From: Collimonas fungivorans
Lineage (GTDB): Bacteria; Pseudomonadota; Gammaproteobacteria; Burkholderiales; Burkholderiaceae_D
NCBI RefSeq assembly: GCF_001584145.1
Contig: NZ_CP013232.1
Span: 3,906,001 to 3,970,000, forward strand
Direction of reading: 5' to 3'
DNA length: 64,000 nt
Shown: positions 1-64,000 of the stretch, one piece after another
Position numbering within the stretch: the first letter of the stretch is position 1
Layout of the letters: every line of letters begins with the position of its first letter
Position numbers and translations under genes: made by a program
The notes under the pieces: generated by a model
Told to the model about the DNA's origin: nothing
What the model saw: the letters and a program-made list of their open reading frames with translations, nothing else
Database searches by the model: none

Positions 1-2
1 TC

Positions 3-182
3 TATTTCACCGAAGGCATAGTGCGCGCCACCAGCGACAGCAGTTTCCTGTCAAGCAGGCTGGGCTGGCTGGAAGCCGTGCTCAGCGTTGTCTTTTTCAT
101 TTGCACCATCCTTTATCTCAGGCCTTACAAGAAGGCGGCCAAGGAAGTTGCGAAGCAAGCTATCAAGAAGGCGTCGCAATAG
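3..182 (+). CDS. DUF2069-like membrane protein, C-terminal end (partial)
   Basis: The open frame enters from outside the window and stops at TAG 180-182, leaving 59 residues. The visible part starts YFTEGIVRA, then has one hydrophobic segment (AVLSVVFFICTILYL) and a lysine-rich tail. This pattern resembles the C-terminus of the small DUF2069 inner-membrane proteins of betaproteobacteria, whose function is unknown. The N-terminal half is missing, so the family call rests on the YFTEG motif and one membrane helix only. The next gene, on the same strand, follows after an inverted repeat. Confidence 0.55.
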   Translation, partial: YFTEGIVRATSDSSFLSSRLGWLEAVLSVVFFICTILYLRPYKKAAKEVAKQAIKKASQ

Positions 183-204
183 GACGGTATGTACTCCGTG
201 GTCC

Positions 205-266
205 GTTAAATGGGGTCAGAGTAATTTTCGCAAAAGGCGCGAAAAAAAACTCTGACCCCATTTAAC
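205..266. repeat. TCAGAGT-type long inverted repeat, copy 1
   Basis: Two perfect 18-bp arms, GTTAAATGGGGTCAGAGT (205-222) and its reverse complement (249-266), flank a 26-base loop. The loop holds a second small stem (TTTTCGC/GCGAAAA). Loop and upstream flank (from about 189) are nearly the same as in the copy at 59068-59131. It lies between the DUF2069 stop and the next start, so it can act as a hairpin terminator. Confidence 0.85.
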
Positions 267-286
267 TATTTTGCCGAAATTTGAAT

Positions 287-1699
287 ATGAAAAACACCGA
301 ATTTCTCGATGCCTGTCGCAACGCTATCGGCGCGGCCCACGTGCTTACCGACGAAGCTGACAAAGCCGGCTACCTGACTGACCAGCGCCAACGCTTTACC
401 GGCGCGGCGTTGGCTGTTGTCAAACCGGCGGACACTGCCGAAGTGGCAGCCATCGTGAAACTCTGCGCGCAGTTCCTGATCCCGATCGTGCCCCAAGGCG
501 GCAACACCGGCCTGGTGCTGGGCAGCGTACCTGACCAGAGCGGCCAGGCCATGGTGCTGTCGCTCAAACGCCTGAACCGCATCCGCGCCGTCGACCCGCT
601 CAACCACACCATCACGGCAGAAGCCGGGTGCATCCTGCAACACATCCAGGAAGCCGCCGCCGCAGAACAAACCTTGTTTCCGCTGTCGCTGGCCGCGGAA
701 GGCAGCTGCACCATCGGCGGCAACCTCTCCACCAATGCTGGCGGCACCGCGGTGCTCCGCTACGGCAACACGCGCGAACTCTGCCTCGGCCTGGAAGTGG
801 TGACCGCCCAAGGTGAAATCCTGCGCGGCCTGCGCGGCCTGCGCAAGGACAACACCGGCTACGACCTGCGCGACCTGTTCATCGGCGCAGAAGGCACGCT
901 AGGCATCATCACCGCCGCCGTGCTCAAGATATTCCCGCAGCCAAAAGCCCAGCTCACCGCACTGGCGGCGGCACAGACTCCGGCAGATGCGCTACGCCTG
1001 CTGAGCCTGGCGCAAAGCCGCTGCGGCTCTACCCTGACCGGCTTTGAACTGATGTCGGACCTGTGCCTGCAACTGGTAGCCAAACATTTCCCGCAACTGC
1101 AATTCCCCTTTACCCAGCGCCATCCGTACTACGTGCTGCTGGAACTGTCCGACAACGAATCCGCAGATCACGCCGGCGGCCTGCTGGAAGCCGTCATCGG
1201 CGACGCCCTGGAACAGGACATCTGCCAGGATGCGGTGCTGGCCAGCTCGAGCGCCCAGTCGCGCGCCCTGTGGCAGCTGCGCGAAAGCATCTCCTCGGCG
1301 CAAGCGATGGAAGGCAAGAACATCAAGCACGACATCTCGCTGCCGATTTCCCGCATCGCCGAATTCATCACCGTTACCGACGCCCTGCTGCAGCAGCATT
1401 TCCCCGCTTGCCGCAACGTCACCTTCGGCCACCTGGGCGACGGCAACCTGCACTACAACGTCTCGCCGCCCGTCGCCTCCTCCGCCGAACAGTTCATAGA
1501 ACGGCAAGCCGACGTCAACCGCATCGTGCATGACAGCGTCGACCGCATGGGCGGCTCGATCTCGGCCGAACACGGCCTGGGCGCCCTCAAGCGCGACGAA
1601 ATCCTGCGCTATAAATCGCCGGTGGAAATGGCACTGATGAAGACCATCAAGCAAGCTCTGGATCCTTTGAACCTGATGAATCCAGGCAAAGTGATCTGA
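287..1699 (+). CDS. FAD-linked oxidoreductase, D-2-hydroxyacid dehydrogenase type
   Basis: A 470-residue flavoprotein of the GlcD/D-lactate dehydrogenase family (COG0277), which oxidises D-2-hydroxyacids such as D-lactate, glycolate or 2-hydroxyglutarate to 2-oxoacids. The PCMH-type FAD domain shows VPQGGNTGLVLG (about residue 70) and STNAGGT (about 150). The C-terminal domain shows FGHLGDGNLHYN and GSISAEHGLG, the usual metal/substrate and flavin motifs. ATG 287 was chosen over an in-frame TTG at 281; neither has a clear Shine-Dalgarno site, and the upstream hairpin ends 20 bases before the start. The exact substrate cannot be read from sequence. It appears to be a single-gene unit. Confidence 0.88.
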   Translation: MKNTEFLDACRNAIGAAHVLTDEADKAGYLTDQRQRFTGAALAVVKPADTAEVAAIVKLCAQFLIPIVPQGGNTGLVLGSVPDQSGQAMVLSLKRLNRIRAVDPLNHTITAEAGCILQHIQEAAAAEQTLFPLSLAAEGSCTIGGNLSTNAGGTAVLRYGNTRELCLGLEVVTAQGEILRGLRGLRKDNTGYDLRDLFIGAEGTLGIITAAVLKIFPQPKAQLTALAAAQTPADALRLLSLAQSRCGSTLTGFELMSDLCLQLVAKHFPQLQFPFTQRHPYYVLLELSDNESADHAGGLLEAVIGDALEQDICQDAVLASSSAQSRALWQLRESISSAQAMEGKNIKHDISLPISRIAEFITVTDALLQQHFPACRNVTFGHLGDGNLHYNVSPPVASSAEQFIERQADVNRIVHDSVDRMGGSISAEHGLGALKRDEILRYKSPVEMALMKTIKQALDPLNLMNPGKVI

Positions 1700-1828
1700 T
1701 TCGCTGCGCAGCCGGCCAATGTTGCCGCCTTACAATCTGTTACACCGGTCTTGTAGGCGTATCGCGCCTGCAAGGCGTTAATCGGAGGCATAAGCAGAAA
1801 ATAAGCAGAAAATTGCATAAGGCGAAAC

Positions 1829-3367
1829 ATGTCGACCCTTTCTCGTTTTCTATCGATCGCGCTGCTCAGCGGCATGGGCATGGTGGCGGTCCATGCGCAG
1901 AGTGTCCAGCCGCCGCTGAGCGACTCGGAAAAAGCCCTGCACGTACTCAACCGGCTGGCCTATGGACCGCGTCCCGGCGACGTCGATGCAGTCAAGCGCC
2001 TCGGCGTCAAACGCTACATCGAGCAGCAATTGAATCCCGACAGCCTGCCGCTGCCGCCAGACCTGGCAAACAGACTTTCCGCTTTGCCGACTTATCAACT
2101 GACGGCAACCCAGCTTTACCAGCAATACGGTCCGCCCTCTTTCCCTCCCAATAGCGCCACCCCTGAAGAAAAGAACATGGCGCGCCAGCGCGCCAACAAG
2201 GACATCACGCCGCAGACGCATTTTTCCCGGCTGTGGCTGGCTACCGAAAGCCCGCGCCAGCTGCAGGAAGTGATGACCGAATTCTGGTTCAACCACTTCA
2301 ACGTCTTCGAGGGCAAGGAATGGGTGCGCTACTGGAACGGCGAATATGAAAAAGACGTATTGCGGCCCAATGCGCTCGGCAACTTCCGCCAGCTGCTGGG
2401 CGCGGTGGCCCATCATCCGGCGATGCTGTATTACCTCGACAACTGGCTCAGCAGCGGCGCCGGCACACCAGAAGCCAAAGGCCGTTTCAAAGGACTCAAC
2501 GAAAACTACGGCCGTGAACTGCTGGAACTGCACACCATGGGCGTCGACAGCGGCTACACCCAGGCCGACGTGATTTCCCTGGCGCGCATCCTGAGCGGCT
2601 GGACCATCGATGAAAAAGGTATGAAGGACGGCCAGCCGGCGTTCATCTTCAACCCGCGCCGCCATGATGGCGGCGACAAGGTTTTCCTCGGCCAGACCAT
2701 CAAGGGCAGCGGCTACCAGGAAGGCGAACAGGCGCTCGATATCCTGGCGCGCCATCCGGCCACGGCACACTTCGTCGCAGCCAAGCTGGTGCAGTATTTC
2801 GTTTCCGACAAACCCGAACCTGCATTGACCGAAAAACTGGCGCGTCGTTTCCTGAGCAGTAACGGCGACATCAAGGCGGTGCTGCATACGTTGTTCGACA
2901 GCCCCGAATTCTGGGCCCGCAGCAATTACCAGACCCAGTTCAAGACGCCGTACCAATATGTAGTGTCGTCGCTGCGCGCAACCGCGACGCCGGTGCTGAA
3001 TGTACGGCCGATAGACGGCGTGCTCAATCAGCTGGGACAGCCGCTGTACGGTTGGCTGACGCCGGAGGGTTACAAGTTTTCCGAGGAGGCCTGGCTCAAT
3101 CCGGACGCCCTGCTCCGCCGCATCAATTTCGTCAACGGCCTGAGCAACGGCAAATCGCCGATCGCCCGCAGCGATCCGCCGCCGCCCGTGCCGGGAGCAC
3201 CGCCCGTCGCTGCAGCACCGAACACCGCTGCCCCCATCGATCCGCAACAATTGCAGCAGACCCTGGCGCCGGCGCTGACGCCGCACAGCCTGAGCACCAT
3301 CAGCGCCGCACCCGCCAACCTGCAGGTCGGCCTGATACTCGGCAGTCCTGATTTCATGAAGAGATAG
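1829..3367 (+). CDS. DUF1800 family secreted protein
   Basis: A 512-residue protein with an N-terminal signal peptide (SRFLSIALLSGMGMVAVHAQ). It matches the DUF1800 family: HVLNRLAYGPRPGDVD near the start, then TEFWFNHFNVF, GRELLELHTMGVDSGYTQADV and a Pro/Ala-rich stretch (about 440-470) before the C-terminus. The biochemical role of DUF1800 is not established, but it is almost always coded next to a DUF1501 protein, as here (17-base gap). The two probably form a translated pair acting outside the cytoplasm. The start lies close to the signal peptide, and GGCGAAAC just upstream is only a weak ribosome site. Confidence 0.88.
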   Translation: MSTLSRFLSIALLSGMGMVAVHAQSVQPPLSDSEKALHVLNRLAYGPRPGDVDAVKRLGVKRYIEQQLNPDSLPLPPDLANRLSALPTYQLTATQLYQQYGPPSFPPNSATPEEKNMARQRANKDITPQTHFSRLWLATESPRQLQEVMTEFWFNHFNVFEGKEWVRYWNGEYEKDVLRPNALGNFRQLLGAVAHHPAMLYYLDNWLSSGAGTPEAKGRFKGLNENYGRELLELHTMGVDSGYTQADVISLARILSGWTIDEKGMKDGQPAFIFNPRRHDGGDKVFLGQTIKGSGYQEGEQALDILARHPATAHFVAAKLVQYFVSDKPEPALTEKLARRFLSSNGDIKAVLHTLFDSPEFWARSNYQTQFKTPYQYVVSSLRATATPVLNVRPIDGVLNQLGQPLYGWLTPEGYKFSEEAWLNPDALLRRINFVNGLSNGKSPIARSDPPPPVPGAPPVAAAPNTAAPIDPQQLQQTLAPALTPHSLSTISAAPANLQVGLILGSPDFMKR

Positions 3368-3384
3368 TCCATGGGAGCCATGTC

Positions 3385-4725
3385 ATGAAACGTCGTGATT
3401 TCATCCGCCACCTGGGCCTGACCGCCAGCGGCGCCATCCTGATCCCGGTCGGCCTGTCCGGCTGCGTGGTAGCGCCTGCCAGCAAACCGCAGGCCAAGGC
3501 AAAACCCGTCCCGGCTGCGCCTATCGCCATGGTCGACAGCCCGCTGTCGTACGGCAGTCCCTTGCAACGCCCGCACGCAACCGGCGACGGTACGCCGCGC
3601 ATGATCGTGGTGTTCCTGCGCGGCGCGGTGGACGGCTTGAATGTAGTGGTGCCGCACGGCGACCACAATTACTACAAGGCGCGGCCGGGCATTGCCGTAT
3701 CGCGCCCCGGCACCCAGAACGGCGCCATCGACCTGACCGGCTACTTCGGCCTGCATCCGGCACTGCAGGCGCTGCAGCCGTACTGGGACGACGGCCGGCT
3801 GGCGTTCGTGCATGCCTCCGGCTCGCCGGACATGTCGCGCTCGCATTTCGAAGCGCAGGATTACATGGAGACCGGCACGCCGGGCCAGCACAATACCCGC
3901 GACGGCTGGATGAACCGCATGCTCGGCGTGATGCCCTCATCCTCGTCGCCGATGCAAGCCCTGACGCTGGGCGAATCGGTGCCGCGCATCCTGACCGGCC
4001 GGGCGGTGGTCGCCAACATGCCTACCGGCCGCGACGCCACCCGTCCTACCTTGATCGACCGCCCCGAAGTCAGCCAGGCCTATGCCGCGCTGTATGCGGA
4101 AGACGCGGCACTTGGCAAAAGCTATCGCGACGGCATTTCGGCACGCAAGGAACTGATGGCCGACGCCAGCAGCTCGGAACAGAAAATGGCGAATAACGGC
4201 GCGCCGCTGCCGAACGGCCTGTCGATAGACACCGCCCGCCTGGGCCGGCTGATGCGCAGCAACCCTGACATCCGGCTCGGTTTCGTCGCCGTCGGCGGCT
4301 GGGACACCCATACCAACCAGGGCAACGGCAACGGCCAGCTGGCCAACCGCCTGCGGCCTTTGGCCGACGGCCTGACCACGCTGGCGCGCGAACTGGGGCC
4401 GGCATTCAACGATACGGTGATCGTGGTGATGTCGGAATTCGGCCGTACCTTCCGCGAAAATGGCAACGGCGGCACCGACCACGGCCACGGCAACGCCATG
4501 TGGCTGCTGGGCGGCAATGTGCGCGGCCGCACCATCCATGGCTCCTGGCCGGGCATCGACGACAAATCGCTCAACGAAGGGCGCGACCTGGCCATCACCA
4601 CCGACTTCCGTTCGGTGCTGGCGACGCTGGCGGAAAAACACATGCGGATCGGCGATCCGGCCATGCAGAAACTGTTTCCGCAATACGGCGCCGGCAACCC
4701 GCATGCCCTGAACCTGCTGGTGTAA
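3385..4725 (+). CDS. DUF1501 family secreted protein (Tat lipoprotein signal)
   Basis: A 446-residue protein related to the alkaline phosphatase/sulfatase-like DUF1501 family. It starts with a twin-arginine signal (MKRRDFIRHLGL) that ends in a lipobox-like LSGC, so folded export by Tat and lipid anchoring are possible. Family motifs are VFLRGAVDGLNVVVPHGD, GGWDTHTNQG and MSEFGRTFRENGNGGTDHG, with His/Asp residues that could bind metal. It follows the DUF1800 gene closely and ends at a long hairpin facing fmdB. The substrate is unknown. Confidence 0.9.
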   Translation: MKRRDFIRHLGLTASGAILIPVGLSGCVVAPASKPQAKAKPVPAAPIAMVDSPLSYGSPLQRPHATGDGTPRMIVVFLRGAVDGLNVVVPHGDHNYYKARPGIAVSRPGTQNGAIDLTGYFGLHPALQALQPYWDDGRLAFVHASGSPDMSRSHFEAQDYMETGTPGQHNTRDGWMNRMLGVMPSSSSPMQALTLGESVPRILTGRAVVANMPTGRDATRPTLIDRPEVSQAYAALYAEDAALGKSYRDGISARKELMADASSSEQKMANNGAPLPNGLSIDTARLGRLMRSNPDIRLGFVAVGGWDTHTNQGNGNGQLANRLRPLADGLTTLARELGPAFNDTVIVVMSEFGRTFRENGNGGTDHGHGNAMWLLGGNVRGRTIHGSWPGIDDKSLNEGRDLAITTDFRSVLATLAEKHMRIGDPAMQKLFPQYGAGNPHALNLLV

Positions 4726-4726
4726 C

Positions 4727-4771
4727 CTAGGGCCTGTTCACACTTGATTTGGGAGTGCGAACAGGCCCTAG
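4727..4771. repeat. Inverted repeat / likely bidirectional terminator
   Basis: Arms CTAGGGCCTGTTC (4727-4739) and GAACAGGCCCTAG (4759-4771) pair perfectly, and CACT/AGTG extends the stem after one mismatch. It sits exactly between the converging DUF1501 and fmdB genes, one base before the fmdB stop codon. There is no T-tract, so it may be a dispersed repeat that also ends transcripts. Confidence 0.75.
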
Positions 4772-4772
4772 C

Positions 4773-5069
4773 TCAGGTATCGCAAATACTGCAGTTATGT
4801 CCTTTGCAATTATGCAGCACGCTGCTCCTGCCGGCACCGGCTTGCGTGCCCGGCCCGGTGGCGCCGCGGCCGGCCAGCTGTTCGGCGCCGTTGCGCGCCT
4901 GCCAGCGTTCCGCCACGCGCAGCTTGACGCGGCCGCCGGTGAATAAAGGCACGGCAAGAGTCTCCTCGGCGCAGTAAGGACAGGCCAGCGGTTTTTCCAG
5001 CGCTTGCAGCGGCAACAGTTTTTCGAAAATGCCATCGCAATGGCTGCAGCGGATGTCGTACAGCGGCAT
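4773..5069 (-). CDS. fmdB: FmdB-type zinc ribbon protein
   Basis: A 98-residue protein. The N-terminus MPLYDIRCSHCDGIFEKLL plus ACPYC gives a CxxC...CxxC zinc ribbon typical of the FmdB family (putative regulatory protein of formamidase expression, first described in Methylophilus). The tail is Gly/Ala-rich and ends CKGHNCSIC, adding a second cysteine cluster. AAGGAT precedes the ATG. It is the last gene of the amide operon, directly after formamidase, as in the Methylophilus fmd cluster. Its molecular role is unproven. Confidence 0.88.
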   Translation of the reverse strand: MPLYDIRCSHCDGIFEKLLPLQALEKPLACPYCAEETLAVPLFTGGRVKLRVAERWQARNGAEQLAGRGATGPGTQAGAGRSSVLHNCKGHNCSICDT

Positions 5070-5130
5070 CGTATTATCCTTTGGTTGAATTGGACCGGGA
5101 GCGAGGCAGGATTGAACCCTGCCGCCGCCG

Positions 5131-6309
5131 CTAAGGTTTCCTTCCCCAGTACGCGTTATCGTTCAGCATCCCCTTGGGCGTGATGTCCTGGTCGAAAATC
5201 GAGGTCGGCAGGGACACCGTGCAGGCGCAATTCGGAATATCGACGATGCCGCCGATGCGCCCCTCCACCGGCGCCGCGGTCAGCAGCATGTAGGCCTGGC
5301 TGCCGGTATACCCGAAGTGGGTCAGGTAATCGATGGCTTTCAGGCAGGCCTGGCGGTAGGCCACGGTGGCGTCCAGGTAATAGTTGACGCCGTTCTCGAC
5401 GCTGATGCCTTCGAAGGTCAGCCACTGCTCGTAGTGCGGCTTGACGATGCTGGGCATGAAGATCGGCGAGCTGATGTTGTATTTCGCCATGCCGCCCTTG
5501 ATCAGGTCGAAACCGACGTGGCTGACGCCATCCATTTCAATCGCGCCGCAAAAGCCGATTTCGCCGTCGCCCTGGGAAAAATGCAGGTCCCCCATGGAAA
5601 AGCCCGCGCCCTTCACATACACCGGGAAAAAGATCCGGGTGCCGGCGGACAAGTCCTTGATATCGGTATTGCCGCCATGTTCGCGCGGCGGCACGGTGCG
5701 CGCCGCTTCCTTCGCCATGCTGTCGAACTTGGCGCCGCTGAGGCCGCGCAGCACGGCGGTGCTCGGATCAGGCGGCTTGGCCAAGCCCTTGGCCGCCAGC
5801 GGCGCCTCGCGCCGGTTCCATTCCGCCAGCAAATCGTGCGACGGCAGGCAGCCCATCAGGCCCGGATGGGTCAGGCCGGCGATGCGTACGCCGGGAATAT
5901 GGCGCGAAGTGGCGTACAAACCTTTCAAGTCCCAGATCGCCTTGTCGGCGTCAGGAAAAGTATCGGCCAGGAAGCCGCCGCCGTTCTCTTTCGAAAATAC
6001 GCCGGAAAAACCGACCGGCGTCACCGGCTTGATGTCGAGCAGGTCGATCACCAGCAGGTCGCCCGGTTCCGCGCCTTCGACATGGAACGGCCCGGTCAGC
6101 GGATGGGCGCGGGTCAGGTCGACGTTCCTGACGTCGGAAACGTCGTCGTTGTCCTGGATCTGCGCATCCAGGAAATCCAGCGATTCGATCAGGATCGCCT
6201 CGCCCGGCTTGACCGAGGACAGGAACGGCAGGTCGGGATGCCAGCGGTTATGTCCCAGCTCGGCTTGCTGCGCCAGCGGCACGCCCGGTTTGATCTTGAA
6301 ATGTTGCAT
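5131..6309 (-). CDS. fmdA: Formamidase
   Basis: A 392-residue member of the FmdA/AmdA acetamidase-formamidase family, which hydrolyses formamide to formate and ammonia in the cytoplasm. The start MQHFKIKPGVPLAQQ is preceded by AGGAGAG seven bases upstream. A longer frame begins at TTG 6333 but has no ribosome site. Family features include HPLTGPFHVEGAEPGDLLVIDL, RTVPPREHGGNTDIKDL (active-site/metal region), FSMGDLHFSQGDGEIGFCGAIE and the near-terminal DIPNCACTVSLP. It lies between amiE and fmdB in the amide operon, so it would handle formamide, while AmiE handles longer aliphatic amides. Confidence 0.93.
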   Translation of the reverse strand: MQHFKIKPGVPLAQQAELGHNRWHPDLPFLSSVKPGEAILIESLDFLDAQIQDNDDVSDVRNVDLTRAHPLTGPFHVEGAEPGDLLVIDLLDIKPVTPVGFSGVFSKENGGGFLADTFPDADKAIWDLKGLYATSRHIPGVRIAGLTHPGLMGCLPSHDLLAEWNRREAPLAAKGLAKPPDPSTAVLRGLSGAKFDSMAKEAARTVPPREHGGNTDIKDLSAGTRIFFPVYVKGAGFSMGDLHFSQGDGEIGFCGAIEMDGVSHVGFDLIKGGMAKYNISSPIFMPSIVKPHYEQWLTFEGISVENGVNYYLDATVAYRQACLKAIDYLTHFGYTGSQAYMLLTAAPVEGRIGGIVDIPNCACTVSLPTSIFDQDITPKGMLNDNAYWGRKP

Positions 6310-6343
6310 GCGACTCTCCTCTTGGTGGCTCAATCAGGGTGGT

Positions 6344-7366
6344 TCATTCGGAAGGAATGCCAGGCATCGGGCATTCCGGCGTGCCGGCCGTGCCGCGGGT
6401 CAGCGCCTCGACCTGGCGCCGCGCCTGCTGCGGATCGTTGACCCAGGTCTTGTAAAAATCGAAGGGGCAGTCGGCGACGCCGGCCGCACTTTCGCCGGAA
6501 TTGATCTTGCCGGTGTAGCCGCGGTGCAGCAGCTTGTAGAGATGGTTCTGCGATTGCCAGTTGCGGCGCGCGTCGCGAATCAGGCCGAGCGACAGTTCGG
6601 CGTACTGGATGCCCATTTCCTCGGTGCCGCATTCGCCCAGGGTACGGCCGTCGAAGCCGACGATGGCCGAGTGGCCGAAATAGGAATACACGCCGTCGAA
6701 GCCGCTGGCGTTGGCCACCGCCACATAGACATTGTTCATCCACGCCATCGCCTTCGACACCAGCACCTGCTGCTCCTTGGCCGGATACATGTAACCCTGG
6801 CAACGCACGATCAGCTCGGCGCCTTTCATCGCGCAGTCGCGCCAGATTTCGGGATAGTTGCCGTCGTCGCAGATGATCAGGCTGATCTTCAGGCCTTTCG
6901 GGCCGTCGGAAACATAAGTGGTCTCGCCCGGATACCAGCCTTCGATCGGTGTCCACGGCATGATCTTGCGGTACTTCTGGACAATCTCGCCCTGGTTGTT
7001 CATCAGGATCAGGGTGTTGTACGGCACCTTGTGCGGATGTTCCTCATGCCGTTCGCCGGTCAGCGAAAACACGCCCCAGACATTGGCCTGGCGGCAGGCC
7101 TCGGCGAAAATCGCGGTTTCCTCGCCGGGGATGGCAGCGGCGGTATCGAACATTTCCTCGCGGTCGTACATGATGCCGTGGGTCGAGTATTCCGGGAAAA
7201 TCACCAGGTCCAGTCCCGGCAGCCCCTGTTTCATGCCTACCACCATCGCCGCGATATTGCGGACGTTTGCCAATACCTCAGACTTGTTATGCAGGCGCGG
7301 CATCTTGTAGTTCACGACTGCGACCCCGACGCCATCCTTGCTGCTGGATATATCTCCGTGCCTCAT
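6344..7366 (-). CDS. amiE: Aliphatic amidase
   Basis: A 340-residue nitrilase-superfamily enzyme that hydrolyses short aliphatic amides (acetamide, propionamide) to the acid and ammonia. The Glu-Lys-Cys catalytic triad is in place at the family positions: E59 (FPEYSTHG), K134 (KYRKIMPW) and C166 (ICDDGNYPE). Length and N-terminus MRHGDISSS match AmiE closely. It follows urtE in the same operon (41-base gap) and precedes fmdA. In Pseudomonas, amiE is controlled by AmiC/AmiR. Neither is present here, which leaves the divergent two-component system as the candidate regulator. Confidence 0.95.
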
Positions 7367-7407
7367 GTATCTCTCCTGTGATCTGTCTGGATAAACTCTT
7401 CGGCCTG

Positions 7408-8097
7408 CTAGACCGACAAATAACGGCTGATGGTTGCGGCGTCGACCTTGTCGCTCGTGTCCTCGTAGACAAAACGGCCCTTGTCGATCACCAGGAAGCG
7501 GTCGGCGATTTCCAGCGTGAAGCTGAGCACCTGCTCCGAGACGATGATGGTCAACTGGCGCAGCTTGCGGATTTCTTTCAGGCTGCGCGCAATGTCCTTG
7601 ATGATCGACGGCTGGATGCCTTCGGTCGGCTCGTCCAGCAGCAGTACCTTGGGATTGGTGGCCAGCGCGCGCGCAATCGCCAGCTGCTGTTGCTGGCCGC
7701 CGGACAGGTTGCCGCCTTTGCGGCCGCGCATTTCGTGCAGCACCGGGAACAAGGCGTACAGCTCATCCGGCACCTTGCCGAGCGCGCTCGCCGGCAAGCC
7801 GGTCTGGATGTTTTCCAGCACCGTCATGCCGGGGAAAATCATGCGCCCCTGCGGCACATAAGCGACGCCGCTGGCGACCCGCTGATAGCTCTCCAGGTGG
7901 CCCAGCTCCTGGCCGTCGATCTGGATGCTGCCTTCGCGCAGCGGCAGGATTCCCATCAGGGTCTTGAACAAGGTGGTTTTTCCCATGCCGTTGCGGCCCA
8001 TGACGGCGACGATTTCCTGTTTGCCGACTGCCAGGCTGACATCGTGGATGACCTGGCTCTGGCCATAGCCGGAGGCAAGATGCGAGACATTGAACAT
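7408..8097 (-). CDS. urtE: Urea/short-chain amide ABC transporter ATP-binding protein UrtE
   Basis: A 229-residue LivF-type ATPase. Walker [10 protein letters not shown], signature [15 protein letters not shown] and Walker [17 protein letters not shown] are intact; EGIQPSII is typical of UrtE. The start is [12 protein letters not shown] at 8097 with GGAGC eight bases upstream. The frame extends to 8136, but the extra 13 residues lack a ribosome site. It is the second ATPase of the importer, following urtD, and is followed by amiE. Cargo is inferred from the neighbouring amidases. Confidence 0.9.
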
Positions 8098-8113
8098 AAG
8101 TGCTCCGAATGGT

Positions 8114-8881
8114 TTAGTGGCCGAGATAGACTTCAATCACCTTGGGATTGGCCTGCACCGATTCCATGCTGCCTTCGGCCAGTATTTTTCCCTGGTGTAG
8201 TACGGTGACCTTGTGGGCGATGCTCTTGACGAATTCCATGTCATGTTCAATCACCAGCACCGAACGGCCCTTGCTGATGCGTCCCAGCAGCTCGGCGGTT
8301 TTCTCGCGTTCCGAGACGCTCATGCCGGCCACCGGCTCGTCCAGCATCAGCAGTTCCGGCTCCTGCATCAGCAGCATGCCGATTTCCAGCCACTGCTTCT
8401 GTCCGTGCGACAGCAGGTCGGCCTGCTGGTACAGCTGGGCGTCAAGGAAGATTTCCCTGGCCACCGCTTCGACCCGTTCCACCACTTCCGCCGTGCGCTT
8501 GAACACCAGTGCGCCGAATACCTTGCGGCCACGCGGAAACGACATCTCCAGGTTCTCGAACACGCTCAGGTTTTCGTAGATGGACGGCGTCTGGAACTTG
8601 CGGCCGACCCCGGCCTGGACGATTTCGTGCTCGCGCATCTTGGTCAGTTCGCGGTTCTTGAACTGGATGCTGCCGGCGGTGGCTTGCGTCTTGCCGCAGA
8701 TCAGGTCCAGCACGGTGGTCTTGCCGGCGCCGTTGGGACCGATCACCACCCGCACCTCATTGCGCTCGACGTAGAAATTCAAGCCGTCCACCGCCTTGAA
8801 ACCGTCGAAAGACACCGTCAGGTCTTCAATCGCCAGCACCGGCCGGTCGCTTGATTCGAAACCGATAGGATTTCCGCTCAT
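8114..8881 (-). CDS. urtD: Urea/short-chain amide ABC transporter ATP-binding protein UrtD
   Basis: A 255-residue LivG-type ATPase with Walker A GPNGAGKTTVLDLI, signature LSHGQKQWLEIGMLL and Walker B LLMLDEPVAGMSVSE. The LSHGQKQWLEI form is characteristic of UrtD. The start MSGNPIGFESS at 8881 has GGAGG eight bases upstream and overlaps the urtC stop by four bases (ATGA), implying coupled translation. A longer frame to 8992 is only read-through into urtC. Confidence 0.9.
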   Translation of the reverse strand: MSGNPIGFESSDRPVLAIEDLTVSFDGFKAVDGLNFYVERNEVRVVIGPNGAGKTTVLDLICGKTQATAGSIQFKNRELTKMREHEIVQAGVGRKFQTPSIYENLSVFENLEMSFPRGRKVFGALVFKRTAEVVERVEAVAREIFLDAQLYQQADLLSHGQKQWLEIGMLLMQEPELLMLDEPVAGMSVSEREKTAELLGRISKGRSVLVIEHDMEFVKSIAHKVTVLHQGKILAEGSMESVQANPKVIEVYLGH

Positions 8882-10077
8882 TTCGATCCCTCCAGGCTGC
8901 CGTGCGGCAGTTCGATAGTCACGTCGGCGAGCGCCGGTTGCGGCTTGGCGACGGCCGGCGGTGCGAGGCTGATGACCCGGCGGCGCTTCCACCCGCTCAG
9001 TTTCGACAACAAAAGCTTACCGTGGCTCTGGTACAGTCCGGCCAGGCCGTTCGGGAAATACATCACCACCGCAATGAACAGGCCGCCCATCAGGAACAGC
9101 CACAGTTCAGGAAACGATTCGGAAAAATAGGTCTTGCCGAAATTCACCAGCAAGGTGCCGTAGACCGCGCCGAGCAAGGACATGCGGCCGCCCACCGCGG
9201 CATAGATCACCATCTCGATGGAAGGCACGATGCCGACAAACGATGGCGACATGAAGCCAACCTGCAAGGTGAACATGGCGCCGCCGATAGCGGAAAACAT
9301 GGCGGCAACGCAGAACACGAACACCTTGAAGCTGGCGACGTCGTAGCCGGAAAACCGCACCCGCTCCTCCTTGTCGCGCATCGCCACCAGCAGGCGTCCC
9401 AGCTTCGAGTTCAGGATAAAACGCCCGATCAGGATGCAGCCGATCAGCAGGCCGGCGTTGACGAAATACAGGACCAGCTTGGCCGAATCGGTGCGGATGT
9501 CCCAACCCATCAGGGTTTTCAGGTCGGTGATGCCGTTGACGCCGCCGGTCAGTCCTTGCTGGCCGATGATCAGGATCGCCAGGATGGCGGCAATCGCCTG
9601 GGTGACGATAGAGAAATACACATCGCCGACGCGGCGCTTGAACATCGCCGCGCCGATCACCAGCGCCATCAAGGTCGGTACCAGCAGCACCGCCAGCAAG
9701 GTAAAGCCGAAGGAGTGGAACGGCTGCCACAGCAGCGGCAACTCGGTGATCTGGTTCCAGTCCATGAAATCGGGAATGCCCGGGGTCGACTGGATCTTGG
9801 TGCTGATTGGATCGGATGCTTCCAGCTTGAGGAACATCGCCATGCAATAACCGCCCACGCCGAAGAACACGCCCTGCCCCAGGCTGAGGATGCCGCCGTA
9901 ACCCCAGCACAGCACCAGGCCAACGGCGACAAAGGCATAGGCCAGGTATTTGCCGACCAGGTTCAGGCGGAAAATATCGAAGACCAGGGGAAACACCACC
10001 AGCAGCAGTCCGCACAGGATCAGCAAGCCGATCAGGCCCGACCTTCCGCCCAACAATTTTTCATATGCTGCATTCAT
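8878..10077 (-). CDS. urtC: Urea/short-chain amide ABC transporter permease UrtC
   Basis: A 399-residue LivM-family inner-membrane permease with about ten hydrophobic segments. Family stretches include CWGYGGILSLGQGVFFGVGGY near residue 60 and AMRDKEERVRFSGYDVASFKVFVF, the EAA-type coupling loop to the ATPase. The C-terminal 40 residues are basic and Pro/Ala-rich and lie past the last helix. It follows urtB after 23 bases. Together with UrtB it forms the translocation pore. Confidence 0.9.
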   Translation of the reverse strand: MNAAYEKLLGGRSGLIGLLILCGLLLVVFPLVFDIFRLNLVGKYLAYAFVAVGLVLCWGYGGILSLGQGVFFGVGGYCMAMFLKLEASDPISTKIQSTPGIPDFMDWNQITELPLLWQPFHSFGFTLLAVLLVPTLMALVIGAAMFKRRVGDVYFSIVTQAIAAILAILIIGQQGLTGGVNGITDLKTLMGWDIRTDSAKLVLYFVNAGLLIGCILIGRFILNSKLGRLLVAMRDKEERVRFSGYDVASFKVFVFCVAAMFSAIGGAMFTLQVGFMSPSFVGIVPSIEMVIYAAVGGRMSLLGAVYGTLLVNFGKTYFSESFPELWLFLMGGLFIAVVMYFPNGLAGLYQSHGKLLLSKLSGWKRRRVISLAPPAVAKPQPALADVTIELPHGSLEGSK

Positions 10078-10100
10078 GCGAGCCCTTTCGATGGCGCCGG

Positions 10101-11018
10101 TTATTTACGGATCTTGGCCGCGAACAGCCCTTGCGGCCGCAGCAGCAAAATCAGGATCACTGCTGATAGCGTCAGCACCTTGGCCATCGATCCGGTCAGG
10201 AAGAACTCGGCGGTGGACTGGGTCTGGGCGATGGAGAAAGCCGAAGCGATCGTGCCCAGCAGGCTTTGCGCGCCGCCGAACACCACCACCAGGAAGGTGT
10301 CGACGATATACAGCGAACCGCTGGTCGGCCCGGTCGAACCGATGGTGGTGAACGCTGCCCCGGCGATGCCGGCGACCCCGCATCCGAGAGCAAAGGTGCT
10401 GCGGTCGACCTTGCGGGTATTGATGCCGACCGCGCCGCTCATCAGGCGGTTCTGCATGGTGGCGCGCACCTGCAAACCCCAGCGCGAACGGAACAGCAGC
10501 AGGAAGATGACGCCGGTCAGCACCGCCGTCAGCGCCATCATGAATACGCCGTTGATGGGAATGTCTATGCTGTCGGTCGGCTTGAACGAACCCATCAGCC
10601 AGTCCGGCAGGGTGGCGCTGACTTCCTTGGCGCCGAAGATGGAGCGAAACGTTTGCTGCATGGCCAGGCTCAGGCCCCAGGTCGCCAGCAAGGTGTCCAG
10701 CGGCCGCTTGTACAGGCGGCTGATCATCAGCCACTCGGTGACATAGCCGACGATGTAGGCGGTCACGAAAGACAGCGCAATCGCGGCAAAGAAATAATAG
10801 GGCTGCAGGCTGGGCGCATACAGCGTAGTCAGCTTGGACAACAGATAAGTAATGTAGGCGCCGATGGTGAGGAACTCGCCATGCGCCATGTTGATCACGC
10901 CCATCTGGCCGAAGATGATGGCCAGGCCAAGCGCCATCAGCAGCAGGACGCAGAATACCGACAGGCCGTTGAAGCCCTGCATGGCGAAAATGGCGCCGAA
11001 TTCGGAAAGTGAGACCAC
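10101..11018 (-). CDS. urtB: Urea/short-chain amide ABC transporter permease UrtB
   Basis: A 305-residue LivH-family permease. Motifs include FGQMGVINMAHGEFLTIGAY, LATWGLSLAMQQTFRSIFGAKE and MSGAVGINTRKVDRSTFALGCGVAGIAG. I choose GTG 11018 (MVSLSEFGAIFAMQG), which has GGAG seven bases upstream; the frame can begin at TTG 11033, but that start overlaps this ribosome site. It lies 99 bases after urtA. Many UrtB proteins carry a long N-terminal extension that is absent here, as in the Methylophilus-type amide transporters. Confidence 0.88.
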   Translation of the reverse strand: MVSLSEFGAIFAMQGFNGLSVFCVLLLMALGLAIIFGQMGVINMAHGEFLTIGAYITYLLSKLTTLYAPSLQPYYFFAAIALSFVTAYIVGYVTEWLMISRLYKRPLDTLLATWGLSLAMQQTFRSIFGAKEVSATLPDWLMGSFKPTDSIDIPINGVFMMALTAVLTGVIFLLLFRSRWGLQVRATMQNRLMSGAVGINTRKVDRSTFALGCGVAGIAGAAFTTIGSTGPTSGSLYIVDTFLVVVFGGAQSLLGTIASAFSIAQTQSTAEFFLTGSMAKVLTLSAVILILLLRPQGLFAAKIRK

Positions 11019-11117
11019 GGTGGCTCCTTGCAATGTTGCGGCTGGCGTCAGGCGGCCCGATGGCGACGCTGCGCCCCCGGGCCGCCGGACCGCCGGACCG
11101 TTAAGACAATGGAAAAC

Positions 11118-12371
11118 TTACTGGTAGCCCTTGGGGAAAGGATTCGGCTCGATCAGGTCGGATTCATAGATGACCTTGAACTGGCCGTCTTTCTGCGCCT
11201 CGCCAATGCGGGTCTTGCTCCACAGGTGATGATTGGGGTGAACCTTGACGTAGCCTTCCGGCGCGCTCTTCAATTCGAATCCGGGCGATGCCGCCACCAC
11301 CTTGTCGACATCGAAACTGCCGGCCTTCTCGACCGCGGCCTTCCACAGCCATGGCCCCAGGTAAGCTGCCTGGGTAACGTCGCCGATGACCGCATTGGGG
11401 CCGAACTTGGCCTTGAATTCGGCCACGAATTTCTTGTTGTTCGGATTGTCCAGGCTCTGGAAATATTTCATCGACGAATAGAAACCTTCGACGTTTTCCC
11501 CGCCTATGCCCAGCATTTCATCTTCCGTGACCGAGATCGTCAGCAGGTTCTGGGTCTTGGCGGTGACGCCGGCAGCCTTGAGCTGCTTGTAGAAGGCGAC
11601 GTTGCTGCCGCCCACCACGTCGGCGAAAATCACGTCCGGCTTTTTCAGCTTGATCTTGTTGATCAGCGAGCCGAACTGGGTATTGCCCAGCGGGTAGTAC
11701 TCTTCGCCGACCACCGAGCCTTTCAAGACATTCTCGATGTGCTTGCGGGCGATCTTGTTGGAAGTGCGCGGCCAGATGTAGTCGGAGCCGACCAGGAAAA
11801 AGGTCTTGGCTTTCTTTTCCTTGGCGACCCAGTTCAGGCCGGCCAGCACCTGCTGCGTGGCTTCCTGTCCGGTGTAGAAGACATTCTTGGATTGTTCCAG
11901 GCCCTCATAGAAGGTCGGGTAATACAGCAGGCCGTTGTCTTTCTCGAACACCGGCAGCACCGCCTTGCGCGAAGCCGAAGTCCAGCAGCCGAACACGGCG
12001 GCGACGTGATCGCTCTCCAGCAGCTTCTTGGCCTTTTCGGCGAAGGTCGGCCAGTCGCTGGCGCCGTCTTCCTGGATGATCTTGATCTTGCGCCCGAGGA
12101 TGCCGCCCATGGCATTGATCTGGTCGATCGCCAGCCGTTCGGCCTGGATCGAGCCGGTTTCGCTGATCGCCATGGTGCCGGTGGCCGAGTGCAGCTGGCC
12201 GACGGTGACTTCGGTATCGGTAACCGCCAGCTTGGTGGTGTTGATCTTGGCCGTGGCCGGCGACTGGGCGAAGCCGATGGCCGGCAAAGCCAGCGCGGCG
12301 CTGGCGGCCAGGCCCAGCAATACCTTGCGGCGCTGGAACGAGGGCTTATCGGATGCAGAACGATGCGACAT
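11118..12371 (-). CDS. urtA: Urea/short-chain amide ABC transporter substrate-binding protein UrtA
   Basis: A 417-residue periplasmic binding protein of the UrtA/AmiC/FmdD group. A long signal peptide (RRKVLLGLAASAALALPAIGFAQ) has an RR pair and may use Tat. Core motifs are VGQLHSATGTMAISE, VFGCWTSASRKAVLPVFE, LLYYPTFYEGLEQS and VGSDYIWPRTSNKI, all typical of urea/amide receptors. AAGGAG stands eight bases before the ATG. It is the first gene of the minus-strand operon, reading away from the kinase gene. No urease is present in the window but two amidases follow, so short amides are the likelier ligands. This last point is inference. Confidence 0.92.
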   Translation of the reverse strand: MSHRSASDKPSFQRRKVLLGLAASAALALPAIGFAQSPATAKINTTKLAVTDTEVTVGQLHSATGTMAISETGSIQAERLAIDQINAMGGILGRKIKIIQEDGASDWPTFAEKAKKLLESDHVAAVFGCWTSASRKAVLPVFEKDNGLLYYPTFYEGLEQSKNVFYTGQEATQQVLAGLNWVAKEKKAKTFFLVGSDYIWPRTSNKIARKHIENVLKGSVVGEEYYPLGNTQFGSLINKIKLKKPDVIFADVVGGSNVAFYKQLKAAGVTAKTQNLLTISVTEDEMLGIGGENVEGFYSSMKYFQSLDNPNNKKFVAEFKAKFGPNAVIGDVTQAAYLGPWLWKAAVEKAGSFDVDKVVAASPGFELKSAPEGYVKVHPNHHLWSKTRIGEAQKDGQFKVIYESDLIEPNPFPKGYQ

Positions 12372-12512
12372 GCAGTACTCCTTTCGGGGCGGTTATGTGA
12401 CGAAGGCAAACCAGGGATAAAGTCAACGTCCAGCGCCTCGCCGCTCGGTGAACCGGCGTCCGGATCTGTTCGTTCTGGGAAGGAGATTAGGATTTGCGAT
12501 GCGGTGCAGCAA

Positions 12513-12528
12513 TACGTTGTTTGACGTA
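12513..12528. promoter_or_regulatory. TACGT-N6-ACGTA operator-like palindrome 1
   Basis: TACGT (12513-12517), six bases, ACGTA (12524-12528). It is centred about 150 bp upstream of the urtA start. The same arms and spacing recur at 12697-12712. This is a plausible binding site for a dimeric LuxR-type regulator such as the one coded at 16218. Confidence 0.6.
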
Positions 12529-12696
12529 AGCTGCGCCGCGCCTGGCATGGCGGCGCTACGCACGGCCATGCAGCGCCGCCGCATCACCTTGGTGCGCTTG
12601 TTTGAGGAGCGGCTTTTTGCGGCGGGAGTTCGATGTTGAATCGTCAATCCTGCACGCCCCGCTTTGGCACAAAGTTACCTTTGGGAATTTTTCATA

Positions 12697-12712
12697 TACG
12701 TCAAATGACGTA
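12697..12712. promoter_or_regulatory. TACGT-N6-ACGTA operator-like palindrome 2
   Basis: TACGT (12697-12701), CAAATG, ACGTA (12708-12712). The symmetry extends to an 18-bp palindrome at 12696-12713 with two central bases unpaired. It is centred about 94 bp upstream of the GTG start of the permease-kinase gene and 184 bp from site 1. Confidence 0.62.
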
Positions 12713-12798
12713 TCCAAGCCGGCCCGAATTGGTTCGAAAATTGCTTAAGCAGAATTGCCTGCTGTTTCGTTCCCCACGCCCAAGGTCACCCGTCAAAC

Positions 12799-15700
12799 GT
12801 GAAGATTACCGCCACCCAACGCATCGTCAAGGTCCGCCGCGACTACAACACCTGGGTCGGCAACGAGACGCTGGAAGACTACGCCCTGCGCTTTACGCCG
12901 CGCTCGTTCCGCAAATGGTCGGAATTCCGCCTGGCCAACACCGCGCTCGGCGCCATCTCTTTCCTGGCGCTGGAAGCCATCAGCGGCACCATCACGCTCA
13001 ACTACGGCTTCAGCAATGCATTCTGGGCAATTGTCTGCGTCAGCATCCTGTTCTTCCTGACCGGGCTGCCGATCAGCTACTACGCAGCCAAATACGGCGT
13101 CGACATGGACCTGCTGACGCGCGGCGCCGGCTTCGGCTACATCGGCTCGACCATCACCTCGCTGATCTACGCCACCTTCACCTTCATCTTTTTTGCAGTG
13201 GAAGCGTCGATCATGGCGCAGGCGATCGAACTCTACTTCGGCCTGCCGCTGGTGCTCGGCTACATCATCTGCGCCCTGGTGGTGATTCCGCTGGTGACCT
13301 ACGGCATCACGCTGATCAACCGCCTGCAGATGTGGACCCAGCCGCTGTGGCTGGTGCTGCTGGTGCTGCCGTATGTCTGCGTGCTGCACAAGGAACCGGA
13401 TGCGCTGGCCAACCTGATGACCTTCGCCGGCCGCGCCGAAAACGGCAACAGCTTCGACCTGGTGCTGTTCGGCTCCGCCGCCACCGTTGCCTTTTCATTA
13501 ATCGCACAGATCGGCGAGCAAGTCGACTTCCTCCGTTTCCTGCCTGAAAAGACCGCTGCCAACCGCTACCGTTGGTGGAGCGCATTGCTGCTGGCGGGAC
13601 CGGGCTGGATCTTGCTGGGCGCGGCAAAGATGCTCGGCGGGGCCCTGCTGGCGTTCCTGGCGATCCAACACGAGGTGCCGATCGGCAAGGCGGTCGAGCC
13701 GACCCAGATGTACCTGATCGCCTATCGTTACGTGTTCTCCGATCCGGCCTGGGTGCTGGCGGCGGTCACCTTGCTTGTGGTGGTGTCGCAGATCAAGATC
13801 AATGTCACCAACGCCTATGCCGGTTCGCTGGCCTGGTCGAATTTCTTCGCGCGCCTGACGCACAGCCACCCGGGCCGTGTGGTGTGGCTGGTGTTCAATG
13901 TGCTGATCGCCTTGCTGCTGATGGAAATCGGCGTCTTCAACGCGCTGGAGCATGTGCTGGCCTTGTACGCGCTGGTGGCGATTTCCTGGATCGGCGCGGT
14001 GGTCTCGGACCTGGTCATCAACAAGCCGCTGGGCCTGAGTCCGCCGCATATCGAGTTCAAGCGCGCCCACCTGTACGACATCAATCCGGTCGGCGTCGGC
14101 GCCATGCTGATTGCCTCGGCGCTGTCGGCGCTGGCCTTGTCCGGCATGTTCGGCGGCGTGGCGCGGGCGCTAGCGCCCTTCATCGCGCTCGGCAGCGCGC
14201 TGCTGATCGCACCGGTGATCGCTTACGCGACCAAGGGAAAATACTATATCGCCCGCCACGACCAGCTGGCCGACAGCCACCATGGCCAGCTGGAATGCGT
14301 CATCTGCGGCAACCATTTCGAGACGCCTGACATGGCGCACTGCCCGGCTTACCAGGGCGCGATCTGTTCGCTGTGCTGCTCGCTCGATGCACGCTGTAAC
14401 GACCGCTGCAAGGAAGCGTCGCGCATGCCGGACCAGATATTCAATACCTTGCGCGGTTTCCTGCCCGAACGTTTCACGCTCAAGCTCAATACTCGCATCG
14501 GCCACTACCTGATCGTGTTCAGCCTGGTGTCGGGCGGACTGGCGGTGGTGCTGTGGCTGCTGTATTACCAGCAGCTGGCGGGCATGTCTGGCCTGGCCGG
14601 CGGCGGTCCGGATTCGATGGCGGGAATTTTCATCAAGCTGTTCGCCTCGCTGCTGGTGTTCATCGGCGTCGGCTCATGGTGGCTGGTGCTGACCAATGAA
14701 AGCCGCAGCGTCGCTCACGAGGAATCGGAACGGCAGACCAACCTGCTGCTGCAGGAAATCGACGCCCACAACCAGACCGACGCCGCCCTGCAACGCGCCA
14801 AGGAAGCGGCAGAAGCGGCCAACCTGGCGAAGAGCCGTTTTGTCACCGGCATGAGCCATGAACTGCGCACGCCGCTCAATAGCATCCTCGGCTACGCCCA
14901 GATCCTGCAGGTCGACCACGCCATCCCGGAAGGCCGCAGGGACGCCATCGGCGTCATCCGCCGCAGCGGCGAACATCTGCTGAGCCTGATCGACGGCTTG
15001 CTGGATATCGCCAAGATCGAAGCCGGCAAGATGCGGCTGGCGGCGGACGAACTGCCGCTGCACGAATTCCTCGACCAGATCGTGCAGATGTTTGCGCCGC
15101 AAGCCGAGCAAAAGGGCCTGGCGTTCCGCTTTGAAAAGGTAGGCCGTATCCCGGAGGTGGTCCAGGTCGACCAGAAACGGCTGCGCCAGATACTCATCAA
15201 CCTGCTAGGCAATGCAGTCAAGTTTACCGACGCCGGCCATGTCACGCTGCGGGTCCGCCATGCCCGCGAGATCACTTATTTCGAAGTCGAGGACAGCGGC
15301 ATCGGCATCGCCGAAGAAGACATCGCCCGGGTGTTCCTGCCGTTCGAACGCAGCAACGCCGCCAACCTGCGCGAAGACATCGGCACCGGGCTCGGCCTGG
15401 CCATCAGCAGCATGCTGACCCACATCATGGGCGGCGCGCTGTCGGTCGCCAGCAACATCGGCAAGGGCAGCACTTTCCAGCTCAAGATCTACCTGTCGGA
15501 GGTACGCGCGCCGCGCCGCCGCATCAAGCTGGAAGACCAGATGTCGGGTTATCTCGGTCCCAGGAAACGGATACTGGTGGTGGACGACCAGGCCTCGCAG
15601 CGCGCCGTGCTGAGCGCCATGCTGGCGCCGCTCGGATTCGACATCAGCGAGGTCGCGAGCGGCGCCGCCTGCCTGGCGGAAATCGCCCGCGCCATGCCGG

Positions 15701-16221
15701 ACCTGGTGCTGCTCGACATCGCCATGCCAGCCATGGACGGCGGCGCCGTGTGCCGCGCGATACGCTCCCAGGGCCATGCCAGCCTGCCGATCATCATCGT
15801 CTCCGCCAACGCGTTCGAGAGCACGCCGCAGCAGATCGATCCGCTCAGCTATAACGATTTTGTGGTCAAGCCGGTGTCTTTCAACGACCTGCTGTCGAAG
15901 ATCCGGCTGCACCTGAAAGTCGACTGGATTTCCGATCCGGCGCCGCCGGCCGCCGCCGGCGCCGCAGCAGGCAGCGCCATCCTGGTGATCCCGGCGCGGG
16001 AAAAACTGCAGGCGCTGCTGGAGCTGGGGGCGATCGGCTACATCAAGGGCATCGTCGGCAAGCTCGATGAAATAGAACAGCAGGACCCGGTCTACCAGCC
16101 GTTCACCCGCGAGCTGCGCGAACTGGTGAAACGTTTTCGCCTGAACGACTACAGCGCGCGCCTGCAGGCGTTGCTGTACCAGGCCGGCGAGCAGCCTGCG
16201 CAACGCGTCGACAGCGCATGA
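12799..16221 (+). CDS. NCS1-permease/hybrid histidine kinase fusion
   Basis: A 1140-residue membrane sensor. Residues about 30-490 form a complete-looking NCS1 (nucleobase-cation symporter 1) permease with some twelve hydrophobic segments. Residues 500-537 form a cysteine cluster (C500, C503, C515, C523, C526, C527, C533, C537) that could bind zinc or iron-sulfur. Two more membrane helices follow (about 570-640), then HisKA with H687 (SHELRTP), a HATPase domain (N805, D832, GTGLGLAI about 862) and a receiver with D973 (LLDIAMPAMDG). The last 90 residues are helical; I see no HPt motif. The start is GTG with a weak AAGGT upstream. It overlaps the response regulator gene by four bases. It probably senses a small nitrogen compound and controls the divergent amide operon. 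Confidence 0.85.
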   Translation: MKITATQRIVKVRRDYNTWVGNETLEDYALRFTPRSFRKWSEFRLANTALGAISFLALEAISGTITLNYGFSNAFWAIVCVSILFFLTGLPISYYAAKYGVDMDLLTRGAGFGYIGSTITSLIYATFTFIFFAVEASIMAQAIELYFGLPLVLGYIICALVVIPLVTYGITLINRLQMWTQPLWLVLLVLPYVCVLHKEPDALANLMTFAGRAENGNSFDLVLFGSAATVAFSLIAQIGEQVDFLRFLPEKTAANRYRWWSALLLAGPGWILLGAAKMLGGALLAFLAIQHEVPIGKAVEPTQMYLIAYRYVFSDPAWVLAAVTLLVVVSQIKINVTNAYAGSLAWSNFFARLTHSHPGRVVWLVFNVLIALLLMEIGVFNALEHVLALYALVAISWIGAVVSDLVINKPLGLSPPHIEFKRAHLYDINPVGVGAMLIASALSALALSGMFGGVARALAPFIALGSALLIAPVIAYATKGKYYIARHDQLADSHHGQLECVICGNHFETPDMAHCPAYQGAICSLCCSLDARCNDRCKEASRMPDQIFNTLRGFLPERFTLKLNTRIGHYLIVFSLVSGGLAVVLWLLYYQQLAGMSGLAGGGPDSMAGIFIKLFASLLVFIGVGSWWLVLTNESRSVAHEESERQTNLLLQEIDAHNQTDAALQRAKEAAEAANLAKSRFVTGMSHELRTPLNSILGYAQILQVDHAIPEGRRDAIGVIRRSGEHLLSLIDGLLDIAKIEAGKMRLAADELPLHEFLDQIVQMFAPQAEQKGLAFRFEKVGRIPEVVQVDQKRLRQILINLLGNAVKFTDAGHVTLRVRHAREITYFEVEDSGIGIAEEDIARVFLPFERSNAANLREDIGTGLGLAISSMLTHIMGGALSVASNIGKGSTFQLKIYLSEVRAPRRRIKLEDQMSGYLGPRKRILVVDDQASQRAVLSAMLAPLGFDISEVASGAACLAEIARAMPDLVLLDIAMPAMDGGAVCRAIRSQGHASLPIIIVSANAFESTPQQIDPLSYNDFVVKPVSFNDLLSKIRLHLKVDWISDPAPPAAAGAAAGSAILVIPAREKLQALLELGAIGYIKGIVGKLDEIEQQDPVYQPFTRELRELVKRFRLNDYSARLQALLYQAGEQPAQRVDSA

Positions 16222-17207
16222 CAAGGACTATCTTGGACGACCATCTCACTCTCTCCGCCGATCCGCCGCCAAGGCCGCTAGCCAGCCGCCCGGTGGTGCT
16301 GATCGTGGACGACATGCCGGACAACCTGGCGCTGCTGTCGGATGCGCTGGACGAGAGCGGCCATATCGTGCTGGTCGCGACCGACGGCGCCAGCGCCATC
16401 CAGCGGCTGGGCTACATCACGCCCGACCTGATCCTGCTGGATGCCGTCATGCCGGGGCTGGACGGCTTTGAAACCTGCCGCCGCATCAAGCTGCTGGCCA
16501 GCGCCGCCCACGTGCCGGTAGTGTTCATGACCGGCCTCACCGAGACCGAGCATGTGGTGCGCGGCTTCCAGGTCGGCGGCATAGACTATGTCACCAAGCC
16601 GATCCAGCCGCTGGAAATCGTCGCCCGCGTCGCCGCCCATATCAAGACGGCGCGCATGATGTCGCAGGCCAGGGATGTAATCGACGCCGCGGCCCATGCC
16701 GTGATCGTGCTCGGCATCGATGGCGCGCCTTTATGGCAAACCGGCAAGGCCTCGTTCTGGCTGGAAAAATACTTCCCGCGCAGCGACCAGCGCAAGCTGC
16801 CGCCGCAGCTGCAGTTCTGGCTGAATGAAAACCTGGTGTTGCTGCGGCAGACGCAGCAGCCGCTGCAGCCGCTGGTGATCAGCGGCGATGACGGCGAACT
16901 GACCATCAATCTTTCCAAAAACACCCAGAGCGCCGAGCTGACTCTGCTGCTGGAAGAAAAATCCCTGGTGTTGCCGAATGCGGTCCAGCTTGAAGATTAT
17001 CGGCTGACGCCGCGCGAAACCGATGTCCTGGCCTGGGTCTCCAAAGGCAAGACCAACCGCGACATCGCCGAGATTCTTGGCATGAGCCCGCGCACGGTGA
17101 ACAAGCACCTGGAACACATCTATATCAAGCTGGGTGTGGAGACGCGCGCCGCCGCCGCGGCGCTGGCGATCAGCCGCCAGTATGGCACGCCTGCCACCCT
17201 GCAGTAA
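16218..17207 (+). CDS. Response regulator with LuxR-type HTH
   Basis: A 329-residue regulator. The N-terminal receiver (VVLIVDDMPDN, phospho-acceptor D75 in LLDAVMPGLDG, VTKP lysine) is followed by a middle region of about 110 residues that I cannot assign (possibly PAS-like: AVIVLGIDGAPLWQT). It ends with a LuxR/FixJ helix-turn-helix (LTPRETDVLAWVSKGKTNRDIAEILGMS region, SPRTVNKHLEHIYIKLGV). The ATGA overlap with the kinase marks it as the cognate partner. The LuxR domain suits the palindromes between urtA and the kinase gene. Confidence 0.88.
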   Translation: MTRTILDDHLTLSADPPPRPLASRPVVLIVDDMPDNLALLSDALDESGHIVLVATDGASAIQRLGYITPDLILLDAVMPGLDGFETCRRIKLLASAAHVPVVFMTGLTETEHVVRGFQVGGIDYVTKPIQPLEIVARVAAHIKTARMMSQARDVIDAAAHAVIVLGIDGAPLWQTGKASFWLEKYFPRSDQRKLPPQLQFWLNENLVLLRQTQQPLQPLVISGDDGELTINLSKNTQSAELTLLLEEKSLVLPNAVQLEDYRLTPRETDVLAWVSKGKTNRDIAEILGMSPRTVNKHLEHIYIKLGVETRAAAAALAISRQYGTPATLQ

Positions 17208-17221
17208 CGGTGGCGGTGTCG

Positions 17222-18043
17222 CTAGCGGACCAACGCCTTGATTTCGGCCAGCTGACGCCGGGAAATCGGCAGGCGGTGATCGCAATGATCGATATCGCGC
17301 AAGATGACTTGCCAGATTTCCTGCGGTTTTTCGCCATCGCCCTCGCTGTCCTTGTCCGCTGCCTGCATGACACGTTCGACGCCGCTGATGGCGTTGCGCG
17401 CCACCAGCGCATTGCGATGCACGCGCACAAAGTGGAGCGCCAGTTCTTCTTCAATCGAGACCAGCGAATCTTCGATCAGGTATTCCTTGGTCCTGGTGCG
17501 CAAGGTGACGTATTTCAGTTCCGCCTTCAGGTACAGCACTTCGGCCATCGGCACCAGCGACATGCGGCCGCGCTCCTGCACCGCGAAATGCTGGCGCGGC
17601 AGAGCGCTGACGGCGACCGCTCCGGGGCCGGTTGCCGAAGCTGCCTGCGCTTGCTGGCGCATGCGGCTGGCGCGGCCGATGGCTTGCGCCAGCCGGGTGG
17701 CGCGCACCGGCTTGACCAGGTAGTCGAAAGCCTGGACATCGAAAGCGCTCAGCGCATAGTCGTCGTAGGCAGTCACGAAAATGATCAGGGGCGGTTCGGC
17801 CAGGCCGCTATTGGCGTTGGCCAGCAGCTGCTCGGCCAGCTGCAAGCCGCTCATGCCAGGCATCTGCACATCCAGCAAGACCAGGTCTGGCGCGGTGGCG
17901 CGAATGCCTTCCAGCGCCGCCTGCGCATGGCCGGCTTCGCCCACCAGGTAGTGCGGGCATTCGGCCACGATGTCGGACAGCAGCGTACTCAGCCTGGCGC
18001 GCGCCGGCGCTTCATCGTCAACGATATAGATGCGAGGGATCAT
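17222..18043 (-). CDS. algR: LytTR-family response regulator, AlgR-like
   Basis: A 273-residue regulator. The receiver has IYIVDDEAPARARL, phospho-acceptor D in LLDVQMPGMSG, TAYDDYALSAFDV and YLVKPV. The LytTR DNA-binding domain spans about 165-270 (FAVQERGRMSLVPMAEVLYLKAELKYV, ALHFVRVHRNALVARN). AlgR-type proteins control pili, exopolysaccharide or virulence genes in relatives. It follows the broken kinase gene by 24 bases on the same strand, and argH lies beyond, the same algZ-algR/argH neighbourhood known from Pseudomonas. The Asp- and Glu-rich insert before the C-terminus (ADKDSEGDGEKPQE) is unusual. Confidence 0.85.
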   Translation of the reverse strand: MIPRIYIVDDEAPARARLSTLLSDIVAECPHYLVGEAGHAQAALEGIRATAPDLVLLDVQMPGMSGLQLAEQLLANANSGLAEPPLIIFVTAYDDYALSAFDVQAFDYLVKPVRATRLAQAIGRASRMRQQAQAASATGPGAVAVSALPRQHFAVQERGRMSLVPMAEVLYLKAELKYVTLRTRTKEYLIEDSLVSIEEELALHFVRVHRNALVARNAISGVERVMQAADKDSEGDGEKPQEIWQVILRDIDHCDHRLPISRRQLAEIKALVR

Positions 18044-18067
18044 GAAATAAGATGTTTGTTGTCGGTT

Positions 18068-19185
18068 TTATCTGCTTCCCTGCGGCTTGGCCAGGGCCGC
18101 CTCGACTTTGCTTTTTACATAGGGAAAACTGGCGCGCACTTCGAACTGGCCGAGGCTGGTGGCGGTGGTCAGTTGTCCTTCGACATCGTACAGCAGCGCC
18201 AGCCGTTCGCGGATATTTTCCAGCGCCATCTGGTTACCTTCCGGCAGCGCCGCAACGCCCTTGCCGCTATACGGATTGTAAGGATTGGTGATGACGATTT
18301 CAATCCGTTCCAGCGTATGGCTTAACTGGATACGGATCAGGGCCGGTTCGGTGCTCGGTTCGACGCCATAATGGACGGCGTTTTCTATCAAAGGCTGCAG
18401 CAGCAAGGTGGGAATCTGCGCCCGGAAAATCACCTCGTCGCTGATGCCAGCCCGCTCCCATTGCACTTTCAGGCGTTCGCCCAGGCGGATTTTTTCTATC
18501 GACAGGTATTGCCGGCACAGGCGGATTTCCTTTTCCAGCGTAGTCATGGCGCGGCCGTCGCGCATCAGGACCCGGATCAGGTCGGCCAGGTCTTCCAGCG
18601 CCGCCTCGGCCCGGCGTGGTTCGTTCCGGATCAGCGACAGCACCGCGTTCAGGCTGTTGAACAGGAAATGCGGCCGGATCCGCGCCTGCAAGGCTTGCAG
18701 GCGGGCTTCCACCAGCACCGGCGAAAAAGCCCGGCGCGCAATTCGAAATAGTGCTGTAGTGCGCCGCCGAACAGCGCCGCCGCCAAGGCCGCCAGCGGCA
18801 TGCCGCCGCGTGCGCCGAGGTGGGAAAATCCGCTGAGGAACCAGTCGAAACCGGACAGCAGCCGGATCACCGCCATCGTCACCAGGGCTGGCACCAGCAG
18901 ACACGACAGCCGCTGGATAAATAGAGGCAAACGGTAAGCGACCCGATGCAGGCCGCACAAGGCAACCAGCGACAGGAAACAGGCGGGTTCGATCAGCATC
19001 GCCGATTCGACAAAGCTGTTGAGTGCAGCCAGCAGGCCGTCGCTATGCAGCAGGAGCGCCGCCATGATCGTCAGGTTGACCGCAATCAATGTCCGGAATA
19101 CCACGCCCAGGTTGCAGCCGTCGGGAATCACCACCGTGTTCGGCTGTTGCGCTGGGACGTTGTCTGCGATCTGGTCGGATGCCAT
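18068..19185 (-). pseudogene. algZ: AlgZ/LytS-like sensor kinase, split by a one-base frameshift
   Basis: Two overlapping frames together make one sensor kinase. The first (from ATG 19185, MASDQIADNVPAQQ) codes about five membrane helices and ends GGALQHYFELRAG. The second resumes at AFSPVLVEARLQALQ and carries the His-kinase core: RIRPHFLFNSLNAVLS (phospho-His) and PTLLLQPLIENAVHYGVEP (N box), then the ATPase end. Adding one G after plus-strand 18733-18734 restores an uninterrupted protein of about 372 residues. The downstream frame has no plausible independent start. It is either a real inactivation or an assembly error. The regulator gene next door is intact. Confidence 0.8.
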
Positions 19186-19372
19186 GAAGGTGAAATTAGT
19201 TAATTGAAGAGCAATTTAATGAGTATTGCCAGATGGCTCGGAGATACCGCCGGCGCGCCTCGCCACATGACTAACACGTATCGCGGTGCAAGCATAAAGC
19301 CGGTTTCCGGGGGCAGTGATTTATAATCGCATAATTCATTGCCATTCCCAACGCACGGTTCAATACTCAATT

Positions 19373-20767
19373 ATGACAGCACAACTCTCCAAAAAAGGCG
19401 AAGCCTGGTCGGCTCGTTTCTCCGAACCGGTCTCCGATCTGGTCAAACGCTACACTGCCTCGGTATTTTTCGACAAGCGCCTGGCCGAAGTCGATATCCA
19501 GGGCTCGCTGGCGCATGCGGAGATGCTGGCATATCAAAAAATCATCAGCGCCGACGACTACGCGGCGATCCAGAAGGGCATGAACCAGATCCAGGGTGAA
19601 ATCGCCGGCGGCAAGTTCGAATGGCTGCTGGACCTGGAAGATGTCCACCTGAATATTGAAAAACGCCTGACCGAACTGGTCGGCGACGCCGGCAAACGCC
19701 TGCATACCGGCCGTTCGCGCAATGACCAGGTCGCCACCGACATCCGCCTCTACCTGCGCGGCGCCATCGACGACATCAGCGGCTTGCTGCGCGACCTGCG
19801 CCTGGCCCTGCTGGACCTGGCGGAACAGCACGCCGACACCATCCTGCCCGGTTTCACCCACATGCAGGTAGCCCAGCCGATCACTTTCGGCCATCACGTG
19901 CTGGCGTACATCGAAATGTTCGGCCGCGACGCCGAGCGCATGCTGGATTGCCGCAAGCGCGTCAACCGCCTGCCGCTGGGCGCTGCCGCGCTGGCCGGCA
20001 CCACCTTCCCGATCGACCGCGAACGCGTGGCGAAAACGCTAGGCTTCGACGACGTCTGCCGCAATTCGCTGGATGCCGTTTCGGACCGCGATTTCGCCAT
20101 CGAATTTTGCGCCGCCGCGGCATTGGTGATGACCCACGTCTCGCGCATGTCGGAAGAACTGGTGATCTGGATGAGCCCGCGCATCGGCTTCATCGATATC
20201 GCCGACCGTTTCTGCACCGGCTCATCGATCATGCCGCAAAAGAAAAATCCCGATGTGCCGGAACTGGCGCGCGGCAAGACCGGCCGCGTCAATGGCCACC
20301 TGATCGCTCTGCTGACCTTGATGAAAGGCCAGCCGCTGGCCTACAACAAGGACAACCAGGAAGACAAGGAACCGTTGTTCGACACCGTCGATACAATTAC
20401 CGACACGCTGCGCATCTTCGCCGACATGGCGCGCGGCATCACGGTCAAGCCGGAAGCAATGCGCGCCGCTGCGTTGCAAGGCTATGCTACCGCGACCGAC
20501 CTGGCCGACTACCTGGTCAAGAAGGGCCTGCCTTTCCGCGACGCCCACGAAGCCGTGGCGCATGCGGTGCGCAGCTGCGTCGACCAGGCTTGCGACCTGA
20601 GCGATCTGTCGCTAGAGCAGTTGCGCGCCTTCTCGCCGCTGATCGACGACGATATCTTTGCAGTGCTGACGCTGGAAGGCTCAGTGGCGGCGCGCGACCA
20701 TATCGGCGGCACCGCACCGCGCCAGGTGCGGCTGGCGATCCAGCATTTGCGCCAGCAGTTAGGTTGA
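19373..20767 (+). CDS. argH: Argininosuccinate lyase
   Basis: A 464-residue cytoplasmic enzyme that splits argininosuccinate into arginine and fumarate, the last step of arginine synthesis. The signature [16 protein letters not shown] (fumarase/ASL superfamily loop with catalytic Ser) is present, plus [13 protein letters not shown] and [15 protein letters not shown] start at [16 protein letters not shown] (19373); the frame runs upstream to 19316, but that leader is unlike the family. A TATAAT box lies at 19322-19327. It is divergent from the algZ-like gene. argA, the first step of the pathway, lies at 54249. Confidence 0.95.
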
Positions 20768-21132
20768 TGTGAAAGCCGGCCTGGCGGGAAGCGCAATGCT
20801 TTCCCGCCATGCCGATTTGGCATGAGTCTGGCCGGCACGAATTTCCAACGCCGGGTATAATTGCCAAAAATCACGCAATATCTCTCCAAAACCGACCAAA
20901 AGTCGCAGTATCCCCGCGTAAAACACCCGTTTTTGCCTGGCTCGTGAGTAGTAAGCGTGGTGTTTCGCAAACGCTGAAACCCCACGCTGTGCGCCCGGAA
21001 TTTCTGACCGAAAATCCCTTATACTTTGTCCACCTTTGGTGCGCCTTCGTGCGCGCCAAAATAAAAACGCTGGCCGACTTCTTGCCATAGGGTGTCGTCG
21101 CCTAAAAAAACGGTCTCTAGGAGAATATCGAA
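20768..21132. other. Intergenic region between argH and livK
   Basis: 365 bases without a credible gene. An imperfect hairpin at 20782-20809 (TGGCGGGAA/TTCCCGCCA) may end argH transcripts but has no T-tract. A TATACT box at 21020-21025, about 108 bases before livK, is a possible -10 element without a good -35. Short frames here look random. Confidence 0.5.
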
Positions 21133-22290
21133 ATGCAATTCAAAACCATATTGAAAACACTTCCCTTGATGATGCTGGCCGCCGGCCTGGCCAGCGCAGC
21201 CCACGCAGCTGACGTCAAGCTCGGCCTGGCCGCAGCCCTGACCGGCCCGGCCGCCAAGTACGGCGTCGCCATCAAGAACGGCTTTTCGCTGGCCGCCGAT
21301 GAAGTCAACGCTGCCGGCGGCGTCAACGGCAACAAGCTGCTGCTGGTGATCGAAGACGAACAAGGCAAAAAAGAAGAAGCCATCAACGTCTTCAAGAAAC
21401 TGATCTTCAAGGACAAGGCCCTGCTGGTGTTCGGCCCGACCCTGTCCAACTCGGCCTTCGCCGCCGACCCTATCGCCAACGCAGCCAAAGTGGTCGCCTT
21501 CGGCACCAGCAACACCGCCGACGGCATCACCGCCATGGGCCCGTTCACCTTCCGCAACTCCGTGATGGAAGCCGACGTGCTGCCGGTCACCACGCGCGCC
21601 GCGGTCAAGCATTTCGGCATCAAGAAAGTCGCCATCATCTACGGTAACGACGACGCTTTCACCAAGAGCGGCTACGACGTCTTCAAGGGCACCCTGGCCG
21701 ACCAGAAGATCCCGGTCACCACCACTGAAGCGTACGCCAAGGGCGACGTCGACTTCAAGGCGCAGCTGACCAAGATCAAGGCCTCCAATCCGGACGCCAT
21801 CGTCTGCTCCTGCCTGACCGAAGAAGCCGCCAACATCATCCTGCAAACCCGCGCGCTGGGCATGAAGCAGCCATTCATCGGCGGCAACGGCCTGAATTCG
21901 CCGAAACTGTTCGACATCGCCAAGGGCGCCGGCGACGACACCATCATGGGCAGCCCATGGTCGTCGGAAAACCTGACGCCGGCTAACAAAGCCTTCATCG
22001 CCGCCTACAAGGCCAAGTTCGGCAGCGATCCTGACCAGTTCGCCGCGCAAGCCTATGACGCCCTGCACGTAGTCGCCGCCGCCCTGAAAAAGATCAAGCT
22101 GAGCGGAGCCCTCGACAAGGACCGCATCGCCCTGCAACAGGCCCTGCCGGCAGTCACCATCGACGGCGCCACCGGCAAGTTCGCCTTCCGCAAAGCGCCG
22201 CCGGTAACCGGCAAGGAAGTCGGCTACGACGCCCAGCAAGAAGCGATCGTCAACATCGCCAAAGGCGGCAAGTTCATCTTGCTGAAGTAA
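21133..22290 (+). CDS. livK: Branched-chain amino-acid-type ABC transporter substrate-binding protein
   Basis: A 385-residue periplasmic receptor of the LivK/LIV-BP family. It has a clear signal peptide (MQFKTILKTLPLMMLAAGLASAAHA) and AGGAG nine bases before the ATG. Core motifs are VKLGLAAALTGPAAKYG, VNAAGGVNGNKLLLVIEDEQGKKEEA and QAYDALHVVAAALK. The ligand could be leucine-type amino acids or another small amide or acid; the sequence alone does not decide. It is first in a five-gene importer, but a perfect 25-bp-arm hairpin separates it from livH, which may raise the amount of this receptor over the membrane parts. Confidence 0.88.
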   Translation: MQFKTILKTLPLMMLAAGLASAAHAADVKLGLAAALTGPAAKYGVAIKNGFSLAADEVNAAGGVNGNKLLLVIEDEQGKKEEAINVFKKLIFKDKALLVFGPTLSNSAFAADPIANAAKVVAFGTSNTADGITAMGPFTFRNSVMEADVLPVTTRAAVKHFGIKKVAIIYGNDDAFTKSGYDVFKGTLADQKIPVTTTEAYAKGDVDFKAQLTKIKASNPDAIVCSCLTEEAANIILQTRALGMKQPFIGGNGLNSPKLFDIAKGAGDDTIMGSPWSSENLTPANKAFIAAYKAKFGSDPDQFAAQAYDALHVVAAALKKIKLSGALDKDRIALQQALPAVTIDGATGKFAFRKAPPVTGKEVGYDAQQEAIVNIAKGGKFILLK

Positions 22291-22338
22291 CCGCCGGCGC
22301 CGCAACGCAGCCGCGATTTTCACGACATCGGCCGTATA

Positions 22339-22398
22339 TTAATTAGGGTCAGAGTCGAATATTCCCGCATATAAATATTCGACTCTGACCCTAATTAA
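22339..22398. repeat. TCAGAGT-type long inverted repeat, copy 2 (inside the liv operon)
   Basis: Perfect 25-bp arms at 22339-22363 and 22374-22398 enclose a 10-base loop. The outer arm, TTAATTAGGGTCAGAGT, matches the family seen at 205-266 and 59068-59131; the inner stem (CGAATATT) differs. It stands between livK and livH, 18 bases before the livH ATG. Confidence 0.85.
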
Positions 22399-22416
22399 AT
22401 TTAAGAAAAATCTTCC

Positions 22417-23298
22417 ATGCTTGAACAACAACTCATCAACGCCCTTTCGCTGGGCAGCGTGTATGCGCTGTTTGCGCTGGGCTTCACGCTGGTTTTCGGC
22501 GTGCTGGGCGTGATCAATTTATCTCACGGCGCGATTTTCATGCTGGGCAGTTATGCTGCGCTGCTGCTGGTGGAGCACCTGGCGCTGCCGCTGTGGCTGG
22601 CGATGCTGGCGGCGATGCTGGTATCCGGCTTGATCGGACTGCTGGTGGACTACTTGGTGCTGAAGCCGCTGCGGGCGCGCAACGCGCCGCATCTGGCGCC
22701 CATGATCGCCACCATCGGCGTCGCCACTATCCTTACCAGCCTGGCGCAAGGCCTGTTCGGCGCGGAGAACAAGCGCTTCCCGGTCGGCACCATTCCGGAA
22801 GACAGCTACAACTGGGGGCACCTGCATGTCACCGCGGTGCAGATCGGCATCGTTGTGATTTCCTTTGTCCTGATGCTGGTGCTGCTGGCGGTCATGCGCC
22901 GCACCCAGCTCGGACGCGCCCTGCGCGCGATTGCCGAGTCGCCGAAAGCGGCTTACCTGCTGGGCGTCAATGTCGAAGGTTTGTTCTACCTGACTTCGTT
23001 CGCTGCCGCTGCCCTGGGCGGCGCGGCCGGCGTGCTGGTCGGCCTGTCGTTCAATGCAATTACACCTTTCATGGGCCAGCCGATGCTGCACAAGGGCATC
23101 GCCGTCATCATCCTGGGCGGCATGGGCGACATTCGCGGCGCCATGATTGCCGGATTGTTCCTCGGCTTCGCCGAGGTGCTGACGGTGGCTTATATTTCCA
23201 GCGATTTCCGCGACGCCGTCGGCTTCGGCCTGCTGTTCCTGATCCTGCTGGTCAAGCCTTCCGGCATGTTCGGCAAAGTACTGGAAAGGAAGGCCTGA
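22417..23298 (+). CDS. livH: Branched-chain amino-acid-type ABC transporter permease LivH
   Basis: A 293-residue inner-membrane permease with about eight hydrophobic segments. Typical LivH motifs are LGSVYALFALGFTLVFGVLGVINLSHGAIFMLG at the N-terminus and GRALRAIAESPKAAYLLGVN in the coupling loop. It follows the repeat hairpin, and the ribosome site is AAGAAA-like and weak, so expression may be lower than that of livK. It pairs with LivM. Confidence 0.9.
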   Translation: MLEQQLINALSLGSVYALFALGFTLVFGVLGVINLSHGAIFMLGSYAALLLVEHLALPLWLAMLAAMLVSGLIGLLVDYLVLKPLRARNAPHLAPMIATIGVATILTSLAQGLFGAENKRFPVGTIPEDSYNWGHLHVTAVQIGIVVISFVLMLVLLAVMRRTQLGRALRAIAESPKAAYLLGVNVEGLFYLTSFAAAALGGAAGVLVGLSFNAITPFMGQPMLHKGIAVIILGGMGDIRGAMIAGLFLGFAEVLTVAYISSDFRDAVGFGLLFLILLVKPSGMFGKVLERKA

Positions 23299-23299
23299 G

Positions 23300-24211
23300 A
23301 TGACCGAATTGTTTACAAGCTTGGGTTTCATCGACTGGTGGGATGGCTTCTGGTCGACCTACAACACCGTGATTTTCGGCCTCGGCGTCAATGCCATGCT
23401 GGCGCTGTCGATCTACGTCACCCTGTCCTGCGGCCTGCTGTCGCTGGCCAACGCCGCGTTCATGGGCATAGGCGCTTACGCCGCTTCGCTGATCAGCATG
23501 CAGACCGGCCTGCCGTTCCCGGTGGCGCTGGCGGTCGGCGGCGCGCTGCCGGCGCTGGTGGCGCTCATTATCGGCATCCCGACCTTGCGTTTGTCGGGCG
23601 TGTACCTGGCGATGGCAACCCTGGGCTTCGGCGAAGTGGTGCGGGTCATCGTGCTCAACATGGACATCACCGGCGGCCCGCTCGGCCTCAACGGCATCCC
23701 GCTGAAAACCGAATGGTGGCACATCGTCCTGCTGCTGGCGGCGACGCTGTATATCCTGGCGCGCATCCGCCGCTCGAAAATCGGCCGCGCTTTCGAAGCC
23801 ATCAAGGAAGATGAAGTGGCGGCGCGCCTGATGGGCGTCAATGTGGCTGGCTACAAGCTGCTGGCGTTTGTCATCGGCGCTGCGATTGCCGGCGTCGCCG
23901 GCGGCCTCAACGCGCACTACACTTTCACCATCGGCCCCGGCAACTACGCTTTCGAAAACGCCGTGGAAATCCTGACCATGGCAGTGTTCGGCGGCACCAG
24001 CACCCTGATCGGCCCAACCATAGGCGGCATGGTGCTGACGCTGCTGCCGGAGGCGCTGCGCGATTTCAATAGTTACCGCGCCGTCGTCAACGGCCTGATC
24101 CTGGTACTGGTGATCCTGTACCTGCCGAAAGGCATCTGGGATCCGCGCCGGATCCGGGCCTGGGTTAACAATTTTTCTCGGCGCAAGGCCCAGGCTGGAG
24201 CAAATAACTAA
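23300..24211 (+). CDS. livM: Branched-chain amino-acid-type ABC transporter permease LivM
   Basis: A 303-residue permease of the LivM family with about eight membrane helices. Motifs include VTLSCGLLSLANAAFMGIGAYAA and RIRRSKIGRAFEAIKEDEVAARLMGVN, the loop that contacts the ATPase. GGAAGG precedes the start. It begins two bases after the livH stop, and its own stop overlaps the livG start (TAATG), so translation is coupled. Confidence 0.9.
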   Translation: MTELFTSLGFIDWWDGFWSTYNTVIFGLGVNAMLALSIYVTLSCGLLSLANAAFMGIGAYAASLISMQTGLPFPVALAVGGALPALVALIIGIPTLRLSGVYLAMATLGFGEVVRVIVLNMDITGGPLGLNGIPLKTEWWHIVLLLAATLYILARIRRSKIGRAFEAIKEDEVAARLMGVNVAGYKLLAFVIGAAIAGVAGGLNAHYTFTIGPGNYAFENAVEILTMAVFGGTSTLIGPTIGGMVLTLLPEALRDFNSYRAVVNGLILVLVILYLPKGIWDPRRIRAWVNNFSRRKAQAGANN

Positions 24212-24972
24212 TGCTGCAACTCAAGAACATCAGCAAGAACTTCGGCGGCCTGCAGGTGCTGCAAGACGTCAATTTCAACGTTCCGCAAGGCGGCATCTTC
24301 GGCCTGATCGGCCCTAACGGCGCCGGCAAGACCACCGTCTTCAACCTGATCACCGGCCTGCTGCGCGCTTCCGGCGGCGCCATCGAATTCGACGGCGCCG
24401 ACATCGGCAAGGTGGCGCCGCACAAGATCACCGAACGCGGCATCGCCCGTACTTTCCAGAATATCCGTGTATTCAAGGAAATGACCTTGCTGGAAAACGT
24501 CGTGGTCGGCATGCACGATCACATGCACTACGGTTTCGGCAGCCTGCTGCTCAATCTCGGCGGTTTCAGGAGGATCGAAGCCCAGGCCCGCGAACGCGCA
24601 CTGGAACTGCTGTCCTGGGTGCGCCTGGACCACAAGGCCGGCATGCTGGCGGACAGCCTGTCCTACGGCGAACAGCGCAAGCTGGAGTTCGCCCGGGCGC
24701 TGGCGACCAGACCCAAGCTGCTGCTGCTGGACGAGCCGGTGGCAGGCATGAATCCCGTCGAAAAAACCGAGCTGATGACGGAAATCCTGAACATCAAGCA
24801 GCGCGGTTTCAGCATCTTCATGATCGAGCACGACATGCGTTTCGTGATGGGCCTGTGCGACCGCATTGCGGTGCTCAACTTCGGCCGCATCATCGCCGAA
24901 GGCAGTCCAGAGCAGATCAAGAACAACCAGGAAGTGATCGAAGCCTACCTGGGCAAGGAAGATGCAGAATGA
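24211..24972 (+). CDS. livG: Branched-chain amino-acid-type ABC transporter ATPase LivG
   Basis: A 253-residue ATPase. Walker A is GPNGAGKTTVFNLITG, the signature is LSYGEQRKLEFARAL, Walker B is LLLLDEPVAGMNPVEK and the switch His is in MIEHDMRFVMG. The LivG mark AGMNP is present. It energises uptake with LivF, with which it overlaps by four bases. Confidence 0.92.
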   Translation: MLQLKNISKNFGGLQVLQDVNFNVPQGGIFGLIGPNGAGKTTVFNLITGLLRASGGAIEFDGADIGKVAPHKITERGIARTFQNIRVFKEMTLLENVVVGMHDHMHYGFGSLLLNLGGFRRIEAQARERALELLSWVRLDHKAGMLADSLSYGEQRKLEFARALATRPKLLLLDEPVAGMNPVEKTELMTEILNIKQRGFSIFMIEHDMRFVMGLCDRIAVLNFGRIIAEGSPEQIKNNQEVIEAYLGKEDAE

Positions 24973-25718
24973 CAGCTGAAATGAACACAAGCGCCACGCC
25001 AATCCTGCAAGTGCGCGACCTGGCGGTTTCCTACGGCCATATCGAAGCGGTCAAAGGCATAGACCTGGCGCTCAACGAAGGTGAAATCACGGCACTGGTG
25101 GGCGCCAACGGCGCCGGCAAAAGCACCACCCTGCTCGCCATCTCCGGCCTGCTCAAGCCGGCGCGCGGGCAAGTCATGCTCAACCAGCAAGATCGCCAGC
25201 AAGACCTGACCCGGCTGTCGCCGCACAAGATTGTCCAGGGCGGCGTAGTGCAGGTAGCCGAAGGCCGCGCCACGCTCACCACCCTGAGCATCGCCGAAAA
25301 CCTGGCGCTGGGCGCCTACACCCGCAAGGACAAGGCGCAGATCGCCCAGGACCTGGACTGGGTGTACTCCCTGTTCCCTGTGCTGCAGCGGCGCAAGGAT
25401 GGCCTGGCCGGCAACCTGTCCGGCGGCGAACAGCAGATGCTGGCCATCGGCCGCGCGCTGATGGCCAAGCCGCGCGTGCTGCTGCTGGATGAACCGTCGA
25501 TGGGACTGGCGCCGTTATTGGTGCAGGAGATTTTCCGCATCGTGCAGGAAATCAACCGCACCGGGCTGACCATCCTGCTGGTCGAGCAGAACGTCCGCCA
25601 GGCGCTGCGGATTGCCCAGCACGGGTATGTGCTGGAGAACGGCAAGATCGTGCTGGCCGACAGCGGCGCGAACCTGCTGCACAATCCGAAGGTGCTGGAA
25701 GCGTATCTGGGTGGTTGA
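24969..25718 (+). CDS. livF: Branched-chain amino-acid-type ABC transporter ATPase LivF
   Basis: A 249-residue ATPase with Walker A GANGAGKSTTLLAISG, signature LSGGEQQMLAIGRALM, Walker B VLLLDEPSMGLAPLLV and switch His replaced by Gln (LLVEQNVRQAL), as is normal in LivF. The start at 24969 overlaps livG (ATGA); an ATG twelve bases later is an alternative. A longer frame from 24855 is only overlap with livG. It is the last gene of the liv importer, and a perfect palindrome follows. Confidence 0.92.
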   Translation: MTAEMNTSATPILQVRDLAVSYGHIEAVKGIDLALNEGEITALVGANGAGKSTTLLAISGLLKPARGQVMLNQQDRQQDLTRLSPHKIVQGGVVQVAEGRATLTTLSIAENLALGAYTRKDKAQIAQDLDWVYSLFPVLQRRKDGLAGNLSGGEQQMLAIGRALMAKPRVLLLDEPSMGLAPLLVQEIFRIVQEINRTGLTILLVEQNVRQALRIAQHGYVLENGKIVLADSGANLLHNPKVLEAYLGG

Positions 25719-25754
25719 CCTGCTGTGCATTAAACCCATCTAGCAATCAAATTC

Positions 25755-25778
25755 AAGGCCAATATGCATATTGGCCTT
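25755..25778. terminator. Perfect 24-bp palindrome after livF
   Basis: AAGGCCAATATG is followed directly by its reverse complement. It lies 36 bases after the livF stop and 102 bases before the next start. It lacks a T-tract, so it could be an operator of the next gene as well as a terminator. Confidence 0.5.
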
Positions 25779-25880
25779 ATTCAATTCCGGCATGCCTGCG
25801 CATAGATGAAACGCGTATCTTTCCGCAAGTTCGGATCATCCGACAAGAATTATCGAAAGTCTTGCAGAAGGAAATACATC

Positions 25881-26369
25881 ATGTTGGGGATTGCCCTGCT
25901 GTTCATCGGCGCCGTGCTGGTCGTCAATGGCGTCGGCCTGACCGGCCGCATCGAGGCGCGCGAGAACGCCGTCTTCAATTTCCTGGTCGGCTCCCTGGCG
26001 CTGTCCATCAGCTTCATAGGATTGGTGCGCAGCGTCGACAACGCCGGCTACCTCGGCGTGGCGGCGGGTCTGCTGTTTGCCTTCACTTACCTGTACCTGG
26101 CCGTGGTGCAATGGAAAGGCATGAACGGCAAGGGACTGGGATGGTATTGCCTGTTCGTCGCCATCAATACCTTGCCGATGGCGTGGCTGGCAGTGGATCA
26201 GGATATGCGCTCCACCATGATGTGGCTGACGTGGGGACTGCTCTGGTTCCTGTTCTTCCTGGCTTTGGCCCTGCAGAAAACCATCCGCTCGCTAGGCCCC
26301 ATCACAGCGCTCATCGGCATCGTTTCCTGCTGGATTCCGGGCTTCCTGATGCTGGCCGGGCGCTGGTAA
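25881..26369 (+). CDS. AmiS/UreI-family small amide or urea channel
   Basis: A 162-residue protein, nearly all membrane, with about six or seven hydrophobic helices. It starts MLGIALLFIGAVLVVNGVGLTGRI, matching the AmiS/UreI family N-terminus, and includes LGWYCLFVAINTLPMAWLAVD (the GWYCLFVA region is family-typical). AmiS/UreI proteins are passive hexameric channels for urea or short amides. AAGGA stands nine bases before the ATG; a longer frame from 25806 has no such site. It is downstream of the liv operon with its own gap of 162 bases, and 13 kb away from the amidase cluster it would suit. Confidence 0.8.
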   Translation: MLGIALLFIGAVLVVNGVGLTGRIEARENAVFNFLVGSLALSISFIGLVRSVDNAGYLGVAAGLLFAFTYLYLAVVQWKGMNGKGLGWYCLFVAINTLPMAWLAVDQDMRSTMMWLTWGLLWFLFFLALALQKTIRSLGPITALIGIVSCWIPGFLMLAGRW

Positions 26370-26373
26370 AGAA

Positions 26374-26889
26374 TCACTGCAGGCTGCCCCAGCGCTCCAC
26401 CGCAGGCTCCGCCACCGCCCAGCGCCAGATGTCATTGCTGCGGCAGGCGCTGCCGGTGTACCAGCCACGCTTGAGCTTATCGCCCTCGCCGCTGTCGACC
26501 GACATGATGACCTCCTTGCACAAGGCCAGCGGCGTGTCGATCACGCGCACCACGCGCACTTCGCCATGCTCGTTGGCGTAAGGAATCTGGTGCACGATCG
26601 CCCAGCGGCTGGCATGCCCCACCTCAAGGTTGCCGACCACGGCAGCGATCTCGTCCTGCTCACCCTTTTGCCAATTACGGAAAATGTATTTGGTAGTGGC
26701 GTCGGTGGCCGCCTGGACGCCGATGCCGACGGCGTAGCCGACCGCCGGATTGGAGGTGACGGCGCCGCTGGCGACGCCGGCGGCGGCACCAGCAAAGCCG
26801 CCGATGCTGTTACACCCGGTGATCGCCAGCGCAGTCAGCAGCACCGCCGCGCCGACCATCGCTGTACGCAGCCCACCTGGCAGCGGCAT
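26374..26889 (-). CDS. Lipoprotein of unknown function, tandem paralogue B
   Basis: A 171-residue predicted lipoprotein with signal LRTAMVGAAVLLTALAITGC (lipobox AITGC). A glycine/alanine-rich stretch (GGFAGAAAGVASGAVTSNPAVG) is followed by a domain with EQDEIAAVVGNLEVG, LCKEVIMSVD and the terminal motif AVERWGSLQ. The last two parts are shared with the gene just upstream (CKEIVFSVD, TERWGALQ). The start ATG 26889 overlaps the upstream stop (TGATG), so the two are co-translated. I do not recognise a named family. Its end faces the AmiS/UreI-like gene four bases away. Confidence 0.75.
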   Translation of the reverse strand: MPLPGGLRTAMVGAAVLLTALAITGCNSIGGFAGAAAGVASGAVTSNPAVGYAVGIGVQAATDATTKYIFRNWQKGEQDEIAAVVGNLEVGHASRWAIVHQIPYANEHGEVRVVRVIDTPLALCKEVIMSVDSGEGDKLKRGWYTGSACRSNDIWRWAVAEPAVERWGSLQ

Positions 26890-27413
26890 CACTGCAAAGC
26901 TCCCCAACGCTCGGTTGAGGGTTCTGTCGAAGCCCATTTCCAGCCCTGGCCGGCGCGACAGATGGTGGCCACATAAAATTCGCTGTCCGGCTTGTTGATC
27001 TGGTCCACCAGGCCATCGACGGAAAACACGATTTCCTTGCAACTCATGCCTTCGCTGCCGATGACGCGGCTGACCGTGACCCGACCGCGCAGATTGTCTT
27101 CGAGCGGCAGGGAATGCTTGATCTGCCATTTACCGACTGCGCCGAGCGCCAGTTCACCAGCGGCCCTGGCGATACTGTCCTGCTCTTCGCCATGCACCTT
27201 GCGCTGTTCGTATTGCACGCCGGCGCGCACCGCGGCTTGCACGCCAAGGCCGATGCCGGTGGCGACCGTGGCGTTATCGGTCACCTTGCCGGCCAGCGCG
27301 GTGCCGGCGACCCCGGCCGCGGCGGAACTGCCCTCGGTCACGACCGAACTGCAAGCACTCAATCCCAACACGCTACCCATCACCAGCAAACCGCTTATCT
27401 GCTTTAACCGCAT
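26889..27413 (-). CDS. Lipoprotein of unknown function, tandem paralogue A
   Basis: A 174-residue predicted lipoprotein. I start at ATG 27413 (MRLKQISGLLVMGSVLGLSACSS), which gives a compact signal with lipobox LSAC; a GTG at 27437 is also possible. A glycine/alanine-rich stretch (AAAGVAGTALAGKV) is followed by a domain with conserved Cys (SCKEIVFSVD, ATICRAGQGWKW) and the end TERWGALQ. The paralogue downstream keeps the same layout, and both keep the two cysteines, which may form a disulfide. No function can be assigned. Confidence 0.75.
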   Translation of the reverse strand: MRLKQISGLLVMGSVLGLSACSSVVTEGSSAAAGVAGTALAGKVTDNATVATGIGLGVQAAVRAGVQYEQRKVHGEEQDSIARAAGELALGAVGKWQIKHSLPLEDNLRGRVTVSRVIGSEGMSCKEIVFSVDGLVDQINKPDSEFYVATICRAGQGWKWASTEPSTERWGALQ

Positions 27414-27582
27414 TACCGAATCCAATATATAAGGCACCGACCAAGACCGTATCGATAGACATCAGCCAGAACTTCTCACGGCATTTTAGAGGACAAAACT
27501 TCGGTTCAGTTCGGATGGAAAGCTGGTAATGTGCAAACTTTTGTTAAATCGAGGCGAAACAGAAAACTCCTACGCCGGACTG

Positions 27583-28131
27583 CTACATGGCGCCGCCGCC
27601 ATTCATGCCGCCCATGCCTTTGCCGCCGCGCCCGCCCTTGCCGGATGGCTTATCCTTGCCGGCCGCCGGACTGCGTTCACAAGATGCCTGGTCCACACGC
27701 TGCAGGCGGTCCGACAGGAACAGCCGCACTGCCTGCCGCTGCTGGTCGTCGAGCGCATCGTTCATGGTCAGCCACAACTCGCGCAGCTGGCGCCCGTCCT
27801 GGGCTGCCAATCCCGATTCGGCGTCGATCGCCGCCGACAGCTGGCGCAAATCGACAGCCGGATCCTTGAGGCCGTTGGCCATGCTGGCCTGCAAATCGCG
27901 CTGCCGTTTTTCCCGTTCGCCGATGATGGCATGGGTCTTGGTCGCCAGCTGACGCCACAAGGTTTGCTGGTTCGGATTCAGATGCAGTTCATCTTTCACC
28001 CCATCCGCCACCGACAGCACGTCCTCGGCGTGAAAATCCATCACCGGCGCCGCCAGCACCGACGTCGCCAGACTCAGGCCGAATACCGCCAAGCCCAGCT
28101 TGAAAGCAGACAGCAACTGGTTAACATACAT
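27583..28131 (-). CDS. Spy/CpxP-like periplasmic protein with Gly/Lys/Met tail
   Basis: A 182-residue exported protein. The signal peptide runs to about residue 28 (SLATSVLAAPV). The middle is charged and helical (ELHLNPNQQTLWRQLATKTH, REKRQRDLQASM), resembling the LTxxQ motif of Spy/CpxP chaperones and metal-sensing periplasmic proteins. After residue 155 it becomes low complexity, rich in Gly, Lys and Met. AGGAG lies six bases before the ATG. It is alone on its strand, divergent from the ABC transporter that follows. Confidence 0.65.
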   Translation of the reverse strand: MYVNQLLSAFKLGLAVFGLSLATSVLAAPVMDFHAEDVLSVADGVKDELHLNPNQQTLWRQLATKTHAIIGEREKRQRDLQASMANGLKDPAVDLRQLSAAIDAESGLAAQDGRQLRELWLTMNDALDDQQRQAVRLFLSDRLQRVDQASCERSPAAGKDKPSGKGGRGGKGMGGMNGGGAM

Positions 28132-28349
28132 GGCAATCTCCTGTAAATAAGTTGGCTAATAAGTTGACTATCCAAATCGGCTATTAAACCGGACTTGCCA
28201 CTCATGCGAGGCAGGTGAATCATTTGGTAACAGCTGGCGGATTATTGATACACGCTGTTGCGGGGCGCAATTTGCCACGCATTACTCTATTCATTGCTTT
28301 ATTATTAGCAACTTATCGCCTGCGCCACTTCACCGGAAGACCGACTCTC

Positions 28350-29303
28350 ATGATAAAAATCTCTGGCCTTACCTTCGATTACCCCGGCCATCGCGCCTTG
28401 CACCAGGTCAGCCTGCAGGTCGAAGCCGGCAGCGTGACCGCGCTGGTCGGCTCCAACGGCGCCGGCAAGACCACGCTGATGCGCTGCATAGCCGGCCTGG
28501 AAACACCCCTCGCGGGCTCGATCAGCGTGGCCGGCATGGATGTGCTGGAACGGCCGCGCGAAGTGCACCGGATCATGGGCTACCTGTCCGATTTCTACGG
28601 CCTGTACCAGTCGCTGACGGTGGCGCAATGTTTTGAATATGCTGCCGCGGCCCAGGGCTTGCCGGCGCCGGCAATTCCGCAAGCGATACAGACCACGGCG
28701 CAGCAGCTGGGGCTGAGCGAACGCCTGCAGCAGACTTGCGACAAACTGTCGCGCGGCTTGCGGCAGCGGGTCGCGATCGGCCAGGCCATCATCCACGGGC
28801 CGAAGATCCTGCTGCTGGACGAACCGGCTTCCGGCCTCGATCCGGAAGCGCGCGCCAGCCTGGCCGGCCTGTTCCGGCTGTTGCAGGCGCAGGGCATGAC
28901 CTTGCTGGTGTCGTCCCACATCCTGGCGGAACTGGACGAATACTCGACCCACATGCTGGCCCTGCGCGACGGCAAGGTGCTGGAGTACCGCGCGCTGGAC
29001 CACGGCAGCACCGCGCTCGCGCCGCGCAAGTCGCTGCGGATCACGCTGGCGCAGGCCAATCCCGGCTTGCGCGCGCAACTGGCGGCGGAACCCGCGCTAC
29101 AGGTCAGCGCCAGCGACGAACGCAGCGCCGACTTCATGTTCAGCGGCGACGAACACGCCCAGGCGGCATTGCTGGCACGCCTGATCGCCGCCGGCCTCCA
29201 GATCTCCAGCTTCTCCGACCAGAAGGAAAACCTGCAGCAATCCTACCTGCGCTCGGTGGCCAGCTATGAACAAAACGGACAAAACAGCGGGAGCGCAACA
29301 TGA
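28350..29303 (+). CDS. ABC transporter ATP-binding protein (export type)
   Basis: A 317-residue ATPase with Walker A GSNGAGKTTLMRCIAG, signature LSRGLRQRVAIGQAI, Walker B ILLLDEPASGLDPEA and switch His in SSHILAEL. This is the DrrA/CcmA-like group that works with ABC-2 permeases. About 80 residues follow the ATPase core, as in multidrug or gliding-type exporters. The start at MIKISGLTFDYPG (28350) fits the family; the frame runs upstream to 28215. It overlaps the permease gene by four bases. The cargo is unknown. Confidence 0.85.
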   Translation: MIKISGLTFDYPGHRALHQVSLQVEAGSVTALVGSNGAGKTTLMRCIAGLETPLAGSISVAGMDVLERPREVHRIMGYLSDFYGLYQSLTVAQCFEYAAAAQGLPAPAIPQAIQTTAQQLGLSERLQQTCDKLSRGLRQRVAIGQAIIHGPKILLLDEPASGLDPEARASLAGLFRLLQAQGMTLLVSSHILAELDEYSTHMLALRDGKVLEYRALDHGSTALAPRKSLRITLAQANPGLRAQLAAEPALQVSASDERSADFMFSGDEHAQAALLARLIAAGLQISSFSDQKENLQQSYLRSVASYEQNGQNSGSAT

Positions 29304-30616
29304 TCAATCCTGAATTCAAACGCAACCTGTGGCTGCAGTTTTCCCTACACCGCCTGATCGCCATGCCTGCCATTCTGGGACTGATTTTTTTCACGCTCAG
29401 CCTCGCCAACGACAATTGGCCTGGCGGCGTGCCGCTGGACAGCGTGGCCCTGATCCTGTTCGCCGGCATCGTCTGCCTGTGGGGCACCCGCAACGCCAGC
29501 AGCGCCGTGATCGAGGAAGTCCGCGACAAGACCTGGGACCAGCAGCGCATGAGCGCGCTCGATCCCTGGACCATGACCTGGGGCAAGCTGTTCGGCGCCA
29601 CCGCCTTCAACTGGTATGGCGGCATCCTGTGCCTGCTGGTTTTCGCGATTGCCGCTTTGGTGCGCGAACATAGCATGACCTTGAGCAGCGGCCTGACCTT
29701 GGTGGCGCTGGGCATCCTGATGCATGCGGCCACGATCGCCCTGAACCTGCACCTGATGCGCAGCGACATGCGCGCCGTGCAACGCGGCGGCATCGCCTGG
29801 GCCGTGGTGCTGATCGCCGTCATATTCGCACCGCCGTTCCGCGCCGCGCCCGATGCTTCCGTCCTTTGGTGGGGCCAGCCGTTTGCCTATAGCTCATTCC
29901 TGCTGGCCAGCACGGTGTTCTTTGCCGCCGTCGCCGTATTCGCCGCCTGGCGCAGCATGAACAGCGCCTTGCAGATCACCACCATTCCCTGGGCCTGGCC
30001 GCTGGCATGCTGCCTGCTGGCCGCCTATGTCGCCGGCTTTGGCGGCGGCGCCGGACTGCTGTGGATAGGATTGCTGTTCGCGCTAGCCATGACCTATGTG
30101 GCGCTGTTCACGGAAGAAAACGACATCGCGCTCTGGCAGCGGGTGGTCGCCAGGGCCAAAGCCGGCAACTGGCACGGCCTGTTCCAGAACCTGCCGATCT
30201 GGCCGACCACGCTGGTCCTGAGCTTCTGCCTGGCGCTGCTGCTGCAGTTCAACGACGCCCAGGAACTGCCGTTCAAACTACGGATAAGCGTGGCCGGCCT
30301 GTCTTTCCTGGCGCCGACGCTGGCCTTGATGCTATTGCGCGACTGCTGCGTCTACCTGTTCTTCGCTTTTTCCGGCAAGAGCAAGCGGGTCGGCGCCACC
30401 ACCATCCTGTACCTGGCGATCATCAACGGCTTGCTGCCGTTCCTGAGCAAGGTCATGGGACTGGATTCGCTCGCCATATTTTTCATGCCGCTGCACATCG
30501 GCAACGGCTGGCTCATGCTTGGCATCGCAGCGCTGCATGCCGTGCTGGCCTTGGCGCTGCTAGGCTGGCGCTGGCGCCAGCAAGCCTTGAAAGATGAATT
30601 GCCGGCCGCCGCTTAA
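29300..30616 (+). CDS. ABC-2-type transporter permease
   Basis: A 438-residue inner-membrane protein with about ten hydrophobic segments. It starts [15 protein letters not shown], and its early loop [21 protein letters not shown] resembles the coupling region of ABC-2 permeases. It is translationally coupled to the ATPase before it (ATGA). The pair probably exports an unknown substrate or supports envelope function. Its TAA stop shares TTAA with the stop of transaldolase on the other strand. Confidence 0.75.
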
Positions 30617-31572
30617 CTGCGGGCCGATGCCAGCAGGCCTTCGATGATGTGGTCGAGCTTGAAGGCATCGGCGGCGAAACCGCGTATCCCTTCCGCCAGT
30701 TTTTCGGTAGCCATGGCGTCGTCGTTGAGCGCATATCGAAAGCTGGCTTCGTCATAGCTGACTTCTTGCAGATCGGTGGCGGCATCCTTGCCCAGTGCGC
30801 GCACCAAGGGAGCGTCGCTGGCCTGCAGCTGCGCCAGCAGGTCGGGACTGATGGTGAGCAGGTCGCAGCCTGCCAGCGCGGCGATCTGGCCGACGTTGCG
30901 GAAACTCGCTCCCATCACCTCGGTATCGATTCCGAAGCGCTTGTAATAGCTATAGATCTGCGCCACCGATTTCACGCCGGGATCGCTGGCGAGAGTATTG
31001 GCGGATTCGTCCCAGCCGCTGCCGGCCGATTTCTTGTACCAGTCGTAGATGCGGCCAACGAACGGCGAGATCAGGCGCACCTTGGCGGCGCCGCAGGCAA
31101 CCGCCTGGCAGAACGCAAACAGCAGGGTCAGGTTGCAGCGTATGCCTTCACGCTCCAGGATGGCGGCGGCCTGGATGCCTTCCCAGGTCGATGCGATCTT
31201 GATCAGCACCCGCTCGCGGCCGATGCCGGCCGCTTCATACAAGGCCATGATGCGGCGCGCCCGGGCCACGGTGGCGGCGGTATCGAAACTGAGCCTGGCG
31301 TCGACTTCGGTAGAAACCCGGCCCGGCACCACTTGCAGGATCTCCAGGCCAAAACGCACCAGCACCTGGTCGACGATCTGGTCTAGCGGACTGTCGGCAT
31401 GGGCGGCGACTGTCTCGGCCAGCAGCGGCGCGTAGTCTGCCTGCTGCACTGCTTTCAGGATCAGCGAAGGATTGGTGGTGGCGTCGCGCGGCTTGAATTG
31501 CGCCAGCTGCTTGAAATTGCCCGTGTCTGCTACTACCGTCGTGTATTGCTTGAGTTGGTCCAGCTGATTCAT
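30613..31572 (-). CDS. tal: Transaldolase
   Basis: A 319-residue class I transaldolase that moves a dihydroxyacetone unit between sugar phosphates in the pentose phosphate pathway. The N-terminal motif [10 protein letters not shown] and the Schiff-base lysine K125 ([12 protein letters not shown]) are present, with [16 protein letters not shown] and [11 protein letters not shown]. It is the last gene of the sugar operon, 63 bases after xylulokinase. This placement suggests channelling of xylulose 5-phosphate into central metabolism. Confidence 0.94.
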
Positions 31573-31635
31573 GTCTGTCCTTGTATGTAGAGATGCAATA
31601 AGAATTCAAAGATCGGTTAAAGTTCAGTCGTAGGT

Positions 31636-33120
31636 TCAGCCATGTAAAGCGTGCGCAGCCGCGAACAGGCCGCGGAATTTCCGGTAACGTTCTTGCAGCA
31701 TCTCCTGTTGCCCGGCCGCCGGCACGAAGCGTGCCTTGACCGGCATGCCGAGCCCCGGCAGATCGCGGCCGCGCCCATATGCCAGGAAGCCCAGCTTGGC
31801 GGCGCCGATGCAGGCGCTGAGCTCGCTGCCGGACAAGGTGCAGATTTCGCGGTCAAGAATGTTGGATAACAGTTGCGCCCAATAATTGCTGCGGGCGCCG
31901 CCGCCAACCAGCGAGCAAGTGGTTACCTCCGCGCCCGCCGACTGCACCGCGGCCATGGCATCGAGCAGGCCGAAACCAACCCCTTCCAGCACGGCGTAAC
32001 CGAGCATCGCCGGCGTCGTCTCATAGGAAAGATTCATGAAACCGCCGCGCAGCAGCGGATCGTTGTGCGGAGTGCGTTCGCCAGCCAGATAGGGCAGGAA
32101 CAAGGGTGTCGCCGCAGGAACCGGCTGGTTCAGCGGCACCCGTTCCTGCGCCAATTGCAGCAGGGCCTGTTCATCGACCTGCCCCAGCAGCTGGGTGACC
32201 CAGCGCAGGCAGCTGGCGCCGGCCAGCATCGCGCCCATGGTGTACCAGCGCTGCGGCAGCGCGTGGCAAAAGCTGTGCACCGCGCTGGCCGGGTTGCCGG
32301 CCACATGGTCGGTAATCGCGACCACGGCGGCGCTGGTGCCCAGCGTGACAAACGCCTGGCCGGCCTCGATCGCGCCAATGCCGACCGCCGATACCGGATT
32401 GTCGCCGCCGCCGCCGGCCACCAGTACCCGTGGCTGCAGCGCCAGTTGCGAGGCCGCGCCGGCGCACAGGTCGGCAGCCGCCGCGGAGCCTTCTACCAGG
32501 CGCGGCATTTGATGCAGTTCCAGTCCGGTAGCTTGCAGCATGGGTTCGAACCAGTCGCGCTTATGCACGTCCAGCCACAGCGTGCCGGCGGCGTCGGAGA
32601 CGTCGCTGATGCGCTCGCCGGTCAACTGCAGGCGCAGGTAGTCCTTGGGCGACAGCACACAGGAAATGCGGCTGAACACTTGCGGTTCATGTTCGCGCAG
32701 CCACAGCAGCTTGGGCGCGGTCAGGCCCGCCATCGGCAAGCTGCCGGTGATATCGGCGAAAGCGGGATGTTCGCGCTCCAGCCATTGCGCTTGCACCAGC
32801 GCACGTGAATCGTCCCACAGGATAGCCGGACGCAGCACATGGTCGCCCTGGTCCAGCAACACGGCTCCATGCATCTGTCCCGACAAGCCTATGCAGCGCA
32901 CCCTGGCGTACACATCCGGCTGCTGCTGCCGCAACTGATGCAGGCCTGCCAGGCAGGCTTGCCACCAGTCCTCCGGATCCTGTTCAGACCAGCCGGCCTG
33001 CGGCCGCGAGATGGTCAGGCGAACCCCTGTATGCGCCAGCACCGTGCCGCTTTCATCCAGCAAGACCGCTTTCAGTTCCGACGTGCCGAGATCTATCCCG
33101 AGTGATATGGGACTGTCCAT
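31636..33120 (-). CDS. xylB: Xylulokinase
   Basis: A 494-residue FGGY-family kinase that phosphorylates D-xylulose with ATP. It starts MDSPISLGIDLGTSELKAVLLDE (ATP-binding phosphate loop), followed by LSGQMHGAVLLDQ and AILWDDSRA, typical of XylB, and LVGGGARSNYWAQLLSNI (second FGGY signature). The start follows the LacI stop by 26 bases in the same operon. No xylose isomerase or pentitol dehydrogenase lies nearby, so the origin of xylulose is open. Confidence 0.92.
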   Translation of the reverse strand: MDSPISLGIDLGTSELKAVLLDESGTVLAHTGVRLTISRPQAGWSEQDPEDWWQACLAGLHQLRQQQPDVYARVRCIGLSGQMHGAVLLDQGDHVLRPAILWDDSRALVQAQWLEREHPAFADITGSLPMAGLTAPKLLWLREHEPQVFSRISCVLSPKDYLRLQLTGERISDVSDAAGTLWLDVHKRDWFEPMLQATGLELHQMPRLVEGSAAAADLCAGAASQLALQPRVLVAGGGGDNPVSAVGIGAIEAGQAFVTLGTSAAVVAITDHVAGNPASAVHSFCHALPQRWYTMGAMLAGASCLRWVTQLLGQVDEQALLQLAQERVPLNQPVPAATPLFLPYLAGERTPHNDPLLRGGFMNLSYETTPAMLGYAVLEGVGFGLLDAMAAVQSAGAEVTTCSLVGGGARSNYWAQLLSNILDREICTLSGSELSACIGAAKLGFLAYGRGRDLPGLGMPVKARFVPAAGQQEMLQERYRKFRGLFAAAHALHG

Positions 33121-33146
33121 AAATTTCCGTTTCTACTAAAAATGGT

Positions 33147-34145
33147 TCAAAGACAGCCGCAGGAATTACGGACGCGCAGGGTGGGTGCCAGCCGCACCGT
33201 CTGCTTTTTGCCGTCCGGCGCCTCGATCCTTTTCATCAACAGCTTGACCGCCCGCGTCCCCAGTTCCTTGACCGGCTGCGCCATCACCGTCAAGCGCGGA
33301 ATGAAGAAATCGGCCCAGTCGAAATCGTCGAAACCCACCAGGGCAATCTGCTCCGGCACGTCGATCTTGGCGTCGCGCAAGGCATGCATGGCGCCGATGG
33401 TCATCAGGTTGTTGGCCGCCATGATGGCGGTTGGCGGTGCTGCCAGCGTCAGCAGCTGGCGGGTCGCCAGCCGCGCCGGTTCGCTGCTCGATTCGCCGCT
33501 GACCAGCAGCGCCGGGTCGAACCGCAGGCCGGCGGCATCCAGCGCGGCGCGGTAACCTTCAATCCGCTCGTCGGTGGTAGTCAGGCCGGGGCTGCCGGAA
33601 ATCAGCGCGATGCGCTTGTGTCCGTGTTCGACCAGGTGGCTGACCAGCTCTTGCGAGGATTTCTTGTTTTCCACCCCGACCTGGTCGAAACCCTGGGCCA
33701 CCAGGCGATCGACCAGCACCGCCGGGATCTCGTTGGCGCGCAGGTATTCCAGCGCCAGGTGCTGCGGATCGGCGGACGGCGCCAGCAGGATGCCGTCGAC
33801 CCGCCGGTGGTGCAGCGCCTTGACCGCGCGCAGCTCCTGCTCCGGGTCGTCGCGGGTGTCGACGTACAGCATCATGATGCCGTGCCTGGCGCATTCGGTT
33901 TCGATGGCGTGCACGGTCTCGCTGAAATAATGGTTGGAGAGCGCGGAAATCGCCACGCCTATGGTGTTCGATGTCGAGCGCGCCAGCGAGCGCGCCAGGG
34001 TGTTGGGGATGTAGCCGAGCGCCTGGATCGCCGCCTCCACCGCACGTACGGTAGCCGGGCTCACCTTGCGGGTGCCGTTCAAGACATGCGAGACCGTCGA
34101 AGTCGAGACCTTCGCGATTCTTGCGACATCATCCATCGTAGCCAA
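33147..34145 (-). CDS. LacI-family transcriptional regulator of the sugar operon
   Basis: A 332-residue regulator. The N-terminal LacI helix-turn-helix is clear (TMDDVARIAKVSTSTVSHVL, then NGTRKVSPATVRAVEAAIQ and the hinge helix NTLARSLARS). The remainder is a periplasmic-binding-protein-like sugar sensor (FSETVHAIETECARHG, VGFDDFDWADFFIPRLTVM). It is coded within the operon, between rbsB and xylB. A likely operator is one of the palindromes at 37869-37882 or 38141-38168. Confidence 0.9.
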   Translation of the reverse strand: MATMDDVARIAKVSTSTVSHVLNGTRKVSPATVRAVEAAIQALGYIPNTLARSLARSTSNTIGVAISALSNHYFSETVHAIETECARHGIMMLYVDTRDDPEQELRAVKALHHRRVDGILLAPSADPQHLALEYLRANEIPAVLVDRLVAQGFDQVGVENKKSSQELVSHLVEHGHKRIALISGSPGLTTTDERIEGYRAALDAAGLRFDPALLVSGESSSEPARLATRQLLTLAAPPTAIMAANNLMTIGAMHALRDAKIDVPEQIALVGFDDFDWADFFIPRLTVMAQPVKELGTRAVKLLMKRIEAPDGKKQTVRLAPTLRVRNSCGCL

Positions 34146-34218
34146 TTGTGTCCCCTATTTTTTGTGCTCTAGAACGGCGGCTGCCGACAACATGGTTCCG
34201 GCCGCCGCTTGGCTCACG

Positions 34219-35160
34219 TCAGCGCTGGCTGGACCAGCCTTTATAAGTAGCCACATTATCATGAGTAATCAGCACCGGCGCCAGCAAAACAACTGGCTTG
34301 GCGGGACGCTTGCCGTTCAGGATGTCATAACCGATGGCCACCGCATCCTGGGCCTGGGCCCAAGGGTCCTGGCTGGACGAGGCCTGGATCGAAGTACCCG
34401 ATTTCAACGCCGCTTCGATATCCGGCGCGCCGTCGACCGAGGTGATGATGATGCCGCTGCGCTTGAGCTGCTTGGCGGCGAGGTCGCTGCCGATCGCCTG
34501 CGGATCGTTGATGGTGAACAAGCCGTCGATTTTCGGGAAGCGCGTCAGGTAGCCTTGCATGGCATTCAGGCCGCCTTCGCGCGAGCCCTTGCCGTCCTGG
34601 TCGTCGGACAGCACCTTGATGCCGGGCGCGGCGGCGAACACGGCTTTGCAGCCTTTGACGCGGTCGGTGACAGCAGTCACCTGCGGTCCGTTCTGGATGA
34701 TCACGTTGCCCTTGCCGCCCAGCTTGTCGACCAGGTATTTGCAAGCCAGCTTGCCGGCCAGTTCATTGTCGGTCTGCACCGTGGCATCGACGCCCTTGGC
34801 GCCGACATCCACCGCCACCACCACGATCCCGGCCTTTTGCGCTTTCTTGATGGCCGGCTCGATGGCGACCGGATCGGTGGCGTTCAGCAGGATCAGGTCG
34901 ACCCCGGCTGAAATGAAATTGTCGATTTGCGTAAACTGCTTGCTCAGGTCGTAGTCGGCTGACACCGCGGTGACCTTGACGTTGGGATTGATCTGCTGGG
35001 CTTTGGCCTTGGCGCCGTTGGCCAGCGTCACAAAATAGGGATTGCCGAGCGAACCGACGGTGATGCCGACCGCCTTCAGTTCCCGCGCCTGCACCACGCC
35101 CGACATGGTCAAGGCCAGCGTCAGCGGAAGTATTGCTGCCATAGCGAATTTTTTCATCAT
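34219..35160 (-). CDS. Sugar ABC transporter substrate-binding protein (RbsB-like)
   Basis: A 313-residue periplasmic binding protein of the ribose/xylose (CUT2) type. Signal MMKKFAMAAILPLTLALTMS; the first of two adjacent ATGs has AGGAG seven bases upstream, so I reject the longer frame that starts at 35298. Core motifs are GITVGSLGNPYFVTLANGAK, ISAGVDLILLNATDP and DGLFTINDPQAIGSD. With xylulokinase in the operon the cargo is probably a pentose or pentitol, but this is inference. Confidence 0.9.
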   Translation of the reverse strand: MMKKFAMAAILPLTLALTMSGVVQARELKAVGITVGSLGNPYFVTLANGAKAKAQQINPNVKVTAVSADYDLSKQFTQIDNFISAGVDLILLNATDPVAIEPAIKKAQKAGIVVVAVDVGAKGVDATVQTDNELAGKLACKYLVDKLGGKGNVIIQNGPQVTAVTDRVKGCKAVFAAAPGIKVLSDDQDGKGSREGGLNAMQGYLTRFPKIDGLFTINDPQAIGSDLAAKQLKRSGIIITSVDGAPDIEAALKSGTSIQASSSQDPWAQAQDAVAIGYDILNGKRPAKPVVLLAPVLITHDNVATYKGWSSQR

Positions 35161-35251
35161 GCTTGATCTCCTGTTGCCGGTCATATCGAAATCCAGGCGC
35201 GACGACCAGCTTGCCGCGTCCGGTGGTCCATAAATGTTGTGAAGCGCGGAT

Positions 35252-36238
35252 TTAAGTACGTGCGCCCGATTGCCGGTAACGGTCGAGCGCCACCGCACCG
35301 ATGATCACGATGCCCTTGATGATGTATTGCCAGATATCGGACACGCCCAGCAGCACCAGGCCGTTGGTCAGCACCGCGATGATCAGCGCGCCGACCAGGG
35401 TGCCGCCGATGGAGCCGACGCCGCCGGTAAAGCTGGTGCCGCCAAGGATCACCGCTGCGATCGCATCCAGCTCATAGGATTGCCCCAGCTGCAGGCCGTT
35501 GGCCGCGGACAGGCGCGACGCCGTCATCACCGCGCCCAGGCCAGCCAGCAAGCCTGACACCGCATACACGAACAGCAGCACCTTCCACACCTTGATGCCG
35601 GACAGGCGCGCCGCTTCGTGGTTGCCGCCGACCGCGTAGATCTGCACGCCGATCACGGTACGGCGCAGGATGAACCAGGAAACCGCCACCACCAGCAAGG
35701 CGATGATCACCAGCCAGGGCACGCCCAGCACCGAATCGTTGCCGATGAAAGCGAACGGCAGTTCGGCGTTGAACACTGTCTTGTCGTCCGCCAACAGGCG
35801 CGCCAGGCCGCGCATCGCAGTCAGCGCGCCGAGCGTGACGATAAATGGCGGCAAGCGCATGAAAGCGATCAGGACGCCGTTGGCCAGTCCCAGCAGCAGC
35901 CCGAAACCGACGCCGGCAGCAATTCCCAGCATGCCGAACTGCGGCGACAGCGAAGCCAGCATCGCCACCACCGCCGACGCCGCCAGGATCGCGCCGACCG
36001 AAAGGTCGATGCCGGCGGTCAGGATGACGAAGGTCATGCCGGCCGCCAGCACGATGTTCACCGAGGCTTGCTGGGTGATGATCGACAGGTTCTGCACCGT
36101 GAAGAAGTTTTCGCTCATCAGGGCGAAACCCAGCACCAGCAACAGCAGCACCGGCAGCATGCCGACCGTGCGCAACAAACCGCGCAGCTGCTCGCGCTTG
36201 CCGATAGTTTCGGCCGTGATCTTGCTACTAGCTTCCAT
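35252..36238 (-). CDS. Sugar ABC transporter permease (RbsC-like)
   Basis: A 328-residue CUT2-family permease with about nine or ten hydrophobic segments. Typical stretches are AAGMTFVILTAGIDLSVG, ANGVLIAFMRLPPFIVTLG and AVGGNHEAARLSGIKVWK. ATG 36238 (MEASSKITAE) has AGGAG nine bases upstream; ATG 36268 lacks a site. It sits between the ATPase and the binding-protein gene. Confidence 0.92.
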   Translation of the reverse strand: MEASSKITAETIGKREQLRGLLRTVGMLPVLLLLVLGFALMSENFFTVQNLSIITQQASVNIVLAAGMTFVILTAGIDLSVGAILAASAVVAMLASLSPQFGMLGIAAGVGFGLLLGLANGVLIAFMRLPPFIVTLGALTAMRGLARLLADDKTVFNAELPFAFIGNDSVLGVPWLVIIALLVVAVSWFILRRTVIGVQIYAVGGNHEAARLSGIKVWKVLLFVYAVSGLLAGLGAVMTASRLSAANGLQLGQSYELDAIAAVILGGTSFTGGVGSIGGTLVGALIIAVLTNGLVLLGVSDIWQYIIKGIVIIGAVALDRYRQSGART

Positions 36239-36302
36239 GATAGTTGTCTCCTTGCTGTTCTGATTCATGATTACCGCCTAACGTGCTCAAACCGCCTGCC
36301 GA

Positions 36303-37850
<1,548 letters not shown>

Positions 37851-37868
37851 GAATAACCCCTTGTTTTG

Positions 37869-37882
37869 ACTGATCGATCAGT
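37869..37882. promoter_or_regulatory. 14-bp palindrome ACTGATCGATCAGT before rbsA
   Basis: Perfect palindrome 18 bases upstream of the rbsA ATG, flanked by GTTTTG and CAAAAC that widen the symmetry. Position and form suit an operator for the operon's LacI regulator, though it lies between the ribosome site and any promoter. Confidence 0.4.
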
Positions 37883-38140
37883 TTTTTTCAAAACTCGTCG
37901 AATCGATGAAAAACTTGTGCGACCGGATAAGATTTTTCGGGAAAATCAAGGAGTCGACAATGTCAACAACATTCTTGGCGTGAGCGAACGCTCAATATAA
38001 GCTCTTGATGCTGGTGCGAAGCCAAGGCCTGGCGCCTTGCCGGGATGCGGGATTTTCATTTGTCTCCTTGCGTCTTTTATCTTTATCTGGGCCGCGCCGA
38101 AATACGGTTTGCGACCTGATTTGCGATCAATATTAGTGGA

Positions 38141-38168
38141 AAGCAAGCGCTTGCGCAAGCGCTTGCTT
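38141..38168. promoter_or_regulatory. Double GCAAGCGCTTGC palindrome
   Basis: Two adjacent copies of GCAAGCGCTTGC with AA/TT ends make a perfect 28-bp palindrome, followed on the plus strand by a run of seven T's. GCAAGCGCTTGC resembles LacI/GalR-family operators. On the plus strand the same sequence would also fold as an intrinsic terminator, but no plus-strand gene ends here. Confidence 0.5.
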
Positions 38169-38201
38169 TTTTTGATGCTCAGGCAATGTAAACGATGCTG
38201 G

Positions 38202-38231
38202 CAAAAAAAAACACCTCCGCGAAGGAGGTGT
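38202..38231 (-). terminator. Rho-independent terminator of pmbA
   Basis: Read on the minus strand, the stem ACACCTCC/GGAGGTGT (38211-38218 and 38224-38231) has a five-base loop and is followed by nine T's. It begins 46 bases after the pmbA stop. Confidence 0.85.
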
Positions 38232-38276
38232 CGAATAACGCTTAAAACCGCCTGTACGGCGGCAGGATACCTGTGG

Positions 38277-39641
38277 TCAGTTGCCTGCCACGGTCATGCT
38301 CTCGATCAGCACCGAGCCGGTCTGCTTGGTGCCGCGGATCAGCGTATCGGCGCCGATGGCGACGATCTGCGCCAGCATGTCTTTCATGTTGCCGGCAATC
38401 GTGATTTCCTCCACCGGATACTGGATCACGCCCTTCTCGACCCAGTAGCCGGAAGCGCCGCGCGAATAATCGCCGGTGACGTAGTTGACGCCCTGCCCCA
38501 TCAGTTCGGTCACCAGCAGGCCGGTATCGAGCTTTTTCAGCATCGCCTTGAAGTTGTCCGAGGATTTGGTCAGCGTGGAAGTAATGCTCAGGTTATGCGA
38601 TCCGCCGGAATTGCCCGTGGTTTTCATGCCCAGCTTGCGCGCCGAGTAGGTCGACAGGAAATAACCCTGCACCACGCCATCCTTGACCACGTCGCGGCGC
38701 TGGGTCTTGACACCCTCCTCGTCGAAGGGCGCCGAACCAACCGCGCCGATGACATGCGGGTCTTCCACGATCTGGATATGCGGCGCAAACACCGATTTGC
38801 CCAGGGTATCCAGCAAGAAGGTCGATTTGCGGTACAACGCGCCGCCCGACACCGCCTGTACGAAAGCGCCCAGCAGGCCTGCCGCCAGAGGCGCCTCGAA
38901 CAGCACCGGACACTTGCGGGTATCCAGCTGGCGCGCGTTCAGCCGCGCCAGTGCACGCTCTGCGGCGTAACGACCGATCGCTTCCGGCTTGGCCAGCTGC
39001 TTTGCATCGCGCATCGACGAATACCAGTCGTCGCGCTGCATGTTGCCGCCCTTGCCGGCGATAGGCGCCACCGAAATGGTATGGCGCGAAAACGGGTAGC
39101 CGCCCATGAAACCGCGCGAATTGGCACTGACGAAGTGCGATTGCTGGGCGTAGACGCCAGCGCCCTCGCTGTTGGTTATGCGCTTGTCGACGGCAAATGC
39201 TGCCGCTTCGCAACGTTTTGCCAATTCGACAGCTTCTTCCGCCGAGATCAGCCACGGCGAACACAGCTTCAGGTCCAGCGGGTTCATTTCCAAAGTATCA
39301 ACATCCGGCAAGCCGGCGCAATCGTCTTCGGCTGTGAAACGGGCGATGTTGTAAGCCGCTTCGACCGTATCCTGCAGGGCCTTGGCCGAAAAGTCGGAAG
39401 TACTGGCATTACCGCGCCGGGTATGGCCTTCCTCGCCCAGGTAGACGGTGACGCCCATACCCTTGTCCTTGTTTTGCTCGATCGTTTCGACGCTGCCCTT
39501 GCGCACGCCCACCGACAAGCCGCTGCCTTCGCTGATTTCAACCGCGGCGTTGGAAGCGCCTTTTTCCCGCGCATAACGCAAGACATCCTGCGCCAGCTGT
39601 TGTAATTGGGCTTGACTATGGGTAAATACGGAGTCGCTCAT
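38277..39641 (-). CDS. pmbA: Metalloprotease PmbA (TldE), TldD/PmbA family
   Basis: A 454-residue cytoplasmic protein of the TldD/PmbA (modulator of DNA gyrase) family, partner of TldD in maturation of peptides and CcdA turnover. Motifs include the N-terminal GSVETIEQNKDKGMGVTVYLG and C-terminal GVNYVTGDYSRGASGYWVEKG and VEEITIAGNMKDML, the conserved end of the family. PmbA itself lacks the HExxxH zinc site of TldD, and none is seen here. It is divergent from darP, the usual beta- and gammaproteobacterial arrangement. Confidence 0.95.
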   Translation of the reverse strand: MSDSVFTHSQAQLQQLAQDVLRYAREKGASNAAVEISEGSGLSVGVRKGSVETIEQNKDKGMGVTVYLGEEGHTRRGNASTSDFSAKALQDTVEAAYNIARFTAEDDCAGLPDVDTLEMNPLDLKLCSPWLISAEEAVELAKRCEAAAFAVDKRITNSEGAGVYAQQSHFVSANSRGFMGGYPFSRHTISVAPIAGKGGNMQRDDWYSSMRDAKQLAKPEAIGRYAAERALARLNARQLDTRKCPVLFEAPLAAGLLGAFVQAVSGGALYRKSTFLLDTLGKSVFAPHIQIVEDPHVIGAVGSAPFDEEGVKTQRRDVVKDGVVQGYFLSTYSARKLGMKTTGNSGGSHNLSITSTLTKSSDNFKAMLKKLDTGLLVTELMGQGVNYVTGDYSRGASGYWVEKGVIQYPVEEITIAGNMKDMLAQIVAIGADTLIRGTKQTGSVLIESMTVAGN

Positions 39642-39717
39642 GGGTCGGTTTTCTTCGAATTAGGTATAAAACGGTTATCATAGCAGTCGTTTACAGTATG
39701 GAAGTACCCTTAACATC

Positions 39718-40320
39718 ATGCCAAATCCCAATCGGGGCTCCTGCGGCTTTCAGTCCAGCGAGTTCGAACAAGAATACGACCGTCCCTCCAAGTCCCAGCT
39801 CAAGCGCGAAATGACTGCCTTGCAGAAGCTCGGCGAAGAGCTGATCGCCGAGTCGCGCGACCGCGTCAAGCGCGTGCCGATGCCGGAAGATGTGCGCGAC
39901 GCCATCCTCGAATGCCAGCAGATCAAGGACCACGAAGGTCGCCGCCGCCAGACCCAGTACGTAGGCAAGAAGATGCGTACGCTGGAGCCGCACGAAATAG
40001 CCGAAATCCAGAAAACCCTGGACAGCTGGAGAGGCCTCTCGAAAGCCGACACCGCCGCCATGCACGCGCTGGAACGCCACCGCGACCGCTTGCTGAAGAA
40101 TGACGGCGCGTTGACCGAACTGCTGGCGCAGCATCCGGAACTGGATGTGCAGCACGTGCGCACCATGATCCGCAATGCGCGTAAGGAGCAGGCCGAGAAC
40201 AAACCGCCGAAAGCGTATCGCGAGATTTTCCAGCTGCTGAAAGAGCTGCAAAAATCGTCGGGCAACCAGGACCAGAACGATAGCGACGCCGAAGACGACG
40301 AGCAAGATGAGCACAATTGA
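39718..40320 (+). CDS. darP: Ribosome biogenesis factor DarP/YjgA
   Basis: A 200-residue protein of the DUF615/YjgA family, a 50S ribosome assembly factor. Motifs: RPSKSQLKREMTALQKLGEE near the start, ILECQQIKDHEGRRRQTQYV and KRQ-type charged helices, ending in an acidic tail (SDAEDDEQDEHN). It diverges from pmbA and overlaps mog by 14 bases, so the two are translated together. Confidence 0.93.
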   Translation: MPNPNRGSCGFQSSEFEQEYDRPSKSQLKREMTALQKLGEELIAESRDRVKRVPMPEDVRDAILECQQIKDHEGRRRQTQYVGKKMRTLEPHEIAEIQKTLDSWRGLSKADTAAMHALERHRDRLLKNDGALTELLAQHPELDVQHVRTMIRNARKEQAENKPPKAYREIFQLLKELQKSSGNQDQNDSDAEDDEQDEHN

Positions 40321-40924
40321 TCCGGCGCCGGCCGCGAACTTGAAAATCGGCCTGGTGTCGATTTCGGACCGCGCCAGCACCGGCGTCTATCAGGACCTGG
40401 GCATCCCTGCCCTGCAAGACTGGTTGGCGGCTGCGCTGAGCACTCCATGGCAAGTCGAAACCCGCCTGATCGCCGACGACCGTACACTGATTGAACAAAC
40501 CCTGGCCGAGCTGGTGGACCAGCAGCATTGCGACCTGGTGCTGACCACCGGCGGCACCGGTCCGGCGCGGCGCGATGTGACGCCGGAAGCGACCTTGGCG
40601 GTGGCGACCAAGGAAATGCCAGGCTTCGGCGAACAGATGCGGCAAATCAGCCTGCAGTTCGTGCCGACCGCGATCCTGTCGCGGCAAGTCGCGGTGATCC
40701 GGGAAAGCGCCGACCACGCGGCCTTGATCCTGAACCTGCCGGGCCAGCCAAAAGCCATCAAGGAAACCCTGGAAGGCTTGAAAGACGCCGACGGCAAACA
40801 AAAGGTATCCGGCATCTTCGCTGCCGTGCCCTATTGCATCGATCTGATCGGCGGTCCGTACATTGAAACCAATGAAGCAGTATGCAAGGCGTTCCGGCCG
40901 AAGTCGGCGATCAAACCAGCCTAA
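40307..40924 (+). CDS. mog: Molybdopterin adenylyltransferase Mog
   Basis: A 205-residue enzyme that activates molybdopterin by adenylation before molybdenum insertion. It shows KIGLVSISDRASTGVYQD at the N-terminus, LTTGGTGPARRDVTPEAT (MoCF signature) and the family end CIDLIGGPYIETNEAVCKAFRPK. It overlaps darP by 14 bases, an arrangement frequent in betaproteobacteria. Confidence 0.94.
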   Translation: MSTIDPAPAANLKIGLVSISDRASTGVYQDLGIPALQDWLAAALSTPWQVETRLIADDRTLIEQTLAELVDQQHCDLVLTTGGTGPARRDVTPEATLAVATKEMPGFGEQMRQISLQFVPTAILSRQVAVIRESADHAALILNLPGQPKAIKETLEGLKDADGKQKVSGIFAAVPYCIDLIGGPYIETNEAVCKAFRPKSAIKPA

Positions 40925-41031
40925 GCGCATCTTCGTCATTTAACTTTTTCCGCGCCCCGCATCCATGTCGCCAACGGCCATTTCCAAGCCCTGCCTTGCA
41001 CAAGCCCTCTGCCTGAAGGGAAAAACAGACA

Positions 41032-41985
41032 ATGAATAAATCGCGCGCTGTGCGCCGCAACTTCATGCGGCTCGCGCTGGCTGCGGGCAGTGCCGCCGCG
41101 TTGCCCTGGCTGGCGCAGGCGCAGACGGCGACAGCCAGCAAGGGCACGCAACTGATCCTGCTGGGCACCAAGGGCGGACCGACGCCGTCAGCCTTGCGCG
41201 CGGCGCCGGCCAATGTGCTGCTGGTGGACGGCCAGCCGTATGTTGTCGACTGCGGCAATGGCGTTGCTTTACAGCTGACCAAAGCGGGCGTCAAGCTGCC
41301 GCAGATACGTGATATTTTCCTGACCCACCAGCACTCCGACCACAACGCCGACCTCGGCAACCTGGTGTTCCTGGCCTGGGCCACCGGGCTGGCGACTCCC
41401 GTGCATCTGTATGGCCCGCCGGGAATGCGCCAGATGATGGACGATTTTGTCCACATGAATGCCATCGACATCGCCACCCGCATGCAGGAAGAAGGCCGGC
41501 CGCCATTGCGCCCCTTGATCAACACCCACGAATTCGACGGCCCGCGCGTAGTCATGGAAAACGACCAGGTCAAGGTGACTGCGGCACTGGTCGACCACTA
41601 CACGCTCAAGCCCGCCTTCGCCTATCGTTTCGACACCAGGGACCGCTCGGTGGTGTTCTCCGGCGATACCGCCTATAACGAGAACCTGATCAAGCTGGCC
41701 AAGGGCGCCGACGTGCTGGTGCATGAAGTGATGTACCTGCCGGCGCTGGAGAAGCTGATGAAGACCGTCGACAATGCGCCGACCCTGCTCGACCACCTGG
41801 TCAAGAGCCACACCAGCACCGCCCAGGTCGGCATGGTGGCGGCGCGCGCCGGCGTCAAGACACTGGTGCTGAGTCACTTCGTGCCGGGCGGCGACCCGGC
41901 GATCAGCGACGACATGTGGTCGGCCGAGGCGCGCCGGCAGTTCAGCGGCGAAATCATCGTCGGCAAAGACCTGATGGTAATCTGA
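41032..41985 (+). CDS. Exported metallo-beta-lactamase-fold hydrolase
   Basis: A 317-residue protein with a Tat-like signal (RRNFMRLALAAGSAAALPWLAQAQ). The zinc motif HxHxDH is in FLTHQHSDHNADLGNL. Further ligands are likely in VDHYTLKPAF, FSGDTAYNE, LVHEVMY and VLSHFVPG. The layout resembles the RNase Z/arylsulfatase-like branch (periplasmic hydrolases of this kind are annotated only as MBL-fold hydrolases). It is a single-gene unit, 46 bases before the esterase gene; the substrate is unknown. Confidence 0.88.
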   Translation: MNKSRAVRRNFMRLALAAGSAAALPWLAQAQTATASKGTQLILLGTKGGPTPSALRAAPANVLLVDGQPYVVDCGNGVALQLTKAGVKLPQIRDIFLTHQHSDHNADLGNLVFLAWATGLATPVHLYGPPGMRQMMDDFVHMNAIDIATRMQEEGRPPLRPLINTHEFDGPRVVMENDQVKVTAALVDHYTLKPAFAYRFDTRDRSVVFSGDTAYNENLIKLAKGADVLVHEVMYLPALEKLMKTVDNAPTLLDHLVKSHTSTAQVGMVAARAGVKTLVLSHFVPGGDPAISDDMWSAEARRQFSGEIIVGKDLMVI

Positions 41986-42030
41986 CGCCACCTCAAAAAT
42001 TCCGATCCATCTTTCTATCCGGACCATCTC

Positions 42031-42699
42031 ATGTCAAGCACCCTCGAAACCCTGGAAATCTCTACCTCCGAAACGCCAACCGCAGCCGTCATCTGGATGC
42101 ACGGCCTCGGCGCCGACGGCTCCGACTTCGTCCCTATCGTGAAGGAGCTGGACCTGAGCGGCTGCCCTGGGATCCGCTTCGTGTTCCCGAGCGCGCCGGC
42201 GATCCCGGTGACCATCAACAACGGTTATGTGATGCCGGCCTGGTACGACATCCTCACTACCGACCTGATCCGGCGCGAGGACGAAGCCGGCCTGCGCAAG
42301 TCGCAAATCGAAATCGAAGCCCTGATCGCCCAGCAGATCGCACTCGGCATCGCAGCCGACAAAATCGTGATCGCCGGCTTCTCGCAAGGCTGCGCAATGG
42401 CGCTGCAAACCGGTTTGCGATATCCGCAGAAACTGGCTGGCCTGATGTGCCTGTCCGGCTACTTGCCGCTGAGCGACAAGACTGAGGCGGAACGCCATGC
42501 CGCCAACCAGCACACGCCGATTTTCCAGGCGCATGGCCGCGGCGATCCTGTGGTGCTGATCGACCGCGCGGAAAAATCACGCGACTTGCTCAAGCAACTG
42601 GGTTATCAGGTGGAATGGCATGAATACATGATGCCGCATTCGGTGTGCGCGGAAGAAGTAGCGGATATCGGCAGCTGGCTGCGCCGCGTGCTGGCCTGA
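42031..42699 (+). CDS. Carboxylesterase (phospholipase/carboxylesterase family)
   Basis: A 222-residue alpha/beta hydrolase. The oxyanion region is IWMHGLGADGSDF, the nucleophile is S118 in IAGFSQGCAM, the acid is in HGRGDPVV and the His in MMPHSVCAEE. This is the EstB/acyl-protein thioesterase-like family, acting on short-chain esters. It is cytoplasmic (no signal). A MITE-like element begins ten bases after the stop. Confidence 0.93.
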   Translation: MSSTLETLEISTSETPTAAVIWMHGLGADGSDFVPIVKELDLSGCPGIRFVFPSAPAIPVTINNGYVMPAWYDILTTDLIRREDEAGLRKSQIEIEALIAQQIALGIAADKIVIAGFSQGCAMALQTGLRYPQKLAGLMCLSGYLPLSDKTEAERHAANQHTPIFQAHGRGDPVVLIDRAEKSRDLLKQLGYQVEWHEYMMPHSVCAEEVADIGSWLRRVLA

Positions 42700-42708
42700 C
42701 ATGCCTCT

Positions 42709-42831
42709 GTAGGGTGGGCACATTGTGCCCACGCGTGCATTGACTCTACCTACATACCTATTTCCGTGCTGCGCGAGTTTGCACTCCGGTTATCCCGGTC
42801 ACGCGTGGGCACAAAAGCGTGCCCACCCTAC
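42709..42831. mobile_element. 123-bp MITE-like element with long terminal inverted repeats
   Basis: The ends are GTAGGGTGGGCAC followed by a short variable piece and TGTGCCCACGCGTG (42709-42737), repeated in inverse at 42800-42831. The variable piece differs between the ends (ATTG against GCTTTTG). The core is about 60 bases and codes for nothing. The right end supplies the TAG stop of copZ. A single arm of the same repeat occurs at 63013-63026. Confidence 0.65.
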
Positions 42832-43025
42832 GCTGTCTGCGGTGTATAACCGGCATCCCTGATCGCTTCGGCCAGTTCGCCCGCAGTCGCGGTGCTCTCA
42901 ACCGATACCGTGCGCCCTTCTATCCTGATCTCCACCTTGGCGCCTGCATCCACGCCGTTGATGGCTTTGGTAATGCGGCCGGCGCAATGGCCGCAAGTCA
43001 TGTCCTGCACATTGAATTCGATCAT
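42828..43025 (-). CDS. copZ: Copper chaperone, CopZ-like HMA protein
   Basis: A 65-residue heavy-metal-associated domain with the metal motif MTCGHC at residues 9-14, a lone HMA domain typical of copper chaperones that hand Cu(I) to CopA. A CueR-type promoter (43056-43086) lies just upstream with a 19-base spacer. The stop codon falls inside the terminal repeat of the MITE-like element. copA lies one gene away on the other strand. Confidence 0.92.
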   Translation of the reverse strand: MIEFNVQDMTCGHCAGRITKAINGVDAGAKVEIRIEGRTVSVESTATAGELAEAIRDAGYTPQTA

Positions 43026-43055
43026 TTCCGTTTGCTCCCTTGGTTACCTGGTTCA

Positions 43056-43086
43056 ACTATAAACCTTCCCATCGTAGCAAGGTCAA
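43056..43086 (-). promoter_or_regulatory. CueR-type (MerR-family) promoter of copZ
   Basis: Read on the minus strand: TTGACC (43086-43081), a 19-base spacer, TATAGT (43061-43056). The overlong spacer carries the dyad ACCTT...AAGGT, the hallmark of CueR-activated promoters. It closely resembles the copA promoter at 43882-43912. Confidence 0.85.
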
Positions 43087-43138
43087 GCACCGGCAAACAA
43101 TAAATAACCGAGGCCAACTGCCGATCGCTGCAGACCGC

Positions 43139-43744
43139 TTAATTCAAGCCGTTCTTGCCTTCGATTTCACTGGCTTTCAAACCGCCCAGGCGTGCATGCA
43201 GGCGGCCGCGCGTCGCCACGGCGAACGCCACCACGACTTCATCAGCGTTCGGCGCATCGAAGAACTGGGTGGTGACAGTGTCGTAATGCGAAGGCACGTA
43301 CAAAGCATGTTTATGCGCCAGCGGAATATCGAGCTCGACGCCCGGTGCGCCGCGCTTGCCGGAAGACGGAATCCAGGCCTTGCCGCCGCCGATGGCTTCG
43401 CGGATCGGCATCACCAAGGCCGGCGTCAGGAAGGCGTTGCCGTGCTCGTATTCGCCGCCGATGCCGACGATGCAAGCCTTGCCGTAGCTTTCCACCTGGT
43501 CCTGCCCCAGCGCGGCGACAATGCGGCGGCCGAATTCATGGCCCAGCGCCGACGAATTGGCCAGGATCAGGTCCAGGCTCTCGCTGAAACGCCCTGCATA
43601 GGGATTGTGGATGGCCGCCGCGATCACGATCTTGCGCAGCAGGCTGCCGTCGGCCAGTACGCCGCTTTCGTTGGCCAGGGTGTCGTCGATCTGGGTGTAC
43701 CACTTGCGGATATGGTAATTCTCGAAATTGGCTGGTTTGGTCAT
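43139..43744 (-). CDS. DUF1185 family protein (annotated as amino acid synthesis protein)
   Basis: A 201-residue protein of the DUF1185 family, which databases label an amino acid synthesis protein without clear proof. Recognisable parts are IRKWYTQIDDTLANESG, VIAAAIHNPYAGRFSE, VGIGGEYEHGNAFLTP and GKAWIPSSGKRGAPGVELDIPL. The start MTKPANFENYHIRKW (43744) has an AGGA nine bases upstream; the long frame continuing to 45619 is antisense to copA and is not coding. It has no evident link with copper, although it sits between copZ and copA. Confidence 0.8.
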   Translation of the reverse strand: MTKPANFENYHIRKWYTQIDDTLANESGVLADGSLLRKIVIAAAIHNPYAGRFSESLDLILANSSALGHEFGRRIVAALGQDQVESYGKACIVGIGGEYEHGNAFLTPALVMPIREAIGGGKAWIPSSGKRGAPGVELDIPLAHKHALYVPSHYDTVTTQFFDAPNADEVVVAFAVATRGRLHARLGGLKASEIEGKNGLN

Positions 43745-43881
43745 GATGCAATCCTGGCAAGTTGATGAGGAAAATTCCTTGGACAGGCATCCTAACTTGC
43801 CGCTGCCCCTTGCCGTATAGCGCATTGCGTATATGCGGTAGAGCTTTTGGCAGTGCAAAAGACAGGCTGTTAAAATTGTGC

Positions 43882-43912
43882 TTGACCTTCCCATCATGGG
43901 AAGGTGGATCAT
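43882..43912 (+). promoter_or_regulatory. CueR-type (MerR-family) promoter of copA
   Basis: TTGACC (43882-43887), 19-base spacer, GATCAT (43907-43912). The spacer contains a perfect dyad: ACCTTCCCAT, one central C, and ATGGGAAGGT (43885-43905). This is the classic distorted promoter of CueR/MerR regulation. It also shows that the GTG at 43904 cannot be the copA start. Confidence 0.9.
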
Positions 43913-43945
43913 GCAGCCATTACCACTATTCAAGCTGAGTCCACC

Positions 43946-46384
43946 ATGAGCAGTACCAGCGCAATCCAAGCGACCGAATTCCAGCTGCCGATAGACGGCA
44001 TGAGCTGCGCATCGTGCGTATCCCATGTCGAAAAGGCCTTGCGCAAGGTAAGCGGCGTGCGTGAAGTCAGCGTCAACCTGGCGACCGAACTGGCGACCGT
44101 GCAAGCCGATGGCGCAACGACCGTCGCCCCCCTGGTCGCCGCCGTGGAAAAAGCCGGCTACCAGGTCAGGCAGCAGGAAGTCACGCTGGATATCGAAGGC
44201 ATGAGCTGCGCTTCCTGCGTCAGCCGGGTGGAGAAAGCCTTGCACAAGGTGGCTGGCGTGCAGACCGTGGCGGTCAACCTGGCCAGCGAAAAAGCGACGT
44301 TGGGCACCGCCGGCGTGGTCCCGGTCGACAAGCTGATCGCGGCAGTCAAGGCGGCCGGCTACGAAGCCTCGCTGCCCAAGCCGACGCCAGCAGCGGCGGC
44401 CGCCAAGAGCGCATTGCCGAGCTGGTGGCCGGTCGCCGCTGCCGCGTTGTTTACCCTGCCGCTGGTGCTGCCGATGCTGGCCATGCCGTTCGGACTTGAC
44501 TGGGCCTTGCCCGGCTGGTGGCAGCTGGCCCTGGCGACGCCGGTGCAGTTCTGGCTCGGCGCCCGCTTCTACCGGGCCGGCTGGCGCGCGCTGAAGGCTG
44601 GCAGCGGCAACATGGATTTGCTGGTGGCGCTTGGCACCAGCGCTGCTTACGGCTTGTCGCTGTACCTGTTGCTGGCGGCCGGGCATGGCGCCATGGCGCA
44701 CCTGTATTTCGAAGCCTCGGCAGCGGTCATCACGCTGGTGCTGCTTGGAAAATGGCTGGAAACCCGCGCCAAGCGCCAGACCGCCGACGCCATCCGCACC
44801 TTGAATGCACTGCGCCCGGAACGTGCCACGGTAAGGCGTATTGAAGGCAGGGACAGCGTCGACCGCGATATCGCCATAACCGCCTTGCAACTCGGCGATG
44901 TAGTAGTAGTGCGCGCCGGCGAACGCATTGCCGCTGACGGCGTGGTGCTGGAAGGACACAGCCAGGTCGACGAATCGCTGCTGACCGGCGAGAGCCTGCC
45001 GGTAGAAAAACGGGCGCACGACCGGGTGACCGCCGGCGCCATCAACGGCTCGGGCCTGCTGCTGGTGAACACCACGGCTATCGGCGCCGAAACCACGCTG
45101 GCGCGCATCATCCGCATGGTGGAACATGCGCAGGCCGCCAAAGCGCCTATCCAGCGCCTGGTCGACCAGGTCAGTGCGATCTTCGTGCCGGTGGTGCTGC
45201 TGATCGCCGCCCTCACCCTGCTGGGCTGGGGCCTGGCCAGCGGCGACTGGCAACAGGCCTTGCTCAACGCGGTGGCGGTGCTGGTGATCGCCTGCCCTTG
45301 CGCGCTGGGGCTGGCGACGCCGACCGCGATCATGGCCGGCACCGGCATCGCCGCCCGTTTCGGCATCCTGATCAAGGATGCCGAGGCGCTGGAAATCGCC
45401 CACCGCATCAGCGTAGTGGCTTTTGATAAAACGGGCACCCTGACGGTCGGCCATCCGGCGCTGCTGGCCTTGGTGCCGAGCGCGCCGGATGCAAGCGATG
45501 ATTTGCTGGCGCTGGCCGCGGCAGTACAGCGCGGCAGCGAACATCCGCTGGCGCGCGCCGTACTCGCCGCCGCCGAGCAAAAAGGATTGCCGGCTGCACA
45601 TACCGCCAGCAAGGTGCAAGCCGTCGCCGGACGCGGGATACAGGCCAGCGTCGGCGATCGCCAGTGCTACCTGGGCAGTTCACGCTGGATGCAGGAACTG
45701 GGCGTCGACATCGCCCCCCTGGCGAGCGAAGCCGGGCAGCTGGAAGCCGAGGGCCGCACCGTATCCTGGCTCGCCGCAGGAACCGATGGACTGCCCGCGC
45801 TGGCCGGCCTGCTGGCCTTCGGCGACGAGATCAAGCCAACCGCCAGGGCCGCGATCCAGCAGCTGCAGCGGCTGTCGCTGCGGGTCGCCATGCTGAGCGG
45901 CGACAATCAAGGCAGCGCCGGCGCCGTCGGCCGTGAGCTGGGGATCAGCGAAATCCATGCGGAAATCCTGCCGGCCGAAAAAGCCAGGGTCATCACCGAC
46001 CTGAAGGCCGGCGGCGCCGTGGTCGCCATGGTGGGCGACGGCATCAACGACGCGCCGGCGCTGGCCGCCGCCGATGTCGGCATCGCCATGTCGACCGGCA
46101 CCGACGTCGCCATGCAGGCCGCCGGCATCACCCTGATGCGCGGCGATCCGGGCCTGGTCGCGGATGCCATCGATATCTCGCGCCGCACTTACAGCAAGAT
46201 CCGCCAGAACCTGTTCTGGGCCTTTATCTACAACCTGATCGGAATTCCGCTGGCGGCGCTGGGCTACCTCAACCCGGTGCTGGCCGGCGCGGCGATGGCG
46301 TTCAGCAGTGTCAGCGTGGTCAGCAACGCTCTGCTGCTGCGCCGCTGGCGGCCTCAATCCAACAAGGGGAAGACACATGACTAA
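43946..46384 (+). CDS. copA: Cu(I)-exporting P-type ATPase
   Basis: An 812-residue P1B-type ATPase. Two HMA domains with GMSCASC (C21/C24 and about residue 90), eight membrane helices, the transport motif CPC (C450-C452), the phosphorylation site DKTGT (D494) and GDGINDAPA near the end. It pumps Cu(I) from the cytoplasm to the periplasm. I start at ATG 43946 ([13 protein letters not shown]), because the frame upstream overlaps the -10 element of its promoter. It overlaps the cueR gene by eight bases. Confidence 0.95.
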
Positions 46385-46778
46385 CGCCATGAATATCGGC
46401 GACGCCGCTCTGGCTTCAGGGGTTTCGGCCAAGATGATCCGGCACTACGAAGAAACCGGCCTGATCCCGAAGGCCAGCCGCAGCGACGGCGGCTACCGCA
46501 CTTACGCGGAACGCGATATCCACCTGCTGCGTTTCATCCGCCAGGGCCGCCTGCTGGGATTCTCGATGAAACAGATCGCAGAACTGATCGGCCTCTGGCT
46601 GGACCAGTCGCGCCCCAGCAGCAAGGTCAAGCAGCTGGCGCTGTCGCATATTACTGAACTGGACGACAAGATCAAGGAGCTGCAAGCCATGAAGGCCACG
46701 CTGGAACAGCTGGCCTGCCATTGCCATGGCGACGACCGCCCGGATTGCCCTATCCTTGAAGGCCTTGCCCGGCAATGA
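46377..46778 (+). CDS. cueR: Copper-responsive MerR-family regulator CueR
   Basis: A 133-residue MerR-family activator. The winged helix has [26 protein letters not shown], then a dimerisation helix. The metal loop reads [14 protein letters not shown], matching the CueR pattern of two cysteines about eight residues apart (GDD..DCPI), specific for Cu(I)/Ag(I)/Au(I). AAGGGGA precedes ATG 46377. Encoded behind copA, it should activate the promoters at 43056-43086 and 43882-43912. Confidence 0.93.
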
Positions 46779-46789
46779 CATTCCTTGCA

Positions 46790-46818
46790 TTGTTAGTCCT
46801 TAATTTCTGACTTATACT
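46790..46818 (+). promoter_or_regulatory. Sigma-70-type promoter before the His-rich gene
   Basis: TTGTTA (46790-46795), 17-base spacer, TATACT (46813-46818). The next ATG is at 46826, only seven bases past the -10 box, so the transcript may begin at or next to the start codon. Confidence 0.55.
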
Positions 46819-46825
46819 GGCGCCC

Positions 46826-47272
46826 ATGTCCCGCTTCCTCAAGATCGCAATCCTCTGGCTCCTGGCCTTTGCTCTGCCTATGCAAGGCTTTGCATCGTCC
46901 GCCATGCCTGATTGCGGCGCGGCCCATCAGCCGGCCAGCCAGCACGGCATGCATCGGGCACAGGGACAACAGGCTCATCATCATGAACAGCTTTCGGCAA
47001 GCCAGCACCATGTTGCCGATGCCTCCCAAGTATCAAGCAACGATTCATCAAGCAACGATTCGCCAGCAGATGATTCCCATCACCACAACGGCGCGGGCAA
47101 ATGCAGCGCCTGCGCATCCTGCTGCCTGAGCAGCGCCATCAGCGCTCCTCCTACACTCGATCCGGTAGCGCCGCTGCCGGCCGGGCTGGAAACCGGCGTA
47201 CAGCCAGACCAGCAATTCACCGCATACTTCCCGGAAGGCCTCGAACGGCCTCCGCATTCCCTCGCCATCTGA
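46826..47272 (+). CDS. His-rich exported protein of the copper cluster
   Basis: A 148-residue protein with signal peptide MSRFLKIAILWLLAFALPMQGFA. The mature part has many histidines (HGMHRAQGQQAHHHEQ, DSHHHNGAG) and a Cys motif KCSACASCC, all potential copper ligands. A direct repeat SSNDSSSNDS lies in the middle. It resembles small exported proteins found in betaproteobacterial copper islands, but I cannot name a characterised family. The neighbouring copper genes on both sides support a metal-binding role. Confidence 0.75.
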   Translation: MSRFLKIAILWLLAFALPMQGFASSAMPDCGAAHQPASQHGMHRAQGQQAHHHEQLSASQHHVADASQVSSNDSSSNDSPADDSHHHNGAGKCSACASCCLSSAISAPPTLDPVAPLPAGLETGVQPDQQFTAYFPEGLERPPHSLAI

Positions 47273-47400
47273 TCCAGGATTGAGCCGCCGGTCCCGGGCC
47301 ATCGCTGCCTGCAGCCGTAACGCGTAAATCCTGCCGCCGCTTGCGGCGCGCATTCGCCTGCGCGTCCGCATTCCGTTCGCATTGCATCATCGAGGACATC

Positions 47401-48816
47401 ATGATTTTTACCCTCACTACGAGGCGCACTGTCCGTGCCGCCATTGTTCTGCTTCCGCTCGTCCTGGCCGGCTGCGCTTCGCTGTCGCAAGACGGCGGCT
47501 ACTCACCGGTGCAGTCGCTGGTCAAGGAACGCAGCGGCCAGGATATCAAGTGGGTCAAGTCGGAAGACGACGCCGCCAGCGTCGCCAATACCATCGCGCC
47601 GCTGCTGGCAAAACCGCTGAGCGTCGACGATGCGGTCAAGATTGCGCTGCTCAACAACAAGGGCTTGCAAGCCAGCTACAGCGGACTGGGTATCGCCGAA
47701 GCGGACCTGGTGCAAGCCGGACGCATCCCCAATCCGTCGTTTTCGTTCGGCCACCTGCGCCGCGGCAGCGACATCGAAATCGACCGTTCCCTGATGCTGC
47801 CCGTGATGAGCCTGCTGACCATGCCGTTCGCCAGCAAGATCGAGCGCCGCCGTTTCGAACAGGCACAATTCCGCGCCGCCGGCGACGCACTGGCGGTCGC
47901 CGATGAAACACGCCACGCCTATTTCTCTGCCGTAGCGGCGCAGGAAACCGTCAAATACATGGAACAGGTCAAGGTTTCCGCCGAAGCCGGCGCCGAACTG
48001 GCGCGCAAGATGGCGGCGGCCGGCAACTGGAGCAAGCTGGAACAGGCGCGCGAGCAGTCGTTCTACGCCGACGCCACGGTGCAGCTGGCGCGCGCGGCGC
48101 AGGCACAGGTAGCGGAACGCGAAAAACTGACCCGCCTGCTCGGCCTGTGGGGCAAGCAGGCGGCATTCCAGTTGCCGGAGCGGCTGCCCGACCTGCCGAA
48201 AGCAGCCCAAGAGATCGGCGACATCGAAGTACAAGCCATGCAAAACCGGCTCGACATCATGATGGCCAGGCGCGAGCTGGCCGGCCTGGCCGGCTCCCTG
48301 GGGCTGACCAAGGCTACGCGTTTCATCAACATCCTCGATGTCGGCCTGATGCACAACAACTACAACCAGAGTCCGTCGCGCGAGAACGGCTATTCGATCC
48401 AGCTTGAAATCCCCCTGTTCGACTGGGGCGGCGCGCGCGTGGCGAAAGCCGAGGCGCTGTACATGGAAGCCGTGAACCGCTCGGCGGAACTGGCCGTCAA
48501 CGCCCGCTCCGAGGTACGGCAAGCGTATGCCGCCTATCGCAGCTCTTATGAGATCGCGCGCCACTACCGCGAAGAAATCGTGCCGCTCAAGAAACGCATC
48601 TCGGACGAACAGATGCTGCGCTACAACGGCATGCTGATCGGCGTTTTCACATTGCTCGCGGACGCCAGGGAGCAAGCCCGGAGCGTCAACGGCGCAATCG
48701 AAGCGCTGCGCGATTTCTGGATCGCCGACTCGGCGCTGAAAATGGCGCAAACCGGCCGCTCACCGACAGCAGCCGACAGCAAACCCGGCGCCTCTGTCGT
48801 CGCAGCTGCCGACTAA
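47401..48816 (+). CDS. TolC/CusC-like outer-membrane efflux lipoprotein
   Basis: A 471-residue protein. Signal with lipobox VLAGC (cysteine about 23). The long helical repeats typical of TolC-family channels are present (LSVDDAVKIALLNNKGLQAS, RIPNPSFSFGHL and ENGYSIQLEIPLFDWGGARVA). GAGGACATC precedes ATG 47401. It would form the outer-membrane exit of an efflux pump. No CusB/CusA-type partners lie in the window; the next gene is a multicopper oxidase. Confidence 0.88.
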   Translation: MIFTLTTRRTVRAAIVLLPLVLAGCASLSQDGGYSPVQSLVKERSGQDIKWVKSEDDAASVANTIAPLLAKPLSVDDAVKIALLNNKGLQASYSGLGIAEADLVQAGRIPNPSFSFGHLRRGSDIEIDRSLMLPVMSLLTMPFASKIERRRFEQAQFRAAGDALAVADETRHAYFSAVAAQETVKYMEQVKVSAEAGAELARKMAAAGNWSKLEQAREQSFYADATVQLARAAQAQVAEREKLTRLLGLWGKQAAFQLPERLPDLPKAAQEIGDIEVQAMQNRLDIMMARRELAGLAGSLGLTKATRFINILDVGLMHNNYNQSPSRENGYSIQLEIPLFDWGGARVAKAEALYMEAVNRSAELAVNARSEVRQAYAAYRSSYEIARHYREEIVPLKKRISDEQMLRYNGMLIGVFTLLADAREQARSVNGAIEALRDFWIADSALKMAQTGRSPTAADSKPGASVVAAAD

Positions 48817-48849
48817 TCAGCGCTTAATGCAGATACAAGGATAGACATC

Positions 48850-50241
48850 ATGGTGTCACGTAGAAATTTCATGAGCGGCGCGGGCGCTGTCGCCATTGGC
48901 GCCAGCCTGGTCAGCCGGGCCGGTGCGGCAACGTTGCCCGAAGCCGTAACGATGGCTGGCGCGGCCACGCAGCCGCCGCTTTCTCCACCCAACGGACGGC
49001 CCTACAATCCGGTGGTCACCCTGAACGGCTGGACCCTGCCCTGGCGCATGAAAAACGGCGTCAAGGAATTCCACCTGGTGGCCGAACCGGTGGTGCGCGA
49101 AATCGCGCCTGGCATGAAAGCCAATCTGTGGGGCTACAACGGCCAGTCGCCCGGCCCTACCATCGAGGTGGTCGAGGGCGATCGCGTGCGCATCTTCGTC
49201 ACCAACAAATTGCCGGAACATACCAGCGTGCACTGGCATGGCCAGCGGCTGCCGAACGGCATGGACGGCGTCACCGGCCTGACGCAGCCGGGCATCCGGC
49301 CCGGCAAGACCTTTGTCTACGAGTTCATCGCAAAACGTCCCGGCACTTTCATGTATCACCCGCATGCCGATGAAATGACGCAGATGGCGATGGGCATGAT
49401 GGGTTTCTGGATCACCCATCCGAAAGACCCCAGCCAGCACCGCGCCGACCGCGATTTCTGTTTCCTGCTGAATGCCTACGACATCGACCCCGGCAGCTAC
49501 ACCCCGAAAACCAGCACCATGCTCGACTTCAACCTGTGGACCTTCAACAGCCGCGCTTTCCCGGGCATTGATCCGATGGTGTGCAGGCAGGGCGACCGCG
49601 TGCGTATCCGTGTCGGCAACCTGACCATGACCAACCATCCTATCCACCTGCACGGCCATGAATTCGTGGTTACCGGCACCGACGGCGGCTGGACGCCGCC
49701 GGCTTCGCGCTGGCCGGAAGTCACCACCGATATCGCCGTGGGCCAGATGCGCGCCATCGAATTCGACGCCACCGATCTCGGCGACTGGGCCTTCCATTGC
49801 CACAAATCGCATCACACCATGAATGCCATGGGCCACGAGGTGCCGACCATGATCGGCGTCGACCAGCGCGACGTCCTTGAAAAAATCAACAAGCTGGTGC
49901 CGGACTACATGGCGATGGGAGAAACCGGCGGCGCCATGGGCGAGATGGAAATGCCGCTGCCGGACAACACCTTGCCGATGATGACCGGCAGCGGCCCGTT
50001 CGGCGGCATCGAGATGGGCGGCATGTTCACCACGGTGAAGGTGCGTAAAGGCCTGGCCGGCAACGATTACAAGGACCCCGGCTGGTACCGCCACTCCGCC
50101 GGCACCGTTGCCTACGAATGGCAAGGCGGCGACGCATCCATGCCGGCGGCGACCCGGGCGCCGGACGCCGAAGGCGTGGCCGCCAGGCCGGGCGAAAAGG
50201 TCCTGAAAGTGATCAAGCCCGGCTCACATGACAACCATTGA
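48850..50241 (+). CDS. Multicopper oxidase (copper resistance)
   Basis: A 463-residue periplasmic oxidase. Tat signal MVSRRNFMSGAGAVAIGAS. All trinuclear/type 1 copper motifs are visible: SVHWHGQRLPNGMDG, FMYHPHADEM, HPIHLHGHEF and FHCHKSHHTMNAMGH. A methionine-rich stretch (ETGGAMGEMEMPLPDN) may bind Cu(I), as in CueO-type cuprous oxidases. It probably oxidises Cu(I) to less toxic Cu(II). It follows the TolC-like gene by 33 bases and leads to the cupredoxin gene. Confidence 0.92.
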   Translation: MVSRRNFMSGAGAVAIGASLVSRAGAATLPEAVTMAGAATQPPLSPPNGRPYNPVVTLNGWTLPWRMKNGVKEFHLVAEPVVREIAPGMKANLWGYNGQSPGPTIEVVEGDRVRIFVTNKLPEHTSVHWHGQRLPNGMDGVTGLTQPGIRPGKTFVYEFIAKRPGTFMYHPHADEMTQMAMGMMGFWITHPKDPSQHRADRDFCFLLNAYDIDPGSYTPKTSTMLDFNLWTFNSRAFPGIDPMVCRQGDRVRIRVGNLTMTNHPIHLHGHEFVVTGTDGGWTPPASRWPEVTTDIAVGQMRAIEFDATDLGDWAFHCHKSHHTMNAMGHEVPTMIGVDQRDVLEKINKLVPDYMAMGETGGAMGEMEMPLPDNTLPMMTGSGPFGGIEMGGMFTTVKVRKGLAGNDYKDPGWYRHSAGTVAYEWQGGDASMPAATRAPDAEGVAARPGEKVLKVIKPGSHDNH

Positions 50242-50279
50242 CCAAAGCAATACAACATCTTGAACTGAAAGGAAATTTT

Positions 50280-50729
50280 ATGAAATCCGTTTTGACCGCC
50301 TCAACCCTGGCTCTATCGCTGTTGTCGGCCAATGCCTTCGCCCACGACGAACATGCGCCGTCGGTTGGCAAACCGGGCGACGCCGGCAAGGTATCGAAAA
50401 CAGTGGAAATCGACATGAACGACACGATGCGCTTCACGCCGGCAACCATTTTGGTCAAACGCGGTGAAACCGTCAGGTTCCTCGTCAAGAACTCCGGCAA
50501 GGTCAAGCATGAAATGGTGCTCGGCTCCATCAAGGAATTGCAAGAGCACGCAGCGCTGATGCAGAAATTTCCGGAAATGGAACATTCGGATCCTAACCAG
50601 GTATCGCTAGCCCCGGGCAAGAGCGGGGAATTGATATGGCAGTTCAGCAAGGCCGGCAGGTTTGATTTCGCCTGTTTGCAGCCAGGCCATTTTGAAGCAG
50701 GCATGCGCGGCGATATCGTCGTCAAATAA
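50280..50729 (+). CDS. Cupredoxin (plastocyanin-like copper protein)
   Basis: A 149-residue periplasmic protein with signal MKSVLTASTLALSLLSANAFA. The cupredoxin ligands are in order: His in KHEMVLG and the loop CLQPGHFEAGM (Cys, His, Met), a type 1 copper site. AAAGGAAAT precedes ATG 50280, chosen over an upstream in-frame ATG at 50238 that overlaps the oxidase gene. It may pass electrons or copper between the oxidase and CusF-like proteins. Confidence 0.88.
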   Translation: MKSVLTASTLALSLLSANAFAHDEHAPSVGKPGDAGKVSKTVEIDMNDTMRFTPATILVKRGETVRFLVKNSGKVKHEMVLGSIKELQEHAALMQKFPEMEHSDPNQVSLAPGKSGELIWQFSKAGRFDFACLQPGHFEAGMRGDIVVK

Positions 50730-50756
50730 TTTTTTTACCAGACCAAAGGAGTTTTC

Positions 50757-51095
50757 ATGAAAACCCGATCCATTGTATTTACTGCTTTAGCACTGCCGCT
50801 GCTTATCTCGTTCAATATGCCGGTCGCGGCTGCGCAGGAACCCGCGGCCGAAATCAGGTCCGCGGAGGCCGCCGCCATGTCGAGCGGAGAAGTCCGGAAA
50901 ATCGACAAGGAGGCCGGCAAGATCACCATCAAGCACGGTCCGCTGGCGAACCTGGGCATGCCGCCGATGACGATGGTGTTCCGGGTAAGCGATCCTGCGC
51001 TGCTGGATCAGGTAAAACCGGGCGACAAGATCGATTTTGTCGCCGAAAAGGCCAATGGCGCATTGGTCGTCACAAAAATCCAGGCTGCCGAATGA
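50757..51095 (+). CDS. CusF-like periplasmic copper-binding protein 1
   Basis: A 112-residue exported protein with signal ending AVAAAQ. The CusF motif is IKHGPLANLGMPPMTMVF: His and the two Met ligands are in place, but the usual tryptophan is replaced by Met (GMPPMTM). It carries Cu(I) in the periplasm. Last gene of the copper operon; a strong terminator follows. Confidence 0.9.
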   Translation: MKTRSIVFTALALPLLISFNMPVAAAQEPAAEIRSAEAAAMSSGEVRKIDKEAGKITIKHGPLANLGMPPMTMVFRVSDPALLDQVKPGDKIDFVAEKANGALVVTKIQAAE

Positions 51096-51110
51096 AAGTA
51101 GCGCGCGCAA

Positions 51111-51141
51111 AAAAATAGCCCATCCGGGATGGGCTATTTTT
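51111..51141. terminator. Bidirectional terminator after the copper operon
   Basis: The stem AAAAATAGCCCATCC pairs with its reverse complement around a single G (loop about three bases), with A- and T-runs at the ends. It serves the cusF-like gene on the plus strand and the glycine-zipper gene on the minus strand. Confidence 0.9.
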
Positions 51142-51155
51142 ACCAGGTTCCAGGA

Positions 51156-51722
51156 TCAGTAACCGTAATTCTTGGCAACCGTATTGCCCAGGTACCCACC
51201 GCCGACAACCCCGGCAACTGTCGCCAGCGTGCGGCCACGGCCGCTGCCAACCTGGTTCCCCAGCAATCCGCCGACCACCGCGCCGGTAGCGATTCCCAGC
51301 GGGCTGACCTGCGACACCGGACGGGCCGGCTCAGGCTGGGCCTGGTATTGCGGCGCCGCTGCGTTCTGTGCATACGATGGGCTGCTGGTGCGGTAGACAT
51401 GGTGCACTACGGTTTTCTGCTTGGGCGCCGGCTCGACCTGGTACCCCGCCACGGCAGGCGCTGCCACCGGCTGCATGTATTGATAGCCGTTCGCGGTCTG
51501 CACCAGGACTGGAGCGCCGGTTGCCGGCGCAGCGCCGTTGGCGGCCAACGGCTGCTGCACTGTTTGCGCGCTGTCCGGGGATGGCGCCGCAGCCGTGTTG
51601 CCGCGGGAATTCGGGAGAAACCCGGTAATCGCCGCGATGCCGAGCAGGCTTACCAGGATGACCGAGCCGGCAGCGCCGGCGACCAGTGGGTGCAGACGTG
51701 CTGTGGTTGGGCTGGCTTCCAT
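51156..51722 (-). CDS. Glycine-zipper 2TM envelope protein
   Basis: A 188-residue protein. An N-terminal membrane segment (LVAGAAGSVILVSLLGIAAITGF) is followed by a long Pro/Ala/Gln-rich linker, then the C-terminal glycine-zipper pair (GIATGAVVGGLLGNQVGSG and TVAGVVGGGYLGNTVAKN), PF05433-like as in the Rickettsia 17-kDa antigen. AAGGAG lies seven bases before ATG 51722. Proteins of this kind sit in the envelope; the role is unknown and no metal motif is visible. Confidence 0.85.
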   Translation of the reverse strand: MEASPTTARLHPLVAGAAGSVILVSLLGIAAITGFLPNSRGNTAAAPSPDSAQTVQQPLAANGAAPATGAPVLVQTANGYQYMQPVAAPAVAGYQVEPAPKQKTVVHHVYRTSSPSYAQNAAAPQYQAQPEPARPVSQVSPLGIATGAVVGGLLGNQVGSGRGRTLATVAGVVGGGYLGNTVAKNYGY

Positions 51723-51840
51723 TTGATACTCCTTAGACCGTTGATGTTGATTCGATTCTATGGAGGAGTCGGCCATCAGGCCATGCAGATTGTGTATCAG
51801 ATGTTTCGAATTGAAACACGGTGTAGCCCTTCTGCGGGAG

Positions 51841-52665
51841 CTATCCAGGTATCGCGATCCAGCCGTGGTAGCCGACATAGAGGCCGACCAGCAGGATCAG
51901 CATCCCGGAAAAATAAGGCGCCTTCCGCGCAAACTCGCCGAACCCGCTCCAGCGCCTGGATACGTGCTTCACGCTCAAGGCTGCCAGCGCGCCAGACACC
52001 ACCATCGTCAGCGCCAGGCCGATGCTGAAGCACAGCACCAGCGTCGCCCCAAGTGCGATCTTCTTTAACTGCAAGCATAGCAGCAGCACCGTAATCGATG
52101 CCGGGCAAGGAATCAGGCCGCCGGTCAGGCCGAACAGGACGATCTGTCCGGTGGTTACGTCGCGGTTGGCGAAACGCCGGCGGATGTCGTCGGCATGGGC
52201 CAGCTCGTGCGGGTCCTGGTAACCCAGCGCCGGCACGTCCAGACTGCCGCCTGCGTGTTGATGATGGTCATGGCCGTGGTGGTCATGATGATCGTGACCA
52301 TGCTGATGTTCCGCAAGATGCTGATGCCGCCAGGTGCGCCACATCATCCATGCGGCGACGCCGATCATCAGCAGCGCGGACGCTAGCTGGAAATATGGTT
52401 CGCTGGCTTCGGCATTCCATTGCCGGCCAAGGTACAAACCGAGCAAGGCCACGATCCACACCACGGCGGTGTGGGAAACCGTGGCCGACAAGCCGAGCAG
52501 GACGGCTTGCGCCATGGTGCCGCGGATCGCAACGATGAAGGCCGCCATCATGGTCTTGGAATGGCCGGGTTCGAGGCCATGCAGCGCGCCGAGCAGGATT
52601 GCGCTGGGGATGAACAGCCAGGCGTTGGATGCGCCCTGCTGCAACAGCGTGGAAAATTCGGTCAT
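51841..52665 (-). CDS. rcnA: Nickel/cobalt efflux protein RcnA
   Basis: A 274-residue NicO/RcnA-family membrane protein with six helices. The second and later motifs HGLEPGHSKTMMAAF and GLIPCPASITVLLL are family marks. A His-rich loop (EHQHGHDHHDHHGHDHHQHA) lies in the middle, typical of RcnA. It exports Ni(II) and Co(II). It follows rcnR by seven bases and shares its operator. Confidence 0.93.
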   Translation of the reverse strand: MTEFSTLLQQGASNAWLFIPSAILLGALHGLEPGHSKTMMAAFIVAIRGTMAQAVLLGLSATVSHTAVVWIVALLGLYLGRQWNAEASEPYFQLASALLMIGVAAWMMWRTWRHQHLAEHQHGHDHHDHHGHDHHQHAGGSLDVPALGYQDPHELAHADDIRRRFANRDVTTGQIVLFGLTGGLIPCPASITVLLLCLQLKKIALGATLVLCFSIGLALTMVVSGALAALSVKHVSRRWSGFGEFARKAPYFSGMLILLVGLYVGYHGWIAIPG

Positions 52666-52672
52666 GGCGGAC

Positions 52673-52951
52673 CTACTTGAAGTAGCTGTTGACGACGTCT
52701 ATCAGCTGTTCCCTGGCGTCGCCATGCCCTTCATGGCTGTCCGGGTCCGCCTCCACCAGGTGCGTGCGTATATGGTCCTCCAACACGACTGCCAGCAAGC
52801 CATTCATGGCGCCGCGGCAGCTGGTGATTTGCTGCAGCACATCCATGCAGCCTTTTTCCTCTTCCAGCGCGCGCTCGATAGCCTCCACCTGGCCGCGGAT
52901 GCGGCGCACCCGGTTCAAGAGTTTCTGCTTGTCTTTGATGGTGTGGCCCAT
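52673..52951 (-). CDS. rcnR: Nickel/cobalt-responsive repressor RcnR
   Basis: A 92-residue RcnR/CsoR-family regulator. All four RcnR metal ligands are at the expected positions: H3 (MGHT), C35 (EKGCMDV), H60 and H64 (EDHIRTHL). FrmR- and CsoR-type relatives lack this full set. It represses rcnA until Ni(II) or Co(II) binds. A G-tract operator lies 13 bases upstream. Confidence 0.93.
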   Translation of the reverse strand: MGHTIKDKQKLLNRVRRIRGQVEAIERALEEEKGCMDVLQQITSCRGAMNGLLAVVLEDHIRTHLVEADPDSHEGHGDAREQLIDVVNSYFK

Positions 52952-52964
52952 GGCTGCCTCTTTA

Positions 52965-52988
52965 TATAGTATAGGGGGGTATACTATA
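52965..52988. promoter_or_regulatory. RcnR operator (inverted repeat around a G6 tract)
   Basis: TATAGTATA, GGGGGG, TATACTATA: perfect arms around six G's. It resembles the E. coli RcnR site (TACT-G6-N-AGTA type). It ends 13 bases before the rcnR start, where a bound repressor would block the promoter. Confidence 0.85.
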
Positions 52989-53245
52989 CGGAAGAAGAAA
53001 AACTGTAAAATTTCAGCAGGTTACAGGCGGGACATTGCAAAACAATAGTATTTTGGCATTTCGTAACGAGCTGTAAAAAGCCGGTACTTTTGGCCCTGCA
53101 TACCCGAGTATCGATATCTCAGGGCAACGCTTGATAAGCGCCCGGTCGCCCGCATATGCCCGTATATGCTATTAATCATCCCCGGAAAGCCCTATGCCAT
53201 CCTAGCAATGCGATATCGCATCACGCAGCTTAAAGGACTCTGATC

Positions 53246-53593
53246 ATGCAATACCTGCAGATAATCGTCATCCTCACCACATTGATCGTTGGCCTGCCCC
53301 TGACCAGCATGGCCGCCGCCAGCGACGCCACCGAAATGCAGACCACGCCGGCCGACCAGGCCGCCTTGCCGATGGTGAGCGGCGAAATCCTCAAGGTCGA
53401 TCCCGGCACCGGCAAGATCACCCTCAAGCACGAACAAATCCCGAATTTCGGCATGCCGGCCATGACCATGCTGTACAAGGCTGGCGACCCGGCCATGCTG
53501 GAGCAATTCAAGCCCGGCGACAAGGTCAGGTTCGCCATCGACAAGGTCGAGGGCGCGCTCACCATAGTCAGCCTGGAACTGGCCAGCCAATAA
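53246..53593 (+). CDS. CusF-like periplasmic copper-binding protein 2
   Basis: A 115-residue exported protein, signal ending SMAAAS, with the CusF motif IPNFGMPAMTMLY, again with Met in place of Trp. Ligand His is in LKHEQIP. It is similar to the protein at 50757 but is a single-gene unit. AAGGA stands nine bases before the ATG; a perfect palindrome ATGCGATATCGCAT (53208-53221) lies just upstream and may be an operator. Confidence 0.88.
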   Translation: MQYLQIIVILTTLIVGLPLTSMAAASDATEMQTTPADQAALPMVSGEILKVDPGTGKITLKHEQIPNFGMPAMTMLYKAGDPAMLEQFKPGDKVRFAIDKVEGALTIVSLELASQ

Positions 53594-53611
53594 CCCTCCG
53601 AATCGCCGTCC

Positions 53612-54130
53612 TCAGGGACGGCGATTGACTATCCGGGCTTCCCCCGCTTCGCCGTTTTGCTGGATCACCTCCAATGAAACCAGCGGTCCCTTGCGCGGAT
53701 CGTGCTGGAAGGTGATGCGGATTTTCTGCGCGGTCTCCATGCCGGCAAAATCCCGGAGCAAGATCCGGGTCACGGTCGGCAACTCTTCCGAGCCGAGCGC
53801 GAAGGCGTCGCTTTCGTTCTGCTGCTCGGAAGCGACGTGGCCGTTCTTGTAGACGCAGACGATGGCTTGCCTGGGGTCGATGCCATTGCTCATCAGGAAG
53901 GAATCGTTGACCAGGAACAGCGCCGGCGGGATCTTCGTGATATCGATCTGGCTGACGTCGGGCCAGTCGTTCTTGGTAATCACCTTGCCGCCGGCGTAAT
54001 ACCTGGCGACAAACTGGTCGCCCATGCAAGGCAGGTGTTCGGTCGCCGCTTCGGCGTGCTGCAGCAGCCGTTGCACGTCCACCGCTTCAAATTCCACGGT
54101 AATGGACGATGTTGTCATCATATTTGTCAT
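53612..54130 (-). CDS. Conserved hypothetical protein
   Basis: A 172-residue protein without signal or membrane segment. I start at ATG 54130 (MTNMMTTSSITVEFEAVDVQ); an ATG four codons later is also possible. It has a regular mixed alpha/beta pattern (QRLLQHAEAATEHLPCMGDQ, PPALFLVNDSFLMSNGID, AIVCVYKNGHVASEQ) and an end that looks like a beta-rich domain (KIRITFQHDPRKGPLVSLEV). Codon use matches its neighbours, so it is probably a real gene. I recognise no family; it lies divergent from argA. Confidence 0.65.
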   Translation of the reverse strand: MTNMMTTSSITVEFEAVDVQRLLQHAEAATEHLPCMGDQFVARYYAGGKVITKNDWPDVSQIDITKIPPALFLVNDSFLMSNGIDPRQAIVCVYKNGHVASEQQNESDAFALGSEELPTVTRILLRDFAGMETAQKIRITFQHDPRKGPLVSLEVIQQNGEAGEARIVNRRP

Positions 54131-54235
54131 GGCCGGATTATCGCATTGCAGATGGTTTTGCAGCGCAGGATTCCGCGGGATGCAATAAAACACCGAATCC
54201 CTGCAGGCTGCGCGATGTCCTGCATTTATCCTGTA

Positions 54236-54241
54236 TATAAT
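54236..54241 (+). promoter_or_regulatory. Possible -10 box of argA (near-leaderless)
   Basis: TATAAT seven bases before the argA ATG at 54249, with no convincing -35. The spacing is the same as in the promoter at 46790-46818 and would place the transcript start at or next to the ATG. Confidence 0.35.
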
Positions 54242-54248
54242 GTGCGAA

Positions 54249-55559
54249 ATGGAAAATCCCAACGAATTCGTACAATGGCTGCGCTCGGTCGCGCCCTATA
54301 TCCACGCCTTCCGCGGCAAGACCTTTGTCGTCGCGTTCCCGGGTGAACTGGTCACCGCCGGCGCCTTGCCGGTGCTGGCGCAAGACCTGTCGCTGCTGCA
54401 TGCGCTAGGCATCAAGGTGGTGATTGTGCACGGCTCCCGGCCCCAGGTCGAAGAACAGCTGGCGCTGCGCAATGTAGAAGCGCGCTTCCACAACGGTTTG
54501 CGGATCACCGACATCGCCGCGCTGGAGTGCGCCAAGGAAGCCGCCGGCGAACTGCGCCTGGATATCGAAGCCGCTTTCAGCCAGGGCTTGCCGAACACAC
54601 CGATGGCGCATGCCGCGATCCGTATCATTTCTGGCAACTTTGTCACCGCCCGTCCGCTCGGCGTGATCGACGGCGCCGACCTGCAGCTGACCGGCGTGGT
54701 GCGCAAGATCGATTACGACACCATCCACCCGATCCTCAACGCCGGCGGCCTGGTGCTGCTGTCGCCGCTGGGTTTCTCGCCGACCGGCGAAGCGTTCAAT
54801 CTGACCATGGAAGACGTGGCGGTGGCGGCGGCGATTTCGCTGCGCGCCGAAAAACTGATTTTCATCAGCGAAACGCCGTTGATGAAAGACGCCGGCGAGA
54901 CCGAAATCCGCGAACTGTCGTCGCACCAGGCGCAAGCAGTGCTGGACAGCGGCTGCCTGCCGGCCGACTCGGCCTTCTACCTGCAGCACGCGATCAAGGC
55001 CTGTAACGCCGGCGTGCCGCGCGCCCATGTGGTGCCGTTCGCCACCGACGGTTCGGTCCTGCTGGAACTGTTCACCCACGATGGCGTGGGCACCATGATT
55101 TCCTACGAAAACCTGGAAAGTCTGCGCGAAGCCACGATTGAAGACGTGGGCGGCATCCTGAAGCTGATCGAGCCGCTGGAAAACGACGGCACCCTGGTCA
55201 AGCGCGGCCGCGAACTGATCGAACGCGAAATCCATTACTTCTCGGTAATCGAGCATGACGGCGTGATCTTCGGCTGCGCTGCCTTGTATCCCTTCCCGAC
55301 CGAAAAAATGGCGGAAATGGCTTGCCTCACGGTCAATCCGGAAGTGCAGGCGCAGGGCGACGGCGAGCGCATCCTCAAGCACATGGAAAGCCGGGCCCGC
55401 GCTGCCGGTTTCACCAAGCTGTTCGTGCTGACCACCCGCACTTCGCACTGGTTCCTGCGGCGCGGCTTCGTCCACGCCACGGTCGACGACCTGCCCAAGG
55501 ACCGCCAGCACATGTATAACTGGCAACGGAAATCGCTGGTGCTGATCAAGACCCTATAA
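54249..55559 (+). CDS. argA: Amino-acid N-acetyltransferase (N-acetylglutamate synthase)
   Basis: A 436-residue enzyme that acetylates glutamate to N-acetylglutamate, the first step of arginine synthesis. It combines an N-terminal amino-acid-kinase-like domain ([30 protein letters not shown]) with a C-terminal GNAT domain ([37 protein letters not shown]). The classical ArgA layout is complete. ATG 54249 ([12 protein letters not shown]) fits the family; ATG 54240 overlaps a TATAAT box. Confidence 0.94.
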
Positions 55560-55648
55560 AACCGGCGCCAGTCGAACCATCCCCTATTCAACTGATCTTA
55601 CAAGCGGGCCTGTGGCAGCATGGCTCGCAATATCTACAAGGAAAAACC

Positions 55649-55921
55649 ATGGCACGCACCATCCATTGCATCAAGCTGGACAAAGAAGCGGAAGGACTGG
55701 ACTTCCCGCCGTACCCGGGCGAACTGGGCAAGCGCATCTATGAAAGCGTCTCGAAAGAAGCCTGGGCCGGCTGGCTCAAGCACCAGACCATGCTGGTCAA
55801 CGAAAACCGCCTGAACCTGGCCGATGTACGGGCCCGCAAATACCTGGCGGCGCAGATGGAAAAGCATTTCTTCGGCGACGGCGCCGACGCCGCCACCGGC
55901 TACGTGCCGCCGACCGAATAA
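55649..55921 (+). CDS. yggX: Fe(II)-trafficking protein YggX
   Basis: A 90-residue protein of the YggX family, which protects iron-sulfur clusters from oxidative damage. It shows the family N-terminus [30 protein letters not shown] with the conserved Cys at position 7, and [25 protein letters not shown] precedes the ATG. It lies 89 bases after argA and may share its transcript. Confidence 0.95.
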
Positions 55922-56086
55922 GCAGCCGCTTCAGAATATCTCTCCCCCCATCTACCTCTGTGGCAAAATAGGCAAGATTCGTTTGTCCGGAGGTAGCATC
56001 CCGTCGCGGCCCATGCGCTGTAGCCCCAAATCTGATTCAATGCCGATCCCTAGTGTCCTGAGTCGGGACACCAGCTGGATATGTGC

Positions 56087-56110
56087 GCTTTTTCGTCCGC
56101 TTTTTCGTCC
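56087..56110. repeat. Tandem 12-bp repeat GCTTTTTCGTCC
   Basis: Two identical head-to-tail copies 28 bases before the M16 peptidase start. A small hairpin GTGTCC/GGACAC (56053-56071) lies just upstream. They may mark a leader region or a regulator site; no known family. Confidence 0.5.
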
Positions 56111-56138
56111 ATTCTTTTCTCCATAGATCGGAAATTTC

Positions 56139-58901
56139 ATGCATCTATTCCGTAAACGTTCCTGGTCCAGCTGCTTGCTGTCCTGCCTGCTGGCTACCGC
56201 CTGCAGCGCCGCTTTCGTCGGCGCCGCGCAAGCAGCAACCGCATTGCCGGCCGGCGTCACCCAGGGGCCGTCGGCCGAAGGCATCACCGAATACCAGTTT
56301 GCCAACGGCTTCAAGGTCTTGCTGTTCCCCGATGCGTCCAAGCCCACGGTAACAGTCAACATGACTTACCTGGTCGGTTCGCGTTTCGAAAATTATGGCG
56401 AAACCGGCATGGCGCATCTGCTGGAACACCTGATGTTCAAGGGCACCCCTACCCACCCTGCGATCCCCAAGGATTTCAGCCAGCGCGGCATGCAATTCAA
56501 CGGCACCACCAACGTCGACCGCACCAATTATTATGAAATCTTCCAGGCCGGCGACGACAACCTGAAATGGGCGATCGACATGGAAGCCGACCGCATGCTG
56601 CATTCCTTCATCGCCAGGAAAGACCTGGACAGTGAAATGACGGTGGTGCGCAACGAATACGAACAAGGTGAAAATTCGCCGTACGGCGTCCTGTTCAAGC
56701 GCCTGCAAGGCGTCGCTTACGACTGGCACAACTATGGCAAGCCGACCATCGGCAACCGCAGCGATATCGAAAACGTCAAGATAGAAAACCTGCAGGCCTT
56801 TTATCGCACCTACTACCAGCCTGACAATGCGGTGCTGCTGATCGCCGGAAAATTCGACCAGGCCAAGACCCTGGCCTGGGTCAGCCAGGCGTTCGGCAAG
56901 CTGCCCAAGCCGACCCGCAAGATGCGTGATTTCTGGACCGTGGAGCCGACCCAGGACGGCGAACGCAGCGTCACCGTGCGGCGCCAGGGCGATGTGCAGA
57001 TCGTCGCCGTCGCCTACAAGATCCCGAGCGAGCTGCATCCCGACAGCGATGCCTTGTCCTATGCCGGCACCATCCTGGCCGACACGCCCAACGGGCGCCT
57101 GCACAAATCGCTGGTGGAAACCGGCAAAGCCACCGCCATATTCAACTATGAAATGACCGGCTATGCGCCGGGCCTGGAAATCATCGCGGCCGTGGTCAAG
57201 AAAGGCGAGCCGATCGAACCGGTGCGCCAGGCCCTGATCGAAGGCGTCGAGCAATTTGCCAAGACGCCGCCGACTCCTGAAGAAATGGAACGGGTGCGCC
57301 TGGACAACGCCAACAGCTTCGAAAAGCTGCTGAACGACCCGCAGAAAGTCGGCGTCGCCATGTCCGGCACCATCGCGCTGGGCGACTGGCGTCTGCTGTT
57401 CCTGGGCCGCGACCGTTCCAACAAGGTCACTTCGGCGCAAGTGGCGGCAGCCGCAGCGCACTACTTCACCCGCGATAACCGCACGGTCGGCCTGTTCCAG
57501 CCGGAAGACCAGCTGCAGCGCGCCGATGTTCCCGCCGCGCCAAGCCTGCCGGCGCTGTTCAAGGATTACAAGCCGCAGCAGGCAGTCGCCGACGGCGAAA
57601 CGTTCGATCCGTCGCAAGCCAATATCGACGCCCGCACCCAGCGCTCGCAAGTGGGCGGCCTGAAGCTCGCGCTGCTGCCGAAGAAAACACGCGGCGAAAC
57701 CGTTACGGTCAAGCTGAACCTGCAATGGGGCGATGAAAAAACCTTGTTCGGTAAAAAGACTGCTTCCGAATTGATGGATGCCATGCTGATGCGCGGCACC
57801 ACCACGCTGAGCCGTGAGCAGCTGGCCGACGAATTTTCCAAGCTGAAGATGAGCGGCAGCCCGACCCAATTCCAGACCACGCGCAGCAACCTGCCGGCGG
57901 CCTTGAAACTGGTGGCCAGCGTGCTCAAGCAGCCGCGCCTGGATCCGGCCGAATACGAGCGCCTGCGCAAGGAAGCCCTGGTCGGCCTGGAAGCATCGCG
58001 CAACGAACCGAACACGCTGGCGGCGGAAGCCATCTCCCAGCACTTCAACAAATATCCGCAAGGCCACTGGCTGGCGGCGCAAACCGTGGACCAGCAGATC
58101 GCCGCGATCCAGGCCACCCCGCTGGCTGACGTCAGCGCCTTCCACCACGACTTCTACGGCGCTTCGCAAGGCGAGCTGGCGATCGTCGGCGATTTCGACG
58201 TCGCTGCCGTCACCAAGGTGATCCAGGAAGAATTCGGCAGCTGGAAAAGCGCAGCGCCTTACCAGCGTGTGATCCGCCAGAATTTCGACGTAGCGCCGCT
58301 GCAGAAAACCATCAACTCGCCGGACAAGGAAAACGGCTTTTACGTGGCGCGCCAGAACCTCGACATGCGCGACGACGACGCCGACTATCCGGCCATGATG
58401 GTAGCCAACTACCTGTTCGGCGGCGGCGGCTTGAAATCGCGCCTGATCGACCGCGTACGCCAGAAGGAAGGACTGTCCTACGGCATCGGCTCGTCGCTGG
58501 ACATCAGCTCCGTCAGCCGCGCCGCCAGGTTCTCGGTGCAAGCCATCGCCGCGCCGCAAAACCTGGGCAAGGTCGACCTTGCAGTCAAGGAAGAACTGGC
58601 GCGCGCATTGAAGGACGGTTTCAGCGCCGAAGAACTGGCCCGCGCCAAATCCGGCATCCTGCAGGAAAACCAGAACGCCCGCGCCCAGGACAGCGCCCTC
58701 AGCGCCGGCTGGGCCAGGCTGCTTGACATCAACCGCACCTTCGCCTGGAGCAAGCAGGTGGAAGACAAGATCAGCGCCTTGACGGTGGAACAAGTCAATG
58801 CAGCCTTCCGCAAATACATCGACCCGGCCCGCGTTAGCGTGGTGATTGTGCGGGATGAAGCAAAGGCTAAAGCAAACGCTGCGGTGGCTGCCAAGCAGTA
58901 A
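56139..58901 (+). CDS. M16-family zinc metalloprotease (pitrilysin type)
   Basis: A 920-residue peptidase with signal peptide (about residues 1-33). The inverted zinc motif HxxEH is H93-L-L-E-H97 (MAHLLEHLMFKG), with the downstream glutamate in NEYEQGEN. Four M16 modules are expected from length; the second half holds the conserved GGGLKSRLIDRVRQKEGLSYG region. It probably degrades peptides in the periplasm, as in PqqL-like proteins. A strong terminator follows. Confidence 0.9.
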   Translation: MHLFRKRSWSSCLLSCLLATACSAAFVGAAQAATALPAGVTQGPSAEGITEYQFANGFKVLLFPDASKPTVTVNMTYLVGSRFENYGETGMAHLLEHLMFKGTPTHPAIPKDFSQRGMQFNGTTNVDRTNYYEIFQAGDDNLKWAIDMEADRMLHSFIARKDLDSEMTVVRNEYEQGENSPYGVLFKRLQGVAYDWHNYGKPTIGNRSDIENVKIENLQAFYRTYYQPDNAVLLIAGKFDQAKTLAWVSQAFGKLPKPTRKMRDFWTVEPTQDGERSVTVRRQGDVQIVAVAYKIPSELHPDSDALSYAGTILADTPNGRLHKSLVETGKATAIFNYEMTGYAPGLEIIAAVVKKGEPIEPVRQALIEGVEQFAKTPPTPEEMERVRLDNANSFEKLLNDPQKVGVAMSGTIALGDWRLLFLGRDRSNKVTSAQVAAAAAHYFTRDNRTVGLFQPEDQLQRADVPAAPSLPALFKDYKPQQAVADGETFDPSQANIDARTQRSQVGGLKLALLPKKTRGETVTVKLNLQWGDEKTLFGKKTASELMDAMLMRGTTTLSREQLADEFSKLKMSGSPTQFQTTRSNLPAALKLVASVLKQPRLDPAEYERLRKEALVGLEASRNEPNTLAAEAISQHFNKYPQGHWLAAQTVDQQIAAIQATPLADVSAFHHDFYGASQGELAIVGDFDVAAVTKVIQEEFGSWKSAAPYQRVIRQNFDVAPLQKTINSPDKENGFYVARQNLDMRDDDADYPAMMVANYLFGGGGLKSRLIDRVRQKEGLSYGIGSSLDISSVSRAARFSVQAIAAPQNLGKVDLAVKEELARALKDGFSAEELARAKSGILQENQNARAQDSALSAGWARLLDINRTFAWSKQVEDKISALTVEQVNAAFRKYIDPARVSVVIVRDEAKAKANAAVAAKQ

Positions 58902-58918
58902 TATCCAGCAAGCCAAAC

Positions 58919-58968
58919 AAAACCGCTGCCGTACTCGCAAACTTGACAGCGAGCACGGCAGCGGTTTT
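58919..58968 (+). terminator. Rho-independent terminator after the M16 peptidase
   Basis: AAAACCGCTGCCGT (58919-58932) pairs with its complement at 58955-58968. A shorter inner stem (CTCGC/GCGAG) lies within, and CCTTTT follows. It begins 17 bases after the stop codon. Confidence 0.85.
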
Positions 58969-59067
58969 CCTTTTGAGCCCTCCCCCGCAAGCGCCTATTG
59001 AGTAGTGAGCGTTTTAGGTAGCGACGAAAGAAGATCGTGGAATGCCACAGTACGCACTCCGTAGCCC

Positions 59068-59131
59068 GTTAAATTAGGGTCAGAGTAATTTTCGCAAAAA
59101 ACGCGAAAAAAAACTCCGACCCTAATTTAAC
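59068..59131. repeat. TCAGAGT-type long inverted repeat, copy 3
   Basis: Arms of 19 bp, GTTAAATTAGGGTCAGAGT and its complement with one mismatch (TCCGAC), around a loop nearly identical to that of copy 1 at 205-266. The homology with copy 1 extends upstream into the flank (CACTCCGTAGCCC against TACTCCGTGGTCC). Its right end touches the stop codon of the amino acid permease. Confidence 0.85.
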
Positions 59132-60528
59132 TACGGATGCGGATGCAGCAGCGAGCGCTTGCGGGCGTAGCCGAAATAGACGACAAAGCCTATCGCCAGC
59201 CAGCACAGGAACGCAATCCAGGTCACCGCCTGCAGATGGAACATCAGGAACACGCAGAACCCGATCGCCGCCAGCGGCACAAACGGCACCCCGGGGCAGC
59301 GGAAAGCCCGTGGCAAATCGGGCCGCGTCCTGCGCAACACCAGCACCGCCACCGCAATCAGCGAAAACGCCATCAAGGTCCCGATATTGATCAGCTCCGC
59401 CAGGATGTTGAGTGGAATCAGCGCCGCGATGAACGCAAACACGATCCCCACCAGCCAGGTAGTAAATAACGGCGTAGCAAAACGCGGATGGATGCTCGAC
59501 AATTTTTTCGGCAGCAAGCCATCGCGCGACATCGCAAACAGGATCCGCGTCTGTCCATAAGTCATCACCAGGATCACCGTAGTCATGCCGATGATCGCCC
59601 CCAGGTCAACGAACCCGGCCACCCAGTTCTCTCCCGCATACTGCAAAGCCAGCGACACCGGATGATCCACCCCCGCAAATTTCGCAAACGGCACGATGCC
59701 AGTCATGATCGCCGCCACCACCACATACAGCAAGGCGCAGATCCCCAGCGAAGCAATGATCCCGATAGGTAAGGCCCGCGCCGGATTCTTGACCTCCTCC
59801 GCCGCCGAAGTCACCGCATCGAACCCGATGAAAGCAAAGAACACGATCGCCGCCGCATTGAACACGCCGTTGTAGCCGAACGGCAGGTACGGTTGCCAGT
59901 TGGCCGGCTGCACATGGCCGGCGCCGACGGCGATGAACAGCAGCACCACCGCCACCTTGATGAACACCATGATGTTATTGGCGCGCGCCGATTCGCGGAT
60001 GCCGATCGACAGCAAGCCGGTAATCACCAGCAGGATGCAGAACGCCGGCAGGTTGAACCAGGTAGTGACGCCAGGAACGGCGCCTGGCGCCGCAGTCAAG
60101 ACCGCCGGCAAGGCAATCCCGAAGCCGGACAGCAGCGACTGCATGTAGCCCGACCAGCCGACCGACACCGCCGAAGTCGCCAGCCCGTATTCCAGCATCA
60201 GGTCCCAGCCGATGATCCAGGCCACGATTTCGCCCATGGTGGCATAGCTATAGGTATAGATCGAACCGGAGACCGGCACCGTCGACGAAAACTCGGCATA
60301 ACACAGCGCGGCGAAACCGCAGGCGATCGCAGCCAGGATGAACGACAGCGACAGGCCGGGACCGGCCAGCAAGGCACCGCTGCCGGTCAGGACAAAAATG
60401 CCGGTGCCGACAATCGCGCCGACGCCCAGCAAAGTCAGGTCCAGCGCCCCCAGGCTGCGCTGCAGACCGGTATCGGTGCGGCTGGAATGGATCATCTTAT
60501 CCAGATCTTTGGTACGGAATAAACTCAT
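59131..60528 (-). CDS. Amino acid permease, cationic amino acid transporter (CAT) type
   Basis: A 465-residue APC-superfamily permease with about twelve membrane helices. Motifs: DLTLLGVGAIVGTGIFVLTG in helix 1, and FIGFDAVTSAAEEVKNPAR, the helix 6 region of CAT-type transporters. I start at MSLFRTKDLDKM (60528) with GAAGGAAG upstream; a longer frame begins at 60597. Its TAG stop touches the third TCAGAGT repeat. Substrate specificity is unknown; basic amino acids are likely. Confidence 0.9.
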   Translation of the reverse strand: MSLFRTKDLDKMIHSSRTDTGLQRSLGALDLTLLGVGAIVGTGIFVLTGSGALLAGPGLSLSFILAAIACGFAALCYAEFSSTVPVSGSIYTYSYATMGEIVAWIIGWDLMLEYGLATSAVSVGWSGYMQSLLSGFGIALPAVLTAAPGAVPGVTTWFNLPAFCILLVITGLLSIGIRESARANNIMVFIKVAVVLLFIAVGAGHVQPANWQPYLPFGYNGVFNAAAIVFFAFIGFDAVTSAAEEVKNPARALPIGIIASLGICALLYVVVAAIMTGIVPFAKFAGVDHPVSLALQYAGENWVAGFVDLGAIIGMTTVILVMTYGQTRILFAMSRDGLLPKKLSSIHPRFATPLFTTWLVGIVFAFIAALIPLNILAELINIGTLMAFSLIAVAVLVLRRTRPDLPRAFRCPGVPFVPLAAIGFCVFLMFHLQAVTWIAFLCWLAIGFVVYFGYARKRSLLHPHP

Positions 60529-61183
60529 GCAACAACTTCCTTCGAAAACGATGAGGCCGCCTCCAATCAAGCGATGGCAGGCATTTCTCCACGGCAAACC
60601 GGGAAATGGTGAAAAAGGCAGGGATTATACTTGCTGGCGTCCGCCGGCCTGGAAAACCGCCCGGCGCGACTGTCGGTGCGCACTCCCTCTACCTTCCGAT
60701 TCCCTCCGCTTCAGTTACCTTTCCGGCGCCCTTCACCAACCGCATATCGATAGCCGATTTATCGCCAGGCCAATATTTCGAGCTCAGAATCGAAAAAAAG
60801 CGACCAGTCCACTTATCAAAAAAACAGTGTGCATAATTTTAATAAAAATCAATATAAACAATACTTTAGGTTCATATGAAGCGCACCAAAATGAGACCAC
60901 AAATTTATTAATGCAATACCAGTTAGATACAGATTGACAGCCACTTTTTGCGCTCTTACAGTGCCCTTAATTCGATATTTCCATATGGAAATACAGAAGA
61001 TGACGGATGAGATGTCGTCTGTTTCCGGCAATCTGGCTCAGCGGCATTTGCAGTGGCTATAGCGTGGTTATAGCAGTGATGATTTTTAACAGCTTCGGTC
61101 TTGGTTCACATCGCATAACAAGTCTGTGCCTTCCGGCAGCTGGTCTTTCCATGCTGCCCGACCAACCTTCTCAGGAGAGAAAA
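60529..61183. promoter_or_regulatory. Long intergenic region, partly AT-rich, between permease and chitinase
   Basis: 655 bases with no gene I can support. The part from about 60790 to 60990 is clearly richer in A and T than its surroundings and holds an 18-bp perfect palindrome (60976-60993). It must carry the chitinase promoter. An in-frame extension of the chitinase frame runs upstream to 61007, but it lacks a signal peptide and a ribosome site. Confidence 0.55.
60976..60993. promoter_or_regulatory. 18-bp palindrome upstream of the chitinase
   Basis: TATTTCCATATGGAAATA is its own reverse complement. It lies about 190 bases before the chitinase start, in the AT-rich stretch, and is a candidate operator. 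Confidence 0.45.
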
Positions 61184-62455
61184 TTGAAACTGAAACTCAT
61201 ACAGGGCCTCATGCTTACCCTGGCCTGCAGCGCCATCATGACCGGCGCCGAAGCCAGCCCCCTGATAGCAGCGAGCGCGCAAGCAGCGTCGACGGTAACC
61301 TGTTATCCAGCCTGGGTCGCCAGCACTGCGTATACCGGCGGCGCCACGGTCAGCTACAACGGCGTCAACTACAAAGCCAACTGGTGGACCCAAGGGAACA
61401 ATCCTTCCACCAACAACGGCGGCTCGGGCACCGGCCAGCCATGGACCATCGTCGAAACCTGCGGCGTCGTGACGCCGCCGCCTCCACCACCGCCACCACC
61501 GCCTCCTCCTCCAGGCGGCGGCACCACACCGGCCGGCTTCGTTTTCAGTCCATACAAAGATGGCAACATCAACCTGAACTGGAATACCTACGCCATGAGC
61601 ACCGCGGTCACCGGCACCACGCAGACCGTGCTGAGCGCCATGCCAGCCAAGCTCACCACCCTGACCTGGGCCTTTGCGACCGGCGCCTGCGGTAGCGAAA
61701 ACTGGGGCGGCGTATCGGCATCGGCCTTCGCTGCAGCCAACGTGCAAGCGTTCGTCAACGCCGGCAAGAAATACATTGTTTCCACCGGCGGCGCAGCAGG
61801 TTCCTTCACTTGCGGCAACGATGCAGACTTCAAGAAATTCATCCAGACCTATTATTCGGCCAACCTGGTCGGCATAGATTTCGATATTGAAGCCGGTCAA
61901 AGCACTGCTGACATCAACAACCTGGTGCTGCGCGTGAAAAACGCACAAGCGACTTATCCGAACCTGCGTTTCAGCTTCACGCTGGCGACGCTGGGCGGCC
62001 ATGTAACGCCTAGCCTCGGCTACTACGGCGTGCAAGTGATGCAAGCGATCCAGGCTTACGGCTTGACCAACTACACCATCAACCTGATGGCGATGGACTA
62101 CGGCAGCTCGGCCGGCGGCAACTGCATGCTCAACAGCAGCGGCGGCTGCGACATGGGCGCCTCGGCGGCGCAATCGGCAATCGAACTGCATAACCAGTAT
62201 GGCGTGCCGTACAAGCAGATCGAAGTGACGCCGATGATTGGCGGCAACGACACGACCGATGAGACTTTCTCTATCGCCGATGTCACGACGCTGGTCAATT
62301 TCGCACAGCAAAACGGCCTGGGCGGCATCCACTACTGGTCCTTCGATCGCGACCGCGATTGCGCGCCAGGCTCGGCCTCGCCTACCTGCAATACTTATGG
62401 CCAGGCAGGCACACTGGGCTTCACCAACGCCTTCATCTCGAAACTGGGACTGTAA
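61184..62455 (+). CDS. GH18 chitinase with CBM5/12 chitin-binding domain
   Basis: A 423-residue secreted chitinase. TTG at 61184 is the start: AGGAG lies eight bases upstream and the frame begins with a clean signal peptide (KLKLIQGLMLTLACSAIMTGAEA). Residues about 36-85 form a CBM5/12-type module (YPAWVASTAYTGGATVSYNG, YKANWWTQGNNPS, QPWTIV). A linker of thirteen prolines follows, then the GH18 catalytic domain with DFDIE in LVGIDFDIEAG and MAMDYGSSAGG. It hydrolyses chitin. A perfect terminator palindrome follows. Confidence 0.92.
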   Translation: MKLKLIQGLMLTLACSAIMTGAEASPLIAASAQAASTVTCYPAWVASTAYTGGATVSYNGVNYKANWWTQGNNPSTNNGGSGTGQPWTIVETCGVVTPPPPPPPPPPPPPGGGTTPAGFVFSPYKDGNINLNWNTYAMSTAVTGTTQTVLSAMPAKLTTLTWAFATGACGSENWGGVSASAFAAANVQAFVNAGKKYIVSTGGAAGSFTCGNDADFKKFIQTYYSANLVGIDFDIEAGQSTADINNLVLRVKNAQATYPNLRFSFTLATLGGHVTPSLGYYGVQVMQAIQAYGLTNYTINLMAMDYGSSAGGNCMLNSSGGCDMGASAAQSAIELHNQYGVPYKQIEVTPMIGGNDTTDETFSIADVTTLVNFAQQNGLGGIHYWSFDRDRDCAPGSASPTCNTYGQAGTLGFTNAFISKLGL

Positions 62456-62486
62456 GACAAAAGGCCGGCATCAGCCGGCGTCAAAT

Positions 62487-62520
62487 AAAAAGCCCCGCTC
62501 AGATCTGAGCGGGGCTTTTT
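62487..62520. terminator. Bidirectional terminator after the chitinase
   Basis: A 34-bp perfect palindrome: AAAAAGCCCCGCTCAGA and its complement. It ends in a run of T's on the plus strand and serves the converging lipoprotein gene as well. A second small stem, GGCCGGCATCAGCCGGC, precedes it. Confidence 0.93.
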
Positions 62521-62565
62521 TCAACCTCAATCGATGGCGGCGCTTGCGCTCACCGCCTCCGTATA

Positions 62566-62895
62566 TCAACCGCGCTTGACCCAGCTTACCTTGCCTTTGG
62601 CGATGCCCAGCGTGCGCCGGTCTTCCCAATAGTCCATGGTGCCCATGAACTGCTCGCCGTCGCGCTCGCCAATGCGCCAGCGGCAGCCGGCCAGCAGCGC
62701 CGTTGCCTCGCTCTCGGTTTTGCCGACGAGCGCACTGTCTTCCAGCTTGTCCGCCTTGCAGCCTTGCGCCGATCCCGGTGTTCCTTGCGGTCCCGGTGCA
62801 GCCGCCGGCGCCGAGCCTGAATCGGCGGCGCAGCCGGCCAGCGTCACGCTCAATACCGCCGCTGCTGTCATGTAGCTGATGTTTTGGTTGGTCAT
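62566..62895 (-). CDS. Small lipoprotein with potato-inhibitor-I-like C-terminal half
   Basis: A 109-residue lipoprotein: signal with lipobox TLAGC, an Ala/Pro/Gly-rich linker, then a 55-residue domain (SALVGKTESEATALLAG, TMDYWEDRRTLGIAKGKVSW). The order GK(T)xxEA...TMxYxxDR...L.I...V..V.R.G looks like potato inhibitor I or the bacterial I78 inhibitors, which block serine proteases. Key residues of those families are only partly kept, so the call is weak. It lies between two chitinase genes. Confidence 0.6.
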   Translation of the reverse strand: MTNQNISYMTAAAVLSVTLAGCAADSGSAPAAAPGPQGTPGSAQGCKADKLEDSALVGKTESEATALLAGCRWRIGERDGEQFMGTMDYWEDRRTLGIAKGKVSWVKRG

Positions 62896-63012
62896 TGTCT
62901 TGGATTCCTTTCAAGGATAGGCCGCGTCGGGCTTGCGGTGATGCGATCACCCTGCCCTTGCGATTCTACTATGCAGCCAGGCAGCTGCCAACGGCAGCAT
63001 CTGGTGAGCACT

Positions 63013-63026
63013 GGTGCCCACCCTAC
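63013..63026. repeat. Single arm of the GTAGGGTGGGCAC repeat
   Basis: GGTGCCCACCCTAC is the reverse complement of the terminal arm of the element at 42709-42831. It holds the TAG stop of the chitinase gene that follows on the minus strand. Only one arm is present. Confidence 0.6.
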
Positions 63027-64000
63027 GGCTTGAGCAGGTCTGTCGCCACTTTATCCAGCAATACCGCATCGCGGTCCGCCGACAGCTGCCAGAACATGGC
63101 GCCGGCCAGGCCCTTCTGCTTCAGGTATCTGATCTTGTAGTCCAGCGATTCGACATCGTCGTAGCTGACGAATTCGCCGGTATCCGGATTGAACAGGTAG
63201 GGTACTTTGGCGGCATCGTTCCAATAACGGGTGAAGCCATTGCGATTGACCAGCGTGGCGCTGATGTCGGCGAAATCCAGCTCGCCAGGCTCGACGCCGC
63301 CGCGGCCCTTGCCGTTGCAATCCTGGTGCTGTCCGTGCAGCTGCGCGCCGCATTGTTTCCAGCTATAGCCATAGAACGGCATGCCCAGCACCAGCTTGGC
63401 GGCCGGAATGCCGGCCTGCAAAGCCATCTCGACCGTGCTGCTGACATTGAATTTGGGATTGGCGTCCGGCCGCGCCAAGGCCGGATCGTTGTACAAGGGC
63501 GCGACGTGGCCGGCGAACTTGCTCCATGAACCGCTGAAATCGTAGGTCATGATGTTGACCCAGTCGAGGATCGCAGCGACCTTGGCCATTTCGGTGTTCT
63601 GGAAAAATCCCTGGTTATTGCCGATTGCAGCAGTCAGCAGGTAGCTGCGGTGTTCCTGTTTGCCGGCGTTGTCGAGGCGCTCGCGCAGCGCTTGCAGCAG
63701 CAGCGTGTAATTCTGCTTGTCTTCGGGACGCATGATGTTCGCCGCATCGCCGCCGGCTACCGGGAATTCCCAGTCGATGTCGACGCCGTCGAAACCGTTT
63801 TTGCGCAGGAAGGCGACCGCGCTATCGGCGAATTTCCGGCGCGACTGCGGCGTCAGCGCCACATCCGAAAACTCCTTGGAGCCGGCCCAGCCGCCCACCG
63901 AGATCAGGGTCTTCAGCTTGGGAGAGCGGCTTTTGAGGCCGCGCAGCACGATGTAATCACGTGCGCTCTGGTCGGTGCCGGAGGACTGGTCGGCGACGAT
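63023..64000 (-). CDS. GH18 chitinase (partial, N-terminus beyond the window)
   Basis: The open frame continues past the right edge; 325 residues are visible. The catalytic motif is complete: DGVDIDWEFP (DxxDxDxE), preceded by LISVGGWAGSKEFS and followed by VNIMTYDFSGSW and LGMPFYGYSW, as in ChiA-type chitinases. The C-terminus DYKIRYLKQKGLAGAMFWQLSAD is also typical. The start codon, signal and any binding domains lie outside. Its TAG stop lies inside the short repeat arm at 63013-63026. Confidence 0.93.
   Translation of the reverse strand: MVADQSSGTDQSARDYIVLRGLKSRSPKLKTLISVGGWAGSKEFSDVALTPQSRRKFADSAVAFLRKNGFDGVDIDWEFPVAGGDAANIMRPEDKQNYTLLLQALRERLDNAGKQEHRSYLLTAAIGNNQGFFQNTEMAKVAAILDWVNIMTYDFSGSWSKFAGHVAPLYNDPALARPDANPKFNVSSTVEMALQAGIPAAKLVLGMPFYGYSWKQCGAQLHGQHQDCNGKGRGGVEPGELDFADISATLVNRNGFTRYWNDAAKVPYLFNPDTGEFVSYDDVESLDYKIRYLKQKGLAGAMFWQLSADRDAVLLDKVATDLLKP

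Follow-up and report, generated by a model that had tools for sequence, protein, structure and literature searches.

The closest described counterparts of the system considered here are the SLC5/STAC kinases CbrA, CrbS (MxtR) and RpuS, which resemble the Collimonas kinase in joining a LeuT-fold transporter to a kinase and in being tied to nutrient import or use. For CbrA, a structure of the SLC5-STAC portion and transport of histidine are reported (PMC13022988). The SLC5 kinase CrbS has a LuxR-type regulator, CrbR, which is reported to act through an inverted repeat (PMC5715377). In Ks-Amt5, too, a histidine kinase is joined to a transporter that has been recruited for sensing; it is reported to bind but not to translocate, signalling without transporting (PMC5764959). 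An amide/urea uptake cluster is reported to be induced by its own substrates (PMC10781810). No transporter-kinase is named as the sensor of such induction in the open-access literature searched, nor was a description of an NCS1-kinase fusion found there, a scope outside which subscription journals mostly fall.

The window, a 64,000-nucleotide stretch of Collimonas fungivorans DNA analysed as a whole, encodes a fusion of this general kind, followed by a response regulator gene:

12799..16221, + strand: NCS1-like transporter/hybrid histidine kinase, 1140 aa
12868..14238, + strand: predicted NCS1-like permease fold, residues 24-480
14296..14409, + strand: eight-cysteine module, residues 500-537, kept in 120/120 aligned rows
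14494..14913, + strand: helix 566-596 and unbroken helix 604-705, from structure models
14827..15027, + strand: HisKA with phospho-acceptor H687, domain match
15169..15492, + strand: HATPase_c, domain match
15571..15906, + strand: receiver domain with D973, domain match
16218..17207, + strand: response regulator, REC plus LuxR-type HTH, overlapping the kinase gene by 4 bp

A sequence-only reading of this DNA had taken the permease, the cysteine cluster, two extra helices and a hybrid kinase with receiver to be one protein. This is confirmed, and a frameshift or assembly join of separate permease and kinase genes is rejected by a homologue search with residues 1-660 and by a sample of 398 genomes. 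The claimed overlap with the LuxR-type regulator gene also holds, at 4 bp. HisKA, HATPase_c and a receiver lie within a single chain, which makes the protein a hybrid histidine kinase; neither HAMP nor PAS was matched in it by Pfam. In the family alignment, the H687 position is His in 117/120 rows and a gap in 3, and the D973 position is Asp in 115/120 and a gap in 5. According to the predicted model, the last membrane helix, within helix 604-705, extends uninterrupted into the DHp domain and the kinase. A helical tail lies 3' of the receiver (15919-16218, residues 1041-1140); it does not resemble an HPt match, and a Pfam search up to E=10 gives nothing for it. Directly after the LuxR-type regulator gene, a convergent gene pair (17222-18958, - strand) encodes a LytTR-type response regulator and a His_kinase protein, presumably LytS-type. 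This pair occurs in 2/80 related loci (best 80 of at least 589), both from Collimonas.

A fold search with the full-length model returned kinase-type entries alone in the top 50, and the sensor half was therefore modelled separately. It is predicted to adopt a 12-helix LeuT-type fold nearest to CodB and Mhp1, the search figure being 30.9 for CodB and 21.6 for the best listed SLC5 structure. At the level of sequence families, the window protein has no match to the Pfam NCS1 model PF02133 up to E=1, and none of 38 family members matches it, whereas a standalone relative with 27% identity passes (36.4 bits against a cut-off of 23.5). The NCBIfam cytosine permease model NF008241 gives 25.5 bits (E 5.1e-6), below its cut-off of 326, and matches below E=1 in 21/38 members (best 2.6e-10). 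A profile of the 38 permease parts found no match among PDB sequences up to E=1, and the standalone permease of locus L152 found one, which is unrelated. The term NCS1 thus holds for the modelled fold of the sensor half, in a family that lies outside the Pfam NCS1 model. The earlier description as an NCS1 nucleobase-type permease stands as to fold; it does not stand as to PF02133 membership, and part of the nucleobase-gripping site is lost.

CodB stacks the base between Trp108 and Phe204, with Gln105 forming a bond to it, and both aromatic residues are described as conserved through NCS1 (PMC9379551). Equivalent positions in the family were assigned with MAFFT and hhalign, which agree on TM3 and TM6, the hhalign alignment being weak (probability 34%). 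Gln105 corresponds to Thr128 and Ala207 to Gln237, each in 120/120 rows; Trp108 corresponds to Phe131 (Phe in 109 rows, Leu in 11) and Phe204 to Leu234 (Leu in 119/120, Met in 1/120). The aromatic pair is therefore not retained across the 120-row alignment, and a check of the transport-site residues, which the earlier reading had called for, finds the CodB-type nucleobase-gripping residues partly lost. Five residues lining the pocket on TM3 and TM6 (T128, E135, Q237, E240 and Q241) are invariant in 120/120. Because the room for ring stacking is reduced and hydrogen-bonding groups are increased, the pocket, as judged from the alignment, would be better suited to urea or a short amide than to a nucleobase, and the label "nucleobase-type" probably misleads about the ligand. 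The NCS1 fold can accept non-ring substrates: metformin is reported to be taken by MetT (PMC13390362). The placement of TM8 differs by at least one residue between the two alignments, which bears on the Na2 sodium site formed by TM1 and TM8. Positions that differ between amide-linked and urea-linked members can be listed, with phylogeny as a confounder.

Between permease and kinase, eight cysteines are present in all 120 aligned sequences, while the other five are kept in 8-54%. Their spacing is C-x2-C-x11-C-x7-C-x2-CC-x5-C-x3-C in 115/120 rows; of the remaining five, one has a longer spacer and four fall outside the search expression, which required CP at the third cysteine. A Pfam search up to E=10 found no family for the module, and only two chance matches (E 8.9 and 9.8) were found among PDB sequences. 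Its model consists of short strands and a short helix and resembles a small metal-binding domain, in which the metal would be zinc. In the predicted models, residues 480-565, including the Cys cluster, form short strands, loops and short helices, and the STAC four-helix bundle is absent.

The kinase gene had been read as divergent from an amide importer/amidase operon, and this is borne out, with a 427-bp gap between urtA and the kinase. The operon comprises:

11118..12371, - strand: UrtA-type binding protein, amide-type (TIGR03407, 534.4 bits against a cut-off of 492.75)
10101..11033, - strand: UrtB permease (TIGR03409)
8878..10077, - strand: UrtC permease (TIGR03408)
8114..8992, - strand: UrtD ATPase (TIGR03411), start codon possibly further in
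7408..8136, - strand: UrtE ATPase (TIGR03410)
6344..7366, - strand: carbon-nitrogen hydrolase, amidase type (PF00795)
5131..6333, - strand: FmdA acetamidase/formamidase (PF03069)

UrtA-E all score above their NCBIfam cut-offs. This operon has no urease linkage and continues into the amidase and FmdA; a second UrtA, 45% identical, adjoins urease elsewhere in the same genome. There, about 80 kb off (locus L154, C1:3828000-3847900), a separate urtABCDE-urease cluster lacks an NCS1-like kinase. Beyond the amide operon lies a DUF1800-DUF1501 gene pair (1829-4725, + strand); DUF1501 occurs in 1/80 related loci (best 80 of at least 589).

Homologues of residues 1-660 number at least 7,999. Among the matches listed are Pseudomonas, Stutzerimonas, Leptolyngbya and Spirulina, many of them as incomplete or metagenomic entries, and also Psychromonas and Colwellia. 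Of 398 genomes sampled evenly across the phylum, 65 have a match at E 1e-3 or better, 52 of them below 1e-150; the weaker ones are mostly short matches to ordinary permease-sized frames. The expectation that related fusions may exist in Burkholderiales was right as to their existence and too narrow as to their range.

Synteny was assessed in 119 family loci, made up of the best 80 of at least 589 and 40 regions hand-picked for spread from the 398-genome matches, minus L152; the loci are mutually related and partly chosen for closeness. The distant standalone permease (L152) and the urease locus of the genome itself (L154) belong only to the wider 121-locus set. Flanks of up to 10 kb were covered in most cases, genes were classed as amide-type from 60% identity to UrtA, B or C of the window upwards, and urease reference proteins were found through greedy gene calls and confirmed by Pfam. 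A zinc-ribbon gene (Pfam Zn_ribbon_8) is taken to be FmdB. In 118/119 loci, urt, fmdA or urease genes flank the kinase. Amide-type urt genes occur with fmdA in 75, without fmdA in 13, with urease-type genes in addition in 4 and inside a urease cluster in 2; fmdA without urt occurs in 2. In other lineages, the neighbours of the same module are genes for the true urea importer and for urease: 8 loci combine urea-type urt and urease genes, 6 have urea-type urt alone and 7 have urease genes but no urt (one locus, L076, was scored as urease-bearing from a UreG-type match alone). Neither kind is found in 2 loci, one with urtD/E-like genes at the margin (L083) and one that consists of a contig of 4.8 kb (L140). 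Two proteins of about 885 aa (L121, L122) combine the NCS1-like domain and the Cys module with a diverged kinase that has no receiver match, and lie beside fmdA without urt. Another protein (P0204) joins this sensor half to a GGDEF domain in place of the kinase, so that in some organism the output of the sensor may be c-di-GMP signalling.

The association also holds when approached from the importer. UrtA with at least 70% identity was found at 39 places in 38 of the 398 genomes, and all 38 encode the kinase. At 36 of these 39 places, the kinase is divergent within 1 kb (179-777 bp, distance and orientation checked); the exceptions are explained by a different contig (G111), an intervening urease cluster (G360) and a second copy (G028). 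One place at 60% identity (G379) stands outside this count. Some UrtA is present in 51/52 kinase genomes and in 117/346 genomes without the kinase, so that urea-type importers often work without it. On a tree of 120 sensor halves, built by a quick method with a midpoint root and with some long branches meeting, the amide/urea label has to change 6 times, with well-supported branches accounting for at least 4 of these, and within this sample the changes are always between these two operon kinds. Three genomes (G158, G225, G246) carry one kinase copy in each setting. The closest standalone permease found, that of L152, adjoins a carbon-nitrogen hydrolase and a UrtA-type protein.

Both copies of a candidate operator fall in the gap between urtA and the kinase:

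12697..12712, no strand: putative operator, perfect palindrome TACGTCAAATGACGTA
12513..12528, no strand: second putative operator copy, 2 mismatches

Genome-wide, the former is the only perfect site, and of the three sites that have 2 mismatches or fewer, two are this pair. A further site in the window, with 3 mismatches, lies at 17497-17512, outside the kinase/amide system. Across 119 upstream slices, a count that includes the window and its Collimonas kin, 14/14 positions match in 41 and at least 12/14 in 81, while shuffles, which preserve base content only, reach 12 in 0.17%; two loci whose contigs begin at the gene (L100, L107) were sliced at the wrong place and scored as misses. The 121 loci (2.36 Mb) hold 126 copies of at least 12/14, of which 124 precede the kinase, urtA, fmdA, amidase or urtC by no more than 500 bp (21 before fmdA alone), as measured to BLAST match edges rather than start codons; one draw of a Markov simulation of 119 loci gave zero copies. 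At least one copy occurs in 80/92 amide-type loci against 5/27 other family loci (L099, L111, L137, L143, L151), and the last three have the palindrome at a distance of 117-178 bp to a urea-type urtA. Not all loci have the operator: no palindrome of at least 12/14 is found in 12/92 amide-type and 22/27 other loci; L152 and L154 have no site either. The palindrome would be the binding site of the LuxR-type regulator encoded beside the kinase. A sigma-54 promoter toward urtA was also considered and dropped, the consensus scan finding one in 7/70 loci and none in the window gap.

Architecture, fold, synteny, the conserved palindrome and the pocket changes are computed features, and coupling to an amide/urea operon, as first proposed, is strongly supported by family-wide synteny and the conserved operator-like palindrome. 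We consider it somewhat better than even that the kinase derives its sensor from a transporter and serves as a receptor for urea or short-chain amides, a reading based on the synteny (118/119), the divergent UrtA (36/39), the palindrome, the pocket, the label changes on the tree and the context of L152. Such a kinase would probably act as a switch signalling the presence of a urea or small-amide nitrogen source. Counted against it are the palindrome-less loci, the kinship of the loci, the non-acceptance as NCS1 by Pfam, the presence of some UrtA in 117/346 genomes that lack the kinase and the reported dependence of Pseudomonas stutzeri urea genes on NtrC (PMC8443478).

For the ligand, membrane side, sign of control and phosphotransfer route, we infer the following course. 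Urea, formamide or a similar small amide would bind in the NCS1-like domain, at its altered central pocket. The resulting motion would travel by way of the eight-Cys module in the cytosol and the last membrane helix, continuous with the kinase, changing phosphorylation of H687. From there, phosphate would reach the LuxR-type regulator that the overlapping gene encodes, directly or via D973 and a separate HPt protein. The regulator would bind TACGTCA-NN-TGACGTA in the divergent promoter and switch urtABCDE, the amidase, fmdA and its own operon. The NCS1-like kinase may thereby be the sensor that delivers substrate induction of amide/urea uptake clusters.

The invariance of the eight cysteines would also suit a kinase that reads nitrogen status, ammonium or metal/redox state via the Cys module, with the NCS1-like domain only an anchor or ion-gradient sensor, and the Methylophilus cluster is reported to be subject to repression by high ammonia as well (PMC10781810). 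However, the TM3/TM6 pocket residues T128, E135, Q237, E240 and Q241 are equally invariant, and an anchor would not need them; we regard this explanation as unlikely. The NCS1-like domain could instead respond to the ABC importer, or to the binding protein once loaded, as flux or complex, rather than to free ligand. We hold this to be more doubtful still: the divergent position within 1 kb of 36/39 amide-type urtA genes speaks for it, yet 7/119 loci have urease without urt and 2/119 fmdA without urt in the flank, a weak objection in that urt may lie elsewhere in the genome. Least probable in our estimate is a nucleobase, hydantoin or allantoin-type ligand. It would agree with what the nearest folds, CodB and Mhp1, transport, but Phe204 is replaced by Leu (119/120) and Gln105 by Thr (120/120), against aromatics reported as conserved through NCS1 (PMC9379551), and the flanks, in a search that covered those gene kinds, carry urea and amide genes.

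Beyond the receptor for urea or short-chain amides itself, it is possible, and offered tentatively at rather less than even confidence, that these proteins form a further, widespread class of transporter-receptor kinases. Here, the NCS1 fold would be a dedicated urea/amide receptor in which binding is kept, the nucleobase site is lost and transport is perhaps lost as in Ks-Amt5, with the unclassified eight-Cys metal module as a coupling piece or a second redox/metal input. If true, this would supply the missing inducer-sensing system of short-chain amide/urea operons across Proteobacteria, and perhaps cyanobacteria. The family also provides a further LeuT-fold class, next to SLC5/STAC, in which to study how transporter movement is turned into kinase signalling, its small Cys module standing where those kinases have STAC. 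Because the family is large, tied to operons and provided with a candidate operator, the question of the amide/urea sensor becomes testable.

Among described proteins, a genome table for Dechloromonas aromatica lists a 1131-aa histidine kinase and a 308-aa receiver gene beside urtA and urease, an entry that in the accessible part carries no remark on a permease domain (PMC2907700); its size and place, compared by description only, suggest a family member. GrtK of Burkholderia glumae was rejected as the same system, being described as a 427-aa protein with a PilS-like domain (PMC12918730). CodB and Mhp1 share the fold of the Collimonas sensor half, but the Collimonas protein alone is fused to a kinase, lies outside PF02133 and has an altered substrate site. 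Ks-Amt5 differs in its Amt fold, and in the accessible part of its description a Cys module is not reported and a receiver is absent from the layout (PMC5764959). Unlike the SLC5/STAC kinases, the Collimonas protein has an NCS1-like rather than an SLC5 fold and a predicted urea/amide ligand, and where those kinases have STAC, it has the eight-Cys module and an additional pair of membrane helices. Fusions of a transporter with a kinase are in themselves already known.
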